DNA of 64,000 bases from Methanothrix harundinacea 6Ac. Lineage in GTDB: Archaea > Halobacteriota > Methanosarcinia > Methanotrichales > Methanotrichaceae. The stretch covers positions 2,170,001-2,234,000 of the forward strand of contig NC_017527.1 of assembly GCF_000235565.1 (NCBI RefSeq), in the 5' to 3' direction. Numbering within the stretch: position 1 is the stretch's first letter; every line of letters begins with the position of its first letter. The notes below the pieces were generated by a model. The model did not search any database. It worked only from the letters and a program-made list of their open reading frames with translations, and had not been told where the DNA came from. Made by a program: the position numbers and the translations under genes. Shown piece after piece: positions 1-64,000 of the stretch.

Positions 1-177
1 GTAATCGGGGATCAATGCGCCGTTTACGAAGATCTTAATCATCTTTGGATATATATTTCTTTTTATATATCGATTATAACTCCAAAAATCCGCCTTAATT
101 GACTCTGCGAAAGCCTTATGAGATGGATGCGGATTGTAATATACAAATAATACCTGGGACCTAGATATATCGGCCAT
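1..177 (-). CDS. Probable glycosyltransferase, N-terminal fragment cut by window edge
   Basis: An open frame of 59 codons runs from an ATG at 177 off the left edge with no stop. The product starts MADISRSQVLFVYYNPHPSH, a hydrophobic strand followed by a small-residue/His turn, as in the first beta-alpha unit of GT-B glycosyltransferases. An AGGT lies seven bases before the ATG. The gene begins 9 bases after the stop of the upstream family 2 glycosyltransferase, so it is probably the next gene of the same glycan operon. The family assignment rests mainly on context and is tentative; that it is coding is more certain than what it does. Confidence 0.5.
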   Translation of the reverse strand, partial: MADISRSQVLFVYYNPHPSHKAFAESIKADFWSYNRYIKRNIYPKMIKIFVNGALIPDY

Positions 178-186
178 ATCAATTAC

Positions 187-1128
187 CTATGCGTTCAAAT
201 TCTGGCGCAGTTTAGCGTTTTGGTCTCCGGTCAGGGCCACCCTCATCTTTTCTTTGTAAATATTTGGGGTTATCAGAGCGGCAAGTACATGGACTATGCC
301 GTTCTGGATTGGATTGAGCTTCATGGATCTGAACATGAACCTCGTCCCTTCAGCCCTGTCCCCAGTAAGATAGTAGAGAACTCCAAGATATCTGTACTGC
401 TCGGCGAGGCTTTTCCGATTTCTGGAGAAGTCCTCGTGATGCTTTTTCAGCACGCCCTCTACTCCGACGATAAATCTTGATTGATCGAAAGTCATCTGAT
501 CGCCGTGGATGTGATAGACGGCTAATATTTCAGGTACATATTCGAATTTATATTCTTTTGCCAACCGGATCCACATATCCCAGTCCTCGCAGCTTGGAAG
601 CTCTTCGTCGAAATATCCGACGACTTCAAAGCAGGATCTGCTTATTATTATCGTGGGAACGCTGAGGATACTTCCTTTCAGCATCCTGGCATATACATCG
701 CCTCTCTCGGCGGGATAATATTCGCCGACGATATTTCCATCCCGTTCTGTACGGTAACCACTATAAACGACTCCGTACTCTTCGGGCAATCGATCGAGGA
801 GATCGACCTGCATCTCCAGCTTACATGGGAGCCACTCATCGTCATCGTCCAGAAGGGCTATGTAATCTCCCATCGACGAGCGGATTCCCATGTTTCTAGC
901 ATTTGAGAGGCCCCTCTTTCCCGTCTCTGATACGTATCTGATCCTCCGGTCCCCAAAGTCCATGACGACCTCTTTCGTCTCGTCGTCGGAGCTCCCATCC
1001 ACCACTATCAGTTCAAAGTCCTGATAACTCTGACTGAGGACACTCTTTATGGCCCTGCCCACCAATGACGGCCGATTGTATGTCGGTATTATCACGCTGA
1101 CGTGAGGGAAATCCCCATCTTCTGACAA
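187..1128 (-). CDS. Glycosyltransferase family 2
   Basis: Predicted GT-A fold transferase of 313 residues that would move a sugar from a nucleotide donor to a growing surface glycan on the cytoplasmic side. The N-terminus has the family 2 signature VSVIIPTYNRP (about residues 10-20), a VVDGSSDDET loop and the metal/nucleotide-binding acidic run LLDDDDEW near residue 95. The C-terminal third is helical and unassigned. The start is a TTG at 1128 preceded by GAGG seven bases upstream; a TATA-like AGATATATCA lies near 1163-1176, so this gene and the partial gene after it may have their own promoter. Donor and acceptor cannot be told from sequence. Confidence 0.85.
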   Translation of the reverse strand: MSEDGDFPHVSVIIPTYNRPSLVGRAIKSVLSQSYQDFELIVVDGSSDDETKEVVMDFGDRRIRYVSETGKRGLSNARNMGIRSSMGDYIALLDDDDEWLPCKLEMQVDLLDRLPEEYGVVYSGYRTERDGNIVGEYYPAERGDVYARMLKGSILSVPTIIISRSCFEVVGYFDEELPSCEDWDMWIRLAKEYKFEYVPEILAVYHIHGDQMTFDQSRFIVGVEGVLKKHHEDFSRNRKSLAEQYRYLGVLYYLTGDRAEGTRFMFRSMKLNPIQNGIVHVLAALITPNIYKEKMRVALTGDQNAKLRQNLNA

Positions 1129-1411
1129 CTCGTCGCCTCTCTATTCCGTCCAGTCATTTTGAGCGATGATATATCTTTCGTCCCCCGCGGGCCTTCGTGA
1201 CCGAACCGCCAGGATGCTCCGTATAATCAGAGTTAAATTTTTGAATTTTTGACCATCAATCTTATCCCAGTTAGGGATCATGGAATCCGATTGACATTCC
1301 GTATTTTAGTCCCTTCTGATGGAGGTGAAAAAGATCATAATCCGTAGGATGAAGAGACGACACGTGGACATCCCCATGAGATTACAGGTTAGAAAATCTA
1401 AAGCTCAGCCT
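1129..1411. other. 283-base intergenic region inside the glycan cluster
   Basis: No convincing reading frame is seen. The stretch is more AT-rich than its neighbours. It holds the TATA-like element near 1163-1176 that could drive the glycosyltransferase at 187-1128, and T-rich runs near 1230-1250 that could end transcription of the gene finishing at 1412. No stable hairpin was recognised. Confidence 0.4.
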
Positions 1412-2359
1412 TCATCGCCAGATTTTCCGCGCCATCTTCTTTAAAAAAAGAAATATAGGAGGAGGGATTTTTGCCATTATAAGTGCTTTTATTTTTAATT
1501 TATGATTATATCTCGTTTTGCATTGTTTGAGTATAACCTCTGCATCATAAGATCTGCCAGCCGATATGTTCAGAAAAGCCCGATTGATCTCCTTCAGTGA
1601 TATGTACTCGATCAGGGGTTCCAGGAGATCTGGTGGAACCATCCCTGCCTCTATGGCCTCTCGTGCCGTTTTGACGAAGGGCTCCTCGTGGTCTAAGGGG
1701 CTTCTCCTGTCGCACGCCCGATTTGAGGCATCGCAGTGATAGATCACCCCGGCCACCCAGCTGAAGGCGACGGGATACTTCAATGCTATCTTGCCGAAAA
1801 GGTCCGCATCCTCCCCCCACCAATATCCGATGGGGAAGCCCCCCACCTCTTCGAATATACTTTTGGGAACGGCCATCCCCGACGTGATCACCGGATTTTC
1901 CCCCAGAGCCGCCGATTTGAAGTAGTTCGGCATCAGGCCTTCCCAAGGCGGTTCCGGTATCTCTCTATATTCGGCCGAACGTACCTCTCCATCCATCGCC
2001 TGGACCCTATAGGCGGTGGCATACATCCCCGCCTCTGGATGCTTGCCTCTCAACCTGAGGATCGTCTCCAGATGCTCGGGCATCCATTCGTCGTCGGCAT
2101 CGAGGAAGGCCACCAGATCCGCCTTCGATCTCTCTACCGCCTGATTTCTTGCAGTTGAGACCCCGGTCCCTTCCTGATAAAAGAGGCTGATCCGGGAGTC
2201 ATCGAAAGACCGGACCACAGCAGGCCCCTCATCCGCGGAGCCCCCCTCAACTACGACGACCTCGAAGTCCTGAAAGGTCTGATTGAGGACAGAGCGGAGG
2301 GCGCGACCTATATGAGGACCCTTATTGTAGAGGGGGATCACCACGGAGATCTCGGGCAT
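1412..2359 (-). CDS. Glycosyltransferase family 2
   Basis: A 315-residue family 2 glycosyltransferase. From the chosen ATG the protein reads MPEISVVIPLYNKGPHI, the standard start of a GT-A domain, with VVVEGGSADEGP and the donor-binding acidic motif AFLDADDEWMP near residue 90. The long open frame extends upstream to 2527, but that extension overlaps the preceding gene and lacks family similarity, so the ATG at 2359 is preferred; it lies only 2 bases after the stop of the pyruvyl transferase, implying translational coupling. The C-terminus is basic (KKMARKIWR) and may touch the membrane. Substrate unknown. Confidence 0.85.
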   Translation of the reverse strand: MPEISVVIPLYNKGPHIGRALRSVLNQTFQDFEVVVVEGGSADEGPAVVRSFDDSRISLFYQEGTGVSTARNQAVERSKADLVAFLDADDEWMPEHLETILRLRGKHPEAGMYATAYRVQAMDGEVRSAEYREIPEPPWEGLMPNYFKSAALGENPVITSGMAVPKSIFEEVGGFPIGYWWGEDADLFGKIALKYPVAFSWVAGVIYHCDASNRACDRRSPLDHEEPFVKTAREAIEAGMVPPDLLEPLIEYISLKEINRAFLNISAGRSYDAEVILKQCKTRYNHKLKIKALIMAKIPPPIFLFLKKMARKIWR

Positions 2360-2361
2360 GA

Positions 2362-3615
2362 TCAATCGTCCAAAATATTTCTCAGATATTTCCCCGCTCG
2401 CATCGCCCCCTCCTGTACCGAGGGTATAGTCGACCTGAGATAGCTCTGGATCTGGGAACGCTGGGATAGCATCGAGCTGATCTTCTCTGTGATCGTCTCC
2501 GGGGCCAGCATATCCGGACCCAGGCAATTATCGTCTTTGCCGAAGAGATCTCTATTGATCCCCCGGGCCTTGATGCTGTAGGCGAAGCTGAGGGTTGGCA
2601 CCCCCGACGAGAGGGCGGCGACGGTGGCGTGGGTCCGAGCCCCTGCGAAGACCGCCATCTTGCCTATGATCCACTTCGTCTCCGCAGCGCTGTATCGGGG
2701 AGGTACGAGGGTTATCTTCTCACGTCCGTCCCGGATGCGAGCGACCGCCCGGCTCATGAACTCGTAATCGTTGGAGTCCGGGACCGTCACGTGGGGGATC
2801 ATGTATACGCGCATCCCGGTCCTCGCGGCCACCCCAGCAACGATCGATGCTGCCAACTCGGTCCATCGATCGAGGTCCCCTCCGGTGACATAATTTGCCA
2901 TCAGAGGGCTTAAATTTATCCCGATCGAATCCTCCTCGATCGAGATCTCATCCTCGATCCCGGCCGGCTTCTCCGGGTCCATCATGAAAGCAGGATCTGA
3001 GACGGGATAGACGTTTTCAACGACGCCGATCCCCCTAAGGTAATCTATAGTGACAGATTCTCTGGCGAAGATCCCTGTGACCTCCCGAAGGTGTCGGGCC
3101 ATGTACCCTTCGTACTCGGGAATCTTATCGAAGGGGCCGACAGAAGCCCCCCAGAGGACGATGGGCCGCCTCTTTTCGATGGCGATGTCATCGAGATCGG
3201 TGAATAAGGTGGGGACCCCATAGTCGAGGGAGTAGTTATCTCCGCCGACGGAGAGGACAGCCGCCGCATCGTCGAGGTGAGGGATCATCTTTTGATATTC
3301 CAGGTACTTCAGCATCTCCGGGCGGAAGTATCGCTTGTGCACATACGACCAGGTATAAGGCCTCCAGAAGTTTCGGAGGGCCTGTTCTCTGCTCATTCTG
3401 CCGCGAGTTTGGAGATGGGTGATCGCCTCGTCCCTCTCCCCTGTCTGCTGTCTATTGAACTGCTCATCGGAGGAAAAACGGCTGATGCAGATGAAGCGGG
3501 GGCCTTTGAAGTGCTCCCGGAGGATCTTCACCGTCCCCCGAACGATCGCCTCACAACCGCGGTTCTCGTAAGGGGCGTTTCCGGCCAGAATAAATGACGG
3601 TCCCTCTTCATTCAT
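2362..3615 (-). CDS. Polysaccharide pyruvyl transferase family protein
   Basis: Member of the polysaccharide pyruvyl transferase family (about 417 residues), enzymes that ketalise sugar residues with phosphoenolpyruvate or act as related GT-B type transferases. Seen features: N-terminal LAGNAPYENRGCEAI (family-typical N-x-G near the start), VLSVGGDNYSLDYG in the first half and the C-terminal signature GARTHATVAALSSGVPTLSFAYS, which matches the conserved R/H-rich loop of this family. The start is taken at the ATG at 3615 after a GGGGG run; an in-frame ATG at 3645 would deepen the overlap with the upstream FrhB-like gene, whose stop is at 3608. The overlap with that gene supports joint action. 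Acceptor unknown. Confidence 0.85.
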   Translation of the reverse strand: MNEEGPSFILAGNAPYENRGCEAIVRGTVKILREHFKGPRFICISRFSSDEQFNRQQTGERDEAITHLQTRGRMSREQALRNFWRPYTWSYVHKRYFRPEMLKYLEYQKMIPHLDDAAAVLSVGGDNYSLDYGVPTLFTDLDDIAIEKRRPIVLWGASVGPFDKIPEYEGYMARHLREVTGIFARESVTIDYLRGIGVVENVYPVSDPAFMMDPEKPAGIEDEISIEEDSIGINLSPLMANYVTGGDLDRWTELAASIVAGVAARTGMRVYMIPHVTVPDSNDYEFMSRAVARIRDGREKITLVPPRYSAAETKWIIGKMAVFAGARTHATVAALSSGVPTLSFAYSIKARGINRDLFGKDDNCLGPDMLAPETITEKISSMLSQRSQIQSYLRSTIPSVQEGAMRAGKYLRNILDD

Positions 3616-4999
3616 GATGTTTCCCCCGAAAGTGCCCCCGAACATATATAACGGTTCTTATAGGCAGCGCCATGATCCGCGCCATCTTCCTTCCGCGAGA
3701 AAGCCGCTTCAGATCGGGGACCATAGCTTCCCTGAGGCGGCCTGCGTCCGGATCTTCGGATTCAGCCCAGAAGGCCCTGCTCGAGCGTCTCATCCTGTCC
3801 TTCAAGGCGATCTCGCGGCGGAGGGAGGGGCTTTTTTCTCTCGCGGGACAGACCCGTTTCCTCAGCACCACCCTCCCCATCTCTAGATCAAGATACAACC
3901 GATGCGCAAGGTGCCTCCGCTTAATTTCCACAACCGCCGCCTGACTCTGGATGACATCCTCCACTGGCACCGGTCCGGCCAATAGCCCTCCATCCCGGAC
4001 GCCTCTCCGAATCAGATCCTCGATCAGAGGTGACCGGACGACCACCAGGTTCGTCCCCCGATAATCCTTTGAATAATCCGGAAGCCAGGCATCCATGAAG
4101 GTCACATCTGCACACTCGGCGAAGACGTCGTCACAATAGTTGCAGGCTCTGGGGGTGAACCACCGGTTCGTCCAGGCCTCTGCGATGCCGTCGTTCCAGA
4201 AGATTTTCCGCTCATCTCCAGCCGTGGAGGTGAAAGCATAGTGATAATTGGTCGCGGGCTGCTCTTGGCTCTTTCCTCGGTAGCGCACCCCCTTCACCTC
4301 CCCCACTAGACCAGCGAGGGAGGCGATGTACTCGGTGAAGGGGCGGCTCTTCAGCTGCCCGCAGACGAGGCCGACGGTGACGACAACCCGCGCACTCAGC
4401 TTTGGGTCCTTCTTCTGAGCCAACCGGATAGCCTTGATGTAGCAGGGTAGGCCAGTTACTGCATACCGACCAGGATTTTCGAGGATCTGCCTGATGGCCC
4501 CCGACATCTCCACCGGGCAGTAGGCGGAGCCAGCCCCTGCCCGAACCGCTGGCGGATCGTCGAAGACAGAGAAGGAGAAGAGCCTCTCGGGATCGCCGGT
4601 GGGGGCGACGCAGACGACATGGTCGACGATTCCCTCTGCCAGCAGCCTCTCAAGAAGCCAGGTCGCCATTCCCCCCGAGGCGCCGGCCGAACGGTGCTCA
4701 TCTGCATGGCCGACGAAGGTGGCGAGGTGGTATCCGACCTCGGGTCGATGGCCGATCCACGGCACTGAGCCATATAGAGCCTCTCCGATCGTGCCCTCGT
4801 CCTCTTCATGATCTGCGAACGGGCATACCTTAAGGCAGAGGCCGCACCCTCTGGTGCACGGCTCAATTTCGAGGGGGTTGTATTCGCCGTACCGGTTCCA
4901 TGTCATCTCAAGGGCCTCCTCGGGGCAGAGGGCGGCGCAGAGACCGCAGCCGATGCAGAGTTCATGATCGACAACTTCTGTAACTATGTTTTTTTTCAT
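3608..4999 (-). CDS. FrhB-like coenzyme F420 hydrogenase/dehydrogenase beta-subunit family protein
   Basis: Iron-sulfur flavoprotein-type protein of 463 residues. Two N-terminal [4Fe-4S] sites are visible: C15-x2-C18-x2-C21-x3-C25 and C48-x3-C52-x2-C55-x3-C59. The remainder matches the FrhB/FdhB N- and C-terminal family, with SAGASGGMATWLLERLL near residue 110, AYCPVEMSG and CNYCDDVFAECADVTFMDAW. FrhB proteins bind FAD and move electrons to F420. Here the gene is overlapped by 4 bases with the flippase gene and overlaps the pyruvyl transferase, so its role is probably a redox step on a surface glycan rather than hydrogen metabolism; that is inference. The last 70 residues are basic. Confidence 0.85.
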   Translation of the reverse strand: MKKNIVTEVVDHELCIGCGLCAALCPEEALEMTWNRYGEYNPLEIEPCTRGCGLCLKVCPFADHEEDEGTIGEALYGSVPWIGHRPEVGYHLATFVGHADEHRSAGASGGMATWLLERLLAEGIVDHVVCVAPTGDPERLFSFSVFDDPPAVRAGAGSAYCPVEMSGAIRQILENPGRYAVTGLPCYIKAIRLAQKKDPKLSARVVVTVGLVCGQLKSRPFTEYIASLAGLVGEVKGVRYRGKSQEQPATNYHYAFTSTAGDERKIFWNDGIAEAWTNRWFTPRACNYCDDVFAECADVTFMDAWLPDYSKDYRGTNLVVVRSPLIEDLIRRGVRDGGLLAGPVPVEDVIQSQAAVVEIKRRHLAHRLYLDLEMGRVVLRKRVCPAREKSPSLRREIALKDRMRRSSRAFWAESEDPDAGRLREAMVPDLKRLSRGRKMARIMALPIRTVIYVRGHFRGKHHE

Positions 5000-6543
5000 G
5001 CTGCAACTCTCCTGAGCTTTGAAGGTAGATAGCTCTCGAAGAGCCTCCGCTCGTACCCATTGAGACCCACCTTATAGACTAGAAGGAGGTAAGCAAGGGA
5101 GACGACCGTACCATATACGACCAGCATAGAGAGAGATGCAATATCGAAGAGGGTGTTAAGAGCACCAGCCGCGACTCCGACGAGGATCGTCGCAAAGATC
5201 CCGGAAAGGATCGAAGGGGTGAAGGTCTGGACATCAACCCCGAGCACCTTTGTCGCATACCAGGGGGTGAAGAAGCCGTTCTTCAGGGTTAGGACGATCG
5301 CCCCCGCCGCCGCCACCCCATAATACCCCCAGCCGGTCAGAAGCGGCAGGGCGACGGCGAGGGTGATGTTAACGACCCCCATCAACATAGTTACAACTCC
5401 CGGCACACGAACCTGGTTATAAGCCACGTTTATCGAGAAGAGGGGTAAAACCGCCAGATTTAACGATAAATGAAAGGTCAGGAGGAGAATGAGAGGAGCG
5501 AGGACCGCAAACTGCGGACCGACCCAGACGGTGAGGATTTGTGGGGCAAAACCACATACAAGTCCGATCGGAAGGGCCATGGCAAGCCCCATCAGCTTGA
5601 CCGCGCTCTTGGTTATAAGAATCAGAGTATCCGTCTGACCACGGGCGTAGAAGGAAAGAATAGTCGGCACCAGAACGCCTGAAAGGATTCCGGCGACAGC
5701 TTGGAGGAGGAGGACCAACTGGAGAGGGATGGCATATAGCCCCGCAGAAGTCGCTCCGAAGAGGAGATTAACTACTATGAGAGCTGCTGAATGAAAGAGA
5801 AGAGTCCCGATCTGGTTGACTACCACCCACCACCCCATCCCGCAGAGATCCCTCACCCTGACGTGGTCGAAGTATTGGATCGAGACCCTGAGGTGCGGAC
5901 ATACCCGCCGGGCAAGGATGAATGATACCACGGAAGCGGCAGCAGCCCCCGATAGGTACGCACCGCCGACGAGGGCGAGGCTCGGACCACAAAGGGTGAA
6001 GAGGAGGAGGATCAGCCCCGTTTGGACCAGGAGGCTGGCGAGGTTGACGAGGTTCTGGAGGTCGAGGCGATTGAAGGCGAAGAGCTGGACCGTGAAGTTC
6101 CCGTTCCAGGAGCTGAGAAGAAACGCGGCAGATACACCGAGAAAGAGGATTACAGCTCCATTCTCTTCCCCGGCGGGAACGTCGAAGATGGTCGGAACGA
6201 ACCAGGCTACAACTAAGACCACCGGGACCATCAGGAGGACGAGGGCCGAGAGGCCGAAGAAGGCGGTGTTGAAGGTCCGGTTGGCGAGGGCATAGTCCCC
6301 CCGCTGGAGGTCGACGGTGAGGAACCGGGTGACTACTGTGTTCAGGGACTGGACGAAGATGGCCACATACCCGGTGATGGAGGCGGCGAGCGGTATAAGC
6401 CCGTATGCCGCAACCCCGAGGGTGGATATGAAGTAGGGGACGAGGAGGACGCCGATCCCGACGCTGAACAGGAAATATGCTATGTTGGCCAGGAGATTTC
6501 TTGGTAGCTGGGCGGCGAGGATCTGGTTTTTCTCATCGGGCAT
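4996..6543 (-). CDS. Polysaccharide flippase (Wzx/MATE-like, MVF superfamily)
   Basis: A 515-residue membrane protein with about 12-14 hydrophobic helices, starting at LLANIAYFLFSVGIGVLLVP. This is the pattern of lipid-linked oligosaccharide flippases that turn glycan-lipid intermediates to the outside of the membrane. It has the polysaccharide-export style central and C-terminal hydrophobic blocks and few charged loops. The stop overlaps the start of the FrhB-like gene by the ATGA motif (4996-4999). The 3' end of the upstream GT4 gene contains a TATA-like GATATATATAAAAAC (about 6583-6597), so an internal promoter is possible. Substrate unknown. Confidence 0.85.
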   Translation of the reverse strand: MPDEKNQILAAQLPRNLLANIAYFLFSVGIGVLLVPYFISTLGVAAYGLIPLAASITGYVAIFVQSLNTVVTRFLTVDLQRGDYALANRTFNTAFFGLSALVLLMVPVVLVVAWFVPTIFDVPAGEENGAVILFLGVSAAFLLSSWNGNFTVQLFAFNRLDLQNLVNLASLLVQTGLILLLFTLCGPSLALVGGAYLSGAAAASVVSFILARRVCPHLRVSIQYFDHVRVRDLCGMGWWVVVNQIGTLLFHSAALIVVNLLFGATSAGLYAIPLQLVLLLQAVAGILSGVLVPTILSFYARGQTDTLILITKSAVKLMGLAMALPIGLVCGFAPQILTVWVGPQFAVLAPLILLLTFHLSLNLAVLPLFSINVAYNQVRVPGVVTMLMGVVNITLAVALPLLTGWGYYGVAAAGAIVLTLKNGFFTPWYATKVLGVDVQTFTPSILSGIFATILVGVAAGALNTLFDIASLSMLVVYGTVVSLAYLLLVYKVGLNGYERRLFESYLPSKLRRVAA

Positions 6544-6575
6544 GTCTATATTTATCTCCAGGAGGGGGCATGTAT

Positions 6576-7640
6576 TTATGGCAAGTTTTTATATATATCC
6601 TCTATATTCTCTGCTATCCGTCTCCAGTCATAGCTCTCCAGGTCGCCTTCAACTTCCCGTCTGATGGAGATCCTCATGGAATGGGCCAGCTCTTCTGGAG
6701 AGATATCTTCTGGCCGGACCGCCAAAACCCCCCCGAACCTCTCCGCAAACTCACCGAGCCCCCCGGCGGAGTTGACGACGGCTGGAGCCGCAGCCGCCAG
6801 AGCCTCCAGGACCGTCATCCCGAAGGCCTCAACGGAGGAGAGGTTTACGAAGAGGTCGCAGCTCTTCATCCACCTGTACTTATCCTCCTCTGAGACGAAT
6901 CCCAGGAGCTTAACCCTATCGGTCAGGTTCAGCCGCTCCGCCATCCTCTTCAGGTCGTTCTGATAAATTCCTGTCCCGCCTATGAAGAACCGGAAATCCT
7001 CCGGGAGGTGCTCCATCGCCTCCACGACCCGGTCGACGTTCTTGTACCTATCGAGCCTCCCGATGTAGAGGATCAGCCTCCCCTCCACCTCGAAGGGCTC
7101 CGCCCTTTTTATATCATCCAGATTTATGCCGTTGGGGATCACCTCGATCTTCTCCTCAAACCCGAAGTCCCTCGCGACCAGCCTCCTCTCATAGTGAGAG
7201 ACGCAGATGATCCGATCCGCCCCCTCGAAGATTCTCGAGCCGAGTCTCCTGTAGGGGCGATTTAGGATGTTCCGGAGGGGGGTGCTTCCTACGCCGTGGT
7301 AGTGAGGGGTGAAGACGAGCTTCTCTCTATTGCAGGCCAGGGCCGCAAGTAAGGCGGGAAAAGCGTGGTAGTTGTGAGCGTGGACGACGTCAAAGCCGCC
7401 CTTTTTTAAGTACGAACGGATCTGGGGCGCGACGAAGTACGCATCGCCCGGCGAGAACGACCGGAAGCGGGTCACCTTTACGCCTTTGATCACCTCCCTT
7501 CGGGGAAGGCCCCCGACGAGGTCGGCGGAGATCACCTCCACCTCGTGTTTTCGAGCGAGCCTCTCTGCTATCTCCTGGACGTGCCTCTCCACCCCCCCGA
7601 CGTTGGGGGAGTAGCGGTGGCAGACTTGAGCGATCCTCAC
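6576..7640 (-). CDS. Glycosyltransferase family 4
   Basis: GT-B fold transferase of 354 residues. N-terminal RIAQVCHRYSPNVGGVERHV is typical of family 4 (glycine-rich acceptor loop); the C-terminal half has LYIGRLDRYKNVDRVVEAM and the E-x7-E nucleotide-sugar site in SSVEAFGMTVLEALAAAAP. It would retain anomeric configuration when adding a sugar to a lipid-linked glycan. The start is a GTG at 7640 with a G-rich Shine-Dalgarno (AGAGGGGG) seven bases upstream. It follows the family 2 gene by 15 bases and precedes the flippase by 32 bases, so the three are probably cotranscribed. Confidence 0.87.
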   Translation of the reverse strand: MRIAQVCHRYSPNVGGVERHVQEIAERLARKHEVEVISADLVGGLPRREVIKGVKVTRFRSFSPGDAYFVAPQIRSYLKKGGFDVVHAHNYHAFPALLAALACNREKLVFTPHYHGVGSTPLRNILNRPYRRLGSRIFEGADRIICVSHYERRLVARDFGFEEKIEVIPNGINLDDIKRAEPFEVEGRLILYIGRLDRYKNVDRVVEAMEHLPEDFRFFIGGTGIYQNDLKRMAERLNLTDRVKLLGFVSEEDKYRWMKSCDLFVNLSSVEAFGMTVLEALAAAAPAVVNSAGGLGEFAERFGGVLAVRPEDISPEELAHSMRISIRREVEGDLESYDWRRIAENIEDIYKNLP

Positions 7641-7655
7641 CCTTCGACCCCCTCT

Positions 7656-8567
7656 TCAGCCCCTGATATTCGCGTCCGGCTCCCAAAAGACCGTCGCCCT
7701 CTTCGAGAGGAGCCGCCCCATCCCCCGGAGGAGGAACTGCTCCGTCTCCAGGAGGGTTCCGCCCCGGACCCCGAGCTTCATCATGGGCAGGAGGAGGGGC
7801 GAGAGGAGGAGGGGGAGGATCACTATAGCCGTGAAGTTGAAGGGAAATACGAGAAGGCCGTAGAGGCCGTACTTCGGGTTGAGAAAGAGGGTCTTGTTCC
7901 GCCACATCAGCCGGACGAGGCCGGAGGCCCTCCTCGTCTTCTGCTCCTCCCTCCCCTCTTCGGAGGTCTTCTCGTAGAAGATCACCTCCGGATTGAGGAT
8001 CGACCGATACCCCTGCCGTCTTATCTTGAGGGAGAGCTCGCTATCATCGGCGAGGGAGTCTTCGTCGATCTTCTGAAGCAGGGGCCTCCTGAAGGCGGTG
8101 AAGGGGCCGTGGGCGATGATGGTGGAGTCGATCCTCGACTCCAGGAGCTGGATCTTCATATTCAGGCCTCGGTAGATCTCCTCGGACCTGGAGCCCATCG
8201 GGACAGCCCTGCCGGTGACGCAGCCGATCCGATCCTCCTCGAAGGATGAGACGGCGGACTTGAGAGCGTCCCTGTCAAGCATGGCGTCGCAGTCGGTCTT
8301 GACGACTATATCTCCGGTCGCCATCGAGTAGCCCTTGTTCAGGCTATAGGGCAGGCCACGCCGCTCCTCCTCGTGATCGAGGATCAGCCGGATCTCCCCT
8401 CGACCTCCCAAGCGCTCCTCGACGATATTGGGGGTCCTGTCGTCGGAGCAGTCGACGACGATCAATTCCATATCTTTTTTTGGATAATTAAGATCTAAAG
8501 TATTTTCCAGCTTCTTTAGGATCGTCTTCTCTTCGTTGTAAGTCGGAATTACTATAGAGATCTTCAA
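7656..8567 (-). CDS. Glycosyltransferase family 2 with C-terminal membrane helices
   Basis: Family 2 transferase of about 303 residues: ISIVIPTYNEEKTI at the start, VKTDCDAML (the DxD-like donor site) near residue 90, and the acceptor-side motif LADDSELSLKIRRQGYR. The C-terminal third has hydrophobic stretches (LYGLLVFPFNFTAIVILPLL), so the enzyme is probably bound to the membrane. The start is read as TTG at 8567 because GGAGG lies nine bases before it; an upstream in-frame ATG at 8603 would add 12 residues without family similarity. First gene of the eight-gene minus-strand glycan cluster. Confidence 0.82.
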   Translation of the reverse strand: MKISIVIPTYNEEKTILKKLENTLDLNYPKKDMELIVVDCSDDRTPNIVEERLGGRGEIRLILDHEEERRGLPYSLNKGYSMATGDIVVKTDCDAMLDRDALKSAVSSFEEDRIGCVTGRAVPMGSRSEEIYRGLNMKIQLLESRIDSTIIAHGPFTAFRRPLLQKIDEDSLADDSELSLKIRRQGYRSILNPEVIFYEKTSEEGREEQKTRRASGLVRLMWRNKTLFLNPKYGLYGLLVFPFNFTAIVILPLLLSPLLLPMMKLGVRGGTLLETEQFLLRGMGRLLSKRATVFWEPDANIRG

Positions 8568-8745
8568 CGCTTCAAGCCTCCGCCACCTAGAACTCACCGC
8601 CATGCCTGGCGGGGACGTCCGCTTTATGGCCGATCGAAAGCGGCGTCTCGCCAGAGAGGCGCTCTACAGGTTCCTCTCCATCAAATAAAACTCCCTGACA
8701 TATATGATGATCGCGGGATCTGGTCAAGACACCCCACTCCACGGC

Positions 8746-10068
8746 CTATCCCGAACCCCCCACCGCCGCCTCCTCGATGAGGAGGTGGGGCGAGCCGTCG
8801 CTGACGGGGACGAGCTGACCCGATTTGCCGCACCTTCCGCTGTTGAAGGAGAGGTCGTCCCCAACCGCTTTCACCCTCTCCAGGATCTCGAGGATGTGGC
8901 CTGAAAGGGATACGTCCCGAAGGAGGGTCGTCACCTCCCCTCCGGAGACGAGGTAGCCCCGCTTGGCGTTGAACTGGAAGACCCCTTCGGCGGTGGAGAC
9001 CTGGCCGCCCCGGCTCCCCAAGAGGTAGACCCCATCCTTCATCTCCTCCAGGATCTCCGGGAGGCTCCAGCCGTCCCTCCCCGGAGGGATGTAGGTGTTG
9101 GACATCCTCACCACGGGCCTCGAGTTTCCTTGAGCCCTGGCATTCCGAGGGACCCCCCCCAGGCGGGCTGCCGTCTCCCGGGTGTGGAGGTAGGAGGTGA
9201 GGACGCCGTCTTCCACCAGAACCGTCTCGCCGGATCCGCTCCCCTCGTCATCGAAGGGGTAGAACCCGTAGAGGGGAAGGCTAGGATCGTCCTTGACGGT
9301 CACCAGCTCCGAGCCGATCCGCTCCCCGATCTTCCCCTCCAGGATCGATCCGCCCTCGAGGACGATGTCCGCCTCGGCGGCGTGGCCCACCGCCTCGTGG
9401 ACGAAGACGCCGCCGAGCTCCTGGTCGACGACGACGGGATAGACCCCGCCCCGGGGGGCCTTCGCGTCGAGGAGGGCCACAGCCGTCTCCCCCGCCCGCC
9501 GGGCGAGGCCCACCGCATCGACATCCTCGAAGAGCTCGAGGCCGCAAGATCCTGCCCTGCTCTCCATCCCCGCCTGGTACAGCCCCGCGCGGCTCGCCAC
9601 GGCGGTGACGTAGAAGCCGACCCTCGTCGCCTCCGCCTCCAGGTCCCGGCCGTCGGAACTGGCATAATTCGTCTTCACCAGCACCTCGTTGTAGACCGCC
9701 TGGGTGCTAGATACCCCCGAGACCTTCGCTGCCGCCTCGATCTCCCGGAGGAGATCGACCTTCTCCTCAAGAGATAGGCTCGCTGGATCCTTCTTTACTG
9801 GAACCTTGCCGCTCTTTCCGGGGATGGAGGGCGCGAGGTCCAGATTCTCGTCTCCGGCGATCCTCCGGGCCGCTCGCCTCGCCCTCTCCAGATCCCCCGA
9901 AAGGTCGTCGAGGGACTCGGTCTGGACGAATCCCCAGGACCCGCCCGCGAGGGCCCTGATGGCCGCCCCCTCAAAGAAGCTCTCCGAGATCTCGTCCAGC
10001 TCCCCGTTGTCGAGGACTACCCTGGTGGCTTTGCCCCTTATCACCCGCTGATCGTGAAACTCGCCCAT
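8746..10068 (-). CDS. tldD: TldD/PmbA family metalloprotease, TldD-like
   Basis: TldD-type zinc protease (440 residues). The metal site is visible as H224-E-x3-H229 in VFVHEAVGHAAEAD, and the C-terminal GRCGKSGQLVPVSDG carries the conserved Cys region expected to supply the third ligand. TldD works with TldE in bacteria to trim peptides unfolded through a narrow pore. No tldE/pmbA partner is in the window. The ATG at 10068 has GGAG five bases upstream; the N-terminus is slightly shorter than in many relatives. It lies 177 bases after lonB on the same strand, in a protein-turnover neighbourhood, but a separate promoter is possible. Confidence 0.88.
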   Translation of the reverse strand: MGEFHDQRVIRGKATRVVLDNGELDEISESFFEGAAIRALAGGSWGFVQTESLDDLSGDLERARRAARRIAGDENLDLAPSIPGKSGKVPVKKDPASLSLEEKVDLLREIEAAAKVSGVSSTQAVYNEVLVKTNYASSDGRDLEAEATRVGFYVTAVASRAGLYQAGMESRAGSCGLELFEDVDAVGLARRAGETAVALLDAKAPRGGVYPVVVDQELGGVFVHEAVGHAAEADIVLEGGSILEGKIGERIGSELVTVKDDPSLPLYGFYPFDDEGSGSGETVLVEDGVLTSYLHTRETAARLGGVPRNARAQGNSRPVVRMSNTYIPPGRDGWSLPEILEEMKDGVYLLGSRGGQVSTAEGVFQFNAKRGYLVSGGEVTTLLRDVSLSGHILEILERVKAVGDDLSFNSGRCGKSGQLVPVSDGSPHLLIEEAAVGGSG

Positions 10069-10244
10069 CTGATCTCCATCTCCAGCCCTTCTCGACGGCA
10101 GGAGGGCGTTGGTACGACTTAACCCTGTCTATGATCCGGGGAAGAAACTGCCTCGCGGGATCTGACCAATAAAAAGAGGAGGCTCCGAGGGATGCCGAAG
10201 GGAGCATCTCCATCCAGCCCCGGAGAACTCTTCGCCGCCGATCA

Positions 10245-12167
10245 TCAGAGGCCTTTGCTCGGGGTCGGGATCGTCTCGGGGAGGACGATCCCCAGCTTCT
10301 TCTCCGCGGCGAACTTCTTCAGCTTCTCCAAAAGCTTCGGCTTTTGGCCCGAGAAGCTGTACTCGAAGACCTCGCTGATGGAGGTGACGGGGATGATCTT
10401 GATCCTGTCCCTGAAGGTCTCGTCGATGAGGACGTCCCCCTCGTTGGACTTGGGGATGAGGACGGTGGTGATCCCCGCCTGGGCTGCGGCCTCGATCTTC
10501 TGGGTGACGCCGCCGACGGGTAAAACATCTCCCCTCACCGACAAAGACCCCGTCATCGCTATGTTCTGCTTGATGGGGACGCTCTCAAGAGCCGATATCA
10601 CCGCGGTCGCTATCGATATGGAGGCGCTGTCCCCCTCGACCCCCTCGTAGGTCCCGATGAACTGGATGTGGACGTCTTTGTTGGTGATGTCCTCCCCGAG
10701 GAACTTCTTTATCAGGGCCGAGACGTTCTGGACCGCCTCTTTTGCGATCTCCTGGAGCCTCCCCGTGGCGATCACCTTCCCCTCCTCCTTCGACTGGGCC
10801 GGGGTCACCTCCGCCATGATTGGGAGCACGATCCCGGAGTCGCCGACGACGGCGAGGCCGTTCACCCTCCCGATCTCGGCTCCGGAGTTCTTGAACATCG
10901 AGTAGTCCTTCCTCCTCTCCAGGTACATGTCGGCGAGCTGCTGCTCGACGGACCGGGCCATCTTCTTCGCCTCCAGGACGTGCCTCATCTCAGTGAGGGC
11001 CGCCCCCTCGGAACGGGCGACGTCCCCGGCGACCCGGATGAGGCCGCCGAGGTCCCGGAGGAGGAGGGTGAGGTGGCCCTTCCTCCCGGCCCTCCTCTTC
11101 GCCTCCCGGACGATCTCGGCGACGGCGTCCCTGGTGAAGTGGGGGATCTTCCCGTCCCGGTTCACCTCCTGGGCGACGAACCGGACGAGCTTCTCCCGGT
11201 TCTCGAGGGTGTCGTCCATGGTGTCCCTCATGTAGACCTCGTAGCCGTACCCCTTGATCCGGGACCGCAAGGCAGGGTGCATCCCCGCCATGGCGTCGAG
11301 GTTCCCTGCAGCGATCATGACGAAGTCGCAAGGGACGGGGTCGGTCCTGACGAGGGCCCCGGAGGAACGCTCGCTCTGGCCGGTGATGGGGTACTCCCCC
11401 TCCTGGAGGGAGGTGAGGAGGCTCTGCTGGGACTCAAGCCGGAGGGTGTTCACCTCGTCGATGAAGAGGACCCCCTTGTGGGCCCGGTGGATGGCGCCAG
11501 ACTCGACCCTCTCGTGGCTCGGGGTCTCGAGGCCCCCGGACTGGAAGGGGTCGTGCCGGACGTCGCCGAGGAGGGATCCGGCGTGGGCTCCCGTGGCGTC
11601 GACGTAAGGTGCCTTCTTCTGTTTGCTGTTGTCCACCAGAAGCTTCGGCACCATCGAGTCGTCCTTGGGGATGAGGTACCTCATGGTGAGGAATATCAGG
11701 GCGGCGGCGATGATCCCGAAGAGGAGCTGGCCCATGTAGTAGGCGTAAACGAGGAGGCCCATCATGATCAGCATGAAGAACATGTTCCTGGTCTGGGTCT
11801 TCTTCCGCGCCTCCATCTTGTGGGCGTCGACTATCTGTCTCCCCCTCCCCGCCGGCACCACCCGGATCTTGGGGTTGTTGTTCTCCTCGGGGTTGTTGTA
11901 GACCAGAACGTCCTGGAGGTCCTCCACGGGGAGGAGCTCGCTCATCGCCCTTCCGAGCATCGATTTGCCCGTGCCCGGGGAGCCGATCAGCATCACGTGG
12001 CGGCGCTGGTGAGCCGCCTTCCTGATCACCTCCACCGCCTCGTCCTGGCCGATCACCTGGTCGATCAGGCTCTCGGGGACCTTGACGGTGCTGGTGTCCT
12101 CGAACTCGGTGCTGCCCAACAGATCCTTCTTCTCATCGTCCAACAAAATATCGGTCCTCTCGACCAT
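10245..12167 (-). CDS. lonB: Archaeal Lon protease (LonB), membrane anchored
   Basis: ATP-dependent protease of 640 residues. Order of parts: Walker A GSPGTGKS (62-69); two membrane helices inserted in the AAA module (about 129-146 and 149-166), the mark of archaeal LonB; Walker B GVLFIDEVN (about 232-240); C-terminal protease domain with the Ser-Lys dyad, Ser514 in EGDSAS and Lys557 in TQKIEA. It degrades membrane and misfolded cytosolic proteins from the inner membrane face. The ATG at 12167 has GAAGG seven bases upstream and is preferred to the in-frame ATG at 12209. It starts 49 bases after the cdc48 stop, so a shared transcript is likely. Confidence 0.93.
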   Translation of the reverse strand: MVERTDILLDDEKKDLLGSTEFEDTSTVKVPESLIDQVIGQDEAVEVIRKAAHQRRHVMLIGSPGTGKSMLGRAMSELLPVEDLQDVLVYNNPEENNNPKIRVVPAGRGRQIVDAHKMEARKKTQTRNMFFMLIMMGLLVYAYYMGQLLFGIIAAALIFLTMRYLIPKDDSMVPKLLVDNSKQKKAPYVDATGAHAGSLLGDVRHDPFQSGGLETPSHERVESGAIHRAHKGVLFIDEVNTLRLESQQSLLTSLQEGEYPITGQSERSSGALVRTDPVPCDFVMIAAGNLDAMAGMHPALRSRIKGYGYEVYMRDTMDDTLENREKLVRFVAQEVNRDGKIPHFTRDAVAEIVREAKRRAGRKGHLTLLLRDLGGLIRVAGDVARSEGAALTEMRHVLEAKKMARSVEQQLADMYLERRKDYSMFKNSGAEIGRVNGLAVVGDSGIVLPIMAEVTPAQSKEEGKVIATGRLQEIAKEAVQNVSALIKKFLGEDITNKDVHIQFIGTYEGVEGDSASISIATAVISALESVPIKQNIAMTGSLSVRGDVLPVGGVTQKIEAAAQAGITTVLIPKSNEGDVLIDETFRDRIKIIPVTSISEVFEYSFSGQKPKLLEKLKKFAAEKKLGIVLPETIPTPSKGL

Positions 12168-12216
12168 AGGTAAACCTTCTAGCCTAAATAACTGATGCTG
12201 AGACGTCAATTCGCTT

Positions 12217-14379
12217 CTACACCTCGAAATCCTTCATCAGCCTCTGGTAATCCGCCGCCATCTCCGGAGTCAGGTGGGGCTTCGCCCTCTCGAAGGCCTC
12301 CCGGAAGTGCCGCCCTTCCACCTGGACCCCCTGGAGGATCAGCTCCTCTCGCCTCATCCCGGGGAGGATCTTCTCCCTCAAGGCGGTCATCCCCGCCTCC
12401 CGGCAGAGGGTCTCGATGTCCGCCCCCGTCCACCCCTCCGTCACCTCCGCGAGGCGGGAGGCGGAGACGTCCCCGGCCAGGGGCATCCCTGAGAGGTGTA
12501 TCTCGAATATCCGCTCCCGGGCCACCCGGTCGGGGATAGGGATCCTGATCAATCGGTCGAACCTTCCCGGGCGGAGGAGGGAGGGGTCCAAGAGGTCCGG
12601 CCGGTTGGTGGCGGCGAGGACGACGACGTCCTTCAGCTCGACGACGCCGTCGAGCTCCGTCAGAAACTGGCTCACCACCCTCTCGGTGGCGTGGGAGTCG
12701 AGCCCCGAGCCCCTGGCGGGGACGACGGCGTCGACCTCGTCGAAGAATATGAGGGATGGAGCCGCTTGCTTCGCCTTCCGGAAGACCTCCCTCACCGCCC
12801 GCTCCGACTCTCCGACCCACTTGGAGAGGAGCTCGGGGCCCTTCACCGAGATGAAGTTCACCCCGCTCTCGGTGGCCACGGCCTTGGCTAGGAGGGTCTT
12901 GCCCGTCCCCGGCGGGCCGAAGAGGAGGACACCCCGGGGCGGCCTGATCCCGATCGAGTCGAAGGCCTCGGGGTACTTGAGGGGCCACTCCACCGCCTCC
13001 ACCAGATCCTCCTTCGCCCGGTCCAGGCCGCCGACCTCGTACCAGTGGACCTCCGCCACCTCCACAAAGACCTCCCTCATGGCGGAGGGCTCGATCATCT
13101 TCAGGGCGAACCTGAAGTCCTCCTCCGCCACCACCAGCTCCTCCAGGACCCGGAGGGGTATCGCCTCCTCCGCGTCGAGGTCGGGGATGAGCCCCTTCAA
13201 GGTGTGCATCGCCGCCTCCTTGCAGAGGGAGGCGAGGTCGGCTCCGACGAAGCCGTGGGTCCTCTCGGCGATCCCCTCCAGGTCCACGTCCTCCGATAGG
13301 GGCATCCCCCGGGTGTGGACGTAGAGGATCTCGAGCCTCCCGTTCTTGTCGGGGATCCCGATCTCCATCTCCCGATCGAACCTCCCCCCCCGCCGGATCG
13401 CCGGGTCGAGGGAGTTGGGCCGGTTGGTGGCGGCGATGACGATCACCTCGCCCCGGTAGGCGAGGCCGTCCATGAGGGAGAGGAGCTGGGCGACGACCCT
13501 CCGCTCCAGGTCCCCCGCCACCTCCTCCCGCTTCGGGGCTATTGAGTCGATCTCGTCGATGAAGACGATGGAGGGGGCGCTCCTCTCCGCCTCCTCGAAG
13601 ATCTCCCGGAGCCTCTTCTCCGACTCGCCATAGAACTTGGAGGTGATCTCAGGGCCGCTGATGCTGATGAAGTTCGCCTCCGTCTCGCTCGCCACCGCCC
13701 GGGCGATGAGGGTCTTGCCCGTCCCCGGCGGGCCGAAGAGGAGGAGGCCCTGGGGAGGCCTGATCCCCAGCCGCTCGAAGATCTCGGGGTGGCGGAGGGG
13801 GAGCTCTATCATCTCCCGGACCATCCTGATCTCCTTTCCGAGGCCTCCGATGTCCTCGTAGGAGACGTCCCTCACCGCCATCTCCTCCAGGGTATCCTTC
13901 AGGATCTTGATCTCCGTCTCGGCAGCCACCACCACCGGCCCCTTCGGGGCGGTGCTCACCACGACGAAGCCGAGGGCTGACGAGATCATCTCGATCTTCA
14001 GCTGCTCCCCCTTCACGATCGGCCTCCCCAGAAGGGTTCGGAGGAGGTACTGGGGGCCTCCGACGAGCCTCGTCCTGCTGGTGGGGGCGAGGACGATCCT
14101 CTTCGCCGGCCTCGCTTCGCTCTTCCGGACGGTCACCCGGTCGTCTATCCCGACCCCGAGGTTGCTCCGAAGGTTCCCGTCTATCCTGATGACGTCCTTC
14201 GCCTCCTTCGGCGAGGCCTGCCAGGCGACGGCGTAGGCGGTCCTCCTCCCCTGGATCTCCACCACCGCGCCCCCTTCGACGCCGAGATCGCTGATCAGAT
14301 CCTGGGCGAGCCTGGCGATCCCCCGGCCGACATCCCTGTGATAGGCCTCCGCCACCCTGAGAGTTGTGGTCATGGTCAT
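12217..14379 (-). CDS. cdc48: CDC48 family AAA ATPase (VAT-like)
   Basis: Hexameric unfoldase of 720 residues that extracts and unfolds proteins for the proteasome. The N-terminal double-psi barrel and CDC48-2 domains (about 5-160) precede two AAA modules: D1 with Walker A GPPGTGKT at 216-223 and Walker B IVFIDEID at 271-278, and D2 with Walker A at 488-495 and LIFFDEVD after it. It starts 22 bases after the winged-helix regulator and is followed by lonB, giving a regulator-unfoldase-protease order. The protein ends soon after D2 and has no extended C-terminal tail. Confidence 0.94.
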
Positions 14380-14401
14380 GCTGATCGAGATCCGTTATCG
14401 G

Positions 14402-15094
14402 TCATATCGTCCACCGCTCGCCCCGCTTTTGAACCTTCCCCTGGGCCGCAAGCCCCCTCAGCCTCTCCTCGACGACGGCAGCGGGGATCCCCAGCCTTGC
14501 GGCCAGCGCCTCAGAGCCGGAGTCGCCTGAGAGGAGGGCGGTGAGGATCTCCGCCTCCATCTCGTCGGAGGCGGACTCGACGATGAGCCCCGTGGCAAGC
14601 CGCCTCGCCGCCATCTCCTCGGAGGCTATCTCCTCCAAAAGCCCCCGCAACCGGAGCCGCTCCTCCTCCAGCTCCCGGAGGCGCGAGCAGATCCCCTCCA
14701 GCTCATTAGGCCGGAGATCGCGCCTGCCCGATCCGGCCGGAGGCTCGGGGGCCGAAGGCGTCCGGTCCGGTATCCTATCGCCCCAGGCCTCCCTCCTCAG
14801 CGGCCTCCCGGGCGGCTGGGGGCGGTAGGTCCTGATCCCGTAGGAGTGGGGGGAGAAGGCCACCTCCAGGACGACGTTCTCGGCGATCCTGAAGTACTTC
14901 CGGCGCCGGTCGTCCCGGTAGCACTCGATGAGCCCCGCCCGCTCCAGCATCTCCAGGTGGTCTATCACCGCCTTCGGCCCGAGGTCGAGCCGCTTGGCCA
15001 TCTCGTTGAAGTAGAAGGGGCGGCAGGAGAGGAGCTGGAGGATCCTTCTGCGGTTCTCGTTCCCCAGTATGTCCAGAATCTCTACGGGATCCAA
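14402..15094 (-). CDS. ArsR-type winged-helix transcriptional regulator
   Basis: DNA-binding protein of 230 residues. Residues 1-75 form a winged helix (EILDILGNENRRRILQLL, then FNEMAKRLDLGPKAVIDHLE as the recognition helix, and a wing DDRRRKYFRI). A proline-rich linker leads to a Glu/Arg/Leu-rich coiled coil and a second small helical domain near the C-terminus (LAARLGIPAAVVEERLRGLA), which may be a second HTH. The TTG start at 15094 has GAGG eight bases upstream. The gene leads cdc48-lonB, the same order as the heat-shock regulator HSR1 with cdc48 in Archaeoglobus, so a heat-stress repressor role is suggested but not shown. Confidence 0.82.
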   Translation of the reverse strand: MDPVEILDILGNENRRRILQLLSCRPFYFNEMAKRLDLGPKAVIDHLEMLERAGLIECYRDDRRRKYFRIAENVVLEVAFSPHSYGIRTYRPQPPGRPLRREAWGDRIPDRTPSAPEPPAGSGRRDLRPNELEGICSRLRELEEERLRLRGLLEEIASEEMAARRLATGLIVESASDEMEAEILTALLSGDSGSEALAARLGIPAAVVEERLRGLAAQGKVQKRGERWTI

Positions 15095-15109
15095 AACGAA
15101 GCCTCAAAA

Positions 15110-15149
15110 GGTAATTTCCCGTTAGTAACTGCTGGTAATTATATAAACC
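15110..15149 (-). promoter_or_regulatory. Promoter and candidate operator of the regulator-cdc48-lonB operon
   Basis: On the minus strand a TATA box TTTATAT (15141-15147) is about 50 bases upstream of the TTG start, which puts transcription start near 15118. Between them is a perfect palindrome GTTAGTAAC (15121-15129), and GGTAATT occurs twice in the same direction (15110-15116 and 15134-15140), one copy abutting the TATA box. A protein on these sites would block polymerase, so autoregulation is plausible. The GTTAG half-site recalls the CTAAC-N5-GTTAG site described for Archaeoglobus HSR1. Confidence 0.55.
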
Positions 15150-15209
15150 TTTCGTCGATGGTCGATCTCAAGATATCCGATTCGGGGATGCCCATGGCGG
15201 AAAGAATAT

Positions 15210-16523
15210 CTAACGGCGCCGCCCCCGATCGGGCCTCTTGAGGGGGGTTATAAGAAGCTTGTCGACGCGGTTGTAATCCATATCCATCACCTCAAAGCGG
15301 AGACCCCCCCAGTCGAAGTGGTCGCCGGAGTGGGGGATCCTCTCAAACTGCATGATGGCAAAGCCCCCGAGGGTCTGGTAGACCCCCGCGTCCTCCTCGG
15401 GCATCTTCTCGACGTCGAAGTTCTCCTTGAAGTCATCTATCGAGATCATGCCGTCCACCAGCCACGAGCCGTCCCCCCTCTGGATAATAGAGGGCTCCGT
15501 CAGCTCGTCGATGTGGGGGATGTCCCCGACTATCGCCTCCAGAAGGTCGGTGAGGGTGACGAGCCCCTCGACCCTGCCGAACTCGTCGACTACTATGGCG
15601 AGATGGATCCCCGTCTCCTTGAACCGCTCCAGGACCTTCAGCCCCCTCATGCTCTCGGGGACGAAGAGGGGTGGGAATAGCACCCCCTCGAACTGGACCT
15701 CTTCGACCCCTTCCGCCCTGAAGAGGAGGTCTTTGGCGTGGACTACCCCCATGACGTCGTCCAGATCGCCGTTGCAGACGGGAAAGAGGGTGTAAGCCCT
15801 CCCGGAGATCTTCTCCTTGATCATATCGGGGGTTTCCCTCGCGCCCAGCCAGACGATCTCCGACCTTGGGGTCATCAGGGTGGAAGCCTTCCGGTCTCCG
15901 AGCCTGAAGACCCGCTCCACCATCTCCTTCTCCGCCTTCTCGAAGACCCCGGCCCCGGCGCCGAGGTCGATCAAGATCTTTATCTCCTCCTCGGTGACGG
16001 GGGGGCCGTTATTCGGCTTTATACCCAGGGCCCTGATGACGACGTTCGTCGAACCGCTGAGGAGGAAGACGAGGGGGCTTGCGGCCCGGGAGAAGAGGCG
16101 GAGGGGAGAGGCCACAATGGAGGCGATCCTCTCCGGGTCGTTGAGGGCAGCCCTCTTGGGGACCAGCTCCCCCAGGATCAGCATCGTGTACGTTATGGCG
16201 ATGACGACGATGCCGAAGCCGATGAAGGTGCTGTGAGGGGCGAGGGCCGGGACCGCCTCCAAACGGCCGGCTAGCTCCTTTGCCACCGTCGCCCCGCCGT
16301 AGGCTCCGGCGAGGGTCCCCACCAGGGTTATACCTATCTGGATCGTCGAGAGGAAGGCCGTCGGCTCCTCGGCGAGGTCGAGGGCCACCCCCGCCCCCCC
16401 GTCTCCCCCCTCCGCCAGCTCCTGGAGCCTCGACCTTCTGGAGGAGACGACGGCGATCTCGGCCATGGCGAAGAGGCCGTTGATGATTATCAGCAGGGTT
16501 AAGACGACGATCTCAAAGCTCAT
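15210..16523 (-). CDS. CNNM/CorC (HlyC) family transporter-associated protein
   Basis: Membrane protein of 437 residues with domains DUF21/CNNM (about 1-190, four hydrophobic segments starting FEIVVLTLLIIINGLFAMAEI), a pair of CBS domains (about 210-330, with MTPRSEIVWL and VVDEFGRVEGLVTLTDLLEAIVGD) and a C-terminal CorC/HlyC domain. The family is linked to magnesium or cobalt efflux and resistance; CBS domains usually bind adenine nucleotides. A TATA-like AAGATATAAAG (about 16556-16568) suggests its own promoter. Ion specificity is not readable from sequence. Confidence 0.88.
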   Translation of the reverse strand: MSFEIVVLTLLIIINGLFAMAEIAVVSSRRSRLQELAEGGDGGAGVALDLAEEPTAFLSTIQIGITLVGTLAGAYGGATVAKELAGRLEAVPALAPHSTFIGFGIVVIAITYTMLILGELVPKRAALNDPERIASIVASPLRLFSRAASPLVFLLSGSTNVVIRALGIKPNNGPPVTEEEIKILIDLGAGAGVFEKAEKEMVERVFRLGDRKASTLMTPRSEIVWLGARETPDMIKEKISGRAYTLFPVCNGDLDDVMGVVHAKDLLFRAEGVEEVQFEGVLFPPLFVPESMRGLKVLERFKETGIHLAIVVDEFGRVEGLVTLTDLLEAIVGDIPHIDELTEPSIIQRGDGSWLVDGMISIDDFKENFDVEKMPEEDAGVYQTLGGFAIMQFERIPHSGDHFDWGGLRFEVMDMDYNRVDKLLITPLKRPDRGRRR

Positions 16524-16653
16524 GAAAGGACGCTCTCCCGGAGTTCAGCCCCTCATGACTTTATATCTTCCGTTCTTGAAGAGGGAGGCGGGGATAAAAT
16601 TGGAGAGGAGGTTCAGCCGTCGCCGGAGATGGCGGGGGCAGAGATCGGCCCCT

Positions 16654-17511
16654 TCACTTCATCTCAGAGAGGCGCGCGATCCTCTCCTGGGTGCTCGGAT
16701 GGGTCGAGAAGAGGGAGGCGAGCTTCTTCCCCTTGAGGGGGTTGACGATGAACATGTGGGCGGTCGAGGGGTTTACGTCGGCCTGGACCCTCCCTGCGGC
16801 CCCCTCCAGCTTGGATAGGGCGCTCGCGAGAGCCATAGGCCTTCCGCAGAGCTCCGCCCCCCCGGCGTCGGCCCCAAACTCCCTCGACCTCGATATCGCC
16901 ATCTGGATTATCATGGCCGCTATCGGCGCCAGGATCGCCATGGCGATGACCCCGACGATGCTGCCCGCATCGTCGTCCCGGCCGCCAAAGATGAGGGACC
17001 ACTGGGCCATGCTGGCCATGAAGGTTATGACCCCGGCGATGGTGGCGGCTACAGAGCTGATGAGGGTGTCCCGGTTCTTTACGTGGGCGAGCTCGTGGGC
17101 CATCACCGCCTCCAGCTCGTCCTTATCCAGGATCCTCATGATCCCGGTGGTCGCCGCCACGGCGGCATGCTGCGGGTCTCTTCCCGTCGCAAAGGCGTTG
17201 GGCATGGGGGTATCGACGATGTAGACCTTCGGCATCGGCATCTGCGCCCGGTCTACGAGACCTCTAACGATACCGTAGAGGGCCGGCGCCTCGGAGGGGG
17301 TCACCTCTTTCGCCTTGTACATCTTCAATACAATTTTATCGCTGTACCAGTACGTCCCCATGTTCATCACTAGGGAGAGGAGGAGGGCTATCATCATGCC
17401 GCCCCTCCCACCCAGGGCTCCCCCGATCAGAAGCATCAGCCCCGTGAGGCTGGCCAAAAGTAGGGTAGTCCTCATTCGGTTCATCATAGTAACGAGATAG
17501 ATCCGGCTCAT
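16654..17511 (-). CDS. htpX: HtpX-like zinc metalloprotease, M48 family
   Basis: Membrane protease of 285 residues for quality control of misfolded membrane proteins. Two N-terminal hydrophobic helices ([18 protein letters not shown] and [16 protein letters not shown]) precede the zinc motif H139-E-L-A-H143 in [14 protein letters not shown]; the third ligand lies in [10 protein letters not shown] after a second pair of hydrophobic segments. The open frame reaches much further upstream (17907), but that part is antisense-frame shadow of the TPR gene. Both ATG 17511 and ATG 17487 are possible; the second matches the usual HtpX N-terminus (MNRMRTT) better. Confidence 0.9.
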
Positions 17512-17555
17512 ACCCCAAATACTTTGCGTCGATCGATGGCGGGGCCGCTCCCCCT

Positions 17556-19421
17556 TCAGGAGGCCTGGAGCCTCTGGAGGGCCGCCGCCCTGTTCGCCCT
17601 CGCGTCGGCGAAGGCGGGGTCGAGCTCCAGGGCCCGGCCGTAGCAGTCGGCCGCCTCCCGGTAGCGGCCCAGGTGGTAGAGGGATGCGCCCTTGTTGTTC
17701 CAGGCCCGGGGGTGGGCGGGGTCGATATCGATCGTCCTGTTGTAAGCCTCGAGGGCCTCCTCGTTCTTCCCCAGAGCGGTGAGGACGACCCCCCGGTTGT
17801 TCCAACCCTCGGCGAGGGCGGTGTCCGCTTCCAGGGCCCGGTCTATGGACTCGAGGGCCTCGTCGGTATCGCCGAGGGTGAAGAGGATCCACCCCCGGTT
17901 GTTCCACGCCTCGGCGTGGCCGGGGTCGAGCTCTGCCGCCCGGGTGAAGTGGGCGAGCGCCTCCTCCGGCCTCCCGGAGGAGTAGGCAAGGATCCCCTTC
18001 CGGTACCAGGGGGGCTCGTACTCGGGGTCGAGCTCCAGGGCCCGGTCGAAGGCCTCCGCCGCCTCCGCCGCCCGGTTCAGGTCGGCGAGGGCGACCCCCC
18101 GGTGGTGCCAGGTCTCGGCCCTCCCGGGGTCGAGCTCCAGGGCCTTCTCGTAGCAGACGAGGGCCTCCCCCGGCCGCCTCATCTGGTAGAGGGCGTGGCC
18201 CTTGCTGTGCCAGGCGTCGGCGGAGGTGGGATTGAACCTGATCGCCTCGTCGAAGGCCTTGATGGCGTCGAAGTACCGCCCTTCCAGGTATAGGACGGAG
18301 CCCCGGTTGTACCAGGCGATCTCGTAGCCCGGATCGATCTCCAGGGCCCGGTCGTAGCTCTCCAACGCCTCCTCCTCCCTGCCCAGGGCGGCGAGGGCGG
18401 CGCCCCGGTTGTTCCAGGCGAGGGCGAAGGCCGGCTCGACCTCCAGGGCCGAATCGTACGCCTCGACCGCCTCATCGTACCTTTCGAGGTCGAAGAGGGC
18501 CCGCCCCCGGTTGTACCAGGCGAGGGCGAAGGAGGGGTCGATATCGATCGATCGGTTGTACGACTCCAGGGCCTCCTCGGAGCGGCCGAGGTTCGCGAGG
18601 GCTAGCCCCCGGTTGTTCCAGGCGAGGAGGTAGCCGGGGTCGGCCCGGAGGGCGGCGTCGAAGCTCTCCACCGCCTCCTCGTACCTCCCCAGGACCCCCA
18701 GGATGAGCCCCCGATCGTTCCAGGCGGCCTTGTCCCCGGGATCGGCCCCGACGGCCCCGTCCAGCCTGGCGAGAGCCTCCTCGTCCCTCCCCAGGGCCCG
18801 GAGGAGCTCGGCCGCCCCCTTCCAGGACCCGACGAGGCCGGAGTCGATCGCCAGGGCAGAGGCGTAGCATTCGAGGGCCTCCTCCGGCCTGCCGAGGGCC
18901 CGGAGGGCGTTCCCCCGGTTCTGCCACGCCGCCGCAAGGTCCGGGTCAGAGCTGATGGCCCGCTCAAAAGAGGATGCCGCCTCCTCGTACCTCCCGAGGG
19001 CCCCCAGGATCAGCCCCCGGTTGTTCCAGGCCTTCCCGTTCTCTGGATCGATGGTGAGGGAGCGGTTGTACGCCTGGAGGGCCTCATCGACCCTGCCGAG
19101 GAAGGAGAGGGCGTTGCCGAGCTCGTACCAGACTACGCCATCCTCCGGATCGATCCCGAGGGCCCGCTCGAAGGCCTCGACGGCCATCTCCCGGTCGGTG
19201 AGGTTGTAAAGGGCGATCTCCCCCCGGAGGACCCAGGCCTCGGCCAGGTCCGGGTCGAGGGCGAGGGATCGGTCGAGGGAGGAGAGGGCGAGGTCGATCG
19301 CTCCCTCCTGGCGGTATCGTTCCGCCTCCTCCAGCCACCCTTCGGCGGATTCTTCATCTCCCAGGGCCGGGTCCGCCAGGGCGAGGAGGGGGATCAGCAG
19401 GAGGAGGACGCCGAGTCTCAT
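17556..19421 (-). CDS. Secreted/membrane-exposed tetratricopeptide repeat protein
   Basis: A 621-residue protein with a signal peptide ([21 protein letters not shown]) followed by about 17 tandem 34-residue TPR units of the type [24 protein letters not shown] solenoids bind peptides or partner proteins; no catalytic domain is visible. The open frame extends upstream to 19844 but only as a shadow of the next TPR gene, so the ATG at 19421 before the signal peptide is chosen. A TATA-like AGGTATATCGG (about 19448-19457) about 30 bases upstream suggests a leaderless mRNA. A paralogue lies directly upstream. Confidence 0.88.
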
Positions 19422-19501
19422 GGAGGGCGAGATCCCCCTCGCCTCCGATATACCTTTTGGTTCCCCCGCCGGCAGGATGGGAGAAGGGGTGCCGTCGGCG
19501 G

Positions 19502-22500
19502 CTACCTCGAGCTGAGCTCGATGAACTTGTCGTAGCATTCGACGGCCTTCCTGTGCTGCCCCAGCTTGTAGAAGGCGTCCCCCTTCCGGTTCCAGCTCCT
19601 GGCATCCCCCGGATTTATGGCCAGAGCGGAATCGTAGCTCTCTATCGCCTCCTCGTGCCTCATGAGGCCGTCTAAGGCCGTCCCCCGAATGTACCAGAGG
19701 TCGGCGGAGGCGGGATCGATCGCAAGAGCCCGGTCGTAGCTCTCGACCGCCTCCTCCAGCCTCCCCAGGCTCTGGAGGATCGTGCCCCTGTTCCGCCATA
19801 CCGCCCCGTCGGTGGGGTCGATCCCGGCGGCGACGTCGTAACAATCGAGGGCCTCAGAGGGCCTCTTCATGCTGGAGAGGAGGTCCCCCTTCCTCTTCCA
19901 GACCTCGGCGGAGGAGGGGTCGGCCTCGGAGGCCCTCTCATAGCTCTCCAGAGCCTCTCCCGTCCTGCCCAGCCCCGCCAGGACCCCGCCCCTCCGGAGC
20001 CACGCTCCGGCGTCGGCGGGTCGAGGGCGATGGCCGCCTCGTAGCATCCGATCGCCTCCTCCGCCCGGCCCTGGGCCTCGAAGACCGAACCCCTCCCCCG
20101 CTGCGCCTCCCCGGAGGAGGGGTCGAGGGCGATCGCCCGATCGAAGGAGGCGGCGGCATCCTCCAGCCTCCCCGCCTTCATGAGGGCCCGGCCCCTCATC
20201 GACCACGCCTCCGGATCCTCTTGATCGAGGGCGATGGCCCGATCGAAGGAGGCTACGGCATCCTCGAGCCTCCCCGCCTCCTCCAGGACCCCGCCCCTCC
20301 CGATCCAGAGGAGGTTATCCGAGGAGTTGATGGCGATAGCCCGATCGTAGCTGTCTATCGCCTCGTCGTACCTCAGGAGGCCCGCCAGGGCGAGCCCCCG
20401 GCCGTGCCAGGCGCCGCCGTCCTCGGAGGCGTTCGCCAGGATCCGATCGAAGGTGGCGGAGGCCTCCTCGAACCTCCCGAGGGCGAGGAGGGCCTCCCCC
20501 CTCCCCCGGGCCGCCTCCAGGTCGTCGGGGTCCTCCTGAAGGGCGAGGTCGTAGGAGGCGAGGGCGCCATCGTAATCTCCCAGCCTCAGGAGGACGAACC
20601 CCCTCCTGAGGATGACCTCCTCATAGCCGGGGTCTATCTCGACGACGCGGTCGTAGCATTCGGCGGATCGCTCATAATCGCCGAGGATCTGGTGGGCCAG
20701 ACCCTTCTGGTACCAGGCCTTCGCCTCCAGGGGGCTCACCTCTAAAACCTTCTCGTAGCATTCTATCGCCTCGTCGTACCTCCCCAGGCTGTAGAGGGCC
20801 TCCCCCTTCTCGTACCGGTCGAGCTCTATGACCCGGTCGTAGCTCTCTATCGCCTCGCCGTACCTCCCCAGGCTGAAGAGGACGACCCCCCGGTTGTACC
20901 AGAGGGAGACCTCCGACGGGCTGATCTCCAGGGCCTCGTCGTAGCAATCTATCGCCTCATCAGACCGCCCGAGGGCGTAGAGGGCGAGCCCCTTCAGCCT
21001 CCAAACCCCCTCATAAGAGGGGTCGATCTCGATCACCTCGTCGAAGCTCTCGACCGCCTCCTCCAGCCGGCTCGCGTTGTAGAGGAGGAGGCCCCGGTTG
21101 TACCAGACCGCCGGGTCGCCGGGATAGAGGGCGATCGCCCCGTCGTAAGCCTCGACCGCCCGATCGTAGATCCCGGCGGCGGCGAAGGCGTCTCCCATCC
21201 CGACCCAGGCGTCGACCCGGGAGCCGTTGAGGGCCGCCGCCTCGCCGTAGCTGGCGGAAGCCTCCTCGTACCTCCCCAGGGTGTAGAGGGCCACCCCCCG
21301 GTTGTACCAGGCGTTCTCGTACCCCGGGTCGATCCCTATTACATCGCCGTAACACCCGACGGATTCGTTGTACCTCTCGAGGGAGTAGAGGATGTTGCAC
21401 CTGTTGTTCAGGACTTCCGGCCGGCGCGGGCCCGCCTCCAGGGCCTCGTCGTAACAGTCGAGGGCCTCCTCGTACCTGCCGAGGCTGCCCAGGGCGAGGG
21501 CCTTGTCGTACCAGACGTCCCCATTCTCCGGGTCGATCTCCAGCACCCGGTCGTAGCAGCCCGCGGCCTCGTCATACCTACCCAGGCTGTAGAGGGCGAG
21601 CCCCCGGTTGTACCACGCCTCCGACAGGTTCGGGTCGATCTCGATCAGCCGGTCGTAGGCCTCCAGCGCCTCCTCCCCTCTTCCGAGCCGCTGGAGGACC
21701 ACCCCCAGGTTGTACCAGGGGTTGGAGTACTCCGGATCTATCTCCACCGCCCTCCGATAACATTCCTGGGCTTCGTCGAACCTTCCGAGGGCGTAGAGGG
21801 CGTTCCCCTTGTTGTTCCAGACGGCGACGAGGCTAGGATCGATATCGATAGCCCGGTCGTAGCAGTCGATCGCCTCCTCCACCCTCCCGAGGCTGTAGAA
21901 GGCGAGCCCCTTGTTGAACCAGGCGGGGTGGTAAAGGGGGTCGATCTCGACGGCGGCGTCGTAGCATTTGAACGCCTCCTCATGCCTTCCGAGGGCGTAG
22001 AGGGCTATCCCCTTGTTGTACCAGACGTCGGTGAGGGAGGGGTCGATATCGATCGCCCGGTCGTAACAATCGATCGCCTCCTCCGCCCTCCCGAGGCTGT
22101 AGAGGGCGAGAGCCTTGCCGTGCCAGGAGGCGGCGTCATCCCCGTCGATGGTGATGGCGAAGTCGTAAGATTCGATGGCCTTCTCGTAACGCCCAAGGCC
22201 GCAGAGGGCGAGCCCCTTCTGGTACCAGAGGTCCCCCTGGGCGGGGTCGAAGACGATGGCCTCATCGTAAGACCTCACCGCCTCCTCATACCTCCCCAGG
22301 CTGTAGAGGGCGAGCCCCCTCGCCCGCCATAGGTCGGGGCCGGTGGAGTTGAACTCCATCGCCCGGTCGTAACAGTCGATAGCCTCGTCGTAGATCCCCA
22401 GGCCGTAGAGGACGAAGCCCTTGCTGTACCAGATGTGGGGGTCCTGGGGGTCGATCTCCAGGGACCGGTTGAAGCAAGACAGGGCCTCGTCCAGCCGTCC

Positions 22501-22716
22501 CAGATCGCTGAGGATGTACCCCTTCAGACTCCAGGCGTCGGGGTAGGCGGGATCGATGTCCAGAGACTTGTTAACATAAAGAAGAGCTAAGTCGTAAGAT
22601 TCATTCGAGTAGAAGCCTATCGCCTTCCCGAGCCATCCTCCCGACGGCTCCTCTCCGGCGGCGGGGGATGCGGAGGCGATGGCCAGGAGGAGGATCGTGA
22701 GGGCCGAGATCTTCAT
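19502..22716 (-). CDS. Giant secreted TPR protein, interrupted by a one-base frameshift
   Basis: The locus encodes a signal peptide (MKISALTILLLAIASASPAAG) and about 30 TPR units in roughly 1071 residues if one base is restored. The upstream frame is open from 22716 to 19867 but leaves TPR sequence at about 20020 (after IALDP); the repeats then continue without a gap in the next frame (ADAGAWLRRGGVLAGLGRTG) to the stop at 19502. The slip lies in a GGG/CCC run at 20018-20020. One unit near 20815 is shortened by about ten residues (VIELDRYEKGEALYSLG). A TATA-like AATATATCG lies near 22743. Sequencing error or a real break cannot be separated here. Confidence 0.8.
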
Positions 22717-22722
22717 GCCTGA

Positions 22723-23259
22723 TCAGATCGCTCTATTTGTCGATATATTTTTTGGTTTGGAGGAAGGCCCCGCCCTTCCGGACCTCCGCCCTTCTGGAGG
22801 GGAGAAGGACCCTGATCCACCGTCAGGCGGCTTGAGCCTCCTGGTCATCAGGAGGGCGTCCCTCCCGGGGCCGTAGTAGCCCCGCAGGAGGCCGGCCTTC
22901 CCGTAGCCGAGGCCGGCGTAGAGGGCGACGGCCCTCTCGTTCTCCGCCGAGACCTCGAGGAGGGCGGCCTTTGCCCCCTGGGAGGCGAGCTCCTCCTCCA
23001 GCGCCACCATCAGCCTCCGGCCCACGCCCCGGCCGCGCCCTTCGGGGAGGACCTCCAGGGTCAGGACCTTCCCCCACCCTCCCCTCGCAAAGCCCGCGAC
23101 GAACCCGACTATGGACCCCCCCTCGGCCACCAGGGCCGTCGCCTCCGCCAGGATGAGGGCGACGGTCTCGGCGGGGAAGGCCACCTCCGGGGGGAAGCAG
23201 GCCCTCTCCAGGGCGAGGACCGTGGGGAGGTCCCCGGGCCGGCCCCTTCGGATCCTCAT
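22723..23259 (-). CDS. GNAT N-acetyltransferase, RimI-like
   Basis: Acetyl-CoA dependent N-acetyltransferase of 178 residues. The GNAT core is visible: MRIRRGRPGDLPTVLALERA at the start (as in RimI), the acetyl-CoA binding motif VLPEGRGRGVGRRLM (about 90-105) and LLEVSAENERAVALYAGLGY with the conserved late Asn/Tyr region. Archaeal RimI-like enzymes acetylate protein N-termini, but the exact target here is unknown. It overlaps the DUF2111 gene by the four bases ATGA at 23256-23259. The C-terminal 25 residues are a low-complexity tail. Confidence 0.85.
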   Translation of the reverse strand: MRIRRGRPGDLPTVLALERACFPPEVAFPAETVALILAEATALVAEGGSIVGFVAGFARGGWGKVLTLEVLPEGRGRGVGRRLMVALEEELASQGAKAALLEVSAENERAVALYAGLGYGKAGLLRGYYGPGRDALLMTRRLKPPDGGSGSFSPPEGRRSGRAGPSSKPKNISTNRAI

Positions 23260-23636
23260 CTCTTCCCTGAGACCTCTTTGACCACCCCGGCGTAGGCGCC
23301 GAAGACGGCGGGGATGTCGATAGTCCCGACGACGTCTACGACCCCCATCGCCGCGATCACCCCCCCTTCGCTATGGACGATAGGGGCGACAGATACGGGC
23401 ACCCCCTGGTAAACGCCGCTTTTGGGGATGGCCCTCACCGCCTTTCCGGAGGCGATCACCTCCTCCAGGATGGGCCCCGTGTACCCATCGTCGAGGACCT
23501 TCCCCCCCTCCACCCTCACCCCTGGGACCCGGAGGCTCCTCATGGTGACGGGGAGGCCCAGGATCTGGTTTACGGCCAGGGCGATGGGGGCGAGGTCGGA
23601 AGCCCCCGAGTTCTCCGATATTACCAGCTCAGCCAT
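23256..23636 (-). CDS. DUF2111 family protein, methanogen conserved
   Basis: A 126-residue protein recognised as DUF2111, a family found mainly in methanogens and of unknown function. It has a GAF/PAS-like look: MRSLRVPGVRVEGGKVLDDG, VYQGVPVSVAPIVHSEGGVI and a final helix ending EVSGKR. No catalytic residues are evident. A TATA-like CTATATCA (about 23661-23668) is 25-32 bases before the ATG and no Shine-Dalgarno is seen, so the message is probably leaderless. It overlaps the rimI-like gene, so the two are likely cotranslated. Confidence 0.75.
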   Translation of the reverse strand: MAELVISENSGASDLAPIALAVNQILGLPVTMRSLRVPGVRVEGGKVLDDGYTGPILEEVIASGKAVRAIPKSGVYQGVPVSVAPIVHSEGGVIAAMGVVDVVGTIDIPAVFGAYAGVVKEVSGKR

Positions 23637-23675
23637 GGGCTAGTTTCAGGCTCTAATTGTTGATATAGTCTCCCC

Positions 23676-24848
23676 TCACCGTTTCGCGAGGAACCTCGCC
23701 TGGAACCCGTGGTACTTGGCAAAGCCCTCCGAGTCCCTCTGGCTCAGGGTCTTGCTGTCGAAGGAGACCATCTCCTGATCGTATATGGCGTCCGGAGACC
23801 TCCTCCCGACGGAGAAGGCCCTGCCGCAGGAGAGCTTCATCCTGACGACGCCGTTCACCCTCTTCTGGCTCTGGTCGACGAAGGCGGAGAGGTCGGAGTA
23901 CAGGGGATCGTTGACGAGGCCCATGTAGGCGAGCTCCGACCAGGCGTCGTCGACCGAGGCCTTGAACCGCAGCTCCGCCCGGGAGAGGACGAGCCTCTCC
24001 AGGTCCCGGTGGGCGGTGAGGAGGACCGTCGCCGCCGGATGCTCGTAGTTCTCCCTCGCCTTGAGGCCGAGGACCCGGTCCTCGATCATGTCGGTCCTGC
24101 CGACGCCGTGCTCTCCGGCGGTCCTGTTGAGGTTCTCGATCAGCTCGACCCCCCCCATCCTCTCGCCGTCTAAGGCTATCGGAACCCCCGCGGAGAACTC
24201 GATATCGACCTTCTGGGGAGCAAGGCCCCTCTCCGGAGGCTTGGTCCAGGCGTAGATCTCCTCGGGGGGCTCGAAGAAGGGGTCCTCCAGGAGGCCTCCC
24301 TCAATGCTCCTCGACCAGAGGTTCTCGTCGATGGACCAGGGCCTCTCCCGGGTCACGGGGACGTCGATCCCGTGATCGCGAGCGTAGTCGATCTCCCACT
24401 CGCGGCTCAGCTCCAGATCGCGCATGGGAGCCACCACCCGCAGCTCCGTCGCCCGGAAGATCGCCTCGAACCTCAGCTGGTCGTTGCCCCTCCCGGTGCA
24501 GCCGTGGCCCAGGGCGTCGGCCCCCAACCTCTCGGCCACCTCCACCGTCTTTCTGGCTATCAGGGGCCGGGCGATGGCGGTTCCGAGGACGTAGCCCTCG
24601 TAGGAGCCGTTCGCCTTGATGGCGGGGAAGATGTAATCGGTGACGAATTCCTCCTTCGCGTCGATGACGTAGTGCTCATCGCTCAGCTTCTCCGCCCTCT
24701 TATTTCCCCTCTCGATGTCCTCCTTCGGCTGGCCCACGTCCGTCAGGACGGTGATCACCCGCTCAAATCCGTAGCGCTCCCGGAGGAGCGGGATGCAGAC
24801 CGATGTATCGAGCCCTCCAGAGTAGGCGAGGACTATGACTCCAGACAC
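23676..24848 (-). CDS. argG: Argininosuccinate synthase
   Basis: Catalyses citrulline + aspartate + ATP to argininosuccinate in arginine synthesis. Length 390 is normal for the family. The ATP pyrophosphatase P-loop is seen at 8-16 (AYSGGLDTS), followed by family blocks such as [16 protein letters not shown] and [13 protein letters not shown]. The start is a GTG at 24848. A TATA-like TTAAAATAA lies about 36 bases upstream in the 101-base gap shared with the divergent radical SAM gene. No other arginine gene is in the window. Confidence 0.95.
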
Positions 24849-24949
24849 TTAAGTATCACCGGGGGGCTACTCGGCGGGAGGTTATTTTAACTCTGTCGCC
24901 AGGTCGATCGATCGATAACTCTATAACTTCTAGGCCGAGATGGGAAACG

Positions 24950-26050
24950 ATGACCCCTCTACTGAAGACCGCCGCCCTGACGGTGGACTACGACCAGGAT
25001 AGGAGAATGCTCCAGGCCCGAGGAGCGATCTCGGTGCTGGTCCAGCCGGCCCTGAACAAGATCAACCAGCGGCTGACCGAGGAGAAGCCCGCCCTGGTGA
25101 GGGAGAATGACATAGTCGCCTCTACATGGCTACCACCCGTCCCCAGCGGCCCCTTCAAGAGGCTGGTCCTCAGCGAGGCGAAGATCGCCATAGGCAGGTT
25201 TGTCCCCCAGACCGTCAGCATCGAGGTGACGAGGGCGTGCGGCTGCCGCTGTGACCACTGCCTGATAAAAGAGGGCGAGGGGGAGCTCGATACTGAGGAG
25301 ATCAAAAGGGTCGTCGACGAGGCCCTGGAGCTGGGGGCGAGCATCATCACCTTCACCGAGGGGGACCCCCTCCTCCGGGACGATATCCTCGACCTGATCC
25401 GCCACGTCGACCCGGAGCGAGCGGTGGTGAACCTCTTCACCCCGGGCCTGGAGATGACCCCGGAGAGGGCGAAGGAGCTGAAGGATGCAGGCCTCTACAA
25501 CATCCTGATAGGGGTCTACAGCAGAGATCCCTCGGTCCACGACCGGATCAGAGGGGTCGAGGGCGCCCACCAGAAGGCGATCGCCGCCATAAAGATGGCC
25601 CTGGAGGCGGGGCTCCTCGTCACCATGTCGACCCACGTCAAGGGCGACGGGGTCTCGGAGACCCTCGACCTCTACGACCTGGCGGCAGAGCTCGGGGTCC
25701 ACGAGTTCTCGATCTGGGAGGGGATCCCGACCTCTCCGGCGGAGGAGCTGACCACCATAGACCGGGAGACGATCCTCCGGTTCTACAAGAGGGTAAACCG
25801 GACCCCCGGCGGACCCCGGGTCTTTGCCAGCACCTACTTCGAAGGGCAGATGCTCGGCTGCATGGCGGGACGCCGCTGGCTCCACATCGGCGTCGACGGC
25901 GGAGTCAGGCCCTGCCCCTACCTAGACGAGGTGGTGGGAGACGTCCGGGAGCGGCCCCTGAAGGAGATCTGGAAGGCGGTCAGGGCCTCGGGGGAGTTTG
26001 AAATGCTCAGGTCCGACTGCCCCGCCCAGAGCCGGGCCCGCCCCCTCTGA
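24950..26050 (+). CDS. Radical SAM protein with SPASM-like C-terminus
   Basis: A 366-residue radical SAM protein. The [4Fe-4S]-SAM cluster ligands are C97-x3-C101-x2-C104 in TRACGCRCDHCLIK; the TIM-barrel core follows (TFTEGDPLLRDDILDLI). The C-terminus has a Cys-containing block resembling a SPASM/Twitch domain (GCMAGRRWLHIGVDGGVRPC and a further SDCP). About 90 residues precede the radical SAM core. A TATA-like TCTATAAC at about 24919-24926 lies some 25 bases ahead of the ATG, suggesting a leaderless mRNA. The substrate is unknown; relatives modify peptides, cofactors or lipids. Confidence 0.82.
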   Translation: MTPLLKTAALTVDYDQDRRMLQARGAISVLVQPALNKINQRLTEEKPALVRENDIVASTWLPPVPSGPFKRLVLSEAKIAIGRFVPQTVSIEVTRACGCRCDHCLIKEGEGELDTEEIKRVVDEALELGASIITFTEGDPLLRDDILDLIRHVDPERAVVNLFTPGLEMTPERAKELKDAGLYNILIGVYSRDPSVHDRIRGVEGAHQKAIAAIKMALEAGLLVTMSTHVKGDGVSETLDLYDLAAELGVHEFSIWEGIPTSPAEELTTIDRETILRFYKRVNRTPGGPRVFASTYFEGQMLGCMAGRRWLHIGVDGGVRPCPYLDEVVGDVRERPLKEIWKAVRASGEFEMLRSDCPAQSRARPL

Positions 26051-26341
26051 GGGGCGGACTCTGATCGCAGAGGCGGGCGACCCGCACCGGAGCTCTCCAG
26101 TGGAGGAGCTTGCCTTCGGAGACCCCAGTTTTTACAGTCTCATCCCGGGGATCGCCCCGCCGCCTCTCGCATCAAAAGTCAAGACCATTGGCCTCATCTT
26201 CGGTCCCGCCGGGAGGGATCGGAAGGGCATAAGATCGGAAGCGATCGAAATTCCGGGATTAACTTTGGGTCGATGACTATAAAAAAAGCGGTGGAAAATT
26301 ATTAGTACATACATGATCATCACTCAGGAAGAGGATTGGGC
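26051..26341. other. 291-base intergenic region before the arvA-type gene
   Basis: No supported gene is seen. The downstream end carries a TATA box CTATAAAAAAA (about 26277-26287) and a Shine-Dalgarno GGAAGAGG before the ATG at 26342, which is the likely promoter of the GTPase operon with a leader of about 30-35 bases. The upstream 200 bases are GC-rich; open frames there lack coding character. Confidence 0.45.
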
Positions 26342-26977
26342 ATGAGCGTCATCAGAAGTCTAAAGATGAACTTTGCCGTCTGGATAAAATGGATCTTCGG
26401 TAAAAAGAGGGCCAGAATAGGCATATACGGTCCGCCCAACGCCGGAAAGACGACCCTCGCCAACAGGATAGTGAAGGACTGGAGCGGGATGGAGGTGGGC
26501 GGGATATCCAACATACCCCACGAGACGAGGAGGGCCATGAGGACCGACGGCGTGGTGATAAACGCCAACGGATCCAGCGTCGAGCTGGACATCGTCGACA
26601 CGCCGGGGATGGCCACCAAGATCGATTTCAGGGAGTTCATGGCTTACGGCCTGGAGGAGGAGGAGGCAAAGAGGAGGGCCAAGGAGGCGACGGAGGGGGT
26701 CATCGAGGCGATCAAATGGCTGGAAGATCTGGACGGCGTCCTTCTGGTGATGGACTCTACCGAAGATCCTTACACCCAGGTGAACGTGACGGTGGTGGGA
26801 AATATGGAGGCGAGAAAGCTCCCCCTCCTGATCGTCGCGAACAAGATGGACCTGCCCAAAGCCTCTCCTTCCAGGATCAAGGCGGCCTTTCCACAGCATC
26901 CCTTGGTCTCCGTCTCGGCGCTGGAGGGGTCGAACATCGATGAGCTGTATGCGGCCATAGCTAGGCACTTCGGGTGA
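26342..26977 (+). CDS. arvA: Era-like small GTPase, OapA/ArvA family
   Basis: Small GTP-binding protein of 211 residues. An N-terminal amphipathic, hydrophobic helix (FAVWIKWIFG) could touch the membrane. GTPase motifs: G1 GPPNAGKT (30-37), G3 DTPGM, G4 NKMD and a late SALEG loop. Its place before a DUF2073 protein and a zinc-ribbon protein identifies the euryarchaeal OapABC/ArvABC set. In Haloferax volcanii the GTPase of this set is reported to drive extracellular vesicle formation. The ATG at 26342 has GAGG seven bases upstream and is preferred to an in-frame TTG at 26336. Confidence 0.85.
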   Translation: MSVIRSLKMNFAVWIKWIFGKKRARIGIYGPPNAGKTTLANRIVKDWSGMEVGGISNIPHETRRAMRTDGVVINANGSSVELDIVDTPGMATKIDFREFMAYGLEEEEAKRRAKEATEGVIEAIKWLEDLDGVLLVMDSTEDPYTQVNVTVVGNMEARKLPLLIVANKMDLPKASPSRIKAAFPQHPLVSVSALEGSNIDELYAAIARHFG

Positions 26978-26978
26978 G

Positions 26979-27344
26979 ATGATGCGGGAAGTACAGATGG
27001 ATCTGATCTCCGCCGAGAGGCTGGAGTCCATGTCCTCCATGGAGAAGATCCGGCTCATTCTGAGCAAGGTCAAGAGGGGGAACATCGTGGTGCTGGAGCT
27101 GGGCCTGACCCCCGAGGAGGAGGTCAAGCTGATCGAGATGACGATGACCGAGATCCGCCTCGACGAGTTCTCGGGGATAGAGATCGAGAGCTATCCTGTA
27201 AAGAACGAATCTACGTTTCTGAACAAGATCCTCGGCAAGTCGGGGATCAAGACGAGGATGACGGTCATCGGCCCCGCAAACCAGCTCCGGACCGTCGAGA
27301 AGGACAAGTACCAGATCAGCACCAAGGTCTCGGTCGGTGACTGA
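26979..27344 (+). CDS. arvB: OapB/ArvB family protein (DUF2073)
   Basis: A 121-residue protein of the archaeal DUF2073 family, always found next to the Era-like GTPase. It has a Met/Glu-rich N-terminal helix, a central EEVKLIEMTMTEIRLDEFSG segment and a basic C-terminal half with two short strands (TRMTVIGPANQLRTV). No enzyme motif is visible; it is probably a partner or regulator of the GTPase. It begins one base after the arvA stop, so translational coupling is expected. Confidence 0.82.
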   Translation: MMREVQMDLISAERLESMSSMEKIRLILSKVKRGNIVVLELGLTPEEEVKLIEMTMTEIRLDEFSGIEIESYPVKNESTFLNKILGKSGIKTRMTVIGPANQLRTVEKDKYQISTKVSVGD

Positions 27345-27349
27345 CCAGC

Positions 27350-27946
27350 ATGCCCCACATGTGCACCCGATGTAGGAGCGTCTTCGATGACGGCATGGAC
27401 GTTCTGGAGGGGTGTCCCGTCTGCGGCTGGAAGAAGTTCCTATTCGTCAAGTCGAAGGAGAAGATAAAGGAGGTCCGGGGCGCCCTGAACGCCTCGGAGA
27501 TCGGCGGACCCTGCGAGCCCTGGCCGGAGGGAGACGACGCCCTCCGAAAGATCCTGAAGGCGCCCCCGCACCAGCCACCCAATATGGAACCTGCCAATAC
27601 GGAAACAGCCAAGAGAGAACCCCCCAGAAAGGGGAGGAAGGGCAGGAGCAGGCGATCCGCTGAGGGGAGAGAAAAACAAAAGGAGACCCCAAAACCGAAG
27701 GGGACTCTGGGGTTCTTCGATCTGGACTCGACGAGAGGGAGAGAACCGCCGCCCCCGGAAGGGGAATCCAAGAACCACCGGATCGACGAGGGGAAGATGC
27801 TGGAGAGCATCCGGATGTCGGAGCCGGGGACCTACGAGCTGAACCTCTCCTCCCTCTTCGAGCGTGACGAGCTGGTGATGGCGCTGAAGGACGGTACGTA
27901 CTTCATAGACCTCTCCTCCGCCTTCAAAAAGTCCAAAAAGGGTTGA
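27350..27946 (+). CDS. arvC: OapC/ArvC family zinc-ribbon protein
   Basis: Protein of 198 residues with an N-terminal zinc ribbon (C5-x2-C8 and C22-x2-C25), a lysine/proline-rich disordered middle (about 70-140) and a conserved C-terminal module beginning SIRMSEPGTYELNLSSLF and ending in a basic KKSKKG tail. The zinc ribbon and C-terminal module are the family marks; the middle is low complexity. It follows arvB by 5 bases. The gene is convergent with a 54-codon gene only 6 bases beyond its stop. Confidence 0.82.
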   Translation: MPHMCTRCRSVFDDGMDVLEGCPVCGWKKFLFVKSKEKIKEVRGALNASEIGGPCEPWPEGDDALRKILKAPPHQPPNMEPANTETAKREPPRKGRKGRSRRSAEGREKQKETPKPKGTLGFFDLDSTRGREPPPPEGESKNHRIDEGKMLESIRMSEPGTYELNLSSLFERDELVMALKDGTYFIDLSSAFKKSKKG

Positions 27947-27952
27947 GGCAGG

Positions 27953-28117
27953 TCAGCCCGTCTCATCTTCCAATTCCACCTCGACGACCATCCTCTTCCA
28001 CTGGGGGTCCACCCCCCGAAGGGACTCGGCAACCCCCGATACCACCTTCATCATCACCTCTTGGGTGAAGGAGTTCATGGGGATGGCATGACCGTCCACC
28101 AGAAGCGTCACCTTCAT
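27953..28117 (-). CDS. Small conserved archaeal protein, 54 residues
   Basis: A 54-codon frame from ATG 28117 to TGA 27953. The product begins MKVTLLVDGHAIPMNSFTQ, continues with a helix VMMKVVSGVAESLRGVD and ends in an acidic strand VVEVELEDETG, giving a beta-alpha-beta outline; small archaeal proteins of this shape (VDG..IPMN.F...V..G...SL.G) are familiar to me but have no function I can name. A strong Shine-Dalgarno (GGAGG followed by GAGAAGG) abuts the ATG. It is convergent with arvC. Compositional and motif evidence make it a real gene despite its size. Confidence 0.72.
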   Translation of the reverse strand: MKVTLLVDGHAIPMNSFTQEVMMKVVSGVAESLRGVDPQWKRMVVEVELEDETG

Positions 28118-28193
28118 CCTTCTCCCTCCATCTCAGGGCCCGTTACCAAGGAGCGACCGTCGGTCCATCTCGCGAAGGCCCGGCTCGGGGCCT

Positions 28194-28589
28194 TCACGCC
28201 CCCCCAAAGATCATCTGCTGAGGGGTGGTCCTGGTGATGTTGCCTATGGAGAAGGGCGGCGTGTAGACCGTCACCCTGGACATGGTCCTGTTGCTGGTGG
28301 AGATCGAGAAGCTGGGGGTGAACTTTATGGGGTTGGCAGCGCCGATCTCCAGAGGGTCCATGCTGGGCCTCCCCGGGAAGTTGCCGAAGCTCCTACCGAG
28401 GCTCCTGACGTCAACGGCGTTGGTGGTGGTCCTGGGGGCTTCCCGGGTGTAGGATATGACCACGGGGGTCGTGCTGGCCTTCATCTCGGCCTTCTTGCCC
28501 AGAGTGCTCAGATCAATTGGAGTTTTGGCTGCGACGCCCAAGCCCACCAGGAGCATGGCGACGATCAGCACCATCAAAATTATTTTCAT
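28194..28589 (-). CDS. Hypothetical secreted protein
   Basis: A 131-residue protein with a clear signal peptide (MKIILMVLIVAMLLVGLGVA). The mature part is Thr/Ser/Pro-rich with short beta-like stretches (VVISYTREAP, RVTVYTPPFSI) and no Cys. I do not recognise a family. GGAGG lies eleven bases before the ATG and a TATA-like element is near 28628-28642. It may be a small cell-surface protein; the region also carries other secreted proteins. Confidence 0.6.
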   Translation of the reverse strand: MKIILMVLIVAMLLVGLGVAAKTPIDLSTLGKKAEMKASTTPVVISYTREAPRTTTNAVDVRSLGRSFGNFPGRPSMDPLEIGAANPIKFTPSFSISTSNRTMSRVTVYTPPFSIGNITRTTPQQMIFGGA

Positions 28590-28764
28590 AGATAGCCTAA
28601 CCTCCCTGTTCTTATGAGCCGGGTCTATGAATTATTACCATTTATTCCTTTTGATGAGGGGAGGCGCCCTGGATTGTATAGGACCTGCGGGAACGGCCGG
28701 GGGGAGATTATACCGTCGGCGATGCAGGAGGCGGACGGGAGGCCTCTCGCGGGATTAGGGAACC

Positions 28765-29328
28765 TCACCCCTGAGAGCTCTCCTGGTACAGGGCGATGGC
28801 GTCTTGGAGGCGGGATCGGATCCGCCCCTCTCCGGTAGACCCGACCGAACTGTGCCAGAGGACGACGGGCTCCCCGTCCGTCCCGGGCCCCAGGGTCAGA
28901 AAGACGGTCCCGGGGATGTAGATCGGATCGCTCTCAGGATCCCCCGTCGGGTAGTAGAGGACGAGCCCATCCCAGGCCTTGAGGTGATCGGTCTCCGTCA
29001 GAACGTCGAGGTAGACCACCTCGTCTCCAAGGTCCTCCAAGACCCTTCGGATCGCCGACTCCTGCTGGAGGCAGGCGGGACAGTTGGAGCTGTGGATGAG
29101 GACGATAACCGGCCCCTCCTCCAGAGGTTCCAGAGCCCAGGATGGGTGGTCTACGGGAGATCCGGCATTCGAACGCTGATCGGGGTACGTTATCCACCAG
29201 TCATCGGGACCCGCGCCGATGGGGTGCTCGACGGCGGCCTGGGCCGCGAAAGCTCCCAGGACTGGGACCGCCAGGATGAAGGCGAGGGGCATCACCGGCG
29301 ACGACAAAGTTCTGAAGGCTGCCACCAT
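28765..29328 (-). CDS. Secreted thioredoxin-like protein
   Basis: A 187-residue protein with an N-terminal hydrophobic export signal (SSPVMPLAFILAVPVLGAF) and a thioredoxin-like domain: PVIVLIHSSNCPACLQQES carries a C-P-A-C redox motif after the first strand, followed by EVVYLDVLTETD. It would exchange disulfides or reduce substrates outside the membrane. The open frame runs further upstream to 29583, but the added part is proline-rich and non-conserved, so the ATG at 29328 is chosen. It is divergent from the rhodanese-like lipoprotein at 29704, which suggests a linked envelope redox or sulfur role. Confidence 0.72.
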   Translation of the reverse strand: MVAAFRTLSSPVMPLAFILAVPVLGAFAAQAAVEHPIGAGPDDWWITYPDQRSNAGSPVDHPSWALEPLEEGPVIVLIHSSNCPACLQQESAIRRVLEDLGDEVVYLDVLTETDHLKAWDGLVLYYPTGDPESDPIYIPGTVFLTLGPGTDGEPVVLWHSSVGSTGEGRIRSRLQDAIALYQESSQG

Positions 29329-29703
29329 TCGCCGTATAATCCCCGGACTTATCTTCTTTTCCCCGCCTCCGGACCCGAGACCTCGGACCTTCCCCACGAA
29401 GACGAGGGAGGTTCCCGACCGAATATGTGATAAATATGGAGATCCAAGGGGGGGTCCATCCTTGGGGTGCCCCCCGGGCAGAGGGGCACAGAGAGGGGAT
29501 TGGGGCGATGGCGACTCCGATACGCCAGATCCGCGGCGTTGAGGGGGTGGCCGGGGGTCAGAGCCTGAGGAGATATAGATCATCGTGGATGATCGCCACC
29601 ATAGGCGCGGGCATCGTCTCCCGCCGCCGAGAGGTCGCTTTCAGCTCCAGGGATCTCTCAATAGAAGGATTTGATATCAGGAGATTTTATGGAGGATACA
29701 AAT
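29329..29703. other. Divergent intergenic region between thioredoxin-like and rhodanese-like genes
   Basis: About 375 bases with no supported gene. It contains AT-rich elements such as GTGATAAATATGG (about 29427-29439) and GGAGATATAGATC (about 29569-29581) that could serve as TATA boxes for the two divergent genes, and two ribosome sites near 29680-29695 for the plus-strand gene. No hairpin or repeat was recognised. Confidence 0.4.
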
Positions 29704-30663
29704 ATGGGAAACCAGATGAAACCGTTATCCAAGATCGCAGCGGTTCTGCTGCTGGCAGCCGCCCTGACGGGCGGAGCTTTCGCAGGCTGCTCCAGCTGCG
29801 GCGGCGGCCCCGCCACCGGATGGATGGGAGCGTCGTCGATGGGCATCTCCTGGGCTGGAGAGCTCTCATCGATGGGGACGACGACATCTTCTACGGGATC
29901 GAGCACCACGGCGGGGAACGACTCCGATGGAGCTGAGGGCGGTGCCGATGGTTTGGACGGCGCGGCCTCCAGGCTATCCCCCGAGGCGCTCTTCGCCGAC
30001 CAGAATGGGGAGAGGAGGCTGGTCGTAGCCTACGCCGGCGTCCCCGGAGAGGCCTCCTACATAGAGGGGGCGATCCACCTACCCCTGGACCAGGTCTTCG
30101 CCGAAGACGGTAGCCTCAAGTCCCCCGCGGAGATATCGGCCATCTTCGGGGCGGCCGGGATCGCCGAGGAGGACCCCCTGGTAATTTACAGCGACTCCTT
30201 CTTCAACGGGTTTGACACCTTCGCCTTCTGGGTGATGAAGTACCTGGGCCACCAGGAGCTCCTCCTCCTGGAGGGGACGCGGGCCTCCCGGGAGGCGGCT
30301 GGGCTCAAGTTCGTAGCTGCCCCTGCCGTCAGGACGGCCGAGGCCTACAACGCCAGCCCCAGCCTCGACCTCCTGATCGTCGAGGACGAGATCTCTGATC
30401 TGCAGATCGTCGACGCCAGGAGCCCGGAGGAGTACTCCGCCGGCCACCTGGAGGGGGCGAGGAACATCGACAGCTCCAAAGTGATGGGGGCTGAGGGGCT
30501 TGCCGGCGACCAGGCCCTGGGGGAGGCCTTCAGCGGCCTGGATAAGGACGTGCCCGTCGTCGTCTACTCCACCAAGGGAGGCGTCGCCTCCATGGTCTGG
30601 TACGCCCTCCTCGACCAGGGGTTCACGCCGAGGATGATGATCTCAGCCGGATCGGCGGCTTAG
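29704..30663 (+). CDS. Putative lipoprotein with two cysteine-less rhodanese domains
   Basis: A 319-residue exported protein. The signal region SKIAAVLLLAAALTGGAFAG ends at a Cys (FAGC), a lipobox-like site, and is followed by CSSCGGG and a Ser/Thr-rich linker. Two rhodanese-like domains follow (about 90-200 and 215-319). In both, the loop that holds the catalytic Cys has Ser instead: VIYSDSFFNG in the first and VVYSTKGGVA in the second. The fold markers (DARSPEEYSAGHLEGARNI) are intact. Sulfurtransferase activity is therefore unlikely and a binding role is possible. The start at 29704 follows GGAGG by eight bases; ATG 29689 is also usable. Confidence 0.72.
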   Translation: MGNQMKPLSKIAAVLLLAAALTGGAFAGCSSCGGGPATGWMGASSMGISWAGELSSMGTTTSSTGSSTTAGNDSDGAEGGADGLDGAASRLSPEALFADQNGERRLVVAYAGVPGEASYIEGAIHLPLDQVFAEDGSLKSPAEISAIFGAAGIAEEDPLVIYSDSFFNGFDTFAFWVMKYLGHQELLLLEGTRASREAAGLKFVAAPAVRTAEAYNASPSLDLLIVEDEISDLQIVDARSPEEYSAGHLEGARNIDSSKVMGAEGLAGDQALGEAFSGLDKDVPVVVYSTKGGVASMVWYALLDQGFTPRMMISAGSAA

Positions 30664-30680
30664 GTCGGCGATCCGGTACG

Positions 30681-30707
30681 GGGTGGCGCAAAAGCTCTGC
30701 GCCACCC
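30681..30707. terminator. Perfect inverted repeat in a convergent gap
   Basis: GGGTGGCGCA (30681-30690) and TGCGCCACCC (30698-30707) form a perfect 10-bp stem with a 7-base loop. It fills most of the 45-base gap between the convergent rhodanese-like gene and the SLC13 permease gene, so it is likely a bidirectional terminator or transcript 3' end stabiliser. There is no long T run after it on either strand. Confidence 0.6.
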
Positions 30708-30708
30708 A

Positions 30709-32493
30709 TCAAAGCGGCCAGATCCAGAGGATCAGGGGTAAGGCGGCGAGGGTGGCGACGAGGCTGAGGGGGAGGCCGAGCCGCCAGTAGTCGCCGAACT
30801 GGTAGCCCCCGGGCCCCATCACCAGGGTGTTGGACTGGTGGCCTATCGGTGTAAGAAAGGCGCAGGAGGCACCGACGGCGACCGCCATCAGGAAGGGGTC
30901 GGGCGAGAGGTCCAGGACGAGGGCAGCGTTGAAGGCGATGGGGGCCATGATCACCGCCGCCGCAGCGTTGTTGATTATGTTTGTGAGGATCATAGTCCAG
31001 GCGAGGAGGGCCGCCAGGATCACCACCGCCGGAAAGGGGCTGAGGGCCTGGAGGATGGCGGCAGAGATCGTCTCCGCCCCGCCGGTGCTCTCCAGGGCCG
31101 CTCCCACGGGGATCAGAGCCCCCAGGAGGAATATGATAGGCCAGTCGATGCTCTCGTAGGCCTCATGGATGGTGAGGACCCCCGCCAGGACCATCCCCAC
31201 CGCCGCCGATGCGAAGGCTATCTCCACCGGGAGGAGGCCCGCAGCCGTCGCCGCTAGGGCTCCACCGAAGATCAGGAGAGGGACGGGGGGGCTCTTCTGC
31301 CTTCTTCCGAGCTTCATCCCCCGCTCGGCGAGGGGGAGGCAGCCCAGGGATTCCAGGACTTCGGGTATCGTTCCCGAGGGCCCCTGCATCAGGAGGACGT
31401 CCCCTGGCTGGAAGGCTATATCGCCGAGCCGCTCCGCCAGAACCTCACCGCGTCTGGCGACGGCTATCAGGTTCATATCATACCGCCGGCCGAGGGTGAG
31501 GCTCCTCGCCGTCTCCCCCACCATGGGGGAGTCTGCGGCTACGACCGCCTCGATCAGCCCGACGTCCTTGGAGAGGAGAGCCTTCTTCCCGACCTTCATG
31601 CCTCCCAGGAGCTCAAGCCCCCTCCATTTCAAAATATATTTTATATTCTCCGCGGAGGTCTCCACCGCCAGGATATCCCCCGGCTCCAGGATCTCATCTC
31701 CCGTCGGCATGGGGATCCGGAGATCTCCCCGGACGAGGCCTAAAATTTGCATATCCGATACCGGGGGCTCCTTCAAAACCCGGAGCCTCTTTCCGACGAG
31801 CTTCGATCTGCTGGATACCCATATCTCGGTGATGTAGTTCTCTATCTTGAAGAGGTCCTCCTTCGAGGAGCCCCCCTTCCTCTTGGGAGTCAGCTTCCAG
31901 CCGAAGAACCATATGAATATGAGGCCCGCGAGGAGGACCCCCCCTCCGACGGGGGTGAAGTCGAACATTCTGAACGGCTCGCCCAACACCTCGGCCCTGT
32001 AAGAGGCGACTATGATATTTGGAGGCGTCCCGATGAGGGTCAAGAGGCCGCCGAGGAGGGAGGCGAAGGCGAGGGGCATCAGGAGGAGAGAAGGAGGATT
32101 CCCGGTCCTCCGGGAGACCCGCAGGCTCACCGGGAGGAGGATCGCGAGCGCCCCCACGTTGTTCATGAACCCTGATAATATGGATACGAGGCCGGTGAGG
32201 GACCTCACCTGCCGCTTTGTTGAATCTTTTGGGCTTGTGATCGACTTCTGGATCAGATCGACGATCCCGGAGTTGAGGAGCGCCCGGCTGACTATGAGGA
32301 TCGCTCCCACCGTCACCACCGCTGGATGGGCGAAGCCGGTGAAGGCCTCGCTCCAGGGGACGACCCCCGATATCGTCGCGACCAAGAGGGCGATGATGGC
32401 GACGAGGTCGTACCGCCACCGCCCCCAGATGAATAAGAGAAGGGCGAGCCCCAGGATGGCGAATATCAAAAGCTGATCCGTTGTCATCCCCAT
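30709..32493 (-). CDS. SLC13/DASS family anion permease with TrkA-C domains
   Basis: A 594-residue membrane transporter. It has about 10-12 hydrophobic segments split by a hydrophilic middle (about 210-390) that holds two TrkA-C/RCK-C type domains (EPPVSDMQILGLVRGDLRIP and RYDMNLIAVARRGEVL). The SLC13 signatures SGFMNNVGALAILLP and TNIINNAAAAVIMAPIAF, each with the Asn-Asn hairpin that binds sodium and anion, are present, as is PIGHQSNTLVMGPGGYQFGDY. The substrate could be sulfate or a dicarboxylate. A paralogue lies just upstream on the same strand. Confidence 0.87.
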   Translation of the reverse strand: MGMTTDQLLIFAILGLALLLFIWGRWRYDLVAIIALLVATISGVVPWSEAFTGFAHPAVVTVGAILIVSRALLNSGIVDLIQKSITSPKDSTKRQVRSLTGLVSILSGFMNNVGALAILLPVSLRVSRRTGNPPSLLLMPLAFASLLGGLLTLIGTPPNIIVASYRAEVLGEPFRMFDFTPVGGGVLLAGLIFIWFFGWKLTPKRKGGSSKEDLFKIENYITEIWVSSRSKLVGKRLRVLKEPPVSDMQILGLVRGDLRIPMPTGDEILEPGDILAVETSAENIKYILKWRGLELLGGMKVGKKALLSKDVGLIEAVVAADSPMVGETARSLTLGRRYDMNLIAVARRGEVLAERLGDIAFQPGDVLLMQGPSGTIPEVLESLGCLPLAERGMKLGRRQKSPPVPLLIFGGALAATAAGLLPVEIAFASAAVGMVLAGVLTIHEAYESIDWPIIFLLGALIPVGAALESTGGAETISAAILQALSPFPAVVILAALLAWTMILTNIINNAAAAVIMAPIAFNAALVLDLSPDPFLMAVAVGASCAFLTPIGHQSNTLVMGPGGYQFGDYWRLGLPLSLVATLAALPLILWIWPL

Positions 32494-32607
32494 CAGGTTA
32501 CCTCCAGAGTCCTTAGGTCATATCTCATCAATAGGATTAATATTTTTGTTTCATCGCCTCGGGAGGGGAGAGACAACCCGCGGCCCCAGTTCCCTCGTCC
32601 CTCCAGG

Positions 32608-34416
32608 TCACCCGCTGAGAGGCCAGAAGATGACGATGAGGGGGATGGAGACGACGGCGATGACCAGCTCCATGGGCAGCCCCATCCTCCAGTAGTCCCC
32701 GAACTGGTAGCCTCCGGGCCCCATCACCAGGGTGTTGGACTGGTGGCCTATGGGGGTGAGAAAGGCGCAGGACGCCCCGATGGCGACCGCCATCAGAAAT
32801 GGGTCCGGGGAGAGGTTCATGAAAGAGGCGATCCCCAGGCCGATGGGCGCCATCAGCACCGCTGCCGCGGCGTTGTTGACGATATCCGATAGGAACATGG
32901 TGATGACGAGGAGCATCGCCAGGGATACGATGGGGGGATATCCTCCAGAGAGGGAGAGGATGCTCTCGGCGATGAGGCCCGCTCCCCCAGTAGTCTCGAG
33001 GGCGCGGCCTACGGGGATCATGGCTCCCAGGAGGATTATCACCGGCCAGTCTATGGAGGTGTACACCTCCCGGAGGTTCATGAGCCCCCCCATCACCATG
33101 GCGACGGCCGCCGAAACCAGGGCGATCTGGACCGGGAGGAGGCCCACGGCCACCGCCAGGATGGCTGAGCCGAAGATCGCGACGGATAGGATGATCCGCC
33201 TCGGGTGGCCGAGCCGCAGGCCCCTCTCGGCGAGGGGAAGGCACCCCATGGTGTTCAAGATCTCTGGGAGATGCTCCCTCGGCCCCTGGAGGAGGAGGAC
33301 GTCTCCGGCCTGAAACCGGACCTGCCCCAGCCGCTTTTGGAGCTGGATGCCGTGGCGGGCGACGCCGACGAGATTCACCCCGTACCGCCATCGCAAACTC
33401 GCCGACCTCGCCGTCCTCCCCAGGAGCCTCGAATCGGTCTTTACGACCGCCTCCACTATCCCCATATCCCCGGAGCTGAGGGCCTCCTCCCCGACCTTCT
33501 TCTCCTCGCCGAGCTGAAAGCCGGTATCGTCGAGGAAGATCTTCAGCTCGTCGGCATCCGACTCCACCAGGAGGATCTCCCCCGGCATCAGGGGGTGGAA
33601 GATGGAGGGGGACGCAAGCCTCGTCTCCCCGGAGAGAAGCCCTAGCACCTGAAAATCGGCCTTTGATGCCTCCCTCACCTCCTGGAGGGTCTTGCCCGCC
33701 ATCCTCGCCCCCTCGGGGATCAGGACCTCGGTGAGATAGTTCTCTATCTCGAAGAGCCTCTCCTTGGACGAAGGGGATTTTCGGACGGGAACGAGCCTCC
33801 ACCCTATTAGAGATATGAAGAGGAAACCGGAGAGAGCCACCCCCAGCCCGACGGGGGTGAAGTCGAACATCCCGAAGGGATCGCCGACGCTCTCGGCCCT
33901 GAAGGTGGCGATTATGATATTCGGGGGGGTCCCTATAAGGGTCAATAGGCCCCCGAGGAGGGAGCCGGAGGCGAGGGGCATCAGAAGGATCGAGGGAGAG
34001 TTTCCGCTCCGGATAGCCATCCGGATCCCGACGGGGAGGAGGAGAGCCATGGCGCCGACGTTGTTCATGAACCCGGATAGGATGGTGACGAGGCCGGTGA
34101 GGGAGGCAACCTGGCGGGTTGGCGAATCTCCTGCCCGGGAGAGCCACCCGGCCATGACGTCGACGACCCCCGAGTTCAGGAGGCCCCGGCTCGCGACGAG
34201 GACGGCGGCGACGGTGATGACGGCGGGGTGGCCGAAGCCGAGGAAGGCCTGATCCCAGGGGACGAGGCCGGTAACTGTGGCCGCCAGGAGCGCCAGAAGG
34301 GATACCACGTCGTACCTCCAGCGGCCCCAGATGAAGAGGATGAGGGTGAGAAGAAGAACTCCGAAGATCATCGCCAGATCTCCGGTCATTCCGAAAATGG
34401 GGGGCAGATCCGTCAT
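32608..34416 (-). CDS. SLC13/DASS family anion permease with TrkA-C domains
   Basis: Second permease of the same type, about 602 residues, with the same order: N-terminal helices, TrkA-C pair in the middle (SKADFQVLGLLSGETRLASP, RYGVNLVGVARHGIQL), and the SLC13 hairpins SGFMNNVGAMALLLP and SDIVNNAAAAVLMAPIGL. The C-terminal PIGHQSNTLVMGPGGYQFGDY block is identical in wording to the neighbour, showing a tandem duplication. The ATG at 34416 (MTDLPPIFGM) is preferred to the open-frame start at 34518, which adds a non-conserved tail; GAGGG lies four bases upstream. Substrate unknown. Confidence 0.86.
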   Translation of the reverse strand: MTDLPPIFGMTGDLAMIFGVLLLTLILFIWGRWRYDVVSLLALLAATVTGLVPWDQAFLGFGHPAVITVAAVLVASRGLLNSGVVDVMAGWLSRAGDSPTRQVASLTGLVTILSGFMNNVGAMALLLPVGIRMAIRSGNSPSILLMPLASGSLLGGLLTLIGTPPNIIIATFRAESVGDPFGMFDFTPVGLGVALSGFLFISLIGWRLVPVRKSPSSKERLFEIENYLTEVLIPEGARMAGKTLQEVREASKADFQVLGLLSGETRLASPSIFHPLMPGEILLVESDADELKIFLDDTGFQLGEEKKVGEEALSSGDMGIVEAVVKTDSRLLGRTARSASLRWRYGVNLVGVARHGIQLQKRLGQVRFQAGDVLLLQGPREHLPEILNTMGCLPLAERGLRLGHPRRIILSVAIFGSAILAVAVGLLPVQIALVSAAVAMVMGGLMNLREVYTSIDWPVIILLGAMIPVGRALETTGGAGLIAESILSLSGGYPPIVSLAMLLVITMFLSDIVNNAAAAVLMAPIGLGIASFMNLSPDPFLMAVAIGASCAFLTPIGHQSNTLVMGPGGYQFGDYWRMGLPMELVIAVVSIPLIVIFWPLSG

Positions 34417-34581
34417 CACTCCCTCAATTATGGCGGAATGGAATTTATAGATTTGGCAGGGGGATAACCCCGCCAGATCGAGCTCGAGGTGCCATCCCGG
34501 CCTACTGGAGGGGGCCACCGGCCGATCTCAAGGTCGGATCTCAAGGACCGCCCCTGAAGGGAGGATCGCCCCGGGCGGGGG

Positions 34582-34863
34582 TCACTTCTTATCAATAATC
34601 TTTATCAGATGGTAGCCGAAGTCGGTCTTGACGGGGCCGACGACCTTCCCCTTCTCCGCCTCGAAGGCGGCCCGCTCGAACTCGGGGACCATCTTGCCCT
34701 TAGCGAACCATCCGAGGTCCCCCTTGTTCTTCGAAGAGGGGCAGTCGGAGTACTTCCGGGCCATCTCGGCGAAGCTCTCTCCCTTGCTGATCTTCTCGAG
34801 AACCTCCTTCGCCTTCTTCTCTGTTTTTACAAGAATGTGGGCCGCATGAACCTGTTTGGTCAT
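34582..34863 (-). CDS. Parvulin-type peptidyl-prolyl cis-trans isomerase
   Basis: Single-domain parvulin of 93 residues, the normal size for the stand-alone family. Sequence marks are VHAAHILVKTEKKAKEVLEK at the start, FAEMARKYSDCPSSKNKGDL and GYHLIKIIDKK at the end with the conserved Gly-Tyr-His. It catalyses proline isomerisation in folding proteins. No signal peptide, so it is cytosolic. It follows the REC-GAF-PAS gene by 44 bases on the same strand but has no obvious functional link with it. Confidence 0.92.
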   Translation of the reverse strand: MTKQVHAAHILVKTEKKAKEVLEKISKGESFAEMARKYSDCPSSKNKGDLGWFAKGKMVPEFERAAFEAEKGKVVGPVKTDFGYHLIKIIDKK

Positions 34864-34907
34864 GGTGAGGCCGTTGGCGGGACCGGATAAAAAGGTTCTC
34901 TGAGCCT

Positions 34908-36986
34908 CTAATCCGGCGGCACCTCTCCCGCCGCGCCTCCATCGACTAAGATGCCATCATGACCCCGGGATCCGCCCCTTGCCGCCCTCATCTCCTGGAT
35001 GACCCCCGTCATCCTCACCGGACGGCCCCTCTCGTCCCATGACACCACCTTGCCCCGGCCCAAAATCCAGACCCAGCCACCGTCCTTCGACCTCATCCTA
35101 TGTTCGATCTCACAATAAGGGGTCAGCCCTTCCAGATGATCCATCAGGGCCTGCTTTACTCTCGCCCGGTCGTCGGGATGGACGAGGCTGTCCCAGATCC
35201 CGAGGTGGGTCTTCAGCTCCTCTGGAGAGTACCCCAATATCTCCCCCCATTTATCGCTGAAAGACCCCTCCCCCGTCTCCAGGTTCCAGTCCCAGATCCC
35301 CAGGTTTCCTCCCTCGACGGCCATCTTAAGCCGCTCCTCGCTCTCCTTCAGGGCCACCTCCATCCTCTTCTGCTCGGTTATGTTCGTGACAGAGACGACG
35401 TACTGCTTAGTCCTGGGGATGATGCTAGCCCGAAAAAGGCCACGCTTTATGCCGCCCCATCGGTCGATCAGGTCTGCCTCGTACTGGGCGGTGGGGGTCT
35501 TCAGCCTCCTTTGCCCTTTCCGGAAGAGATCCCAGAGATCTTCCCGATCCTCCTCGGAGATGAACTCGTCCCACCTCATCTTCCCCTCGACCTCCTGGGG
35601 AGGGCGTCCGAAGAGGGCCTCGGATTCGGAATTGACCTTTGATATGAGGCCGTCCTCCTCCACGATCGCCATCGCCGTGCCGCTGTTCTCGAAGATGGCG
35701 CGATAGTACTCCTCGCTCTTCTGGAGGTTCTCTTCCATCCTCTTCTGTTCGGTGATGTCTACGCTGACGCCCAGGGCGGCCCGCATCTGCCCAGACTCGT
35801 CGAAGAGGGGATAAGTCGAGAAGATGGCAGGAAACTTTTCCCCGTTCTTTCGTACCAGGGTGGTGAGCCCGGAAAAACCCCGGCCCCCCTCCCTCATCTG
35901 CCGGTGGACCTCAGGGAAGAGGGCCACGTCCTCTGGGAGGTGAAGCCTTGAGACCGGATTTCCCACCATCTCCCGGCGACGGTAGCCGAAGATCTTCTCG
36001 GCCCCGGGGCTGAACTCAAGGACGGTGGGGTCCGGGTCAGATCCGTCGGTTATGACGAAGGAGACCTCTGCAGTCTCGAAGATGGCCAGAAGCTGCTCTT
36101 CACTCCTCCGGAGCTCCTCCTGGGCCCTCAGCCGCACGATGGCGTTTTCCGTCATGGCGGCGATCGTCTCCAGGCCGCTCCTCCCCTCGGGGGGGATCTC
36201 GTCGAAGGTGTGGGTTCCGACGCTGTAGTAGCCTATCACCTCCCCCTCGTGGCGGATCGGGACGACGGCCATGGCCCGGAGCCCCTCCCGCTCCCGGGCC
36301 TTCTGGAGGGGGAGACCCCGATCCTGGTGCCGGATGTAGATCGGCTCCTGAGCCCTCGATATCAGGGAGGTGCTGGGGTTCCGCCGCCTCCTGGATATCT
36401 CCTCGACGTACTCGGGGGAGAAGCCCTGGGAGTGGGAGAGGATGAAGCTCCCCGAGGACCTCTCCAAGAGGTAGATCGTCCCACAGTCCGTCTCCGAGAC
36501 GGCTATCGCCGCCCCGACGCAGAGGCTGAGGGCCGCCGATAGGGAGGTCGCCCCCGAGAGCCCTAGGGCGAGATTCCTCTGGATGAGGTCCTCCCTCTTC
36601 GCCCTAACGCTCTCGGCAGCCTGTCGGATCTGATGGGAGAGCTCGGCGAAGAGGATCTTCGGGTTTCCGTCCTTCTGGAGGTAGTAGTCGGCGCCGGAGT
36701 TTAGAGCCTCGATCACCACCTCTTCTCGGCTCTTTCCTGTAAATAGTATGAAGGGGATCTCGAGCTTGCGGCTGCGGACCGCCTTGAGAAAGGCTATACC
36801 GTCCATCCCAGGCATGGCGTAATCGGAGACGACGACATGATAATTCCTCTCCCCCCCCTCCAGCCGTTCCAGGCCTTCGGCCGCCGTCTCCGTCGGATCC
36901 ACCTGGATATCCCCGGACCTCTCGAGGAAGAGGGCGGCAAGCTCCAGAATGGCGGGGTCGTCGTCGACGATCAGAACCCGGATCAC
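34908..36986 (-). CDS. Response regulator receiver protein with GAF and PAS domains, no kinase
   Basis: Signalling protein of 692 residues. REC domain at 1-120 with acidic D8/D9, phospho-acceptor D55 in VVVSDYAMPGMDG and FTGKS. A GAF domain follows (about 150-290), then three PAS/PAC units (about 300-690; markers YRAIFENSGTAMAIVEEDGL and LKMAVEGGNLGIWDWNLETG). The protein ends in a short Gly/Arg-rich tail after the last PAC motif and has no HisKA or HATPase domain, so it cannot phosphorylate by itself; it may receive phosphate and relay through partners. It starts at a GTG that overlaps the stop of a doubtful upstream frame (GTGA). Confidence 0.85.
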   Translation of the reverse strand: MIRVLIVDDDPAILELAALFLERSGDIQVDPTETAAEGLERLEGGERNYHVVVSDYAMPGMDGIAFLKAVRSRKLEIPFILFTGKSREEVVIEALNSGADYYLQKDGNPKILFAELSHQIRQAAESVRAKREDLIQRNLALGLSGATSLSAALSLCVGAAIAVSETDCGTIYLLERSSGSFILSHSQGFSPEYVEEISRRRRNPSTSLISRAQEPIYIRHQDRGLPLQKAREREGLRAMAVVPIRHEGEVIGYYSVGTHTFDEIPPEGRSGLETIAAMTENAIVRLRAQEELRRSEEQLLAIFETAEVSFVITDGSDPDPTVLEFSPGAEKIFGYRRREMVGNPVSRLHLPEDVALFPEVHRQMREGGRGFSGLTTLVRKNGEKFPAIFSTYPLFDESGQMRAALGVSVDITEQKRMEENLQKSEEYYRAIFENSGTAMAIVEEDGLISKVNSESEALFGRPPQEVEGKMRWDEFISEEDREDLWDLFRKGQRRLKTPTAQYEADLIDRWGGIKRGLFRASIIPRTKQYVVSVTNITEQKRMEVALKESEERLKMAVEGGNLGIWDWNLETGEGSFSDKWGEILGYSPEELKTHLGIWDSLVHPDDRARVKQALMDHLEGLTPYCEIEHRMRSKDGGWVWILGRGKVVSWDERGRPVRMTGVIQEMRAARGGSRGHDGILVDGGAAGEVPPD

Positions 36987-37234
36987 GATAAGCCTCCAGA
37001 GAAGTCGACGGAAGAGCCCCGGATAGCAACCTCGAAGAGCGACCAGAGACGATCGGGATATCCGTCGGCCGGAGGGAGAGGCCGCCTCCCATACGACGAT
37101 TTCTCCACTGGTGAAGACCGCATATATCCATCACCCGTTGCGCCTTTCTCCGACCTTCCGCCCCGAAGGGAGACCCCGTCGATGGGGACTACAAACCCCT
37201 CCAGATCTTCCGCCAGGGCCTTTTCTTCCCTCAT
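36983..37234 (-). CDS. Hypothetical small protein upstream of the REC-PAS gene
   Basis: A possible 83-residue product (MREEKALAEDLEGFVVPIDG) whose TGA overlaps the GTG start of the response regulator. AAGGAGG lies just before the ATG at 37234. Against it: a TATA-like GGATATATGCGG (about 37117-37130) lies inside the frame and could be the promoter of the downstream gene, and the sequence shows no family. It may instead be non-coding leader. Confidence 0.3.
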   Translation of the reverse strand: MREEKALAEDLEGFVVPIDGVSLRGGRSEKGATGDGYMRSSPVEKSSYGRRPLPPADGYPDRLWSLFEVAIRGSSVDFSGGLS

Positions 37235-37450
37235 GATCCTCCTTCTCACCTATGCCCATCGGCCGATAGACCGGTGCATAAGGTCCTGAGGATGATGAGG
37301 ACGGTCGGGGCTTGGGCTTGCAGGAGCCCCCTCCAGCCCTTTGGAGGGGGCAGCTCCTTCTCTTGGGAGGGGCGACGGTCGAGGAGCCGGATCGGGGCTG
37401 GATGGGAGGCTTGGCGGAGCTCGTCGGCGGGAGATCGGGCTTATGTCAGC

Positions 37451-38605
37451 TCAATCGCCCTTATCCTCGACCGCGGTGGCCAGCCTCAGCCTCAGGGGAG
37501 GCTCGGGGGCGAGATCCAACGCCTCTCCCTTGAGGAACCTCTCCAGAAGCTCCCTCGCCACGAAGTCCGGGTACTGGACCGGGGGATGCTTCATGGTGCA
37601 AGCCGAGATCTCCAGGAGGGGGCCGCCGATCTTCCTGTCGATGGCCATCTTGCAGACCCTGATCGCGTCTATCGTCGATCCGCCGCTGTTGGGGGAGTCC
37701 TCCACCGAGAGCCTCAGCTCCAGGTTTATGGGGACGTCCCCGAAGATCCTCCCCTCCATCCGGAGAAAGCAGATCTTGTTGTCCTTCTGCCAGGGGACGT
37801 AGTCGGAGGGGCCTATGTGGATGTCGTCGGCCATCAGGGGGACGTCCAGGACCGACTGGACAGCCTCGGTCTTGGAGATCCTCTTGGACTTGAGCCGGTC
37901 CTGGCTGAGCATATTCAGAAAGTCGGTGTTTCCTCCGGTGTTCAGCTGGTAGGTCCGGTCGAGCTTACAGCCCCGGTCGTTGAAGAGCTTGGCGAGGGTC
38001 CTGTGGACGATGGTGGCTCCTATCTGGCTCTTGACGTCGTCCCCGACGATCGGGATCCCCGCCTCCTCGAACTTCTTCGCCCAGGCCGGGTCGGAGGCGA
38101 TGAAGACCGGCATGCAGTTGACGTACCCCACGCCGGCGTCCAGGGCGGCCTGGGCGTAGAAACGGCTAGCCTCCTCGGAGCCGACGGGCATGTAGTTTAT
38201 CAGGACCTCGGCGCCGCTCTCGTCCAGCTCCCTGACGACGTCGCAGGGCTCGCGGTCCGAGACGACGAAGGTCTTGCTATCGTCGTAGGAGGCCATGTGA
38301 GGGGCGACGCCGTCCAGGACCGGCCCCTTCTTCACCTCCACCCCCATGAAGGGGACGTTGGAGTAGAAGGTCTTGGTGCAGTTGGGCGGGGCGAAGATCG
38401 CCTCGCTGACGTCCTTTCCCACCTTCCTCTCATCGATGTCGAAGGCGGCCACCACCTCTATGTCCCCCGGCCTGTAGCCACCGACGGACCGATGCATCAG
38501 CCCTATCCAGTTATCGTCATCTGAATTTTTATAATATTCAATCCCCTGGATGAGAGAGCTGGCGCAATTGCCGAGACCTGCAATTGCTAATTTTATCTTT
38601 CCCAA
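37451..38605 (-). CDS. ino1: Inositol-3-phosphate synthase (myo-inositol-1-phosphate synthase)
   Basis: Converts glucose 6-phosphate to inositol 3-phosphate with bound NAD, the first step to phosphoinositide-type archaeal lipids and to di-myo-inositol phosphate. The 384-residue protein has an N-terminal Rossmann motif (LAIAGLGNCASSLIQGIEYY), the central VGDDVKSQIGATIVHRTLA that is a hallmark of the family and LNTGGNTDFLNM near the active site with catalytic lysines. The TTG start at 38605 has GGGAGG eight bases upstream. It stands alone on the minus strand. Confidence 0.93.
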   Translation of the reverse strand: MGKIKLAIAGLGNCASSLIQGIEYYKNSDDDNWIGLMHRSVGGYRPGDIEVVAAFDIDERKVGKDVSEAIFAPPNCTKTFYSNVPFMGVEVKKGPVLDGVAPHMASYDDSKTFVVSDREPCDVVRELDESGAEVLINYMPVGSEEASRFYAQAALDAGVGYVNCMPVFIASDPAWAKKFEEAGIPIVGDDVKSQIGATIVHRTLAKLFNDRGCKLDRTYQLNTGGNTDFLNMLSQDRLKSKRISKTEAVQSVLDVPLMADDIHIGPSDYVPWQKDNKICFLRMEGRIFGDVPINLELRLSVEDSPNSGGSTIDAIRVCKMAIDRKIGGPLLEISACTMKHPPVQYPDFVARELLERFLKGEALDLAPEPPLRLRLATAVEDKGD

Positions 38606-38942
38606 TCTCGTCGCCTCCCAAATTGACCTGAAGTAGTAAAGCTCGACGTGCTAGCGAGTATGCTACATTTCTATTAGATAAATCTATAGGCCATCGCGAA
38701 GGCCTAATTTGGGGTCTGCGCGGTCGACCGAAGTCAATTTTCTCCATCGAACCGTCCCCGACCTCCTATGGAAGATCCGTCCCAAAGCCTCCCTCCCAAA
38801 CCGTCTGAGGCTCGGGGGGCAGGACCGGCGGTGGCTCATAGACCGACGAGAGGGGGGGCAGGTCGGCTCTCAAAAGCGGGGTTATGCGTCCCCGCCCCGG
38901 GGGTGAGGCCGGCGGGCTCCGCCTATCCGGCGAAGGGACGAA
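38606..38942. other. 337-base intergenic region between pheA and ino1
   Basis: The half next to ino1 is AT-rich and holds TATA-like sites, GAGCTTTACTAC (about 38632-38645) and the palindromic TAGATAAATCTA (38675-38686), either of which could be the ino1 promoter. The half next to pheA (38700-38942) is GC-rich with runs of G and C; small inverted repeats such as GCCGG/CCGGC near the pheA end could act in 3' end formation. No gene or known RNA was recognised. Confidence 0.45.
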
Positions 38943-39755
38943 CTAGTCGGTCCGAGGGTAGGAGCCGAGGACCCTGGTCACCGCCGCCCTCTCCCTGATC
39001 CGCGCCAGGGCCTCCTTCACCTGGGGGTCGGAGGCGTGCCCCTCCAGGTCGATGAAGAAGTAGTAGTCTCCGAGGGCCCGCCTGCTCGGCCGGGACTCGA
39101 TCTTGGTGAGGTTGATCCCCCTAGTCGCAAACTCCCCCAGAACCTCCCAGAGGGCCCCCGGCTCCGTCCGCTCCAGGTAGAGGGCGAGGGAGGTCTTGTC
39201 CCTTCCCGTCGGCGCCGGCGCCGACCTTCCCACCACCGCAAAGCGGGTGACGTTCTCGTCGGAGTCCTGGACGTCCCTCTCGATCACCGCAAGGCCGTAC
39301 CTTCCAGCAGCCTCGGCGTCGGCGATCGCCGCCATCTCCGGAAACTCCTGGGCGAGGCGGGCGGCGTGGGAGGTGGATCCAGTAGTCCTCAGCTCTGCCT
39401 CCGGAAACCTCCTCTTGATGTAGCCCCTGCACTGGGCGAGGGCCTGGGGGTGGGAGAGGATCACCCTCACCCCCTCCGCCCCACCGCGGCCGAGGAGGCA
39501 GTGCCTTATTCTCAGGTTGATCTCTCCGACGATCTCGACATCGTGGCGGAGGAGGGAGTCGAGGGTCGCGCCGACGGAGCCCTCCAGGCTGTTCTCCAGG
39601 GGGACGACCCCCAGATCCGCATCCCCCACCTCAACGGCGGAGATCACCTCCTCGAAGTCCCGGAAGTAGCGGATCTCGGCTCCGGGGCTGAGCCGCCTTG
39701 CCGCCTTCTCCGAGAAGGTCCCCTCCGGCCCCAGGACCCCTATCAACGGGCTCAT
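38943..39755 (-). CDS. pheA: Prephenate dehydratase
   Basis: Converts prephenate to phenylpyruvate for phenylalanine synthesis. The 270-residue monofunctional form has the catalytic PDT domain (about 1-180: IGVLGPEGTFSEKAARRL, VPLENSLEGSVGATLD, with the GSTSHAARL Thr-region) and a C-terminal ACT domain (about 190-265: TSLALYLERTEPGALWEVLG and IESRPSRRALGDYYFFID), which binds phenylalanine for feedback control. The ATG at 39755 overlaps the HMG-CoA reductase stop (ATGA 39752-39755), so the two are cotranslated. Confidence 0.93.
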   Translation of the reverse strand: MSPLIGVLGPEGTFSEKAARRLSPGAEIRYFRDFEEVISAVEVGDADLGVVPLENSLEGSVGATLDSLLRHDVEIVGEINLRIRHCLLGRGGAEGVRVILSHPQALAQCRGYIKRRFPEAELRTTGSTSHAARLAQEFPEMAAIADAEAAGRYGLAVIERDVQDSDENVTRFAVVGRSAPAPTGRDKTSLALYLERTEPGALWEVLGEFATRGINLTKIESRPSRRALGDYYFFIDLEGHASDPQVKEALARIRERAAVTRVLGSYPRTD

Positions 39756-41008
39756 CTCATCCCGCTCAGCAGCTCCTTGGCCCGATCGACGTTGATCCTC
39801 TTCTCCGCCGCCATTTTACCCGCCACCGCCTCGATCTCATCCCCCTTAGCGCCGGCCTGGACGGCGACGTTCCGGGCGTGCAGAGACATGTGACCCCTCT
39901 GGATCCCCTCGGTGGCGAGGGCCCGGAGGGCGGCGAAGTTCTGGGCGAGGCCCACCGACGCCAGGATCCGGCCGAGGTCGTCGGCGGATCTGAGCCCCAG
40001 TACCCGGACGGCTGCCCTGGCGACGGGGTGGACCCTCGTCGCGCCCCCGACGGTCCCCACGGCGACGGGGAGCTCTATCGATCCGACGAGGTCACCGTCC
40101 CGGTTCTTCTCGTAGACGGAGAGGGACCTGTACATCCCACCCCGGGCGGCGTAGGAGTGGGCTCCGGCCTCAATCGCCCTGGTGTCGTTACCGGTCGCCA
40201 TGGTCACCGCCGTCACCCCGTTCATGATCCCCTTGTTGTGGGTGGCGGCCCGATAGGGGTCGCTCTCCGCCAGAGCGGAGGCGAGGACGATGCCGTCGAC
40301 GACCTCGGCCCCGCCGATCTCCTCGGCCTTGAAGACGGCCCGGGCGCGGGCGAGGCGGAGGTCCGCGAGGTTGGATATGATCCTGAGGTAGACCCTCCCG
40401 CCGGTGATCTCCTCGATGAAGGGGGCGAGGGCCTCGGCCATGGTGTTGACGGCGTTGGCGCCCATGGCGTCCCGGCAGTCGACAAGCAGGTGGACCACCA
40501 CCATCGGCCCCTTCCTCGTCTCGACGACCTCCGCCTCGACCCCGACGACCCCGCCCCCATGGCTGACGAGCATCGGGTCCTTCTCGTTCGCCCTCGCCGC
40601 GATCTCCCCAGAGCGGGCGAGGATGGCGAGCCGCGTTCCCCAGGGGTCATCGACCCCCGTCACCTGGATGAGGGCCCGCATCACGGGCTCGGTGCTGCTG
40701 GTGACGAAGCCACCCCCGGCGAGGGCCATCCTGGCCCCGTTGCTGGCGGCGGCGATCACCGAAGGCTCCTCCGTAGCCATGGGGACGAGCACCTCCCGGC
40801 CGTCGATGAGGAAGTTGGTGGCGATCCCCAGGGGTATCTGAAAGAGCCCCACCACGTTCTCGACCATCTTGTCGGCCTGATCGAGGGAGAGGCCCAGGCT
40901 GCCGATCGCCTCCACCTCCGCCTCGGAGAGACCAGAGTTCTCCGCCACCATCTTCAGCCGATCCGGCGCTGAAAGCTTATAAAACCCCGAAATTCTCGAC
41001 GTCTTCAA
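39752..41008 (-). CDS. hmgA: Hydroxymethylglutaryl-CoA reductase, class II
   Basis: Reduces HMG-CoA to mevalonate (or the reverse). The 418-residue sequence is the class II (bacterial/degradative-type) form: ENVVGLFQIPLGIATNFLID, the catalytic Glu in MATEEPSVIAAAS, DAMGANAVNTMAE and THNKGIMNG with the catalytic Lys region, with a helical C-terminal flap with the family His lost from view. In archaea this enzyme feeds mevalonate for isoprenoid lipids, so a biosynthetic role is expected despite the family name. The TTG start at 41008 has GGAGG seven bases upstream. Confidence 0.92.
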   Translation of the reverse strand: MKTSRISGFYKLSAPDRLKMVAENSGLSEAEVEAIGSLGLSLDQADKMVENVVGLFQIPLGIATNFLIDGREVLVPMATEEPSVIAAASNGARMALAGGGFVTSSTEPVMRALIQVTGVDDPWGTRLAILARSGEIAARANEKDPMLVSHGGGVVGVEAEVVETRKGPMVVVHLLVDCRDAMGANAVNTMAEALAPFIEEITGGRVYLRIISNLADLRLARARAVFKAEEIGGAEVVDGIVLASALAESDPYRAATHNKGIMNGVTAVTMATGNDTRAIEAGAHSYAARGGMYRSLSVYEKNRDGDLVGSIELPVAVGTVGGATRVHPVARAAVRVLGLRSADDLGRILASVGLAQNFAALRALATEGIQRGHMSLHARNVAVQAGAKGDEIEAVAGKMAAEKRINVDRAKELLSGMR

Positions 41009-41092
41009 TGAAAATCCTCCACGAAGCCCAGAGAGGGGAAAGCTCGTCCCCGGAGGGGAAAAACTTTATGCCAGCCGGCACCTCCTTTTTTT

Positions 41093-42628
41093 GTGGACGG
41101 ATCGCCGACTTTGAGGGTGGACGAGGAGATCGCAAGGCTCGAGAAGGCGGTGGGGACCCTCAGCCCCGTCCAGAAGATGCTCCTGGGGACCGACGGCTCC
41201 GTCACCTGCCTTCTGGAGGTGGTCACCGGAAGCCCCGTCGAGATCGAGACCCTCGTCCAGAGGGTGGTGGCCGCCGATGAGGCGACGGCCCGGGAGCTGG
41301 AGATCGAGGCCGGCGATGAGGTGAACTACCGGGTGGTGAAGCTGAAGAGCTCCGCCTCGGGGGAGACCCTGATCCACGCCGCCTCCCTCACCCCCATCAA
41401 GCGGCTCGAGGACCGGTTCAAGACCGACCTGATGCGGGCGGATATGCCGATCGGTACGATCCTGAAGAGGCACCGGATCGAGTCGAGGCGCGACCTCCTG
41501 AGGTTCCGGGCCCTGAAGGAGGCGGCCGATTTGAGAGGGATCTTCGGCGTCCTCTCCAAAGAGCCCCTCCTCTCCAGGGAGTACAAGATCATCCGACATG
41601 GGAGGCCCCTGATGGCCATCACCGAGACCTTCCCCTATCACAAGTTCCAGGAGAGGAGGAGGGTGATAGTCCAGACCCCCTCTCGGATCCACATCACCCT
41701 CACCGACCTCGCCGGAGACCTGGGGCGCGTCGACGGGGGGGTCGGGATAGCCCTGGAGGAGCCCTCCATCCTGGTGGAGGCGGAGCGGGGCGAGGGCCTC
41801 ACCGTCCGGGGCGAGGGCGCCGACAGGGCGAGGGCGGCGGCCCTCGGGGCGATGGAGAGCTTCGGCCTCGGCGGCGCCGATATAAGGATCAGGTCCTCCT
41901 ACCAGCAGCACGTAGGCCTCGGCGGTGGGACCCAGCTCGCCATGGCCGTGGCCAAGGCCCTATGCGAGCTATACGGCCGATCACCTCCGGCCCGGGAGAT
42001 CGCGAAGGCCGTTGAGAGGGGCGGGACGAGCGGGATAGGGGTCGCCGCCTTCGAGGGGGGAGGGTTCATCGTCGACGGAGGCCACTCCTTCGGCCCGGGA
42101 AGGGAGAAGGTGGACTATCGCCCCTCCTCCGCCTCCCCGGGGGTCGCGCCACCGCCGGTGATCATGAGGGCCGAAGTTCCGAGGGACTGGAGGTTTATCC
42201 TGGTGATCCCGAATCTGCCGAAGGGCGCCCACGGCCGCCACGAGGCCGACGTCTTCGGGGCCTTCTGTCCCGTCCCGAAGGAGGAGGTGGCAGAGCTCTG
42301 CCGCGAGATCCTGGTCAGGATGATGCCGGCGGTCATGACGGGGGAGATCGAGGGCTTCGGGGCGGCTGTGAACAGGATCCAGGCCCTGGGGTTCAAGAGG
42401 GTGGAGGTGGAGCTCCAGGACCCGCTCGTCCGAAGGCTGATGGAGGAGATGAGGGAGGCGGGAGCCGCCGGGTCGGGGCTCAGCTCCTTCGGCCCGACGG
42501 TCTACGCCGTCGCCGACTCCGGCGTGCGAGAGATCGAGGCGGCGGCGAGGGAGGTCATGGAGGAGAGAGGGGGCGAGGTCGTCGTCACCAGCTCCCAAAA
42601 CTCCGGCGCGGAGACGAGGATCTGCTGA
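41093..42628 (+). CDS. Fusion of chorismate-lyase-like domain and beta-RFAP synthase
   Basis: A 511-residue protein joining two steps of methanopterin synthesis. Residues 1-190 match the archaeal chorismate lyase family (DUF98; LSPVQKMLLGTDGSVTCLLE, AREIEIEAGDEV-like block, ITETFPYHKFQ) that makes 4-hydroxybenzoate. Residues about 190-511 are the GHMP-type beta-ribofuranosylaminobenzene 5'-phosphate synthase (TPSRIHITLTDLAGDLGRVD, the loop QQHVGLGGGTQLAMAVAKAL, GGTSGIGVAAFEGGGFIVDG). The GTG start at 41093 sits about 27 bases after a TATA-like CTTTATG (41064-41070), so the mRNA is probably leaderless. It is divergent from the HMG-CoA reductase. Confidence 0.87.
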   Translation: MDGSPTLRVDEEIARLEKAVGTLSPVQKMLLGTDGSVTCLLEVVTGSPVEIETLVQRVVAADEATARELEIEAGDEVNYRVVKLKSSASGETLIHAASLTPIKRLEDRFKTDLMRADMPIGTILKRHRIESRRDLLRFRALKEAADLRGIFGVLSKEPLLSREYKIIRHGRPLMAITETFPYHKFQERRRVIVQTPSRIHITLTDLAGDLGRVDGGVGIALEEPSILVEAERGEGLTVRGEGADRARAAALGAMESFGLGGADIRIRSSYQQHVGLGGGTQLAMAVAKALCELYGRSPPAREIAKAVERGGTSGIGVAAFEGGGFIVDGGHSFGPGREKVDYRPSSASPGVAPPPVIMRAEVPRDWRFILVIPNLPKGAHGRHEADVFGAFCPVPKEEVAELCREILVRMMPAVMTGEIEGFGAAVNRIQALGFKRVEVELQDPLVRRLMEEMREAGAAGSGLSSFGPTVYAVADSGVREIEAAAREVMEERGGEVVVTSSQNSGAETRIC

Positions 42629-42656
42629 CCTCAGAGCCCCGATTGTACCGATTATT

Positions 42657-43730
42657 ATGGACGGGATGAAAGAGATGGACGAGATTCAAAGGCTTCTTGA
42701 ACGGCTGAGCAACGCCCACGGGATATCGGGACGGGAGGGATCGATCCAGGAGATCCTCCGGGAGGAGATGGGACACCTCGTCGACGATGTGAGGATCGAC
42801 AACCTCGGAAACCTCGTCGCCACCAGAAGGGGAAGGCGGCCGTCGGTGATGATCGCAGCCCACATCGACGAGATCGGCCTCATGACCAAGTACGTAGACG
42901 AGAAGGGGTTCATCCGGTTCGTCACCATCGGAGGCTGGTTCGACCAGACCCTCCTCAACCAGAGGGTGATCATCCACGCCGATTCCGGGCCGATATGGGG
43001 CGTCATCGGGTCGAAGCCCCCCCACGTCATGACCCCCGAAGATCGGAAGAAGCCGATCGAGGTGAAGGATATGTTCGTCGACGCCGGCTGCGAAAGCCAG
43101 GAGGAGGCCTTGGGGCTTGGGATCAAGCCCGGAACCCCCATGAGCATCGATCGGACCTTCGCCAGGCTCGCCGGGGACAGGGTGACGGGGAAGGCCTTCG
43201 ACAACCGCGCCGGTGTGGTCATGATGATCGAGGCCCTCAAGAGGACGAGGACGGAGTCGACGATCTTCGCCGTGGGGACGGTCCAGGAGGAGGTGGGGCT
43301 GAAGGGGGCGAGGACCTCCGCCTTCGGCCTCTCTCCCGACGTCGCTCTCGCAACGGACGTCACCATCCCAGGAGACCATCCGGGGATCGACAAGAAGGAT
43401 TCGCCCCTCGAGATAGGAAAGGGTCCGGTGGTGATCATCGCCGACGCCTCAGGGCGGGGGATCATCACCACCTCGAAGGTCGTATCCTGGCTCGCCGAGA
43501 CGGCGAAGGAGTTCGAGATCCCCGTCCAGATGGAGGTCTCCGGCGGCGGCACCACCGACGCCACGGCGATCCAGCTCACCCGGGAGGGGATCCATACGGG
43601 GGTGATCAGCGTCGCCACCCGTTACATCCACTCCCCCGTCGAGGTCCTGAGCCTGAAGGACGTCGATGCCTGCGCCGAGCTGATCGCCCGGGCCCTGGAG
43701 ACGGCGGAGAGGTACTTCAAGCCCGATTGA
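42657..43730 (+). CDS. M42 family metallopeptidase
   Basis: Cytosolic aminopeptidase-like zinc enzyme of 357 residues of the M42 (TET/endoglucanase-like) family. Metal-binding blocks are visible: AAHIDEIGLM (His, Asp), FDNRAGVV (Asp), VQEEVGLKG (two Glu), ATDVTIPGDHP (Asp) and the late YIHSPVEV (His). Such enzymes form tetrahedral dodecamers that trim peptides, consistent with the proteolysis genes elsewhere in the window. It follows the RFAP synthase gene by 28 bases, but the link is probably only transcriptional. ATG 42657 or 42666 may be used. Confidence 0.9.
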   Translation: MDGMKEMDEIQRLLERLSNAHGISGREGSIQEILREEMGHLVDDVRIDNLGNLVATRRGRRPSVMIAAHIDEIGLMTKYVDEKGFIRFVTIGGWFDQTLLNQRVIIHADSGPIWGVIGSKPPHVMTPEDRKKPIEVKDMFVDAGCESQEEALGLGIKPGTPMSIDRTFARLAGDRVTGKAFDNRAGVVMMIEALKRTRTESTIFAVGTVQEEVGLKGARTSAFGLSPDVALATDVTIPGDHPGIDKKDSPLEIGKGPVVIIADASGRGIITTSKVVSWLAETAKEFEIPVQMEVSGGGTTDATAIQLTREGIHTGVISVATRYIHSPVEVLSLKDVDACAELIARALETAERYFKPD

Positions 43731-43875
43731 TACGGCCACCGATCTCGGCAGAAGGCCGAAGCTCACCTATTTTTCCAAGATCGTATCTCCCAAGAGCCTC
43801 ATGCCCTGGGGGATGGACCGCCAAAAAGAGGGATGATGATAGCGCCCTCCGCGAGGAGGGCGCCCTTCTGGAGAG

Positions 43876-43986
43876 CTAGCTGCCGCCTATCAGGCTTATG
43901 ACCGTATAGGCCAGGAGCGTTCCTACGACTAATACCACCGCGAAAGCTGGAAAAGCGATCCCTGAGGATATCATCTCTACTGCCAT
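43876..43986 (-). CDS. 36-residue membrane microprotein downstream of uspA
   Basis: A short frame of 36 codons (ATG 43986, TAG 43876) gives a Glu-bearing N-terminus MAVEMISSG, then one hydrophobic helix AFAVVLVVGTLLAYTVISLI and a Gly-Gly-Ser end. The frame starts 7 bases after the UspA stop on the same strand, so it is likely cotranscribed. It is too short for routine gene callers. Its single transmembrane helix suggests a small regulatory or structural membrane peptide; I do not recognise a family. Confidence 0.55.
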   Translation of the reverse strand: MAVEMISSGIAFPAFAVVLVVGTLLAYTVISLIGGS

Positions 43987-43992
43987 CTTCGA

Positions 43993-44424
43993 TCATCTCA
44001 CTACGAGGACGGGGCAGGATGCCCAATACAGAACTTTCTGGACGACGCTTCCGATGAGGAGCTTGGTGACGCCGCTCTCACCATGGCTTCCCATGACGAT
44101 CAGATCGACCTCCTCGGTCCTGGCGAGGTCGACGATGGCGTTGGCAGGAGCCCCGGACCTGACCATCGTCTCGACGGCCACACCGGCCTCGTCGGCCATC
44201 TTCTTGATATCAGCTACGGCCTTCTCTCCGCTGGCCTGGAGCTTCGCCTCGATCTCCTTCTTGTCCGCGCCCAGCTGCCTGACGGCGCTGGCCACCACGA
44301 CCTCATTCACTATGTAAACTCCGAGCAGCTTCGCGCCCGTGGCCTTGGCCAGGTCTACGGCGTGCTCTACTGCGACCTTGGACTTGGCGGAGCCGTCTGT
44401 AGCAACTAAAATCCGATCATACAT
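43993..44424 (-). CDS. Universal stress protein UspA family
   Basis: A 143-residue UspA-type protein. The Rossmann-like fold starts MYDRILVATDGSAKS and has the ATP-binding signature GSHGESGVTKLLIGSVVQKVL with G-x2-G-x9-G-S. These proteins bind ATP and act in stress responses. The ATG at 44424 after a GAGGTG sequence is chosen over a longer frame to 44463. TATA-like ATTTATAT at 44491-44498 gives a leader of about 44 bases. A paralogue is 142 bases upstream and the 36-residue microprotein follows. Confidence 0.9.
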   Translation of the reverse strand: MYDRILVATDGSAKSKVAVEHAVDLAKATGAKLLGVYIVNEVVVASAVRQLGADKKEIEAKLQASGEKAVADIKKMADEAGVAVETMVRSGAPANAIVDLARTEEVDLIVMGSHGESGVTKLLIGSVVQKVLYWASCPVLVVR

Positions 44425-44490
44425 CTTATCACACCTCTCAAATCTCCCTACAACCTTCCGCACCTTTTGAGTTTATCCATTACGCCTTTG

Positions 44491-44498
44491 ATATAAAT
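44491..44498 (-). promoter_or_regulatory. TATA box of the uspA-microprotein unit
   Basis: On the minus strand the element reads ATTTATAT, in the context CCTATTTATATCAAAGG. It lies about 67 bases ahead of the ATG at 44424, so transcription would start near 44468. It stands in the 142-base gap after the second UspA gene, suggesting separate control of the two paralogues. Confidence 0.5.
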
Positions 44499-44566
44499 AG
44501 GTATCTTTCCGATACCGGCATCAAGAAGCCTTATAAAGGGGATAAATACGCCGCTGCAAGCCCCGG

Positions 44567-45007
44567 TCATCTCACTATCATCACCGGCGCTGTGGACCAG
44601 TTCAGGACCTTCTCGGCGACGCTCCCGATCAGCTTCGAAGATATCCCCCCTTCGCCGTGGCTTCCCATCAGGATCAGGTCGACCCCCTCGATCTCCGCCG
44701 TCTCCAGGATCCTGGAGGCGGGGTCCCCCTCCTTTATGATGGGCTCCACCCGGACCCCTGCGGCCTCGCCCATCTTGGTGACCTCCGAGACTACCTTCTC
44801 GGCGGAGGCCTTTAGGGCCCGCCTCAGATCCTCCTGACGGAAACCCCTGCCGATCATGGAGGCGATGACCCTGGATATCGCCATCTCGTTTATGACGTAG
44901 AGGACGAGGACTTCGGACCCCAGGGACTTCGCGAGCTTGATCCCGGACCTGCTGGAATTCATCGAGGCGGCGGAGCCGTCGGTGGCTATCAGGATCTTCT
45001 CGTACAT
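44567..45007 (-). CDS. Universal stress protein UspA family
   Basis: UspA-type protein of 146 residues, paralogue of the neighbour. MYEKILIATDGSAAS begins the fold and GSHGEGGISSKLIGSVAEKVL is the ATP-binding loop. The ATG at 45007 is preceded by AGGTGTCATAAT, close to the GAGGTGTGATAAG leader before the other UspA gene. It follows purE by 25 bases on the same strand and may share its transcript. Confidence 0.9.
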   Translation of the reverse strand: MYEKILIATDGSAASMNSSRSGIKLAKSLGSEVLVLYVINEMAISRVIASMIGRGFRQEDLRRALKASAEKVVSEVTKMGEAAGVRVEPIIKEGDPASRILETAEIEGVDLILMGSHGEGGISSKLIGSVAEKVLNWSTAPVMIVR

Positions 45008-45032
45008 ATTATGACACCTATCGGATCTATCC

Positions 45033-45434
45033 TCATCCCTGGGGCCGCTCCTTCGCCCCCAAGATCCTCACCGCCAGGAGGGCTCCGTTCTCCCCGGCGT
45101 CGATCCCGACGCAGGCGACGGGTACCCCCGGCGGCATCTGGGAGATGGCGAGGAGAGCGTCGAGGCCCCCCAGCTTTGCGCTCACCGGAACCCCGATCAC
45201 CGGCCGATCCGTCCGAGAGGCGATGAAGCCGGGGAGGGCGGCGGAGAGCCCGGCGACGGCTATGAAGACCTTCGCATCCGTCTCCTTTATGTACAGCTCC
45301 AGATCCAGGGGGTTTCTGTGGGCCGAGAGAACCCTCTCGTCGTAGTCGACCCCCTTCTCCACCAGGACCCGGAGGACCTTCTCCACCACGGGCCGGTCCG
45401 ATTTGGACCCCGATATGACGGCGATCTCGGTCAT
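45033..45434 (-). CDS. purE: PurE, N5-CAIR mutase / AIR carboxylase
   Basis: De novo purine synthesis enzyme that makes 4-carboxyaminoimidazole ribonucleotide. The 133-residue domain has the family blocks [16 protein letters not shown] at the N-terminus, [13 protein letters not shown] and [23 protein letters not shown]. It is at the short end for PurE and has no PurK fusion, so it could be the class I mutase or the class II carboxylase; the missing purK cannot be judged in this window. The ATG at 45434 is preferred to an in-frame TTG at 45443. It follows the chorismate mutase gene by 48 bases. Confidence 0.88.
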
Positions 45435-45482
45435 GGCACCCAAACCTTCCGTTTTCTCAGCCTGAGGGGCTCAAACTTAAGG

Positions 45483-45767
45483 CTAGGGGAGGTTGTTCTC
45501 CCCCAGGAGCTCGTGCTGCTTCTCCAGGCTCATCCTGATCAGGATCGCGAAGATCTCCTTCACGGCGCCGGCGTCCAGGCCGAGCTCCGTCGCCATATCG
45601 AGGGCGCGCTTCATCACCAGCTTCTCCTGGTTTTTGTCCTCGATTCCGACGCCCAAGGCTCGCTTGGCCTCGAAGATATCCTCCGCCAGCCTCACCCGCT
45701 CGTAGATCAGCGCTATTATATCCCGGTCAACTTTTTGGACTTCTGCGCGGAGATCTTCCAGGCTCAT
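45483..45767 (-). CDS. aroQ: Chorismate mutase, AroQ class
   Basis: All-helical chorismate mutase (94 residues) that makes prephenate for phenylalanine and tyrosine; it supplies the prephenate dehydratase found at 38.9-39.8 kb. The three-helix AroQ pattern is visible: LEDLRAEVQKVDRDIIALIY (conserved Arg), ERVRLAEDIFEAKRALG and EDKNQEKLVMKRALDMATEL. Start at ATG 45767 overlaps the shikimate kinase stop by ATGA (45764-45767), so the pair is translationally coupled. Confidence 0.88.
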   Translation of the reverse strand: MSLEDLRAEVQKVDRDIIALIYERVRLAEDIFEAKRALGVGIEDKNQEKLVMKRALDMATELGLDAGAVKEIFAILIRMSLEKQHELLGENNLP

Positions 45768-46624
45768 CCTCGCCACCCCGGTCCTCTGATTGAGCCCTGG
45801 TTGTTAACCTCCGTCCTTATCACCCTTCCGCCCAGATGGAGCCAGGCCGCCTCGACATCGTCGATATTTTCGTCCTCGACGAGGGCGGCGTAGGCGGGGC
45901 CCGTCCCCGATAGGCTGGCAGATCTCGCGCCGGAGGCGAGGGCAGCGAATATCGGGTCGGAGGGGAGGCGGAGGGCGCTGCAGTAGACGAGGCCGTTGAG
46001 GGTCATCGCCCTGGGATAGTCCCCCGCCAGGGCGAGGTCGAAGATCAGGTCCGCCACCGGGGCGAGAAGCCTCGACCTCCCTACGTCCGTCTCCTTCGAG
46101 AAGATCTTCTCCTCCGGGACGAGGAGTAGGACCTCTGACTCCATCTCCTCCCTCTTGAGGAGCTCGAGCCTTCGGTTGTCGGTGACGACGACCCCCCCCA
46201 GCATCGAGGCGGAGGCGTCGTCGAAGGCGCCGGTGATGGTGACGCCGGCGTCCCTCGCCGCCGCGACCCCGATCCTCGTCGCCTCCAGGGGGTCGAGATC
46301 CTCGCCGAGGGCGTCGAGGGTCGCGAGGACCGCGGCGTTGGCGGCGGCGCTGCTGCTCTTCAGCCCCCGGGCGAGGGGGATATCGCTCCAAGTCCTGACG
46401 ACGCCCCCGGCGACGACGCCGAACCTCTCCAGGACCCTTTCGACGGACCTAACGATCAGACGGTCGTCGATCCCGGGAACGTCCCCCTTGACCGCCGGGC
46501 TCTCGTCCAGGACCACCTCGGCGGAGGTCTTCAGGTCGACTCCGAAGGCCGACCCCTTCCAGTTGGCTACGGCGTTGAGGACTGTGGCGGCGCCGAGGGC
46601 CGTCGCCGTTCCCCTCCGCCTCAA
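45764..46624 (-). CDS. aroK: Archaeal shikimate kinase, GHMP family
   Basis: Phosphorylates shikimate in the route to chorismate. This is the archaeal type, unrelated to bacterial AroK: a GHMP kinase of 286 residues with the ATP loop LARGLKSSSAAANAAVLATL (about 85-105), the start GTATALGAATVLNAVANWKG and a late GTGPAYAALVED motif. The start is a TTG at 46624 that overlaps the preceding nuclease-like gene by TTGA. The gene order nuclease-like, aroK, aroQ, purE is all minus strand with overlaps or short gaps. Confidence 0.9.
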   Translation of the reverse strand: MRRRGTATALGAATVLNAVANWKGSAFGVDLKTSAEVVLDESPAVKGDVPGIDDRLIVRSVERVLERFGVVAGGVVRTWSDIPLARGLKSSSAAANAAVLATLDALGEDLDPLEATRIGVAAARDAGVTITGAFDDASASMLGGVVVTDNRRLELLKREEMESEVLLLVPEEKIFSKETDVGRSRLLAPVADLIFDLALAGDYPRAMTLNGLVYCSALRLPSDPIFAALASGARSASLSGTGPAYAALVEDENIDDVEAAWLHLGGRVIRTEVNNQGSIRGPGWRG

Positions 46625-47145
46625 GGCAACCCCGCCTCGAGGATCGCCTTCAGCTTCTCGAAGTCCTCGGCCACCTCGGAGCTTCCAGACCGGTGGTACT
46701 TCTCGATCAGCTTATCGAGCAGCTCCAGCTCCGATACCGCGGAGCTGAAGGAGGGCTCGTAGCTTCCGAGCAGAAAGAGGGGTATGACGACGGCCCCGCC
46801 CCGGGCGGTCTCCTCCGTCAGACCGTTCACCACCACCAGGAAGGTGTAGGCCCGGTAGCCTAGGCCGGCGGCGATGTTCTTGGCGAAGCTTCCGATCTGC
46901 TGGATCCTCCGGGTGGAGAGGTTCTTGTAGGCGGCGACGGAGTCCTTGTACTCGACGAACATGAGAGCTTCATCGGTCCAGAGGATGGCGTCGTACTCGA
47001 CGATGGCGACGGAGTTCTTCATCGCCACCACGTTGAAGAGGACGCCGCGACACCAGGAGAGGTTCAGGTTTATCCTGAAGTCCAGCTCCGTATCCTGGAC
47101 GGTCCTGGACTTGAGGACGTAAGGGTCACTCCTCAGCTCTATCAT
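46621..47145 (-). CDS. PD-(D/E)XK nuclease-like protein of unknown function
   Basis: Predicted 174-residue protein with a restriction-enzyme-like core: VAIVEYDAILWTDEALMFVEYKD supplies D52 and E65-x-K67, the D...ExK pattern of PD-(D/E)XK nucleases, followed by a helix and a strand TFLVVVNGLT. I do not recognise a named family. The ATG at 47145 is chosen because a TTTAA element about 23 bases upstream suggests a leaderless promoter; a longer TTG start at 47217 is possible. It overlaps aroK by four bases and is divergent from the DUF3467 gene. Activity is uncertain. Confidence 0.6.
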   Translation of the reverse strand: MIELRSDPYVLKSRTVQDTELDFRINLNLSWCRGVLFNVVAMKNSVAIVEYDAILWTDEALMFVEYKDSVAAYKNLSTRRIQQIGSFAKNIAAGLGYRAYTFLVVVNGLTEETARGGAVVIPLFLLGSYEPSFSSAVSELELLDKLIEKYHRSGSSEVAEDFEKLKAILEAGLP

Positions 47146-47242
47146 GGTGGAGGAGACCCCCTGGGCGGTTAAAGGATTTTCCTCTCCGGCGGTGCAAAGG
47201 AATAAGGCAGACCTCAAGAGAACGGACCCGCGGTGAAGTTAA

Positions 47243-47548
47243 TTGACGGATAAAAAAAGGATCGAGCAGCTGGGGGTCAGGATCCCCGAGAGGCTGGAGC
47301 CGGTCTACGCGAACCTCATCAAGATCAGCCACGCCGACGACGAGGTCACCCTCACCTTCCTCCACAAGATCCCCGAGACGAATTTGGCCCAGGGGAGGGC
47401 GATCGTGACCATAACCCCCCAGCACGCCAAGAGGCTGCTGCGGGCCCTATCCGCGAACCTGAAGAGGTACGAGGCGACCTATGGCGAGATCAAGCTCCCC
47501 GAGGACGGCGGCGCTAGGGAGGAGAGCAGCAACGTCGAGGTGGCCTAA
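47243..47548 (+). CDS. DUF3467 family protein
   Basis: A 101-residue protein that matches the DUF3467 pattern: an N-terminal EPVYANLIKISHADDEVTL strand region and TPQHAKRLLRALSANLKRYE helix, then a disordered tail. The function of this family is not known. The start is a TTG at 47243 with GGTGA six bases upstream. It is divergent from the nuclease-like gene and convergent with the flavoprotein gene; no functional link is evident. Confidence 0.75.
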   Translation: MTDKKRIEQLGVRIPERLEPVYANLIKISHADDEVTLTFLHKIPETNLAQGRAIVTITPQHAKRLLRALSANLKRYEATYGEIKLPEDGGAREESSNVEVA

Positions 47549-47587
47549 CTAATAGAATTGATTCCGTCTTGGACCCTCACTCGCTGA

Positions 47588-48757
47588 TCAGCCCTCGACG
47601 AAGCTCCGTACCAGGCTGGGGATCGTCCGCGGCCGCGCCCTGGCCAGGGCGATCCCCGCCGAGAGCCCCTTCCTGAAGAACGAGCCTGAGAGGTCGAGGT
47701 CTCGCTTCGCCAGGCCCGCAGCCAGCCGGTCTATCTCCTCCTCGGGCATTCTGCCGAGGGTCAAGAGGGACGCCCGGCCCATCCGGTACTCCAGGCCGAA
47801 CTCGCGGCGCCAACGCCGGACGTAGGGCGAGAGCCCCCGGATCGATACGTCCCCGGCCGCGGCGGCGCCGGCGGCCACCTCCCCGGCCATCGTTCCCGCC
47901 CGGATGGCGTAGGCGATCCCGCTCATGCCGGCGGCGGCGCCCGTCGCCATCAGGGAGTCGGCGACGATCTCGCCGGGCAGGGTCGCAATGGCGTCCCCGC
48001 CCCGGTTCACCGAGACGATCTTCATATCCGAGACGTCGTAGTCGGCGGACTTGTAACCTTTGAAAAACTCCACGAACCGGTCGAGGAACGGCCGGACGTC
48101 CCGGCCGTGACCCCGGACGAAGACTCCCAGGGTCGCCAAATCGCCGCCGCCGGGGGAGAAGGTCGCCTTCCACCCCGGCGAGATCGAGCCGAGGAAGTAC
48201 TCGAAGCGCCTCTCCTCCCCCAGGCCCGCTAATTCGACGACGGCCTCCGCGGCCCAGGCGACGTCTTCGGGATGCTTCAGCGGACTGAGCCCCTCTTTTC
48301 TCGCGATCGCACCATCGACCCCCGAGGCGTCGATGACGACCCGGGCACCGATCTCCCCGGCGTCGGTCTCGACCCGCCGCCCCGAATCCGCCAGGGGGGC
48401 GGACCGGGCCACGCCCCGGAGAAGCTCGACCCCCGCCCCCTCGGCCCTGTCAAGGTAGAGGGCATCGAACCTCCCCCGGTCGATGAACCTCCCCGCCGCC
48501 GGGATCTCGACGGCGTGGCCTGCGGGGGAGATGATCCGCATCCCTTCGAGGTCGTGGAGGACGTACTCCCGCTCGACCGCGAGGCCCGCCCGGCGGAACA
48601 TCCCGTCGAAGAAGGTGTTCGCCGGGTGGCCGAAGCTGCCGCCCATGTCTTTGTCGAGGAGGATCACCTCGGCGCCCGCCTTCGCAGAAGATGTGGCGGC
48701 CGCGATCCCCGAGGGGGAGGCACCCACCACCAGAACGTCGCAGTTCACGCTTTTCAA
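47588..48757 (-). CDS. Geranylgeranyl-reductase-like FAD-dependent oxidoreductase
   Basis: A 389-residue flavoprotein. The dinucleotide fold begins with VLVVGASPSGIAAATSSAKA (G-A-S-P-S-G in place of the more usual G-x-G-x2-G) and a LLDKD end of beta 2. The later LMATGAAAGMSGIAYAIRAG corresponds to the second flavin-binding block. This is the family of digeranylgeranylglycerophospholipid reductases that saturate archaeal lipid side chains, and of related quinone and menaquinone-type reductases; which one cannot be said. A 48-base copy of its 5' coding sequence lies 0.8 kb upstream at 49483-49530. Confidence 0.78.
   Translation of the reverse strand: MKSVNCDVLVVGASPSGIAAATSSAKAGAEVILLDKDMGGSFGHPANTFFDGMFRRAGLAVEREYVLHDLEGMRIISPAGHAVEIPAAGRFIDRGRFDALYLDRAEGAGVELLRGVARSAPLADSGRRVETDAGEIGARVVIDASGVDGAIARKEGLSPLKHPEDVAWAAEAVVELAGLGEERRFEYFLGSISPGWKATFSPGGGDLATLGVFVRGHGRDVRPFLDRFVEFFKGYKSADYDVSDMKIVSVNRGGDAIATLPGEIVADSLMATGAAAGMSGIAYAIRAGTMAGEVAAGAAAAGDVSIRGLSPYVRRWRREFGLEYRMGRASLLTLGRMPEEEIDRLAAGLAKRDLDLSGSFFRKGLSAGIALARARPRTIPSLVRSFVEG
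48702..48749. repeat. Direct repeat copy A (5' end of the flavoprotein gene)
   Basis: This 48-base stretch, coding for the start of the dinucleotide-binding fold, recurs with two mismatches at 49483-49530. Together the two copies flank the HicBA module. It is functional coding sequence of the oxidoreductase gene here. Confidence 0.75.
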
Positions 48758-48933
48758 GTGGGAGAAGGTGGGTGATGAAGGTTTCCGTTTTGGACAAAGA
48801 TGGTCAAAGCGCCAGGAGCCTGGCGGCTCCGGGAATGTCGCGCAGGTTCAGGCGGAGGCGAAGAGATCTAGCTCTCGAAAACAAGATGAATCAACGCCCT
48901 CAGCAGGAACGAGCCCGACCCGAGAAGGGACGC

Positions 48934-49164
48934 TCACAGATACCTGGCAAACTCGTCCTCGTCGACCTTTGCAAGCTTCAGCACGCCCTTCAACGTACCC
49001 ATTTTCAGCTCCCGATGCATGGGCACCACAGTCCCGACCTTTCCGTCGGGCGTCATCTTCGATAGCCGAACGTGACTTCCGGTGCGTCCGCTGATCTCAA
49101 AATCGAACTTTTTACAGAGTATCTTGACCGCCGCCTCGCCGGAGACCGTCCTAAGCTTTGACAA
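48934..49164 (-). CDS. hicA: HicA family toxin
   Basis: Small double-stranded-RNA-binding-fold protein of the HicA mRNA interferase family, about 76 residues. Visible marks: SKLRTVSGEAAVKILCKKF at the N-terminus, the core GRTGSHVRLSK with the catalytic-type His, and VVPMHRELKMGTLKGVLKLA near the C-terminus. The start is read as TTG at 49164, six bases after GAGGTGG and overlapping the hicB stop; a TTG at 49179 is the alternative. It is the downstream gene of the hicB-hicA pair, reversed from the commonest hicA-hicB order. Confidence 0.85.
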   Translation of the reverse strand: MSKLRTVSGEAAVKILCKKFDFEISGRTGSHVRLSKMTPDGKVGTVVPMHRELKMGTLKGVLKLAKVDEDEFARYL

Positions 49165-49363
49165 CGGGAACCACCTCAAAGGTGGTTATGAAAGGTCGTT
49201 TTTTCTCTTCCAGAGGAAACTCTTCCAGGTAAAGCTCAGTCGCCTCTTTCAGGTTGTCCACGGCCTCCTCTGGCGTCTTCCCCTGGCTGACCGTCCCCAC
49301 CTCGGGGCATTGGGCCACGTACATCTCCTCTTCCCTATAGACCACAGCCGTAAACGTCCCCAC
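49151..49363 (-). CDS. hicB: HicB family antitoxin
   Basis: Antitoxin of 70 residues with the partial RNase H-like HicB fold: FTAVVYREEEMYVAQCPEVG, SQGKTPEEAVDNLKEATELY and a tail with no DNA-binding HTH. It would neutralise HicA by protein contact; lacking an HTH or ribbon domain it may need another protein to bind DNA. It is upstream of hicA with overlapping ends. Confidence 0.85.
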   Translation of the reverse strand: MGTFTAVVYREEEMYVAQCPEVGTVSQGKTPEEAVDNLKEATELYLEEFPLEEKKRPFITTFEVVPVVKA

Positions 49364-49482
49364 GTCAGATCACCTTGTCGAATATATGCGACCCATCAGT
49401 TAAACCATTCTCCTTTCGAGGAACCTCAACATAGCCGCCTTCTCCCCTTCCCTGGGAATTTCCGCCCAACCGTGGACCGGGT

Positions 49483-49530
49483 GCGATCCCCGAGGTGGAG
49501 GCCCCCACCACCAGAACGTCGCAGTTCACG
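49483..49530. repeat. Direct repeat copy B (remnant of flavoprotein gene start)
   Basis: Same orientation as 48702-48749 and 46 of 48 bases identical. It has no gene attached: the coding sense breaks off at both ends, although the next bases (to about 49580) retain weak resemblance to the flavoprotein upstream region. It looks like a relic of a duplicated gene start or one side of an insertion carrying hicBA. Confidence 0.7.
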
Positions 49531-49589
49531 GATGTTTGGTGGGCGTCAGCCGATGATTAGAGTTTCTGTTTCCGGCCAGAGAAAGGATG

Positions 49590-51484
49590 TCACTTTCTGC
49601 CAGGTCCCGGCTCCTGGGAGGCGAAGTACTCCATCAGCATTCTGTGGACGAAGACGTAGCCTCCGCCGACTTTGCGGAGGAATATCCGCTCAGTGGCGTA
49701 GTCGAGGAAAGTGACAAGCCTCCAGGGGAGGAGGCCTTTGCGGTATAGGATGAACCGAAGGGCGAAATGCTGGATTACTGCGAGGCCGCCAAAAATTAGG
49801 CCACCAATCACTCCAAAAATTAGTCCATTACCGTTCCACAAAATTATCTCACCAGTAATCCCAAAAATTAATCCAATAATCAGCCCAGTGAATATTGAAT
49901 TTTTTGCTGACAACATAATGCCTTGATTGGGGATAGCTCTCGTTTTCATATCTGCAAAGCCCAAACCTCCATGGTTCAGACCGATCCACAGCCAAATGAT
50001 CACACAACTAATTAGTCCCTGTCTTGATCCACCATCCATCCAGCCAATCAGCCCAAAAAAAATCCTCCAATAAGAAAATAGATTAACATCTTTCGTCCCA
50101 TTTTCCAGGACCAGTTTAACCTTTCGACCGGTATTATCTCACTCAGCTTAGACATCATCCCAACAGCCAACCCAAAAATCAGCCCGCCGATCAATCCACC
50201 CCACAGTCCGCCAATCGACCCAATAATCAAAACAACTAATATAAAATATAAATTTTTTAAGTATTGTGTCTCCAACAAGGTCGGCTGCATCCGCTCGATC
50301 AAGAACACAGTCTGGCCGTGCTCCGACATCTTTTGGCCCAGCCATGAGAGCCAGTGGATGGTTTTCTCTTTTGTATACCGCTTGGGGTCCGTCCTTCCCG
50401 TCCGCTCGAACATCCTGTCAACGTAGGTTTTGAAGAGATGCCTCCGGTGATCTCCGGTGGAACAAAGTGATTGAAGCTCCTCAACCGAGATCCCCTTGTA
50501 GGCGAGGGCCATTATGCTCAATATCAGGGGTGTTTTTGCGAACTCCTGAAGTTCCTGATCGTCCTTCAGCGCATCTCGCAACGGTGCCATTTCCGGGCTT
50601 AATCTTTCGAGATAGCCATCGATCTGCTCGGGCGTCAGAGGCTGCAGGAGGACCGCACTCTGTAAGTTGAGCCTGCCATCCAGTGCATCGTACTCCTCTT
50701 TGCGACAGCAGACGACCAGCGGAACAAAATGCTCTTCGAGAAAGACGTTGATCGCCTCGATGCAGGCCTCCCTTCTTTCCGGTGCGACCTCGTCGAAGCC
50801 GTCGAGGAGAAGCAGGAGAGAGTCGTTCTCGACCCAGCGGGCGGCGATCTTCTTCGGGATGTTGTACTTCGCCCTCAGCTCCTCTGTCAGCCAGTCGGCG
50901 ATCGGCTGCTTCGGGTCGGTCCATGAAGATAGGTTGAAGACGACCGGTATCTTTTCCGAGGGGTCCTCCCCGGCCCGGTCGATCATCTCCCTCGCCAGCT
51001 CCAGCAGGGTGGTCGTCTTCCCGGCCCCCGGCTCTCCCAGGATGAGAAGGGACCGGCCGACCCTCTCGAAGACGTCTGAGATCTTCGTTCCCGGCGGAAG
51101 CTCGCAGTCCGGCCGGCCCGGAGTCCGCAGGATCACGTCCCAGGGGCGCTCGGCGACGGCGTCTCTTCGCTCCTCCAGGCCAAGCTCGATCCGCGCCTCC
51201 TCGTGGAGGGAGTTCTCCAGCACGCCCTTCACCCAGAAGTCTCGAACGCGAGTGAGCATCGCCTGTCGGTTGAATGCGTCGCGGGCAGACCGCTCGTCTT
51301 CAGATGTGTATTTCGATAACAGTTTTCTAAGAAGGGCATCGGTGGCGTCGAAGGTGGAGATGATGATGGATAGCCCGGTCAGAAAACCTATCAAAGGTCC
51401 AAAAAGCATAGTCGCGGATTGGTACTCGTAGTATCCCCAGATGATCGAAGCAAGACACATCAATAAGCCTATGATGCGCGACAT
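49590..51484 (-). pseudogene. NACHT-domain NTPase with membrane segments, frameshifted at a T run
   Basis: STAND-type ATPase split in two frames. The first (478 residues from ATG 51484) has an N-terminal pair of membrane helices (IIGLLMCLASIIWGYYEY, GPLIGFLTGLSIIIS), NACHT Walker A GEPGAGKTT (150-158), Walker B LLLLLDGFDEV (223-233) and a glycine-rich membrane segment, and stops at 50048. The second frame (stop 49590) continues the same protein with more Gly-zipper membrane repeats and the family C-terminus VTFLDYATERIFLRKVGGGY. One extra T in the T8 run at about 50055-50062 restores a 631-residue frame (639 residues if the GTG at 51508 is the start). Relatives act in signalling and phage defence; a defence role is an inference. 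The segment is markedly AT-rich. Confidence 0.7.
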
Positions 51485-51696
51485 CGCCCGCGGGATTCCT
51501 GAGAGCACGCTGACATACGATGTTTTGAAGCCACAAAAGTTTTTCCTTCAGCCTCGATTTTTTACCCAGACAGATGAAAGATGTAAGAGTCTCATCTGCC
51601 TCGAAATCGGAGTACAGACTCCGCCAGCATGCAACCCTTTCTGGCCCTCCCGCCTCCAGCGCCGACGGTGCGCCTTCACCGAGACGCCGCACCAAG

Positions 51697-52747
51697 CTAC
51701 CTCTCCGGCTCCGCCCCGGATAGCTCCGCCTCCAGCTCCTCGATCGTGGGAAGGTTTCTTTTCATCTCGCCGGCCAGGGCCTTTTCGAGCCTGTAGCTTG
51801 AGATGCCCACGGGCTTGTTAAGATCCCGCAGAGCGTACTCGGCTATCACCCTGTTCTTCGTCTTGCAGAGGAGGATCCCGATCGTCGGCCCGTCGTGGTC
51901 GGCTTCCCGGATCAGGTCGTCGACCGCCGACAGGTAGAAGTTCAGCTTGCCGACCTGCTCCGGGGCGAAGTCGCCGATCTTCAGCTCGACGACCACGTAG
52001 CAGCGGAGCCGGAGGTGGTAGAAGAGGAGATCGATCCGGAAGTCCTGACCGCCCACCTCCAGGGGATGCTCACTCCCGACGAAGGCGAACCCGACCCCAA
52101 GCTCGATGAGAAAGTCGCGGAGGTGCGCCAGCAACGATCGGTGAAGGTCGCGCTCCGATGCCCTCTCTCCCAGGCTCAGGAAGTCGAAGCTGTAGGGGTC
52201 CTTCAGGATCTCCCGGGCCAGATCGGACTGGGGCGAGGGGAGAGTCCGGTGGAGGTTTGTGACCGCCTTTCCCTGACGGCGGAAGAGGTCGCTCTCGATC
52301 TGGTGGACGAGAACGTTCCGGCTCCACCCGTTATTCACCGTCTCGCGAACGTACCACTCCCGTTCGGCCCGATCTTTCAGCTTGTCCAGGATCACACAGT
52401 TATGAAACCACGGAATTTGTGCAGCAACCTGCTGCACAAATCCGTCATCTTCCCACGCCTCCGCAAAGGCCCGCATGTACTTGAGGTTCCGGGGAGAGAA
52501 GCCCTTCATCTCCGGAAACTCCCGGCGGAGATCGACGGAGAGCCGATCTATCACCTTTGCGCCCCAGCCCTCTTCTCCCTGCCTCCTGAGGATTGACCTT
52601 CCTCCTCTGCCAGTAGAGGAGGACAAGCTCTCGATTTACGCAGAGGGCTGCACCGACCTGAGCAGAGCGGATTCGGCCCTTCAGATCGGCAAGCAGTTCC
52701 GGATATCCAGGGGGCAGACCTGAAGGAGTTGTATTCGGCCGGGACAT
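51697..52747 (-). pseudogene. YhcG/DUF1016 family PD-(D/E)XK nuclease, frameshifted near the N-terminus
   Basis: The locus resembles the YhcG family, DUF1016 N-domain plus C-terminal PD-(D/E)XK nuclease domain, about 350 residues. The N-terminal part (52747 down to about 52605, MSRPNTTPSGLPPGYPELLA then AQVGAALCVNRELVLLYWQ) leaves the frame in an AGGAGGAAGG repeat; the rest continues in another frame (ILRRQGEEGWGAKVIDRLSV onward) to the stop at 51697. Removing one A at about 52604-52605 rejoins them with the spacing of intact relatives. The nuclease block FRIDLLFYHLRLRCYVVVEL is intact. Such proteins accompany restriction and defence genes. Sequencing error remains possible. Confidence 0.72.
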
Positions 52748-52973
52748 ACGCTTCTTACCTCAGATCAATCAGCTCATTTCGTCGAAGAGTTTGTTGGCGG
52801 GTTTCTCAAACCCCAGCTCATACCAGAGGTTATATACATCTAAAAAGTTTTTCCTCCAATCTATTTTTAGCCCCTGCGAGCAGATCTCCTCTATTCGGTG
52901 GAGAGGGCGAAAGAGCTTCATCGAGAACACGAACCACAAGCCCTTTATCGCCCTGGGCCGAAGATCTCCTCTG

Positions 52974-53750
52974 ATGGCCAGGGATCAAAAGGACTACTTC
53001 TACCGGAAGGCCAAGGCCGAGGGGTACCGGGCCAGGTCCGCCTTCAAGCTCCAGCAGATCAACCAGAGGTTCCGGCTGATCCGGAGGGGCGACGCCGTCC
53101 TGGACCTGGGGGCCGCCCCCGGCGGGTGGCTGCAGGTGGCAAAGGAGATCTCCGGGGGAAGAGTCGTCGGGGTCGACCTCCTCGCGATCGAGCCGATCGA
53201 TGGCGTCACCACCATCAAGGCCGACATCACCGCCCCGGAGACTCTGGAGCTGATCGTCGAAGCCCTCGGCGGAAAGGCCGACGTCGTCATCTGCGACGCC
53301 GCCCCGAACCTCTCGGGGAACTGGACCCTCGACCACGCGCGGTCCATCGACCTCTCCCGGTCCGCCCTCCGGGTCGCCGAATCGGTCCTCAAGCCCGGCG
53401 GAAACTTCCTGGTGAAGGTCTTCCAGGGGGACACCTTTTTGGATTACCTATCGGAGGTGAGGGTGCGGTTCCGGCGGGCCCAGTCCCACTCTCCGGCCGC
53501 CTCCCGGAAGGAGAGCGCCGAGATGTACGTCGTCGGCCAGGGGTTCTTTATCCCGCCGGTGAAGGCCGGGGACGTTTTGGAGCTTTTGATCGTCGGCGTC
53601 GGAAAATCCGGGGACGGGTTTGGCGAGGTGGAGGGGTTCCGGATCTTCGTCCCCGGCTCGGGCGTCGGCGACCGGCTGCGGGTCCGGATCGGCCCCATCA
53701 GGTCCGGCCACGCCGTCGGGACGATCGAGGGAAGAGAGGCGGCTTTATGA
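52974..53750 (+). CDS. rlmE: FtsJ/RlmE-type RNA 2'-O-methyltransferase with TRAM domain
   Basis: SAM-dependent 2'-O-methyltransferase of 258 residues acting on rRNA (RlmE-type) or tRNA. The FtsJ core begins DQKDYFYRKAKAEGYRARSA; the SAM loop is VLDLGAAPGGWLQVAKEISG, and the K-D-K-E tetrad region follows (VICDAAPNLSGNW, GGNFLVKVFQGD). A C-terminal TRAM domain (about 200-258, GDGFGEVEGFRIFVPGSGVG) is fused, an RNA-binding addition known in some archaea. The ATG at 52974 is preferred over the open-frame start at 52791; a TATA-like CTTTATC (52943-52949) about 28 bases ahead suggests a leaderless mRNA. Confidence 0.9.
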   Translation: MARDQKDYFYRKAKAEGYRARSAFKLQQINQRFRLIRRGDAVLDLGAAPGGWLQVAKEISGGRVVGVDLLAIEPIDGVTTIKADITAPETLELIVEALGGKADVVICDAAPNLSGNWTLDHARSIDLSRSALRVAESVLKPGGNFLVKVFQGDTFLDYLSEVRVRFRRAQSHSPAASRKESAEMYVVGQGFFIPPVKAGDVLELLIVGVGKSGDGFGEVEGFRIFVPGSGVGDRLRVRIGPIRSGHAVGTIEGREAAL

Positions 53751-53815
53751 TCGATATGCGGCAGATAAAAGAGGGGCCGCTTTAGAAAACTATTTTTAGA
53801 TATCCTCTCCACCTC

Positions 53816-55132
53816 TTGAACGTGACAGTCTTCAGAGCTTATGACGTGCGAGGCGTCTTTGGGACGGAGCTGACCGGGGAGATCGCGAACCGGGTGGGAA
53901 AGGCCCTCGGATCCTACCTCGCCAACGGCAGGATCGCCCTCGGGAGGGACACCAGGGTGAGCGGCCCCGCGGTGGAGAGGGCCTTCCTGGATGGCGTCCT
54001 ATCCACCGGATGCTCCGTCGAGAGGTACGGCGTCCTCCCGATATCGATGATCAGCTTTGAGACCTGGCGTGGGGGCTACAACGCCGCGGCGTACATCTCC
54101 GCCTCCCACAACCCCCCCGAGTACAACGGCATCAGGTTCAGGACCAGCGAGGGGTACGGGATGCTCTACCACGAGACGGAGATGATGAACCTCTACGAGA
54201 AGGGCACCTTCCTGAAGGGGGACGGCAAGCTGACGGACCGATCCCCCGACGACGCCCTCCGGAGGTACGCCGACTACGTCGAAGGTAAGCTCACCTTCGG
54301 CCGGCCCCTCCGGATCGTCCTGGACATGGGAAACGGCGCCGCCTGCGGCACCTTCCCCCTCTACCAGAGGCTGGGCTTCGACTGTCGGGTGACGAACGGC
54401 GAGCCCGACGGCCTCTTCCCCGGCCGGGGGCCGGCCCCCACTGAGGAGTCCCTCCGGGACGCGGCGAGGATGGTGGTGGAGACGGAAGCCGATTACGGCG
54501 TCGGCTTCGACCCCGACGCCGACCGGGGCCTCGTCATCGACGACCGGGGAAGGATCGTCCCTCCCGAGAAGGTGGCGGTGATCCTGGCGAAGGAGAGGTA
54601 CGCCCCCGGCGACAAGGTGGTCGCGGGCTTCGACTGCTCCATGATCGTCGAGCGGGAGCTTCTCCCCCTGGGATTCGAGGTGATCCGGGAGAGGGTGGGG
54701 GACGTCTTCGTAGCAAACCGGGTCAAGGAGGAGGGGGCAGTCCTCGGCGTCGAGCGGTCCGCCCACTTATTCATCCCGGAGTTCCAGCTCTCCGACGACC
54801 CCTTCGCCATGTCCCTCGCCCTCGGCGAGATCGTCTCCCGGGGCGAGCGGCTCTCGGAGCTCGCGGACGCCATCCCCGACTACCCCTACGTCCAGAGGTC
54901 CGTCAGGATAGAGGGGTCGGCGGCCGATCTCATGAGGCGGCTCGAGGGTGACCTCGCGCCTCTTGAGCCCGACACCACCGACGGCCTCAAAATCACCACC
55001 GAGGATTATACCGTCCTGATCAGGCCCTCCAACACCCAGCCCCTCATCAGGCTCTACGTCGAGACGGCGGGGACGGATGTGGAGGAGCTGGTGAGGCGGT
55101 TTATGGGGTTCATAGAGGGGGCCACGAGGTGA
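53816..55132 (+). CDS. Phosphomannomutase/phosphoglucomutase
   Basis: Alpha-D-phosphohexomutase of 438 residues that interconverts hexose 1- and 6-phosphates, supplying activated sugars for surface glycans. Catalytic phosphoserine S97 lies in SASHNPPEYNG, Mg2+ site in DPDADRG, the sugar-binding loop and C-terminal phosphate-binding RPSNTQPLIRLYVE. Substrate (mannose, glucose or glucosamine phosphate) is not resolved. The start is TTG 53816 or GTG 53822; a TATA-like TATTTTTAGATAT (about 53790-53803) lies about 25 bases ahead, suggesting leaderless. It precedes an AglJ-like glycosyltransferase. Confidence 0.9.
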   Translation: MNVTVFRAYDVRGVFGTELTGEIANRVGKALGSYLANGRIALGRDTRVSGPAVERAFLDGVLSTGCSVERYGVLPISMISFETWRGGYNAAAYISASHNPPEYNGIRFRTSEGYGMLYHETEMMNLYEKGTFLKGDGKLTDRSPDDALRRYADYVEGKLTFGRPLRIVLDMGNGAACGTFPLYQRLGFDCRVTNGEPDGLFPGRGPAPTEESLRDAARMVVETEADYGVGFDPDADRGLVIDDRGRIVPPEKVAVILAKERYAPGDKVVAGFDCSMIVERELLPLGFEVIRERVGDVFVANRVKEEGAVLGVERSAHLFIPEFQLSDDPFAMSLALGEIVSRGERLSELADAIPDYPYVQRSVRIEGSAADLMRRLEGDLAPLEPDTTDGLKITTEDYTVLIRPSNTQPLIRLYVETAGTDVEELVRRFMGFIEGATR

Positions 55133-55146
55133 AGGATGGTTGGAGA

Positions 55147-55169
55147 GGCCGACGATCCTGCCGTCGGCC
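55147..55169. terminator. Perfect 8-bp inverted repeat between mutase and AglJ-like genes
   Basis: GGCCGACG (55147-55154) and CGTCGGCC (55162-55169) form a stem with a 7-base loop in the 78-base gap. It could terminate or slow transcription after the phosphomannomutase gene, or regulate the downstream glycosyltransferase. The stem is GC-rich but has no following T run. Confidence 0.45.
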
Positions 55170-55210
55170 CACGTCCCCGACCACCCGGCGAGAGAAAGAG
55201 CTGATTTGAG

Positions 55211-56128
55211 TTGACCCAAAACGACGTCTGCATCCTGATACCGACCCTCAACGAGGAGGACGCCATCGCCGGGGTGATCGGCGAGTTCAAGAGGATGGGC
55301 TTCGACGACCTCCTCGTCATCGACGGCCACAGCCAGGATCGGACCCGAGAGCGGGCCGAGGAGGCGGGCGCCCGGGTCGTCGTCCAGAGGGGTAGGGGCA
55401 AGGGCCAGGCCCTCAAGGAGGCCTTCAGCCTCATCGAGGCCGAGCAGATCGTCATGATCGACGGGGACGGGACCTACCTCCCTGGCGAGGTCGGCCACCT
55501 CCTCGAACCGGTCCTCGCGGGAAAGGCCGACCACGTCATGGGAAATCGGTTCGGAAACCTGGAGCCTGGGGCCCTAACCCGCCTCAACTCGGCGGGAAAC
55601 CGGCTGATAAACTTCTTCTTCCGGCTGATCTACGACGTCCCCCTGAGCGACATCCTGACGGGGTACCGGGCCTTCACTCGGGAAGGGGTTCGGAGGCTCG
55701 ACCTCACCATGGAGGGCTTTGAGATCGAGACGGAGATGACCGTCGACAGCGTCAAGAAGGGGCTCGCCATCGCCGAGGTCCCCATAACCTACCGGCCTCG
55801 GGCGACCGGAACGAAGACGAAGCTCAACCCCCTCATGGACGGGGCGAGGATCGTCGCCACCATCTATCGAATGGCCAAAACCCACAACCCCCTCTTCTAC
55901 TTCGGCCTGATGGGTTCCTTCTTCGGCACGGCGGGATTCATCCTCGGACTCTACGTCCTCAGGGAATGGATCACCACCCGGACAGAGCACATTCCGCTGA
56001 CGATCCTGACCGCCCTTCTGATCATCGTCGGCTTCCAGCTCTTCTTCATGGGGATCCTCGGCGACGCCGTCGCCTCGATGCACCGGGAGGCCCTCCGGGA
56101 GATCTACAGGAACCGGAAGGAGAGATGA
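55211..56128 (+). CDS. AglJ-like family 2 glycosyltransferase (dolichol-phosphate sugar synthase type)
   Basis: A 305-residue membrane-attached GT2 enzyme similar to AglJ, which adds the first sugar to dolichol phosphate in archaeal N-glycosylation. DVCILIPTLNEEDAIAGVIG opens the GT-A domain; VMIDGDGTYLPGEV is the DxD-like site; DILTGYRAFTREGVRRLDLT is the acceptor region. Two transmembrane helices end the protein (GLMGSFFGTAGFILGLYVL; LTILTALLIIVGFQLFFMGI). The start is a TTG at 55211. With the phosphomannomutase before it, it probably works in S-layer or surface-protein glycosylation. Confidence 0.82.
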   Translation: MTQNDVCILIPTLNEEDAIAGVIGEFKRMGFDDLLVIDGHSQDRTRERAEEAGARVVVQRGRGKGQALKEAFSLIEAEQIVMIDGDGTYLPGEVGHLLEPVLAGKADHVMGNRFGNLEPGALTRLNSAGNRLINFFFRLIYDVPLSDILTGYRAFTREGVRRLDLTMEGFEIETEMTVDSVKKGLAIAEVPITYRPRATGTKTKLNPLMDGARIVATIYRMAKTHNPLFYFGLMGSFFGTAGFILGLYVLREWITTRTEHIPLTILTALLIIVGFQLFFMGILGDAVASMHREALREIYRNRKER

Positions 56129-56135
56129 CGGCTCA

Positions 56136-56987
56136 TCAGATCAGATCCCTCACCCGATCGTAGCTGAAGATCGGCCCGTCGGTGCAGACGTGGTAGGGTC
56201 CCATGGTGCAGTGCTCGCACTTGCCGACCCCGCACTTCATGTGCCGCTCCAGGGAGATGTATATCTCCTGCTCAATAAATCCCCGGTCCAGGAGGTCCTT
56301 CGCCACGGCCCGGATCATCATCGGCGGACCGCAGAGGGCGGCGGCGCCGGGGGCGGGGTCGATCTCTGATAGGAGCGACGTCACCAGGCCGACGTTCCCC
56401 TTCCAGCTCGCGTCCATCATGTCCACGGTGATCCCCACCTCGATATCCGCCGCCTGCCAGCTCCCATACTCGCTGGTGAAGTAGAGGTCCTGGGGGGTCC
56501 TCGCCCCGTAGACGACGGTCACCTCGCGGTAGTCGTCGCGGTGGTCGGCGATGTAGTTGATGAGGGACCGCAAGGTGGCGAAGCCCGAGCCGCCTCCGGC
56601 GATGGCGACGTTTCTATCCTTCATTTGCGCGACGGGAAAGCCGTTTCCGAAGGGTCCCCGGATCCCCAGGACGTCCCCGACCCGGGCGGCCATCATCCCC
56701 TGGGTGATCCTCCCCGCCTCCCGGACACATATCTGCAACGGCTCCCGGGTGGGGGAGGAAGCGATGGATATGGGGCACTCCCCCAGGCCGAAGACGGAGA
56801 CCATCAGAAACTGGCCGGGGGAGTAGTCGATCTCCACCGTCTCGTCCTCATCGTCGATGGGCCTGAGGGAGAGGAGGTAGGTGTTCGTCGACTCGACGTC
56901 GATGTCGACGACCTCGGCCTGGAGGGGGACGTAGCCCTCGCCCCCCCGGCGGGCTCTGCCGTCTGCCCTCCGGCCAGTCCCCCTCAT
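56136..56987 (-). CDS. FAD/NAD(P)-binding oxidoreductase, hydrogenase gamma (HydG/PyrK-like) subunit
   Basis: A 283-residue electron-transfer subunit of the ferredoxin reductase fold. FAD-binding block PISIASSPTREPLQICVREA and NAD(P)-binding VAIAGGGSGFATLRSLINYI are visible, with the C-terminal four Cys of a [2Fe-2S] cluster in MKCGVGKCEHCTMGPYHVC. It would pass electrons between NAD(P) and the iron-sulfur partner. It overlaps the HydB-like gene by ATGA (56984-56987). The longer frame upstream is shadow sequence. The unit is typical of sulfhydrogenase- or dihydroorotate-type complexes. Confidence 0.87.
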   Translation of the reverse strand: MRGTGRRADGRARRGGEGYVPLQAEVVDIDVESTNTYLLSLRPIDDEDETVEIDYSPGQFLMVSVFGLGECPISIASSPTREPLQICVREAGRITQGMMAARVGDVLGIRGPFGNGFPVAQMKDRNVAIAGGGSGFATLRSLINYIADHRDDYREVTVVYGARTPQDLYFTSEYGSWQAADIEVGITVDMMDASWKGNVGLVTSLLSEIDPAPGAAALCGPPMMIRAVAKDLLDRGFIEQEIYISLERHMKCGVGKCEHCTMGPYHVCTDGPIFSYDRVRDLI

Positions 56988-57988
56988 CGGGGCCCCTCCA
57001 TCAGAAGGGACCAGCGGTCGACGTCGCTGAGGCAGACCCTTGAGCACCTGCCGCAACCGACGCAGCCGAAGAGCCCCGTCTTCTCCGGGATGTAGACGAA
57101 CTTGTCCAGGTACCAGTGGCGGAGCCGCTCGCCGAGGCTCGGCCGCGGGTTTGCGCCGCTCGTCATCCTCGAGAAGCCGGCGAGGGTGCAGGAGTCCCGG
57201 CACCTCAGCCTCTCGCCGTCGGGGACCCCCTGGTCGATGACGGTGAAGCAGTGGCAGACGGGGCAGACGAGGGAGCATCCGCCGCAGGAAAGACACCTGC
57301 TACCCGCCACCTCCCAGTCCGTCTCCTCGATCGCTCTTTTGAGGACCTCAGGGCTGAGGGCCGGCCTCCTCCCCCGGAGCTCCTCCTCCGCCCCGGCGAG
57401 GAGCCTCTCCTTCTCCAGGAGGTCCTCGGGGAGGGGCTCCTCGAAGTGGCACCGATGAGCCTGGAGGATGAAGACCCCGGCGGGGGAGCCCGCCTCCACC
57501 AGGTAGCCTCGCTCCAGATTCGTCAAGAGGAGGTCGTACCCGCCGACGGCGGCGGGCCCCGACCCGAGGGATGCGCAGAAGCACCGCTCGCCGGGGGTGG
57601 TGCAGTTCAAGACGACGACGACCGTAGACCTCCTCCTGGCGAGGTAGGGGTGGTCAGGGATGTCGGCGCCGAAGAGCCGGTCCAAGACCTCCAGGGCCCG
57701 GAGGTCGCAGGGCCTCATCCCGAAGATCAGCCTCGCCTTCGGCGGCTCCTCGGCGAAGGTGTACCTCCCGCTGTACTGGACGTACCTGAAGAGGACCTCC
57801 CTCTTCGGGAGGAAGAACTCCACTGGGGAGTTGAGGGGGTTATCGGCCTTTAGGGCCGGCTCCTCCCCCCTCCAGGTGGCGAAGACCGCCGAGCCGTCGA
57901 CCAGGATCGGCGCCACCACCTCCAGGGTCTCTGCCAGATCCCGGAGGAGGGGGACGAGCCCCTCGCGGCGGAGGAGGGAGGCGGTCAA
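56984..57988 (-). CDS. HydB/AsrA-like iron-sulfur subunit
   Basis: A 334-residue protein resembling the beta subunit of sulfhydrogenase and AsrA of anaerobic sulfite reductase. N-terminal two-thirds is the family domain (IFGMRPCDLRALEVLDRLF, a hallmark); the C-terminal third binds two [4Fe-4S] clusters (CLSCGGCSLVCPVCHC and CVGCGRCSRVCLSDVD). It is expected to carry electrons between the molybdopterin subunit (fdhA-like) and the NAD(P)/FAD subunit. Both neighbours overlap it by 4 bases, so the three proteins are probably made in equal amounts. Confidence 0.87.
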   Translation of the reverse strand: MTASLLRREGLVPLLRDLAETLEVVAPILVDGSAVFATWRGEEPALKADNPLNSPVEFFLPKREVLFRYVQYSGRYTFAEEPPKARLIFGMRPCDLRALEVLDRLFGADIPDHPYLARRRSTVVVVLNCTTPGERCFCASLGSGPAAVGGYDLLLTNLERGYLVEAGSPAGVFILQAHRCHFEEPLPEDLLEKERLLAGAEEELRGRRPALSPEVLKRAIEETDWEVAGSRCLSCGGCSLVCPVCHCFTVIDQGVPDGERLRCRDSCTLAGFSRMTSGANPRPSLGERLRHWYLDKFVYIPEKTGLFGCVGCGRCSRVCLSDVDRWSLLMEGPR

Positions 57989-60012
57989 CCCTCCAGCCTC
58001 CTGATCCGGACGGGGGTCCGTTTGAACTCCGGTATCTTGGATCTCGGGTCGAGGTCCGCGGCCGTCAGAAGGTTCGCCGGAGCCTCGGCGAAGTGGAAGG
58101 GAAAAAAGACCGTCCCGGGGGGGACCGAGTCCGTCGTCCGGGCCTCGACCTCCAGGCTTCCTGACGCCGACTCCACCACCACCCCCCCCCCAGACCGGAC
58201 CCCCAGGGCCGCCGCATCCTCGGGGTTCATCTCGACGGCCGGCTTCGGGAGTTCCCGGTCGAGGAGGGGGGTCCTCCTCGTCATGCTCCCGGTGTGGAAG
58301 TGAAAGAGGCTCCGGCCGGTCGTCAGGAGGAGGGGGTACTCGGGGTCTGAACCCGCCGCCAGAAGATCCACCGGGAAGAACCGGGCCCGGCCGATGGGAA
58401 AGGACTCTTTATGGAGGATCTCGGTCCCCGGATGGTCGGGATCGGGGCAGGGCCAGGAAAGCCCCGCCGTCCCGAGCCTAGGGTAGCTGATCCCGCCGTA
58501 GGAGGGGGTCACCGAGGCTATCTCGGCCATCACCTCCTCCGGGGAGGCGTACTCTGCGGGGACTCCAAGCCGCCTCAGGAGGGCAGCCGCCACCTCCACC
58601 TCCGGCCTCGCCTCCCCCGGGGGCGGGACCGCGCGCCTCACCCGCTGGACCCGCCGCTCAGTGGAGGTGAAGGTCCCGTCCTTCTCCGCGAAGGAGGCGG
58701 CGGGGAGGACGACGTCGGCGAGGGCCGTCGTCTCGGTGGGGAAGATCTCGGCGACGGCTAAAAACTCCAGGGATTCGAGGGCCCGCCCCACCAGCCCCCG
58801 GTCGGGGTAGCTCATCATCGGGTTCTCGCCGGAGATGAAGAGCCCCTTCAAACGACCCTCCTTTGCCGCCTCCATCATCTCGACGGCGGTGAGCCCCGGC
58901 GCCGGGGGGAGGTCCGTCCCCCAGGCCGCCTCCATCCTCCCTCGGGCGGCGGGGTCCTCCACCTTCTGGTAGCCGGAGTAGACGTTCGGGAGCGCCCCCA
59001 TGTCGCAGGCCCCCTGGACGTTCTGGTGGCCCCGGAGGGGGCAGATCCCCGTCCCCTCCCTCCCGAGGTTTCCGGTGGCGAGGACGAGGTTCGCGAGGGC
59101 GAGGACGTTCTCGGTCCCGTTGGAGTGCTGGGTCGTCCCCATGGCGTAGACGACCGCCGCCCTGGGGGCCTCGCCGAAGGCAGCTGCCGCCGCCTCGAGG
59201 TCTCGGGGGGGTATCCCCGAGATCTTCTCCACCACCTCGGGGGTGTATTTGGAGACGGAATCCTTCAGGGCGTCAAATCCTGCGGTCCTCTCCCTGATGA
59301 ACTCCTCATCGGCGAGACCCCCCTCGAGGATCAGGTTCAGAAGGCCGTTGATCCAGGCGACATCGGTTCCGAGCCTCGGCGCCAGGCGGTGGTCGGCGAG
59401 GCTGGCGATCTGGGTCCTCCTCGGATCGGCGACGATGAGGGCGGCTCCCCGGGACTGGGCCTCCAGGATGGTGGCGGCGACGAGGGGGTGCTGCTCGGTG
59501 GTGTTCGAGCCGGTGACGAGGATGGCGTCGGAGGAGAGGAGGCCCCTTATGGGGTTGGTCATCGCCCCGCTCCCCAGGGCGGCCCCCAGCCCCGCCACCG
59601 AGGGGGCGTGGCAGAGCCGGGCGACGTGGTCGACGTTGTTCGTCCTGAGGCCGGCCCGGGCGAGCTTTGCGAAGAGGTAGTTCTCCTCGTTCGTCCCCTT
59701 CGCCGAGGTGAGGACCCCGACGGCCCCGGGGCCCGCCTCCTCCCTGATCTCCTTCAGCCGCTCGGCCGTCGCCGTGAGGGCCTCCTCCCAGGAGGATCGG
59801 ACCATCCTCCCGCCGCGCCGGATCAGGGGGGCCCTCAGCCGGTCTGGATGGTGGACGAAGTCGGCGGCGAGCCAGCCCTTGACGCAGAGCCTCCCCCTGG
59901 AGATGGGGTGGGCGGGGTTTGGGGAGACGCCGACGGCCCTGCCGTCCTCGACGTGGATGAAGAGGCCGCAGCCGCAGCCGCAGTAGACGCAGGTGGTGGC
60001 GATCATCTCCAA
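57985..60012 (-). CDS. fdhA: Formate dehydrogenase-like molybdopterin oxidoreductase
   Basis: Molybdenum or tungsten bis-MGD enzyme of 675 residues, closest to FdhA/formate dehydrogenase H. The [4Fe-4S] motif is C8-x2-C11-x3-C15...C43, followed by K45. The active-site metal ligand is Cys134-His135 in HVARLCHAPSV, the Cys form of the FdhF U140-H141 pair. Typical domains (SNTTEQHP, the NATEGPGTTQHSNG-like TTQHSNGTENV, and C-terminal MGD-binding domain) are present. It would oxidise formate or reduce CO2 and pass electrons to the HydB-like partner. No FdhB (F420) subunit is nearby. Start TTG 60012 follows AGAGG by seven bases. Confidence 0.87.
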   Translation of the reverse strand: MEMIATTCVYCGCGCGLFIHVEDGRAVGVSPNPAHPISRGRLCVKGWLAADFVHHPDRLRAPLIRRGGRMVRSSWEEALTATAERLKEIREEAGPGAVGVLTSAKGTNEENYLFAKLARAGLRTNNVDHVARLCHAPSVAGLGAALGSGAMTNPIRGLLSSDAILVTGSNTTEQHPLVAATILEAQSRGAALIVADPRRTQIASLADHRLAPRLGTDVAWINGLLNLILEGGLADEEFIRERTAGFDALKDSVSKYTPEVVEKISGIPPRDLEAAAAAFGEAPRAAVVYAMGTTQHSNGTENVLALANLVLATGNLGREGTGICPLRGHQNVQGACDMGALPNVYSGYQKVEDPAARGRMEAAWGTDLPPAPGLTAVEMMEAAKEGRLKGLFISGENPMMSYPDRGLVGRALESLEFLAVAEIFPTETTALADVVLPAASFAEKDGTFTSTERRVQRVRRAVPPPGEARPEVEVAAALLRRLGVPAEYASPEEVMAEIASVTPSYGGISYPRLGTAGLSWPCPDPDHPGTEILHKESFPIGRARFFPVDLLAAGSDPEYPLLLTTGRSLFHFHTGSMTRRTPLLDRELPKPAVEMNPEDAAALGVRSGGGVVVESASGSLEVEARTTDSVPPGTVFFPFHFAEAPANLLTAADLDPRSKIPEFKRTPVRIRRLEG

Positions 60013-60017
60013 GGCGG

Positions 60018-60048
60018 ACCTCTCCGAGGTCGACTTGACCTGAGAGGT
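60018..60048. promoter_or_regulatory. Stem-loop/palindrome covering the fdhA ribosome site
   Basis: Outer arms ACCTCTC (60018-60024) and GAGAGGT (60042-60048) and inner arms AGGTC (60027-60031) and GACCT (60037-60041) form a 12-bp stem with a 2-base bulge and a 5-base loop. It sits just upstream of the fdhA start and includes the AGAGG that serves as its Shine-Dalgarno, so it could either be an operator or hide the ribosome site in the RNA. TATA-like sites are near 60046-60056 (CAGATAATACC) and 60082-60098. Confidence 0.55.
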
Positions 60049-60199
60049 ATTATCTGTTTGGGTGGCGCCCCCCAGGCTTCAAAAATGTGAAATAGGCCGA
60101 TGGATCTAATACCCAGCCATGATCGGAAGTGTGCCCGCCGATGCCCGCCGTCTTGGTGGCAATGCTGGAGTACGAGGCCCAGCCAGGTGGAGGGTTTTG

Positions 60200-61459
60200 A
60201 TGATGGGAACCTGGGGGATCCTCGCCCTCCTCATCGCCTCGGGGACGGGGGCCTCCGGGGGGCTGGTCACCTTGCGCCTCGACGACGGGACGGCGGAGAA
60301 CGGCTTTCGGATGGGCGGCGACCTCGGCCACGCCGTCGTCTTCGAGCCCCCAGCCGGAGAGTGGACGATAAAGTCTGTCGGGGTATATGGGAAGCTAGAG
60401 CCGAACAGGACCTCCGACCTCTTCGTCCTGGAGATCTGGGACGGTGACCTGAACGCCGTCTCGAAGGTGACGGAGAGGGCCGACTCCTACTTCGGGGAGG
60501 AGTTCGGCTGGGCTGTGGTGGACCTCCCCGACGTCCAGGTCTCCGGCCCCTTCCTGGTCGCCCTCTACGAGTTCGGCGGGGTCTTCGTGGGCACCGACCT
60601 CGGTCCCGCCACGAATAAGTCGCTATTGACGGCGAGAAACCCCAACCGCATCCTCCGGTGGGAGCTGGAGGGGAGCCCCCAGAACGAGACCGAATGGATG
60701 ATCCGGGCCCTCGGGTCCTCCCCCGCCCCGGAGGTGGTGAGCCTGAAGGTCCTCTCCGGAGGCGCAAGCCCGAGGAGCCCCGCCGGTATGGAGGTGGAGC
60801 TCTCCGACCCCGACGAGAACCTCCGGAGGGCGACCCTCTACCTCGCCGATGACGAATCGGGAGAGGTAGTATGGTCTGACTTCCGAGAGCTGGAGGGGGG
60901 GGAGGCGACGGCGGAGTTCTCCTGGCCGGGGACGGCCTTCCAGGTTTCAGACCCCAACGGAACCGTCTATCCCGTCCTGCCGTCGGTGGTGGAGGGGGTG
61001 AGAGAAGAGCTCCAGCCGATCCTGGCCCGATCTCTCCCTTGCGTCCTCCTCCTCGATTTCGGCGAGACCCAGGTTCCCGCCTACGCCTACTTCGGCGAGG
61101 ACGGAAAGCTCAACGCCCTGATAGACCAGTCCGGCTCCGTCCACTACGCATCCCGGCAGGTCCTCAACGCCACCGCCCCGGGGGCGGACTACGTCGGGTA
61201 CGTGGCGAAGAACGTCACCGCCTCCCGGGGCGATACCGCCGTAGCCTTCTACAAGGTGATCGCCGAACCCGGCTTTGAGACCCTTTCGACGGAATTTCAC
61301 GAGCTTTTGATCCTCAGCCGGTCTCCCCTCTTCAACTACAGGGTCGTCCTCGAAGAGGTGGAGGCGATGGCCGGGGTGTACGTCCCAATCGTCCTGGCAG
61401 AGGACGAGGCCTACAACGCCGTCTGGTTCACCGGGCCGGCAGAAGTGAGAATCATTTGA
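60200..61459 (+). CDS. Hypothetical secreted protein
   Basis: A protein of 419 residues starting with a signal peptide (MMGTWGILALLIASGTGASG) at the ATG 60200, six bases after GGAGG. The mature protein has beta-rich, jelly-roll-like blocks (GGLVTLRLDDGTAENGF, SDLFVLEIWDGD), a middle Ig-like part (VEVELSDPDENLRRATLYLA) and a C-terminal block. I do not recognise a family. Together with the following genes it may belong to a surface-protein region. T-rich sequence near 61496-61503 could end its transcript. Confidence 0.6.
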   Translation: MMGTWGILALLIASGTGASGGLVTLRLDDGTAENGFRMGGDLGHAVVFEPPAGEWTIKSVGVYGKLEPNRTSDLFVLEIWDGDLNAVSKVTERADSYFGEEFGWAVVDLPDVQVSGPFLVALYEFGGVFVGTDLGPATNKSLLTARNPNRILRWELEGSPQNETEWMIRALGSSPAPEVVSLKVLSGGASPRSPAGMEVELSDPDENLRRATLYLADDESGEVVWSDFRELEGGEATAEFSWPGTAFQVSDPNGTVYPVLPSVVEGVREELQPILARSLPCVLLLDFGETQVPAYAYFGEDGKLNALIDQSGSVHYASRQVLNATAPGADYVGYVAKNVTASRGDTAVAFYKVIAEPGFETLSTEFHELLILSRSPLFNYRVVLEEVEAMAGVYVPIVLAEDEAYNAVWFTGPAEVRII

Positions 61460-61569
61460 ACTGTAAATCCGATTTCGCCAGCCTTGGGCAACATATATTT
61501 TTTGATTATCATCGGTCTACGCCCTCCGAAGCTATGGCGGATATCTAATTCCAGCGGCTCTTGAAGGAG

Positions 61570-61599
61570 AGAAATATTTATATTCTTCTAATAAGAAGA
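61570..61599 (+). promoter_or_regulatory. TATA box with an adjacent inverted repeat
   Basis: A TATA-like AAATATTTATATTC (61572-61585) is followed directly by TCTTCT (61584-61589)-AATA-AGAAGA (61594-61599), a perfect 6-bp inverted repeat. The ATG at 61606 lies about 25-30 bases after the TATA box, so this is probably a leaderless promoter with the repeat between the TATA box and the start, a place where a regulator could act. Confidence 0.5.
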
Positions 61600-61605
61600 T
61601 ATCAT

Positions 61606-61944
61606 ATGATAGAGGAGGAGATCTCTCTGCATATATTACGTTATTTGATCCCATCCATGACTTTCCTTCTGATATTCCAGGGAGCCTCTGCCATCGACAT
61701 GTACTTCTCGGCGAGGGATGGCAGCAGGACCGTCGGGGTGGTCGAATCTTACGACGTCGACGAGAGGATCGGGGTCAGCAGCAGCGCCTCGGCGAGCTTC
61801 GACGGCGAATTTCGAATCGCCGAGAAGAACTGCCTCTGGGTCTCGGGGAACTCCTCCCCGGATACCGGCATCAACAACCCTTGGAGGGTTCTGCCGCGGA
61901 TGCCGCAGAGGCTATCGCCCCAAATCCCTATTTATTTTAAATAA
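61606..61944 (+). CDS. Truncated paralogue of the repeat surface protein
   Basis: A 112-residue product with the same N-terminal pattern as the next gene: signal peptide ending LIFQGASAIDMYFSARDGS, then ESYDVDERIGVSSSASASFD. After about residue 85 similarity stops and a short unrelated tail (WRVLPRMPQRLS) ends at 61944. It looks like a remnant or a minimal member of the surface protein family. The ATG at 61606 rather than TTG 61561 is chosen because of the TATA box placement. Confidence 0.55.
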   Translation: MIEEEISLHILRYLIPSMTFLLIFQGASAIDMYFSARDGSRTVGVVESYDVDERIGVSSSASASFDGEFRIAEKNCLWVSGNSSPDTGINNPWRVLPRMPQRLSPQIPIYFK

Positions 61945-61992
61945 TTATTTTTTAGTATGTTCAGATAAGGTCTATATATCTCCTTCACGATA

Positions 61993-62021
61993 TTTCTACG
62001 ACTTGTAGAAAAGTTTATCTT
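61993..62021 (+). promoter_or_regulatory. Inverted repeat and TATA box of the repeat surface protein
   Basis: TTTCTAC (61993-61999)-GACTT-GTAGAAA (62005-62011) is a perfect 7-bp inverted repeat. It runs directly into a TATA-like AGTTTATCTT (62012-62021), with GGAGGAGGG about 30 bases further on. This suggests a regulated promoter for the gene starting near 62062. Confidence 0.5.
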
Positions 62022-62061
62022 GTGCGATGCAAAAGCGGTCGTAGCTGGAGGAGGGAGATCT

Positions 62062-64000
62062 CTGTCTGGATCGCGTAGGCTTTTGATATCTATAACCTGC
62101 CTTCTGATATTTCAGGGGGCCTATGCCATCGATATGCACTTCTCGGCGAGCGATGGCAGTGGAGATAGGGTGAGCATCTGGGACTCCTACAACGTCGACG
62201 ACGACGTCAAGGTGTGGGGGAAGTCGTCGGCCGGCTTCGGGGAAGGCCTGAAGATCGACGACATCAGAGGGCTTGCAGGGCCCGGGAGCATCTACGCCGT
62301 CCAGGGATATGCCGGGAGCGGCGGCTACGTCGGCATGAGCTACATCTATGCCGAAGATGCATCCCAGACCCTGGCCCGAGGGTCAGCCCATCTCACCCCC
62401 GATGCCCTGGGGGTCGTCCAGGACGTCTCCATAAAGGACGCTGAGATGAGCGCCGTCGTCTCCACCGCAGACCGGTGCGGCCGGGGGGCGATGCAGCACG
62501 CCTTCGTCGGGGACGGGTCCCTCAAATCCACCCAGACGATCAGCGTCAACGGAGGGATCGCCACCTCCCAGGATACTCAGATGGTCGGGTACCTTCCGAC
62601 GGCCTTCGGGACCGCGGGTTACATGGACGTAAACATGGGCCCTGGAACTCTGAACCTCCAGGGTGAGGGAGCTGCCGTGGCGGTATCATCCCTGGACGTC
62701 GCGGGGCCCGCGACCGTCGACTGTAAGCTCGCCACGGGGACGGGAAACAGCGCCTGGGCTTATGGCGACATAAGATATGCTGAAAGCGACCTCGGGGCGG
62801 TAGGCGCGGCCGCGGGGGCGGGAAAGATCGACCTCGAAGCCGACTGGACAGGGGGCCTTCCGGGGCTCTTCATAGACGGCTATGGAGAGGCGGCGGCGGC
62901 CGGAATCGGTGCCATCGGCCTGGATAACGAGATCAAAGGTACCCTGGAAGCCCGGACCGGGGATGCCGGAACCTCCGCCTCCGGCAGGGGCATTGAGGCC
63001 TCCAACAGGGAAGGCATCGTCGCCGCAGCAGCAGCAGCCGGAAACCTGGGGGTTGGGGTTGACCTCCAGAACGGCATCATCGGAGGTGGCGCGGAGGCTG
63101 CGGGCGTCGGAATCCTGGCAGAAGGCAGAAAGAATGAGATCACTAGCGAAACCCTGGCGGCAGGAACTGGATTCTATGGGACCGGCGCCTACGGCGGAGG
63201 CATTGAGGCCTCCAACAGAGTAGGAACCGTGGTGGCAGCCGCTGCCGCCGGGGGGCTAGGCGGGATCGTCGACCTCCAGAACGGTTTCATCGGCGGAGGG
63301 GCGGAGGCCGCTGGCGTGGGAGTGATGGCTGAAGGCCGGAGAAACTGGATCGCAAGCGACGTCCTGGCGGCCGGAACCGGATGGGATGGAACCGGCGCCT
63401 ACGGCGGAGGCATAGAGGCTCAGAACAGGGAGGGTGCGATTGGAGCTGCAGCGGCCGCCGGAGGCCTGGGTGCAGGTATCGACCTCCAGAACGGTTTCAT
63501 CGCAGGATGGGCGGAGGCCGCTGGCGTGGGAGTCATGGCTGAAGGCCGGAGAAACTGGATCGCAAGCGACGTCCTGGCGGCCGGAACCGGATGGTATGGA
63601 ACCGGCGCCTATGGCGGAGGCATAGAGGCTCAGAACAGGGAGGGTGCGGTTGGAGCTGGAGCGGCCGCCGGAGGCCTGGGTGCAGATATCGACCTCCAGA
63701 ACGGTTTCATCGCAGGATGGGCGGAGGCTGCTGGCGTGGGAGTCCTCGCAGAAGGATACAGAAACCGGATCAGCAGCGGTACCCTGGCGGCCGGAACCGG
63801 ATGGTATGGAACCGGCGCCATCGGCCAAGATATCGAAGCCTCCAACAAGGAGGGTGGAGTTGCCGCGGCCGCCGCCGCTGGCGGCCTGGGCGCAAGCTTC
63901 GACCTCCAGAGTGGATTCATAGCCGGAGGCGCAGAGGCCGCAGGAGTCGGAGTCCTCGCTGAAGGAAGAAGGAACGAGATCAGCAGCGGTACCCTGGCGG
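62062..64000 (+). CDS. Large repeat-rich surface protein, incomplete at the right edge
   Basis: One frame stays open for at least 646 codons from 62062 to the end. The likely start is a CTG (or TTG 62083) after GGAGG; it gives a signal peptide (SGSRRLLISITCLLIFQGA) and then a beta-rich non-repeat region (IDMHFSASDGSGDRVSIWDS) to about 62940. From 62941 a 70-residue unit recurs at an exact 210-base spacing: TLAAGTGWYGTGAYGGGIEA then NREGAVGAGAAAGGLGA then DLQNGFIAGWAEAAGVGV. The Gly/Ala-rich pattern suggests a beta-solenoid or elongated surface fibre. The size beyond the window is not known. I do not recognise a named family. Confidence 0.75.
   Translation, partial: MSGSRRLLISITCLLIFQGAYAIDMHFSASDGSGDRVSIWDSYNVDDDVKVWGKSSAGFGEGLKIDDIRGLAGPGSIYAVQGYAGSGGYVGMSYIYAEDASQTLARGSAHLTPDALGVVQDVSIKDAEMSAVVSTADRCGRGAMQHAFVGDGSLKSTQTISVNGGIATSQDTQMVGYLPTAFGTAGYMDVNMGPGTLNLQGEGAAVAVSSLDVAGPATVDCKLATGTGNSAWAYGDIRYAESDLGAVGAAAGAGKIDLEADWTGGLPGLFIDGYGEAAAAGIGAIGLDNEIKGTLEARTGDAGTSASGRGIEASNREGIVAAAAAAGNLGVGVDLQNGIIGGGAEAAGVGILAEGRKNEITSETLAAGTGFYGTGAYGGGIEASNRVGTVVAAAAAGGLGGIVDLQNGFIGGGAEAAGVGVMAEGRRNWIASDVLAAGTGWDGTGAYGGGIEAQNREGAIGAAAAAGGLGAGIDLQNGFIAGWAEAAGVGVMAEGRRNWIASDVLAAGTGWYGTGAYGGGIEAQNREGAVGAGAAAGGLGADIDLQNGFIAGWAEAAGVGVLAEGYRNRISSGTLAAGTGWYGTGAIGQDIEASNKEGGVAAAAAAGGLGASFDLQSGFIAGGAEAAGVGVLAEGRRNEISSGTLA
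62941..64000 (+). repeat. Tandem 210-bp coding repeats
   Basis: Units begin at 62941, 63151, 63361, 63571, 63781 and 63991 (the last cut by the edge). The CTGGCGGC...GGAACCGG start marks each unit after the first, which is more diverged. The 63361 and 63571 units are nearly identical, so recent unequal exchange or gene conversion is likely. Period equals 70 codons exactly, keeping the reading frame. Confidence 0.9.

Follow-up and report, generated by a model that had tools for sequence, protein, structure and literature searches.

Gene content and the frame break

The window analysed here, a stretch of 64,000 nucleotides of the Methanothrix harundinacea 6Ac genome, contains between a reductase gene and an FtsJ gene a NACHT-type STAND ATPase gene that is read in two successive frames, in the company of a HicA gene and a DUF1016 gene (Table 1). 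The original prediction had been that of a NACHT ATPase gene whose frames change at a run of eight T residues, and both parts of this claim were confirmed: the two frames meet at the run given in Table 1, and the first frame matches the NACHT profile PF05729 (E = 2.6e-11; 44.1 bits against a Pfam cut-off of 26.7). The presence of the Walker A (GxPGxGKT) and Walker B (hhhhDGhDE) patterns places the protein in the NACHT clade of the STAND ATPases.

Table 1. Features of the NACHT gene and of the site that surrounds it, in window coordinates.
Feature	Position	Strand	Remarks
NACHT (STAND) ATPase gene	49590-51484	-	1,895 bp, two frames in succession, change at T8
First frame	50048..51484	-	N-terminal hydrophobic segments, NACHT ATPase, helical part, first membrane segments
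NACHT domain match	50600..51052	-	Residues 153-303 of the 486-aa frame; GEPGAGKT and LLLLDGFDE
T8 run, frame-change point	50055..50062	-	A8 on plus strand
Second frame	49590..50063	-	Remainder of membrane block and conserved C-terminus
Gly-zipper membrane block	49710..50281	-	Spans the break; weak 12-nt periodicity
Conserved terminal motif FLDYATERIFLRKVGGGYVFVHRMLMEYFA	49620..49709	-	Same motif found in relatives
HicA (PF07927) and small HicB-like ORF	48934..49363	-	HicB by position/resemblance, no Pfam match; missing here in G002
94-bp fragment duplicating reductase 5' region	49478..49571	.	Other copy 48697-48790, 78%
DUF1016/YhcG nuclease gene, two frames	51697..52747	-	PADLOC candidate PDC-S02

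The first frame comprises 486 codons if the GTG at 51508 is taken as the start and 478 if the ATG at 51484 is, and it stops at 50048. The second frame gave no match to a Pfam domain (best E = 0.27) and aligns with the C-terminus of the uninterrupted relatives. Over its last 67 codons the protein shares 78% and 85% identity with two orthologues, with dN/dS values of 0.36 and 0.17, and on the basis of this identity and of these ratios we consider the second frame to be real coding sequence. Values of dN/dS on either side of the break fall in the same range (0.17-0.36), indicating purifying selection, and the gene carries a single lesion, located at its longest homopolymer. An old pseudogene, in which several lesions or relaxed selection would be expected, was therefore rejected.

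An ATG of the second frame lies at 50039, shortly past the stop of the first, and with only a few bases between this stop and this ATG and with the second frame intact, translation could restart there to yield two separate polypeptides whose halves assemble in the membrane. We regard such an arrangement as very improbable, as the break falls inside the membrane block, the six intact relatives are fused and a conserved split form was not seen. Our best explanation is instead that the gene encodes one membrane-embedded ATPase of approximately 640 residues; taken as a whole, together with the miscall of the run and the membrane-switch mechanism considered below, we give this explanation an even chance of being right.

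Relatives and the membrane block

Searching with the first frame (E ≤ 0.001) in nine genomes of the genus and 237 genomes of the class, the genome under study being included in both sets, yielded matches in three and 42 genomes, respectively, those in the class being mostly to other NACHT proteins with 24-34% identity. The close family consists of the copies in G000, G002 and G008 within the genus and in G034, G037, G040, G046 and G047, which belong to one family of the class and show 52-76% identity to G000. Six close relatives form one open frame of 635-693 codons from stop to stop; the G034 homologue is broken in several places, and a 50% identical piece on a Chloroflexota metagenome contig (L003) is likewise interrupted. 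At E ≤ 1e-20 there were also 24 plasmid records, from Nostoc (14), Acaryochloris (3), Tolypothrix (2), Crinalium (2), Sphaerospermopsis, Calothrix and Streptomyces (1 each). We examined eight of these records, which provided seven proteins, leaving out the match in Acaryochloris 'Moss Beach' that is annotated as several genes. The six cyanobacterial proteins present the full order of NACHT domain, membrane block and terminal motif, and the Streptomyces protein presents a divergent form.

As read from the sequence, the intact protein would be ordered as N-terminal hydrophobic segments, NACHT domain, helical part, membrane block and a terminal FxHRxxLEYF motif. The helical part ends in the conserved HWLSWLAxxM...QTVFLIExMQP, and the conserved terminal stretch reads FLDYATERIFLRKVGGGYVFVHRxLLEYFA. 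We take a terminal FxH...EY motif following the helical part to be a hallmark of the NACHT clade and presumably the winged-helix end of the NACHT module; a motif of this type is present in the second frame and in all 12 family members. Between Walker B and the terminal FxHxxxxEYF-like motif the 12 family proteins have 334-494 amino acids with three to eight hydrophobic segments, compared with 189-229 amino acids and none or one hydrophobic segment in six other NACHT proteins, these being five of 22 other archaeal NACHT loci, the five that fitted the patterns (the remaining 17 did not and provided no spacing value), and a second NACHT protein of Nostoc. This difference in distance suggests that the membrane block has been inserted into the NACHT module, at a point after Walker B and ahead of the terminal motif.

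The membrane segments and the Gly-zipper had also been predicted, and both are supported: GxxxG pairs are in excess over shuffled sequences in the first piece after the NACHT part (8 against a shuffle mean of 1.9, a value of 8 being reached by 0 of 5000 shuffles) and in the second piece (8 against 3.5; 42 of 5000). Beside these two window pieces, such pairs are above the composition expectation in 13 of 13 proteins. In the DNA encoding the block, identity at a lag of 12 nucleotides amounts to 0.38 in the window, 0.58 in L006, 0.46 in L002 and 0.40 in L008, compared with 0.27 in the NACHT part. Tandem Repeats Finder identified in L006 (2755-3039) 12-nt tandem repeats of up to 10 copies with 73-83% matches that encode the Gly-zipper, and it reported none in the window. 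The length of the block varies widely among relatives, and expansion and contraction of such repeats is the likely cause of this variation.

Pfam recognised no domain outside NACHT in the window pieces or in L002, neither an effector nor a sensor, and the archaeal members end at the terminal motif, with no C-terminal sensor beyond the NACHT module. Since neither end has a recognised domain, we favour the membrane block as the candidate effector, sensor or both. Phmmer gave no match between the NACHT protein and solved structures, and a profile search of the same structures returned for the most part short P-loop matches and chance hits on the membrane helices of a receptor. For L002, an alignment of four rows gave an AlphaFold model of too low quality to be used (mean pLDDT 40.9).

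The bNACHT proteins, as presented in the accessible part of the source (PMC12169576), have an N-terminal effector and a C-terminal sensor. The archaeal protein resembles members such as bNACHT25 of clade 6 and SNaCT of clade 14, going by the same portion of that source, in being a single-gene STAND-class NACHT ATPase; it differs from them in having no Pfam-recognised N-terminal nuclease, SNaCT or NCH1 domain and in having a membrane block inserted in the module instead of a separate C-terminal sensor. In the mostly open-access literature that we searched, no description of this inserted-block architecture was found, and in relation to that literature the protein is an undescribed NACHT variant with a membrane insertion.

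Similar in organisation are the cyanobacterial plasmid proteins (for example, WP_261891894.1 of Acaryochloris marina and WP_179077053.1 of Nostoc sp. C057), which have the same domain order and an equivalent terminus, FLDYA...KVGGGYIFxHRxLLEHFA. Their N-terminus is a soluble leader or a CHAT domain and they often have a small partner gene, whereas the archaeal protein begins with hydrophobic segments and no constant partner gene was seen. Small genes of approximately 125-150 codons lie ahead of the cyanobacterial relatives in L089-L092; those in L090 and L092 have a QIGG-like leader in common with the NACHT protein, and that in L091 is Trypco2. We take EAD and Trypco domains to be linked to STAND conflict systems. 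The conflict systems with CHAT and caspase domains, to the extent covered by the text available from PMC7159879 and PMC8195603, share the STAND switch with our protein; partners of this sort are seen beside the cyanobacterial relatives and next to none of the archaeal copies examined.

Origin of the interruption at the T8 run

It had been proposed that slippage at the homopolymer switches the gene on and off. Our results speak against this: the T8 run is absent from all six intact homologues, so that there is no conserved phase switch, and the RNA after the run folds no better than shuffled sequences (z = -1.03; 29 of 200 shuffles fold as well), leaving no recoding structure downstream. Phase variation and programmed frameshifting were rejected on these grounds, and nothing that we found supports a selected switch at the run. 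Some full-length protein could still be made through polymerase slippage, a ribosomal shift by -1 or variation in the length of the tract: eight T residues permit slippage in principle, a -1 shift would lead from the first frame into the second, and slippage on A8 and A9 runs is reported for other genes in the part of PMC1088944 at hand. Given the lack of conservation and of RNA structure, and because selection against runs acts mostly at nine residues according to that same part of the source (PMC1088944), we hold use of the run by the cell to be improbable.

A sequencing error had been named as the other possible cause, and the history of the genome favours it. The part of the genome paper that was available (on Methanosaeta harundinacea 6Ac; PMC3349665) reports Roche 454 sequencing at 26-fold coverage with reads of 236 bases and Sanger gap closure, and in a test of the 454 method, as far as the accessible text of PMC1564139 goes, more than 97% of the errors fell at homopolymers. 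That genome paper also states, in the same portion, that low-quality regions were resequenced (PMC3349665), which counts against a miscall.

The 6Ac assembly has 2,571,034 bases in two contigs (2,559,043 and 11,991 bp). We examined all of its A/T runs of at least eight bases (50 distinct runs; 53 overlapping matches), and in our judgement a gene is interrupted at the NACHT run alone. Among the other T8 candidates, L041, L052 and L075 had been flagged from open frames and by eye interrupt no gene, and at L050 and L058 an intact frame spans the run. A codon-usage test was also conducted on 384 kb of the assembly, enriched for runs, in which runs of at least seven bases were scored: 47 of the 50 scorable coding runs stay in frame and three switch. 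This result, along with the NACHT run being the sole gene-interrupting one among the 50, indicates that the assembly is mostly right, which counts against a miscall. One of the three switching runs, L136 (A7), is by eye a gene boundary without a Pfam match. Under a looser setting seven runs were flagged, including the nine-base run of L119 and the run of L143; the others (L044, L118, L122, L160 and a second run in L119) are by eye gene borders or lie beside the same break. As the test grades the NACHT break itself as 'weak', it misses breaks in AT-rich sequence.

Two conserved genes of the same assembly do change frame at homopolymers. A PRK04140 regulator gene is broken at a nine-base C/G run (L119, approximately 1501-1509; C2:198665-198673), the frames that flank the run matching the NCBIfam PRK04140 model at 1-113 and 111-314, and in all eight other genomes of the genus it has a frame of 315 codons or more. 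A beta-lactamase-fold hydrolase gene is broken at an A7 run (L143, approximately 2142-2148; C2:136472-136478), with its frames matching PF13483 at 1-85 and 68-160 on either side, and the other eight genomes have frames of 212-221 codons. Both breaks, found at runs and only in the 6Ac assembly, are best read as miscalls. Since these conserved genes break at homopolymers and are intact elsewhere, a miscall of the length of the T8 run in the 454-based assembly is in our opinion the most likely cause of the apparent break, with a probability somewhat better than even.

The neighbouring DUF1016 gene argues in the other direction: it is also frame-broken, and in comparison with the G001 copy (L096) the break consists of one extra base outside any long homopolymer, which looks like real damage at the locus. 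The NACHT break could also be a recent inactivation by replication slippage, through which 6Ac would have lost the protein in the course of gain and decay at a hotspot of defence and toxin-antitoxin genes. The presence of the NACHT gene in only three of the nine genomes of the genus, the cargo of the site differing among genomes where this is readable, and the at least two frame changes in the G034 homologue are in agreement with such a loss. The single lesion, the purifying selection that has acted on either side since the orthologues diverged and the homopolymer breaks in conserved genes of this assembly are not, and we consider a true loss a serious possibility of well below even probability. 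The weights given to the miscall and to the loss are our judgement and were not computed.

The variable site and a proposed immune-type switch

What lies between the reductase and FtsJ genes (window 48757-52791; L096-L098) differs from genome to genome. In the window, HicA and the HicB-like ORF lie between the reductase and the 94-bp duplicate of its 5' region. In G008 a flavodoxin/FMN-reductase-like ORF, identified by eye, lies between two copies of the reductase 5' region (L081 3500-3613 and 4457-4561), and in G002, with a single such copy and no cargo at that point, the reductase and NACHT genes lie immediately side by side. The site contains DUF1016 and ORFs resembling by eye a nucleotidyltransferase/HEPN pair in G001; HicA, a HicB-like ORF, approximately 1.7 kb of sequence that is not related to the NACHT gene, and a DUF1016 of reduced length in G003; and a transposase-like ORF in G005. 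Such contents are consistent with a hotspot at which mobile genes for defence and toxin-antitoxin systems gather.

Transfer of the gene had been proposed from the AT-richness of the region. Mobility itself is supported by the patchy presence, by the variable site and by the bacterial relatives; the AT-richness is weak evidence for it, because low G+C is found mainly in the membrane-coding part (0.418, compared with 0.578 in the first 1200 nt and 0.533 in the whole gene) and L002 shows the same. In a tree of the NACHT core, small and including a short piece, the four class sequences group with the Chloroflexota piece (support 96/92), which suggests that the archaeal copies are not monophyletic.

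Placing these results into a model, we propose with even confidence that the protein is an immune-type membrane switch. At rest the ATPase would be in a closed state at the cytosolic side of the membrane; an infecting virus or damage to the membrane might then act as the trigger for nucleotide exchange and assembly. Because the membrane block sits inside the switch module, assembly would rearrange the helices: the glycine-packed helices would be pulled into a new arrangement, and the membrane may then become leaky or a signal may be passed on, with a stop of growth or cell death as the outcome. The orientation, the assembly, the membrane effect and the role in defence are all inferred, and to act against phages or in stress would be plausible for the protein by family and by neighbours. 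That Pfam recognises neither an effector nor a sensor domain counts against the model, as does the poor quality of the structure prediction.

The same protein might act as a regulator of membrane stress or of housekeeping instead of in defence. When searched with PADLOC and NCBIfam it gave local P-loop-type matches only and no defence model over its full length, and no relative was found in phage records and none confirmed in viral contigs, which speaks for a regulator of this kind. Its patchy distribution, its position in a hotspot with HicA and DUF1016 and the neighbours of, or fusions to, the cyanobacterial relatives (caspase, CHAT and Trypco2 genes) point away from such a role, and we consider it rather unlikely.

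Tentatively, we suggest that there could be a class of one-protein, inflammasome-like membrane switches shared between archaea and bacteria, in which the ATPase directly rearranges an intramodule Gly-zipper pore or sensor that diversifies through variation of the 12-nt repeats. For the 6Ac reference genome the consequence is that homopolymer frame breaks need checking before they are given a biological reading, the NACHT break being probably an artefact. In descriptions of the NACHT proteins tested so far, effectors and sensors occupy the ends, and here the membrane part sits within the switch; the intact family would make it possible to test in a single protein how ATP use is coupled to damage of the membrane, and the immune-type switch would be one that relatives of the methanogen and multicellular cyanobacteria have in common.

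Follow-up and report, generated by a model that had tools for sequence, protein, structure and literature searches.

The window analysed here is a stretch of 64,000 nucleotides (C2:2170001-2234000) in the two-contig genome (2,571,034 bp) of Methanothrix harundinacea 6Ac. At its end lies a gene for a long repeat protein, which runs past the window to a stop codon at position 65148 in window numbering (C2:2235148). Counted from the TTG at 62020 proposed by the ORF finder, the open frame comprises 1042 amino acids (L007:3020-6148). This TTG directly abuts a TATA-like box and is thus too close to it to serve as a start. The likely start codon is CTG 62062-62064, located six bases past the ribosome-binding site GGAGGAGGG, and a CTG or TTG is aligned at this position in the orthologues. 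An earlier note on this DNA had proposed an inverted-repeat promoter. An inverted repeat is present (TTTCTAC-gactt-GTAGAAA, 61993-62011), and its right arm forms the first half of GTAGAAAAGTTTATC. The proposal is not supported, since the palindrome is not conserved in the orthologues, in which only GTAGAAAAGTTTATC, a BRE/TATA-like element, is recognisable. As for quorum-sensing control through FilR1, the published work (PMC3991700) gives no binding motif.

The deduced protein begins with a signal-peptide-like N-terminus (SGSRRLLISITCLLIFQGAYA, followed by IDMHF, as judged by eye), as had been claimed before, and an alignment indicates that this leader is conserved among the relatives. The mature protein contains 20% Gly and 18% Ala, in line with the previous description of a Gly/Ala-rich 70-residue unit. 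A conserved N-terminal core follows the leader; its Cys at amino acid 235 (VDCKLA) is shared by all six members of this repeat-protein subtype. No hydrophobic C-terminal anchor was found in the repeat protein. The features of the locus are listed in Table 1.

Table 1. Features at the repeat-protein locus, in window coordinates
Feature	Position	Strand	Basis
446-aa secreted protein, candidate sheath companion	60119..61459	+	homologues beside SH or repeat-protein genes
Truncated repeat-family paralogue, probably a remnant	61561..61944	+	66% identity with the second paralogue across 80 aa
BRE/TATA-like core promoter GTAGAAAAGTTTATC	62005..62019	+	recognisable in G014 and G009, changed in G012
Ribosome-binding site GGAGGAGGG	62047..62055	+	direct reading; GGAGGG in most orthologues
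Repeat-protein gene from the likely CTG start	62062..64000, on to 65148	+	open frame; CTG/TTG aligned behind GGAGG in orthologues
Signal peptide SGSRRLLISITCLLIFQGAYA, likely cleavage before IDMHF	62062..62127	+	positive n-region, hydrophobic core, A-Y-A; by eye
N-terminal beta core, aa 37-323	62128..62988	+	alignment, Cys list, AlphaFold2 pLDDT mostly 80-96
70-aa unit 1	62989..63198	+	ungapped families, unit comparison
70-aa unit 2	63199..63408	+	ungapped families, unit comparison
70-aa unit 3	63409..63618	+	ungapped families, unit comparison
70-aa unit 4	63619..63828	+	ungapped families, unit comparison
70-aa unit 5	63829..64000	+	window end cuts the unit; units 6 and 7 lie beyond the window
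Recent exchange tract, two adjoining 210-bp stretches 97.1% identical	63308..63727	+	pair and sliding identity

The repeat protein carries seven tandem units of 70 amino acids, six of them close to one another and one (unit 7) diverged, and a degenerate unit precedes unit 1 (amino acids 258-322). Together with this degenerate unit, the five unit starts in the IEASN phase give the six starts at 210-base steps inside the window that had been noted previously. Tandem Repeats Finder agrees, reporting an array of period 210 with a score of 913 at 63061-64000, and ungapped sequence families recur at exact 210-bp steps within the gene. Over the full length of the gene, DNA self-identity at lag 210 is 0.53, whereas the maximum in 200 codon shuffles scanned over lags 30-1200 was 0.36; the spacing is thus far beyond chance. 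The repeats had been called exact, which is true of their spacing but not of their sequence: in fixed phase, DNA identity is 70-89% among units 1-6 and 51-61% for unit 7. In the best phase, positions 63308-63517 are 97.1% identical to the adjoining 210 bp, which bears out the claim that two neighbouring units are almost identical. Sliding identity exceeds 95% in two tracts, both of which cross unit borders, and together with the 97.1% pair this is the mark of a recent unequal exchange or conversion. Differences fall mostly on third codon positions in four of the five pairs formed by adjoining close units, as expected if selection keeps the protein repeat. Elsewhere in the window (18292-22318), several 102-bp repeat arrays (34 codons) probably encode TPR proteins.

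The gene located 3' of the repeat-protein gene starts with an ATG right after the stop codon (gap 0) and encodes a protein of 295 amino acids. Its leader is hydrophobic and ends with ISSASA before ASY (alignment, by eye), and its C-terminal sequence is GTYDI...DWLSCC..GC...VFGCV. A profile of 23 such partner proteins was compared with four canonical SH proteins and matched with a probability of 99.2% (hhalign, E 3.5e-19) over 71 C-terminal columns spanning the motif G-YDI...DDWLPCC..GW...FDCTC, a match confined to some 70 C-terminal residues of the partner. By its sequence, the partner is an SH-family sheath protein. SH proteins are characterised by a core of two six-stranded beta-sheets; the AlphaFold2 model of the partner is of low confidence (pLDDT 30.7). 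One of the four reference proteins is an ORF at 650 kb in a genome of 1,879,471 bp taken for that of M. thermoacetophila PT. It probably corresponds to Mthe_0625, given its spacing to the S-layer gene (taken for Mthe_0677, 715 kb) and to the SH cluster, in which three secreted ORFs at 702-705 kb were taken for Mthe_0666-0668 (Mthe_0667 and Mthe_0668 being SH genes; spacing from PMC11576556 and PMC10470525). Mthe_0625 is among the three most transcribed SH genes (PMC11576556).

The SH partner family is present in 50 of 50 genomes of Methanotrichaceae; outside this family, it was found in only nine genomes, seven of them from one family, in a draw of 394 genomes at the level of the phylum. This distribution agrees with the narrow spread described for SH proteins (PMC11576556). 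A partner-type SH gene (E 1.6e-143) on a contig of a genome from another family (G085:C57:2472-3395) reflects either a transfer or a misbinned contig. A scan of IMG/VR confirmed no viral SH relatives of the partner. Through the 295-aa gene, we matched named relatives, namely Methanothrix harundinacea UBA475 and UBA1 and other bins of Methanothrix or Methanotrichaceae.

A second tandem pair follows the first one. It is repeat-poor and consists of a 363-aa relative of the N-terminus of the repeat protein and a second copy of the 295-aa gene, 93% identical. Terminator-like hairpins stand directly 3' of both 295-aa genes, with a regional frequency not above that of shuffles. Two such pairs occur in G009 and three in G008. 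In the genus of the window, an SH partner lies at most 300 bp behind 8 of the 12 intact repeat-family genes, the other four standing before another family member or alone. The order of a long repeat protein followed by an SH gene was found in 7 of 11 genera of Methanotrichaceae, the genus of the window included. The paired repeat proteins reach 669 aa in G049, 741 in G003, 1051 in G036, 1788 in G004, 3028 in G006 and at least 4679 in G030; in G002 and G024 the pair is present and the repeat protein is cut by contig ends. The two giants (L118 1964-16000 in G030; L112 3739-12822 in G006) are Gly-rich secreted repeat proteins. Gaps of -52 to +18 bp separate the two genes in most pairs from the window's genus, as well as in G049, G003, G006, G004, G036, G030 and G002. 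Pairing is not strict in either direction. Most SH partners in genus g8 have no repeat protein in front, which indicates that this type of SH protein can do without one, and some relatives of the repeat protein lack an adjoining SH gene, including L008 in the M. harundinacea genome.

Two further genes upstream belong to this neighbourhood. The truncated paralogue at 61561-61944 matches the family profile (E 5e-27) over positions 2-70 only, and an intact short pair stands in its place in G009. The 446-aa protein is 35% identical to a protein adjoining an SH gene in the genome of M. thermoacetophila size, and at 20 of the 34 loci with strong homologues, an SH or repeat-protein gene stands no more than 3 kb away (chance about 0.005 per locus). 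It belongs to no Pfam family, and homologues occur in 44 of the 50 Methanotrichaceae genomes.

Unequal exchange and length variation had been proposed for the array. We count seven units here, eight in the G012 orthologue and five in that of G009, the relatives' counts being taken from metagenome bins, in which tandem repeats can be miscounted, one of them with unread bases in the array. The first three units of G012 match its units 4, 5 and 6 at 90, 90 and 98% DNA identity, respectively, which reads as a single recent duplication of 630 bp (three units). The last units are orthologous between species; for several of the inner ones, the nearest relative is a neighbour within its own genome. 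The proposal thus stands in so far as unit number changes, with the reservation that the relatives are metagenome assemblies. The type of repeat changes as well: in the G014 orthologue most of the 70-aa units are lost and beta-helix-like GGGI repeats take their place, and among other relatives we found Ala/Gly units of 62-79 aa and Gly-rich GGDG types. Repeat number and type therefore vary between species, whereas both leader and SH partner are conserved.

The structure prediction suggested in the earlier note was carried out with AlphaFold2 on the N-terminal core plus three units, and yielded an all-beta model (pLDDT 81.6, pTM 0.82) from an alignment of 16 sequences. In the model, a unit comprises two strands, each roughly 25 residues long, and a 13-residue tip of low confidence, GVGVDLQNGIIGG. 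Foldseek found no match in the PDB at E 0.001; ApoB and outer-membrane barrels ranked best, with TM 0.09-0.14, suggesting generic long antiparallel meanders. A BFVD match (E 1.7e-5) was not taken as homology, its TM being 0.10. Searches of Pfam (E 1), NCBIfam and PDB sequences gave nothing meaningful for the repeat protein, an NCBIfam match to SfsB (E 0.00055) being far below the cut-off and falling within Ala/Gly-rich sequence. PHROGs gave two isolated weak matches, Pfam (E 1) detected no Ig-like domain in the window protein, and with E relaxed to 10, the N-terminal profile still had no match in the genome taken for strain PT.

We propose, with a probability of roughly 0.6, that the repeat protein is a secreted, length-variable structural component of the sheath, made together with its SH partner. 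Since a sheath-protein gene lies directly behind it, a surface location is likely. A protein that is secreted, lacks a membrane anchor and is made with a sheath protein would most likely reside in or on the sheath. According to this proposal, the repeat protein and its SH partner would be exported together, and the repeat protein would become part of the sheath or be attached to it. Its N-terminal core, which holds the conserved Cys, would dock to the Cys-rich SH protein; Cys 235 could form the link. The repeat stretch would act as a cap, stalk or spacer, the length of which shifts by unequal exchange. Each unit is predicted to add its two strands to an antiparallel beta-sheet and to carry a flexible tip, so that length would grow stepwise with unit number. 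The repeats may project outward or continue the beta-sheet of the sheath.

An unlikely alternative is that the protein represents a multi-core SH protein, the units of which would be strands of a cross-beta ring filling several positions of the sheath hoop. The model is all beta and apparently continuous and antiparallel, two strands per unit would suit an antiparallel ring, and 63 proteins with two or three repeated SH cores have been reported (PMC11576556). However, core and units show no profile similarity to SH proteins (hhalign probabilities of 2.4%, 0.3% and 0.1%), and the C-terminal Cys motif of these proteins is absent. Judged on its sequence, the repeat protein is thus not an SH protein; homology of its core with the SH partner itself was likewise rejected by profile comparison.

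The surface fibre envisaged in the earlier note fares differently in its two parts. A surface location is retained, but the evidence favours the sheath over a fibre or adhesin that is free or separately anchored and beside an SH gene by chance or for shared regulation. We consider such a fibre rather improbable: the protein is secreted, repetitive, Gly/Ala-rich and of variable length, and Gly-rich beta-helix-like repeats replace the units in some relatives, yet it has no hydrophobic C-terminal anchor and the close pairing with SH genes extends across genera. A component of the spacer plugs between filament cells is very improbable. Plug proteins are still unidentified (PMC11576556, PMC6242892) and the gene is co-encoded with that of a sheath protein, but nothing speaks positively for a plug, and the varied repeat types and lengths among the relatives suit a conserved plug poorly.

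Extending the sheath-component reading to the whole family, Methanotrichaceae may possess a modular two-gene system, in which SH proteins provide a constant base and beta-repeat proteins a swappable, length-variable exterior or spacer, gain and loss of units tuning the surface of the sheath or the geometry of its hoops. We regard this as possible rather than probable. The 2024 survey reports that the context of SH genes held no clue to additional sheath or plug proteins (PMC11576556), and no sheath protein of M. harundinacea is named in a published study of electron uptake in strain 6Ac. Two concrete candidates come from the locus described here: the repeat protein and the 446-aa protein, each of which is associated with SH genes in several genera. 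What else the sheath contains thereby becomes testable in the filamentous methanogens that give anaerobic granules their cohesion.

Bacterial Rib, Rip and other periscope-type proteins carry near-identical repeats, the number of which changes the length of the protein. The repeat protein would work alike, although it has no sequence or fold match with them, belongs to a different domain of life and, unlike bacterial tandem-repeat surface proteins, lacks a wall-anchor motif. MspA of M. thermoacetophila PT (Mthe_1069, ABK14853.1), likened here by description, is an abundant, beta-rich, sheath-associated protein of the same archaeal family. The SH proteins (Mhun_2271 of M. hungatei; Mthe_0667, Mthe_0668 and Mthe_0625 of M. 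thermoacetophila; PMC11576556, PMC10593813) share their C-terminal Cys motif with the partner, and both are secreted, encoded by tandem-duplicated genes and confined to few archaeal groups. The repeat protein has no sequence similarity to them and is longer, with its seven 70-aa units, and among relatives the paired repeat proteins run to more than 4,600 aa, unlike SH proteins. A parallel in design is found in the 'sheath adhesins', SH proteins with Ig-like chains (PMC11576556), which also are sheath elements with an extended repeated part; there, the repeats are Ig-like and fused to an SH core, whereas here they form a separate protein encoded beside the SH gene.
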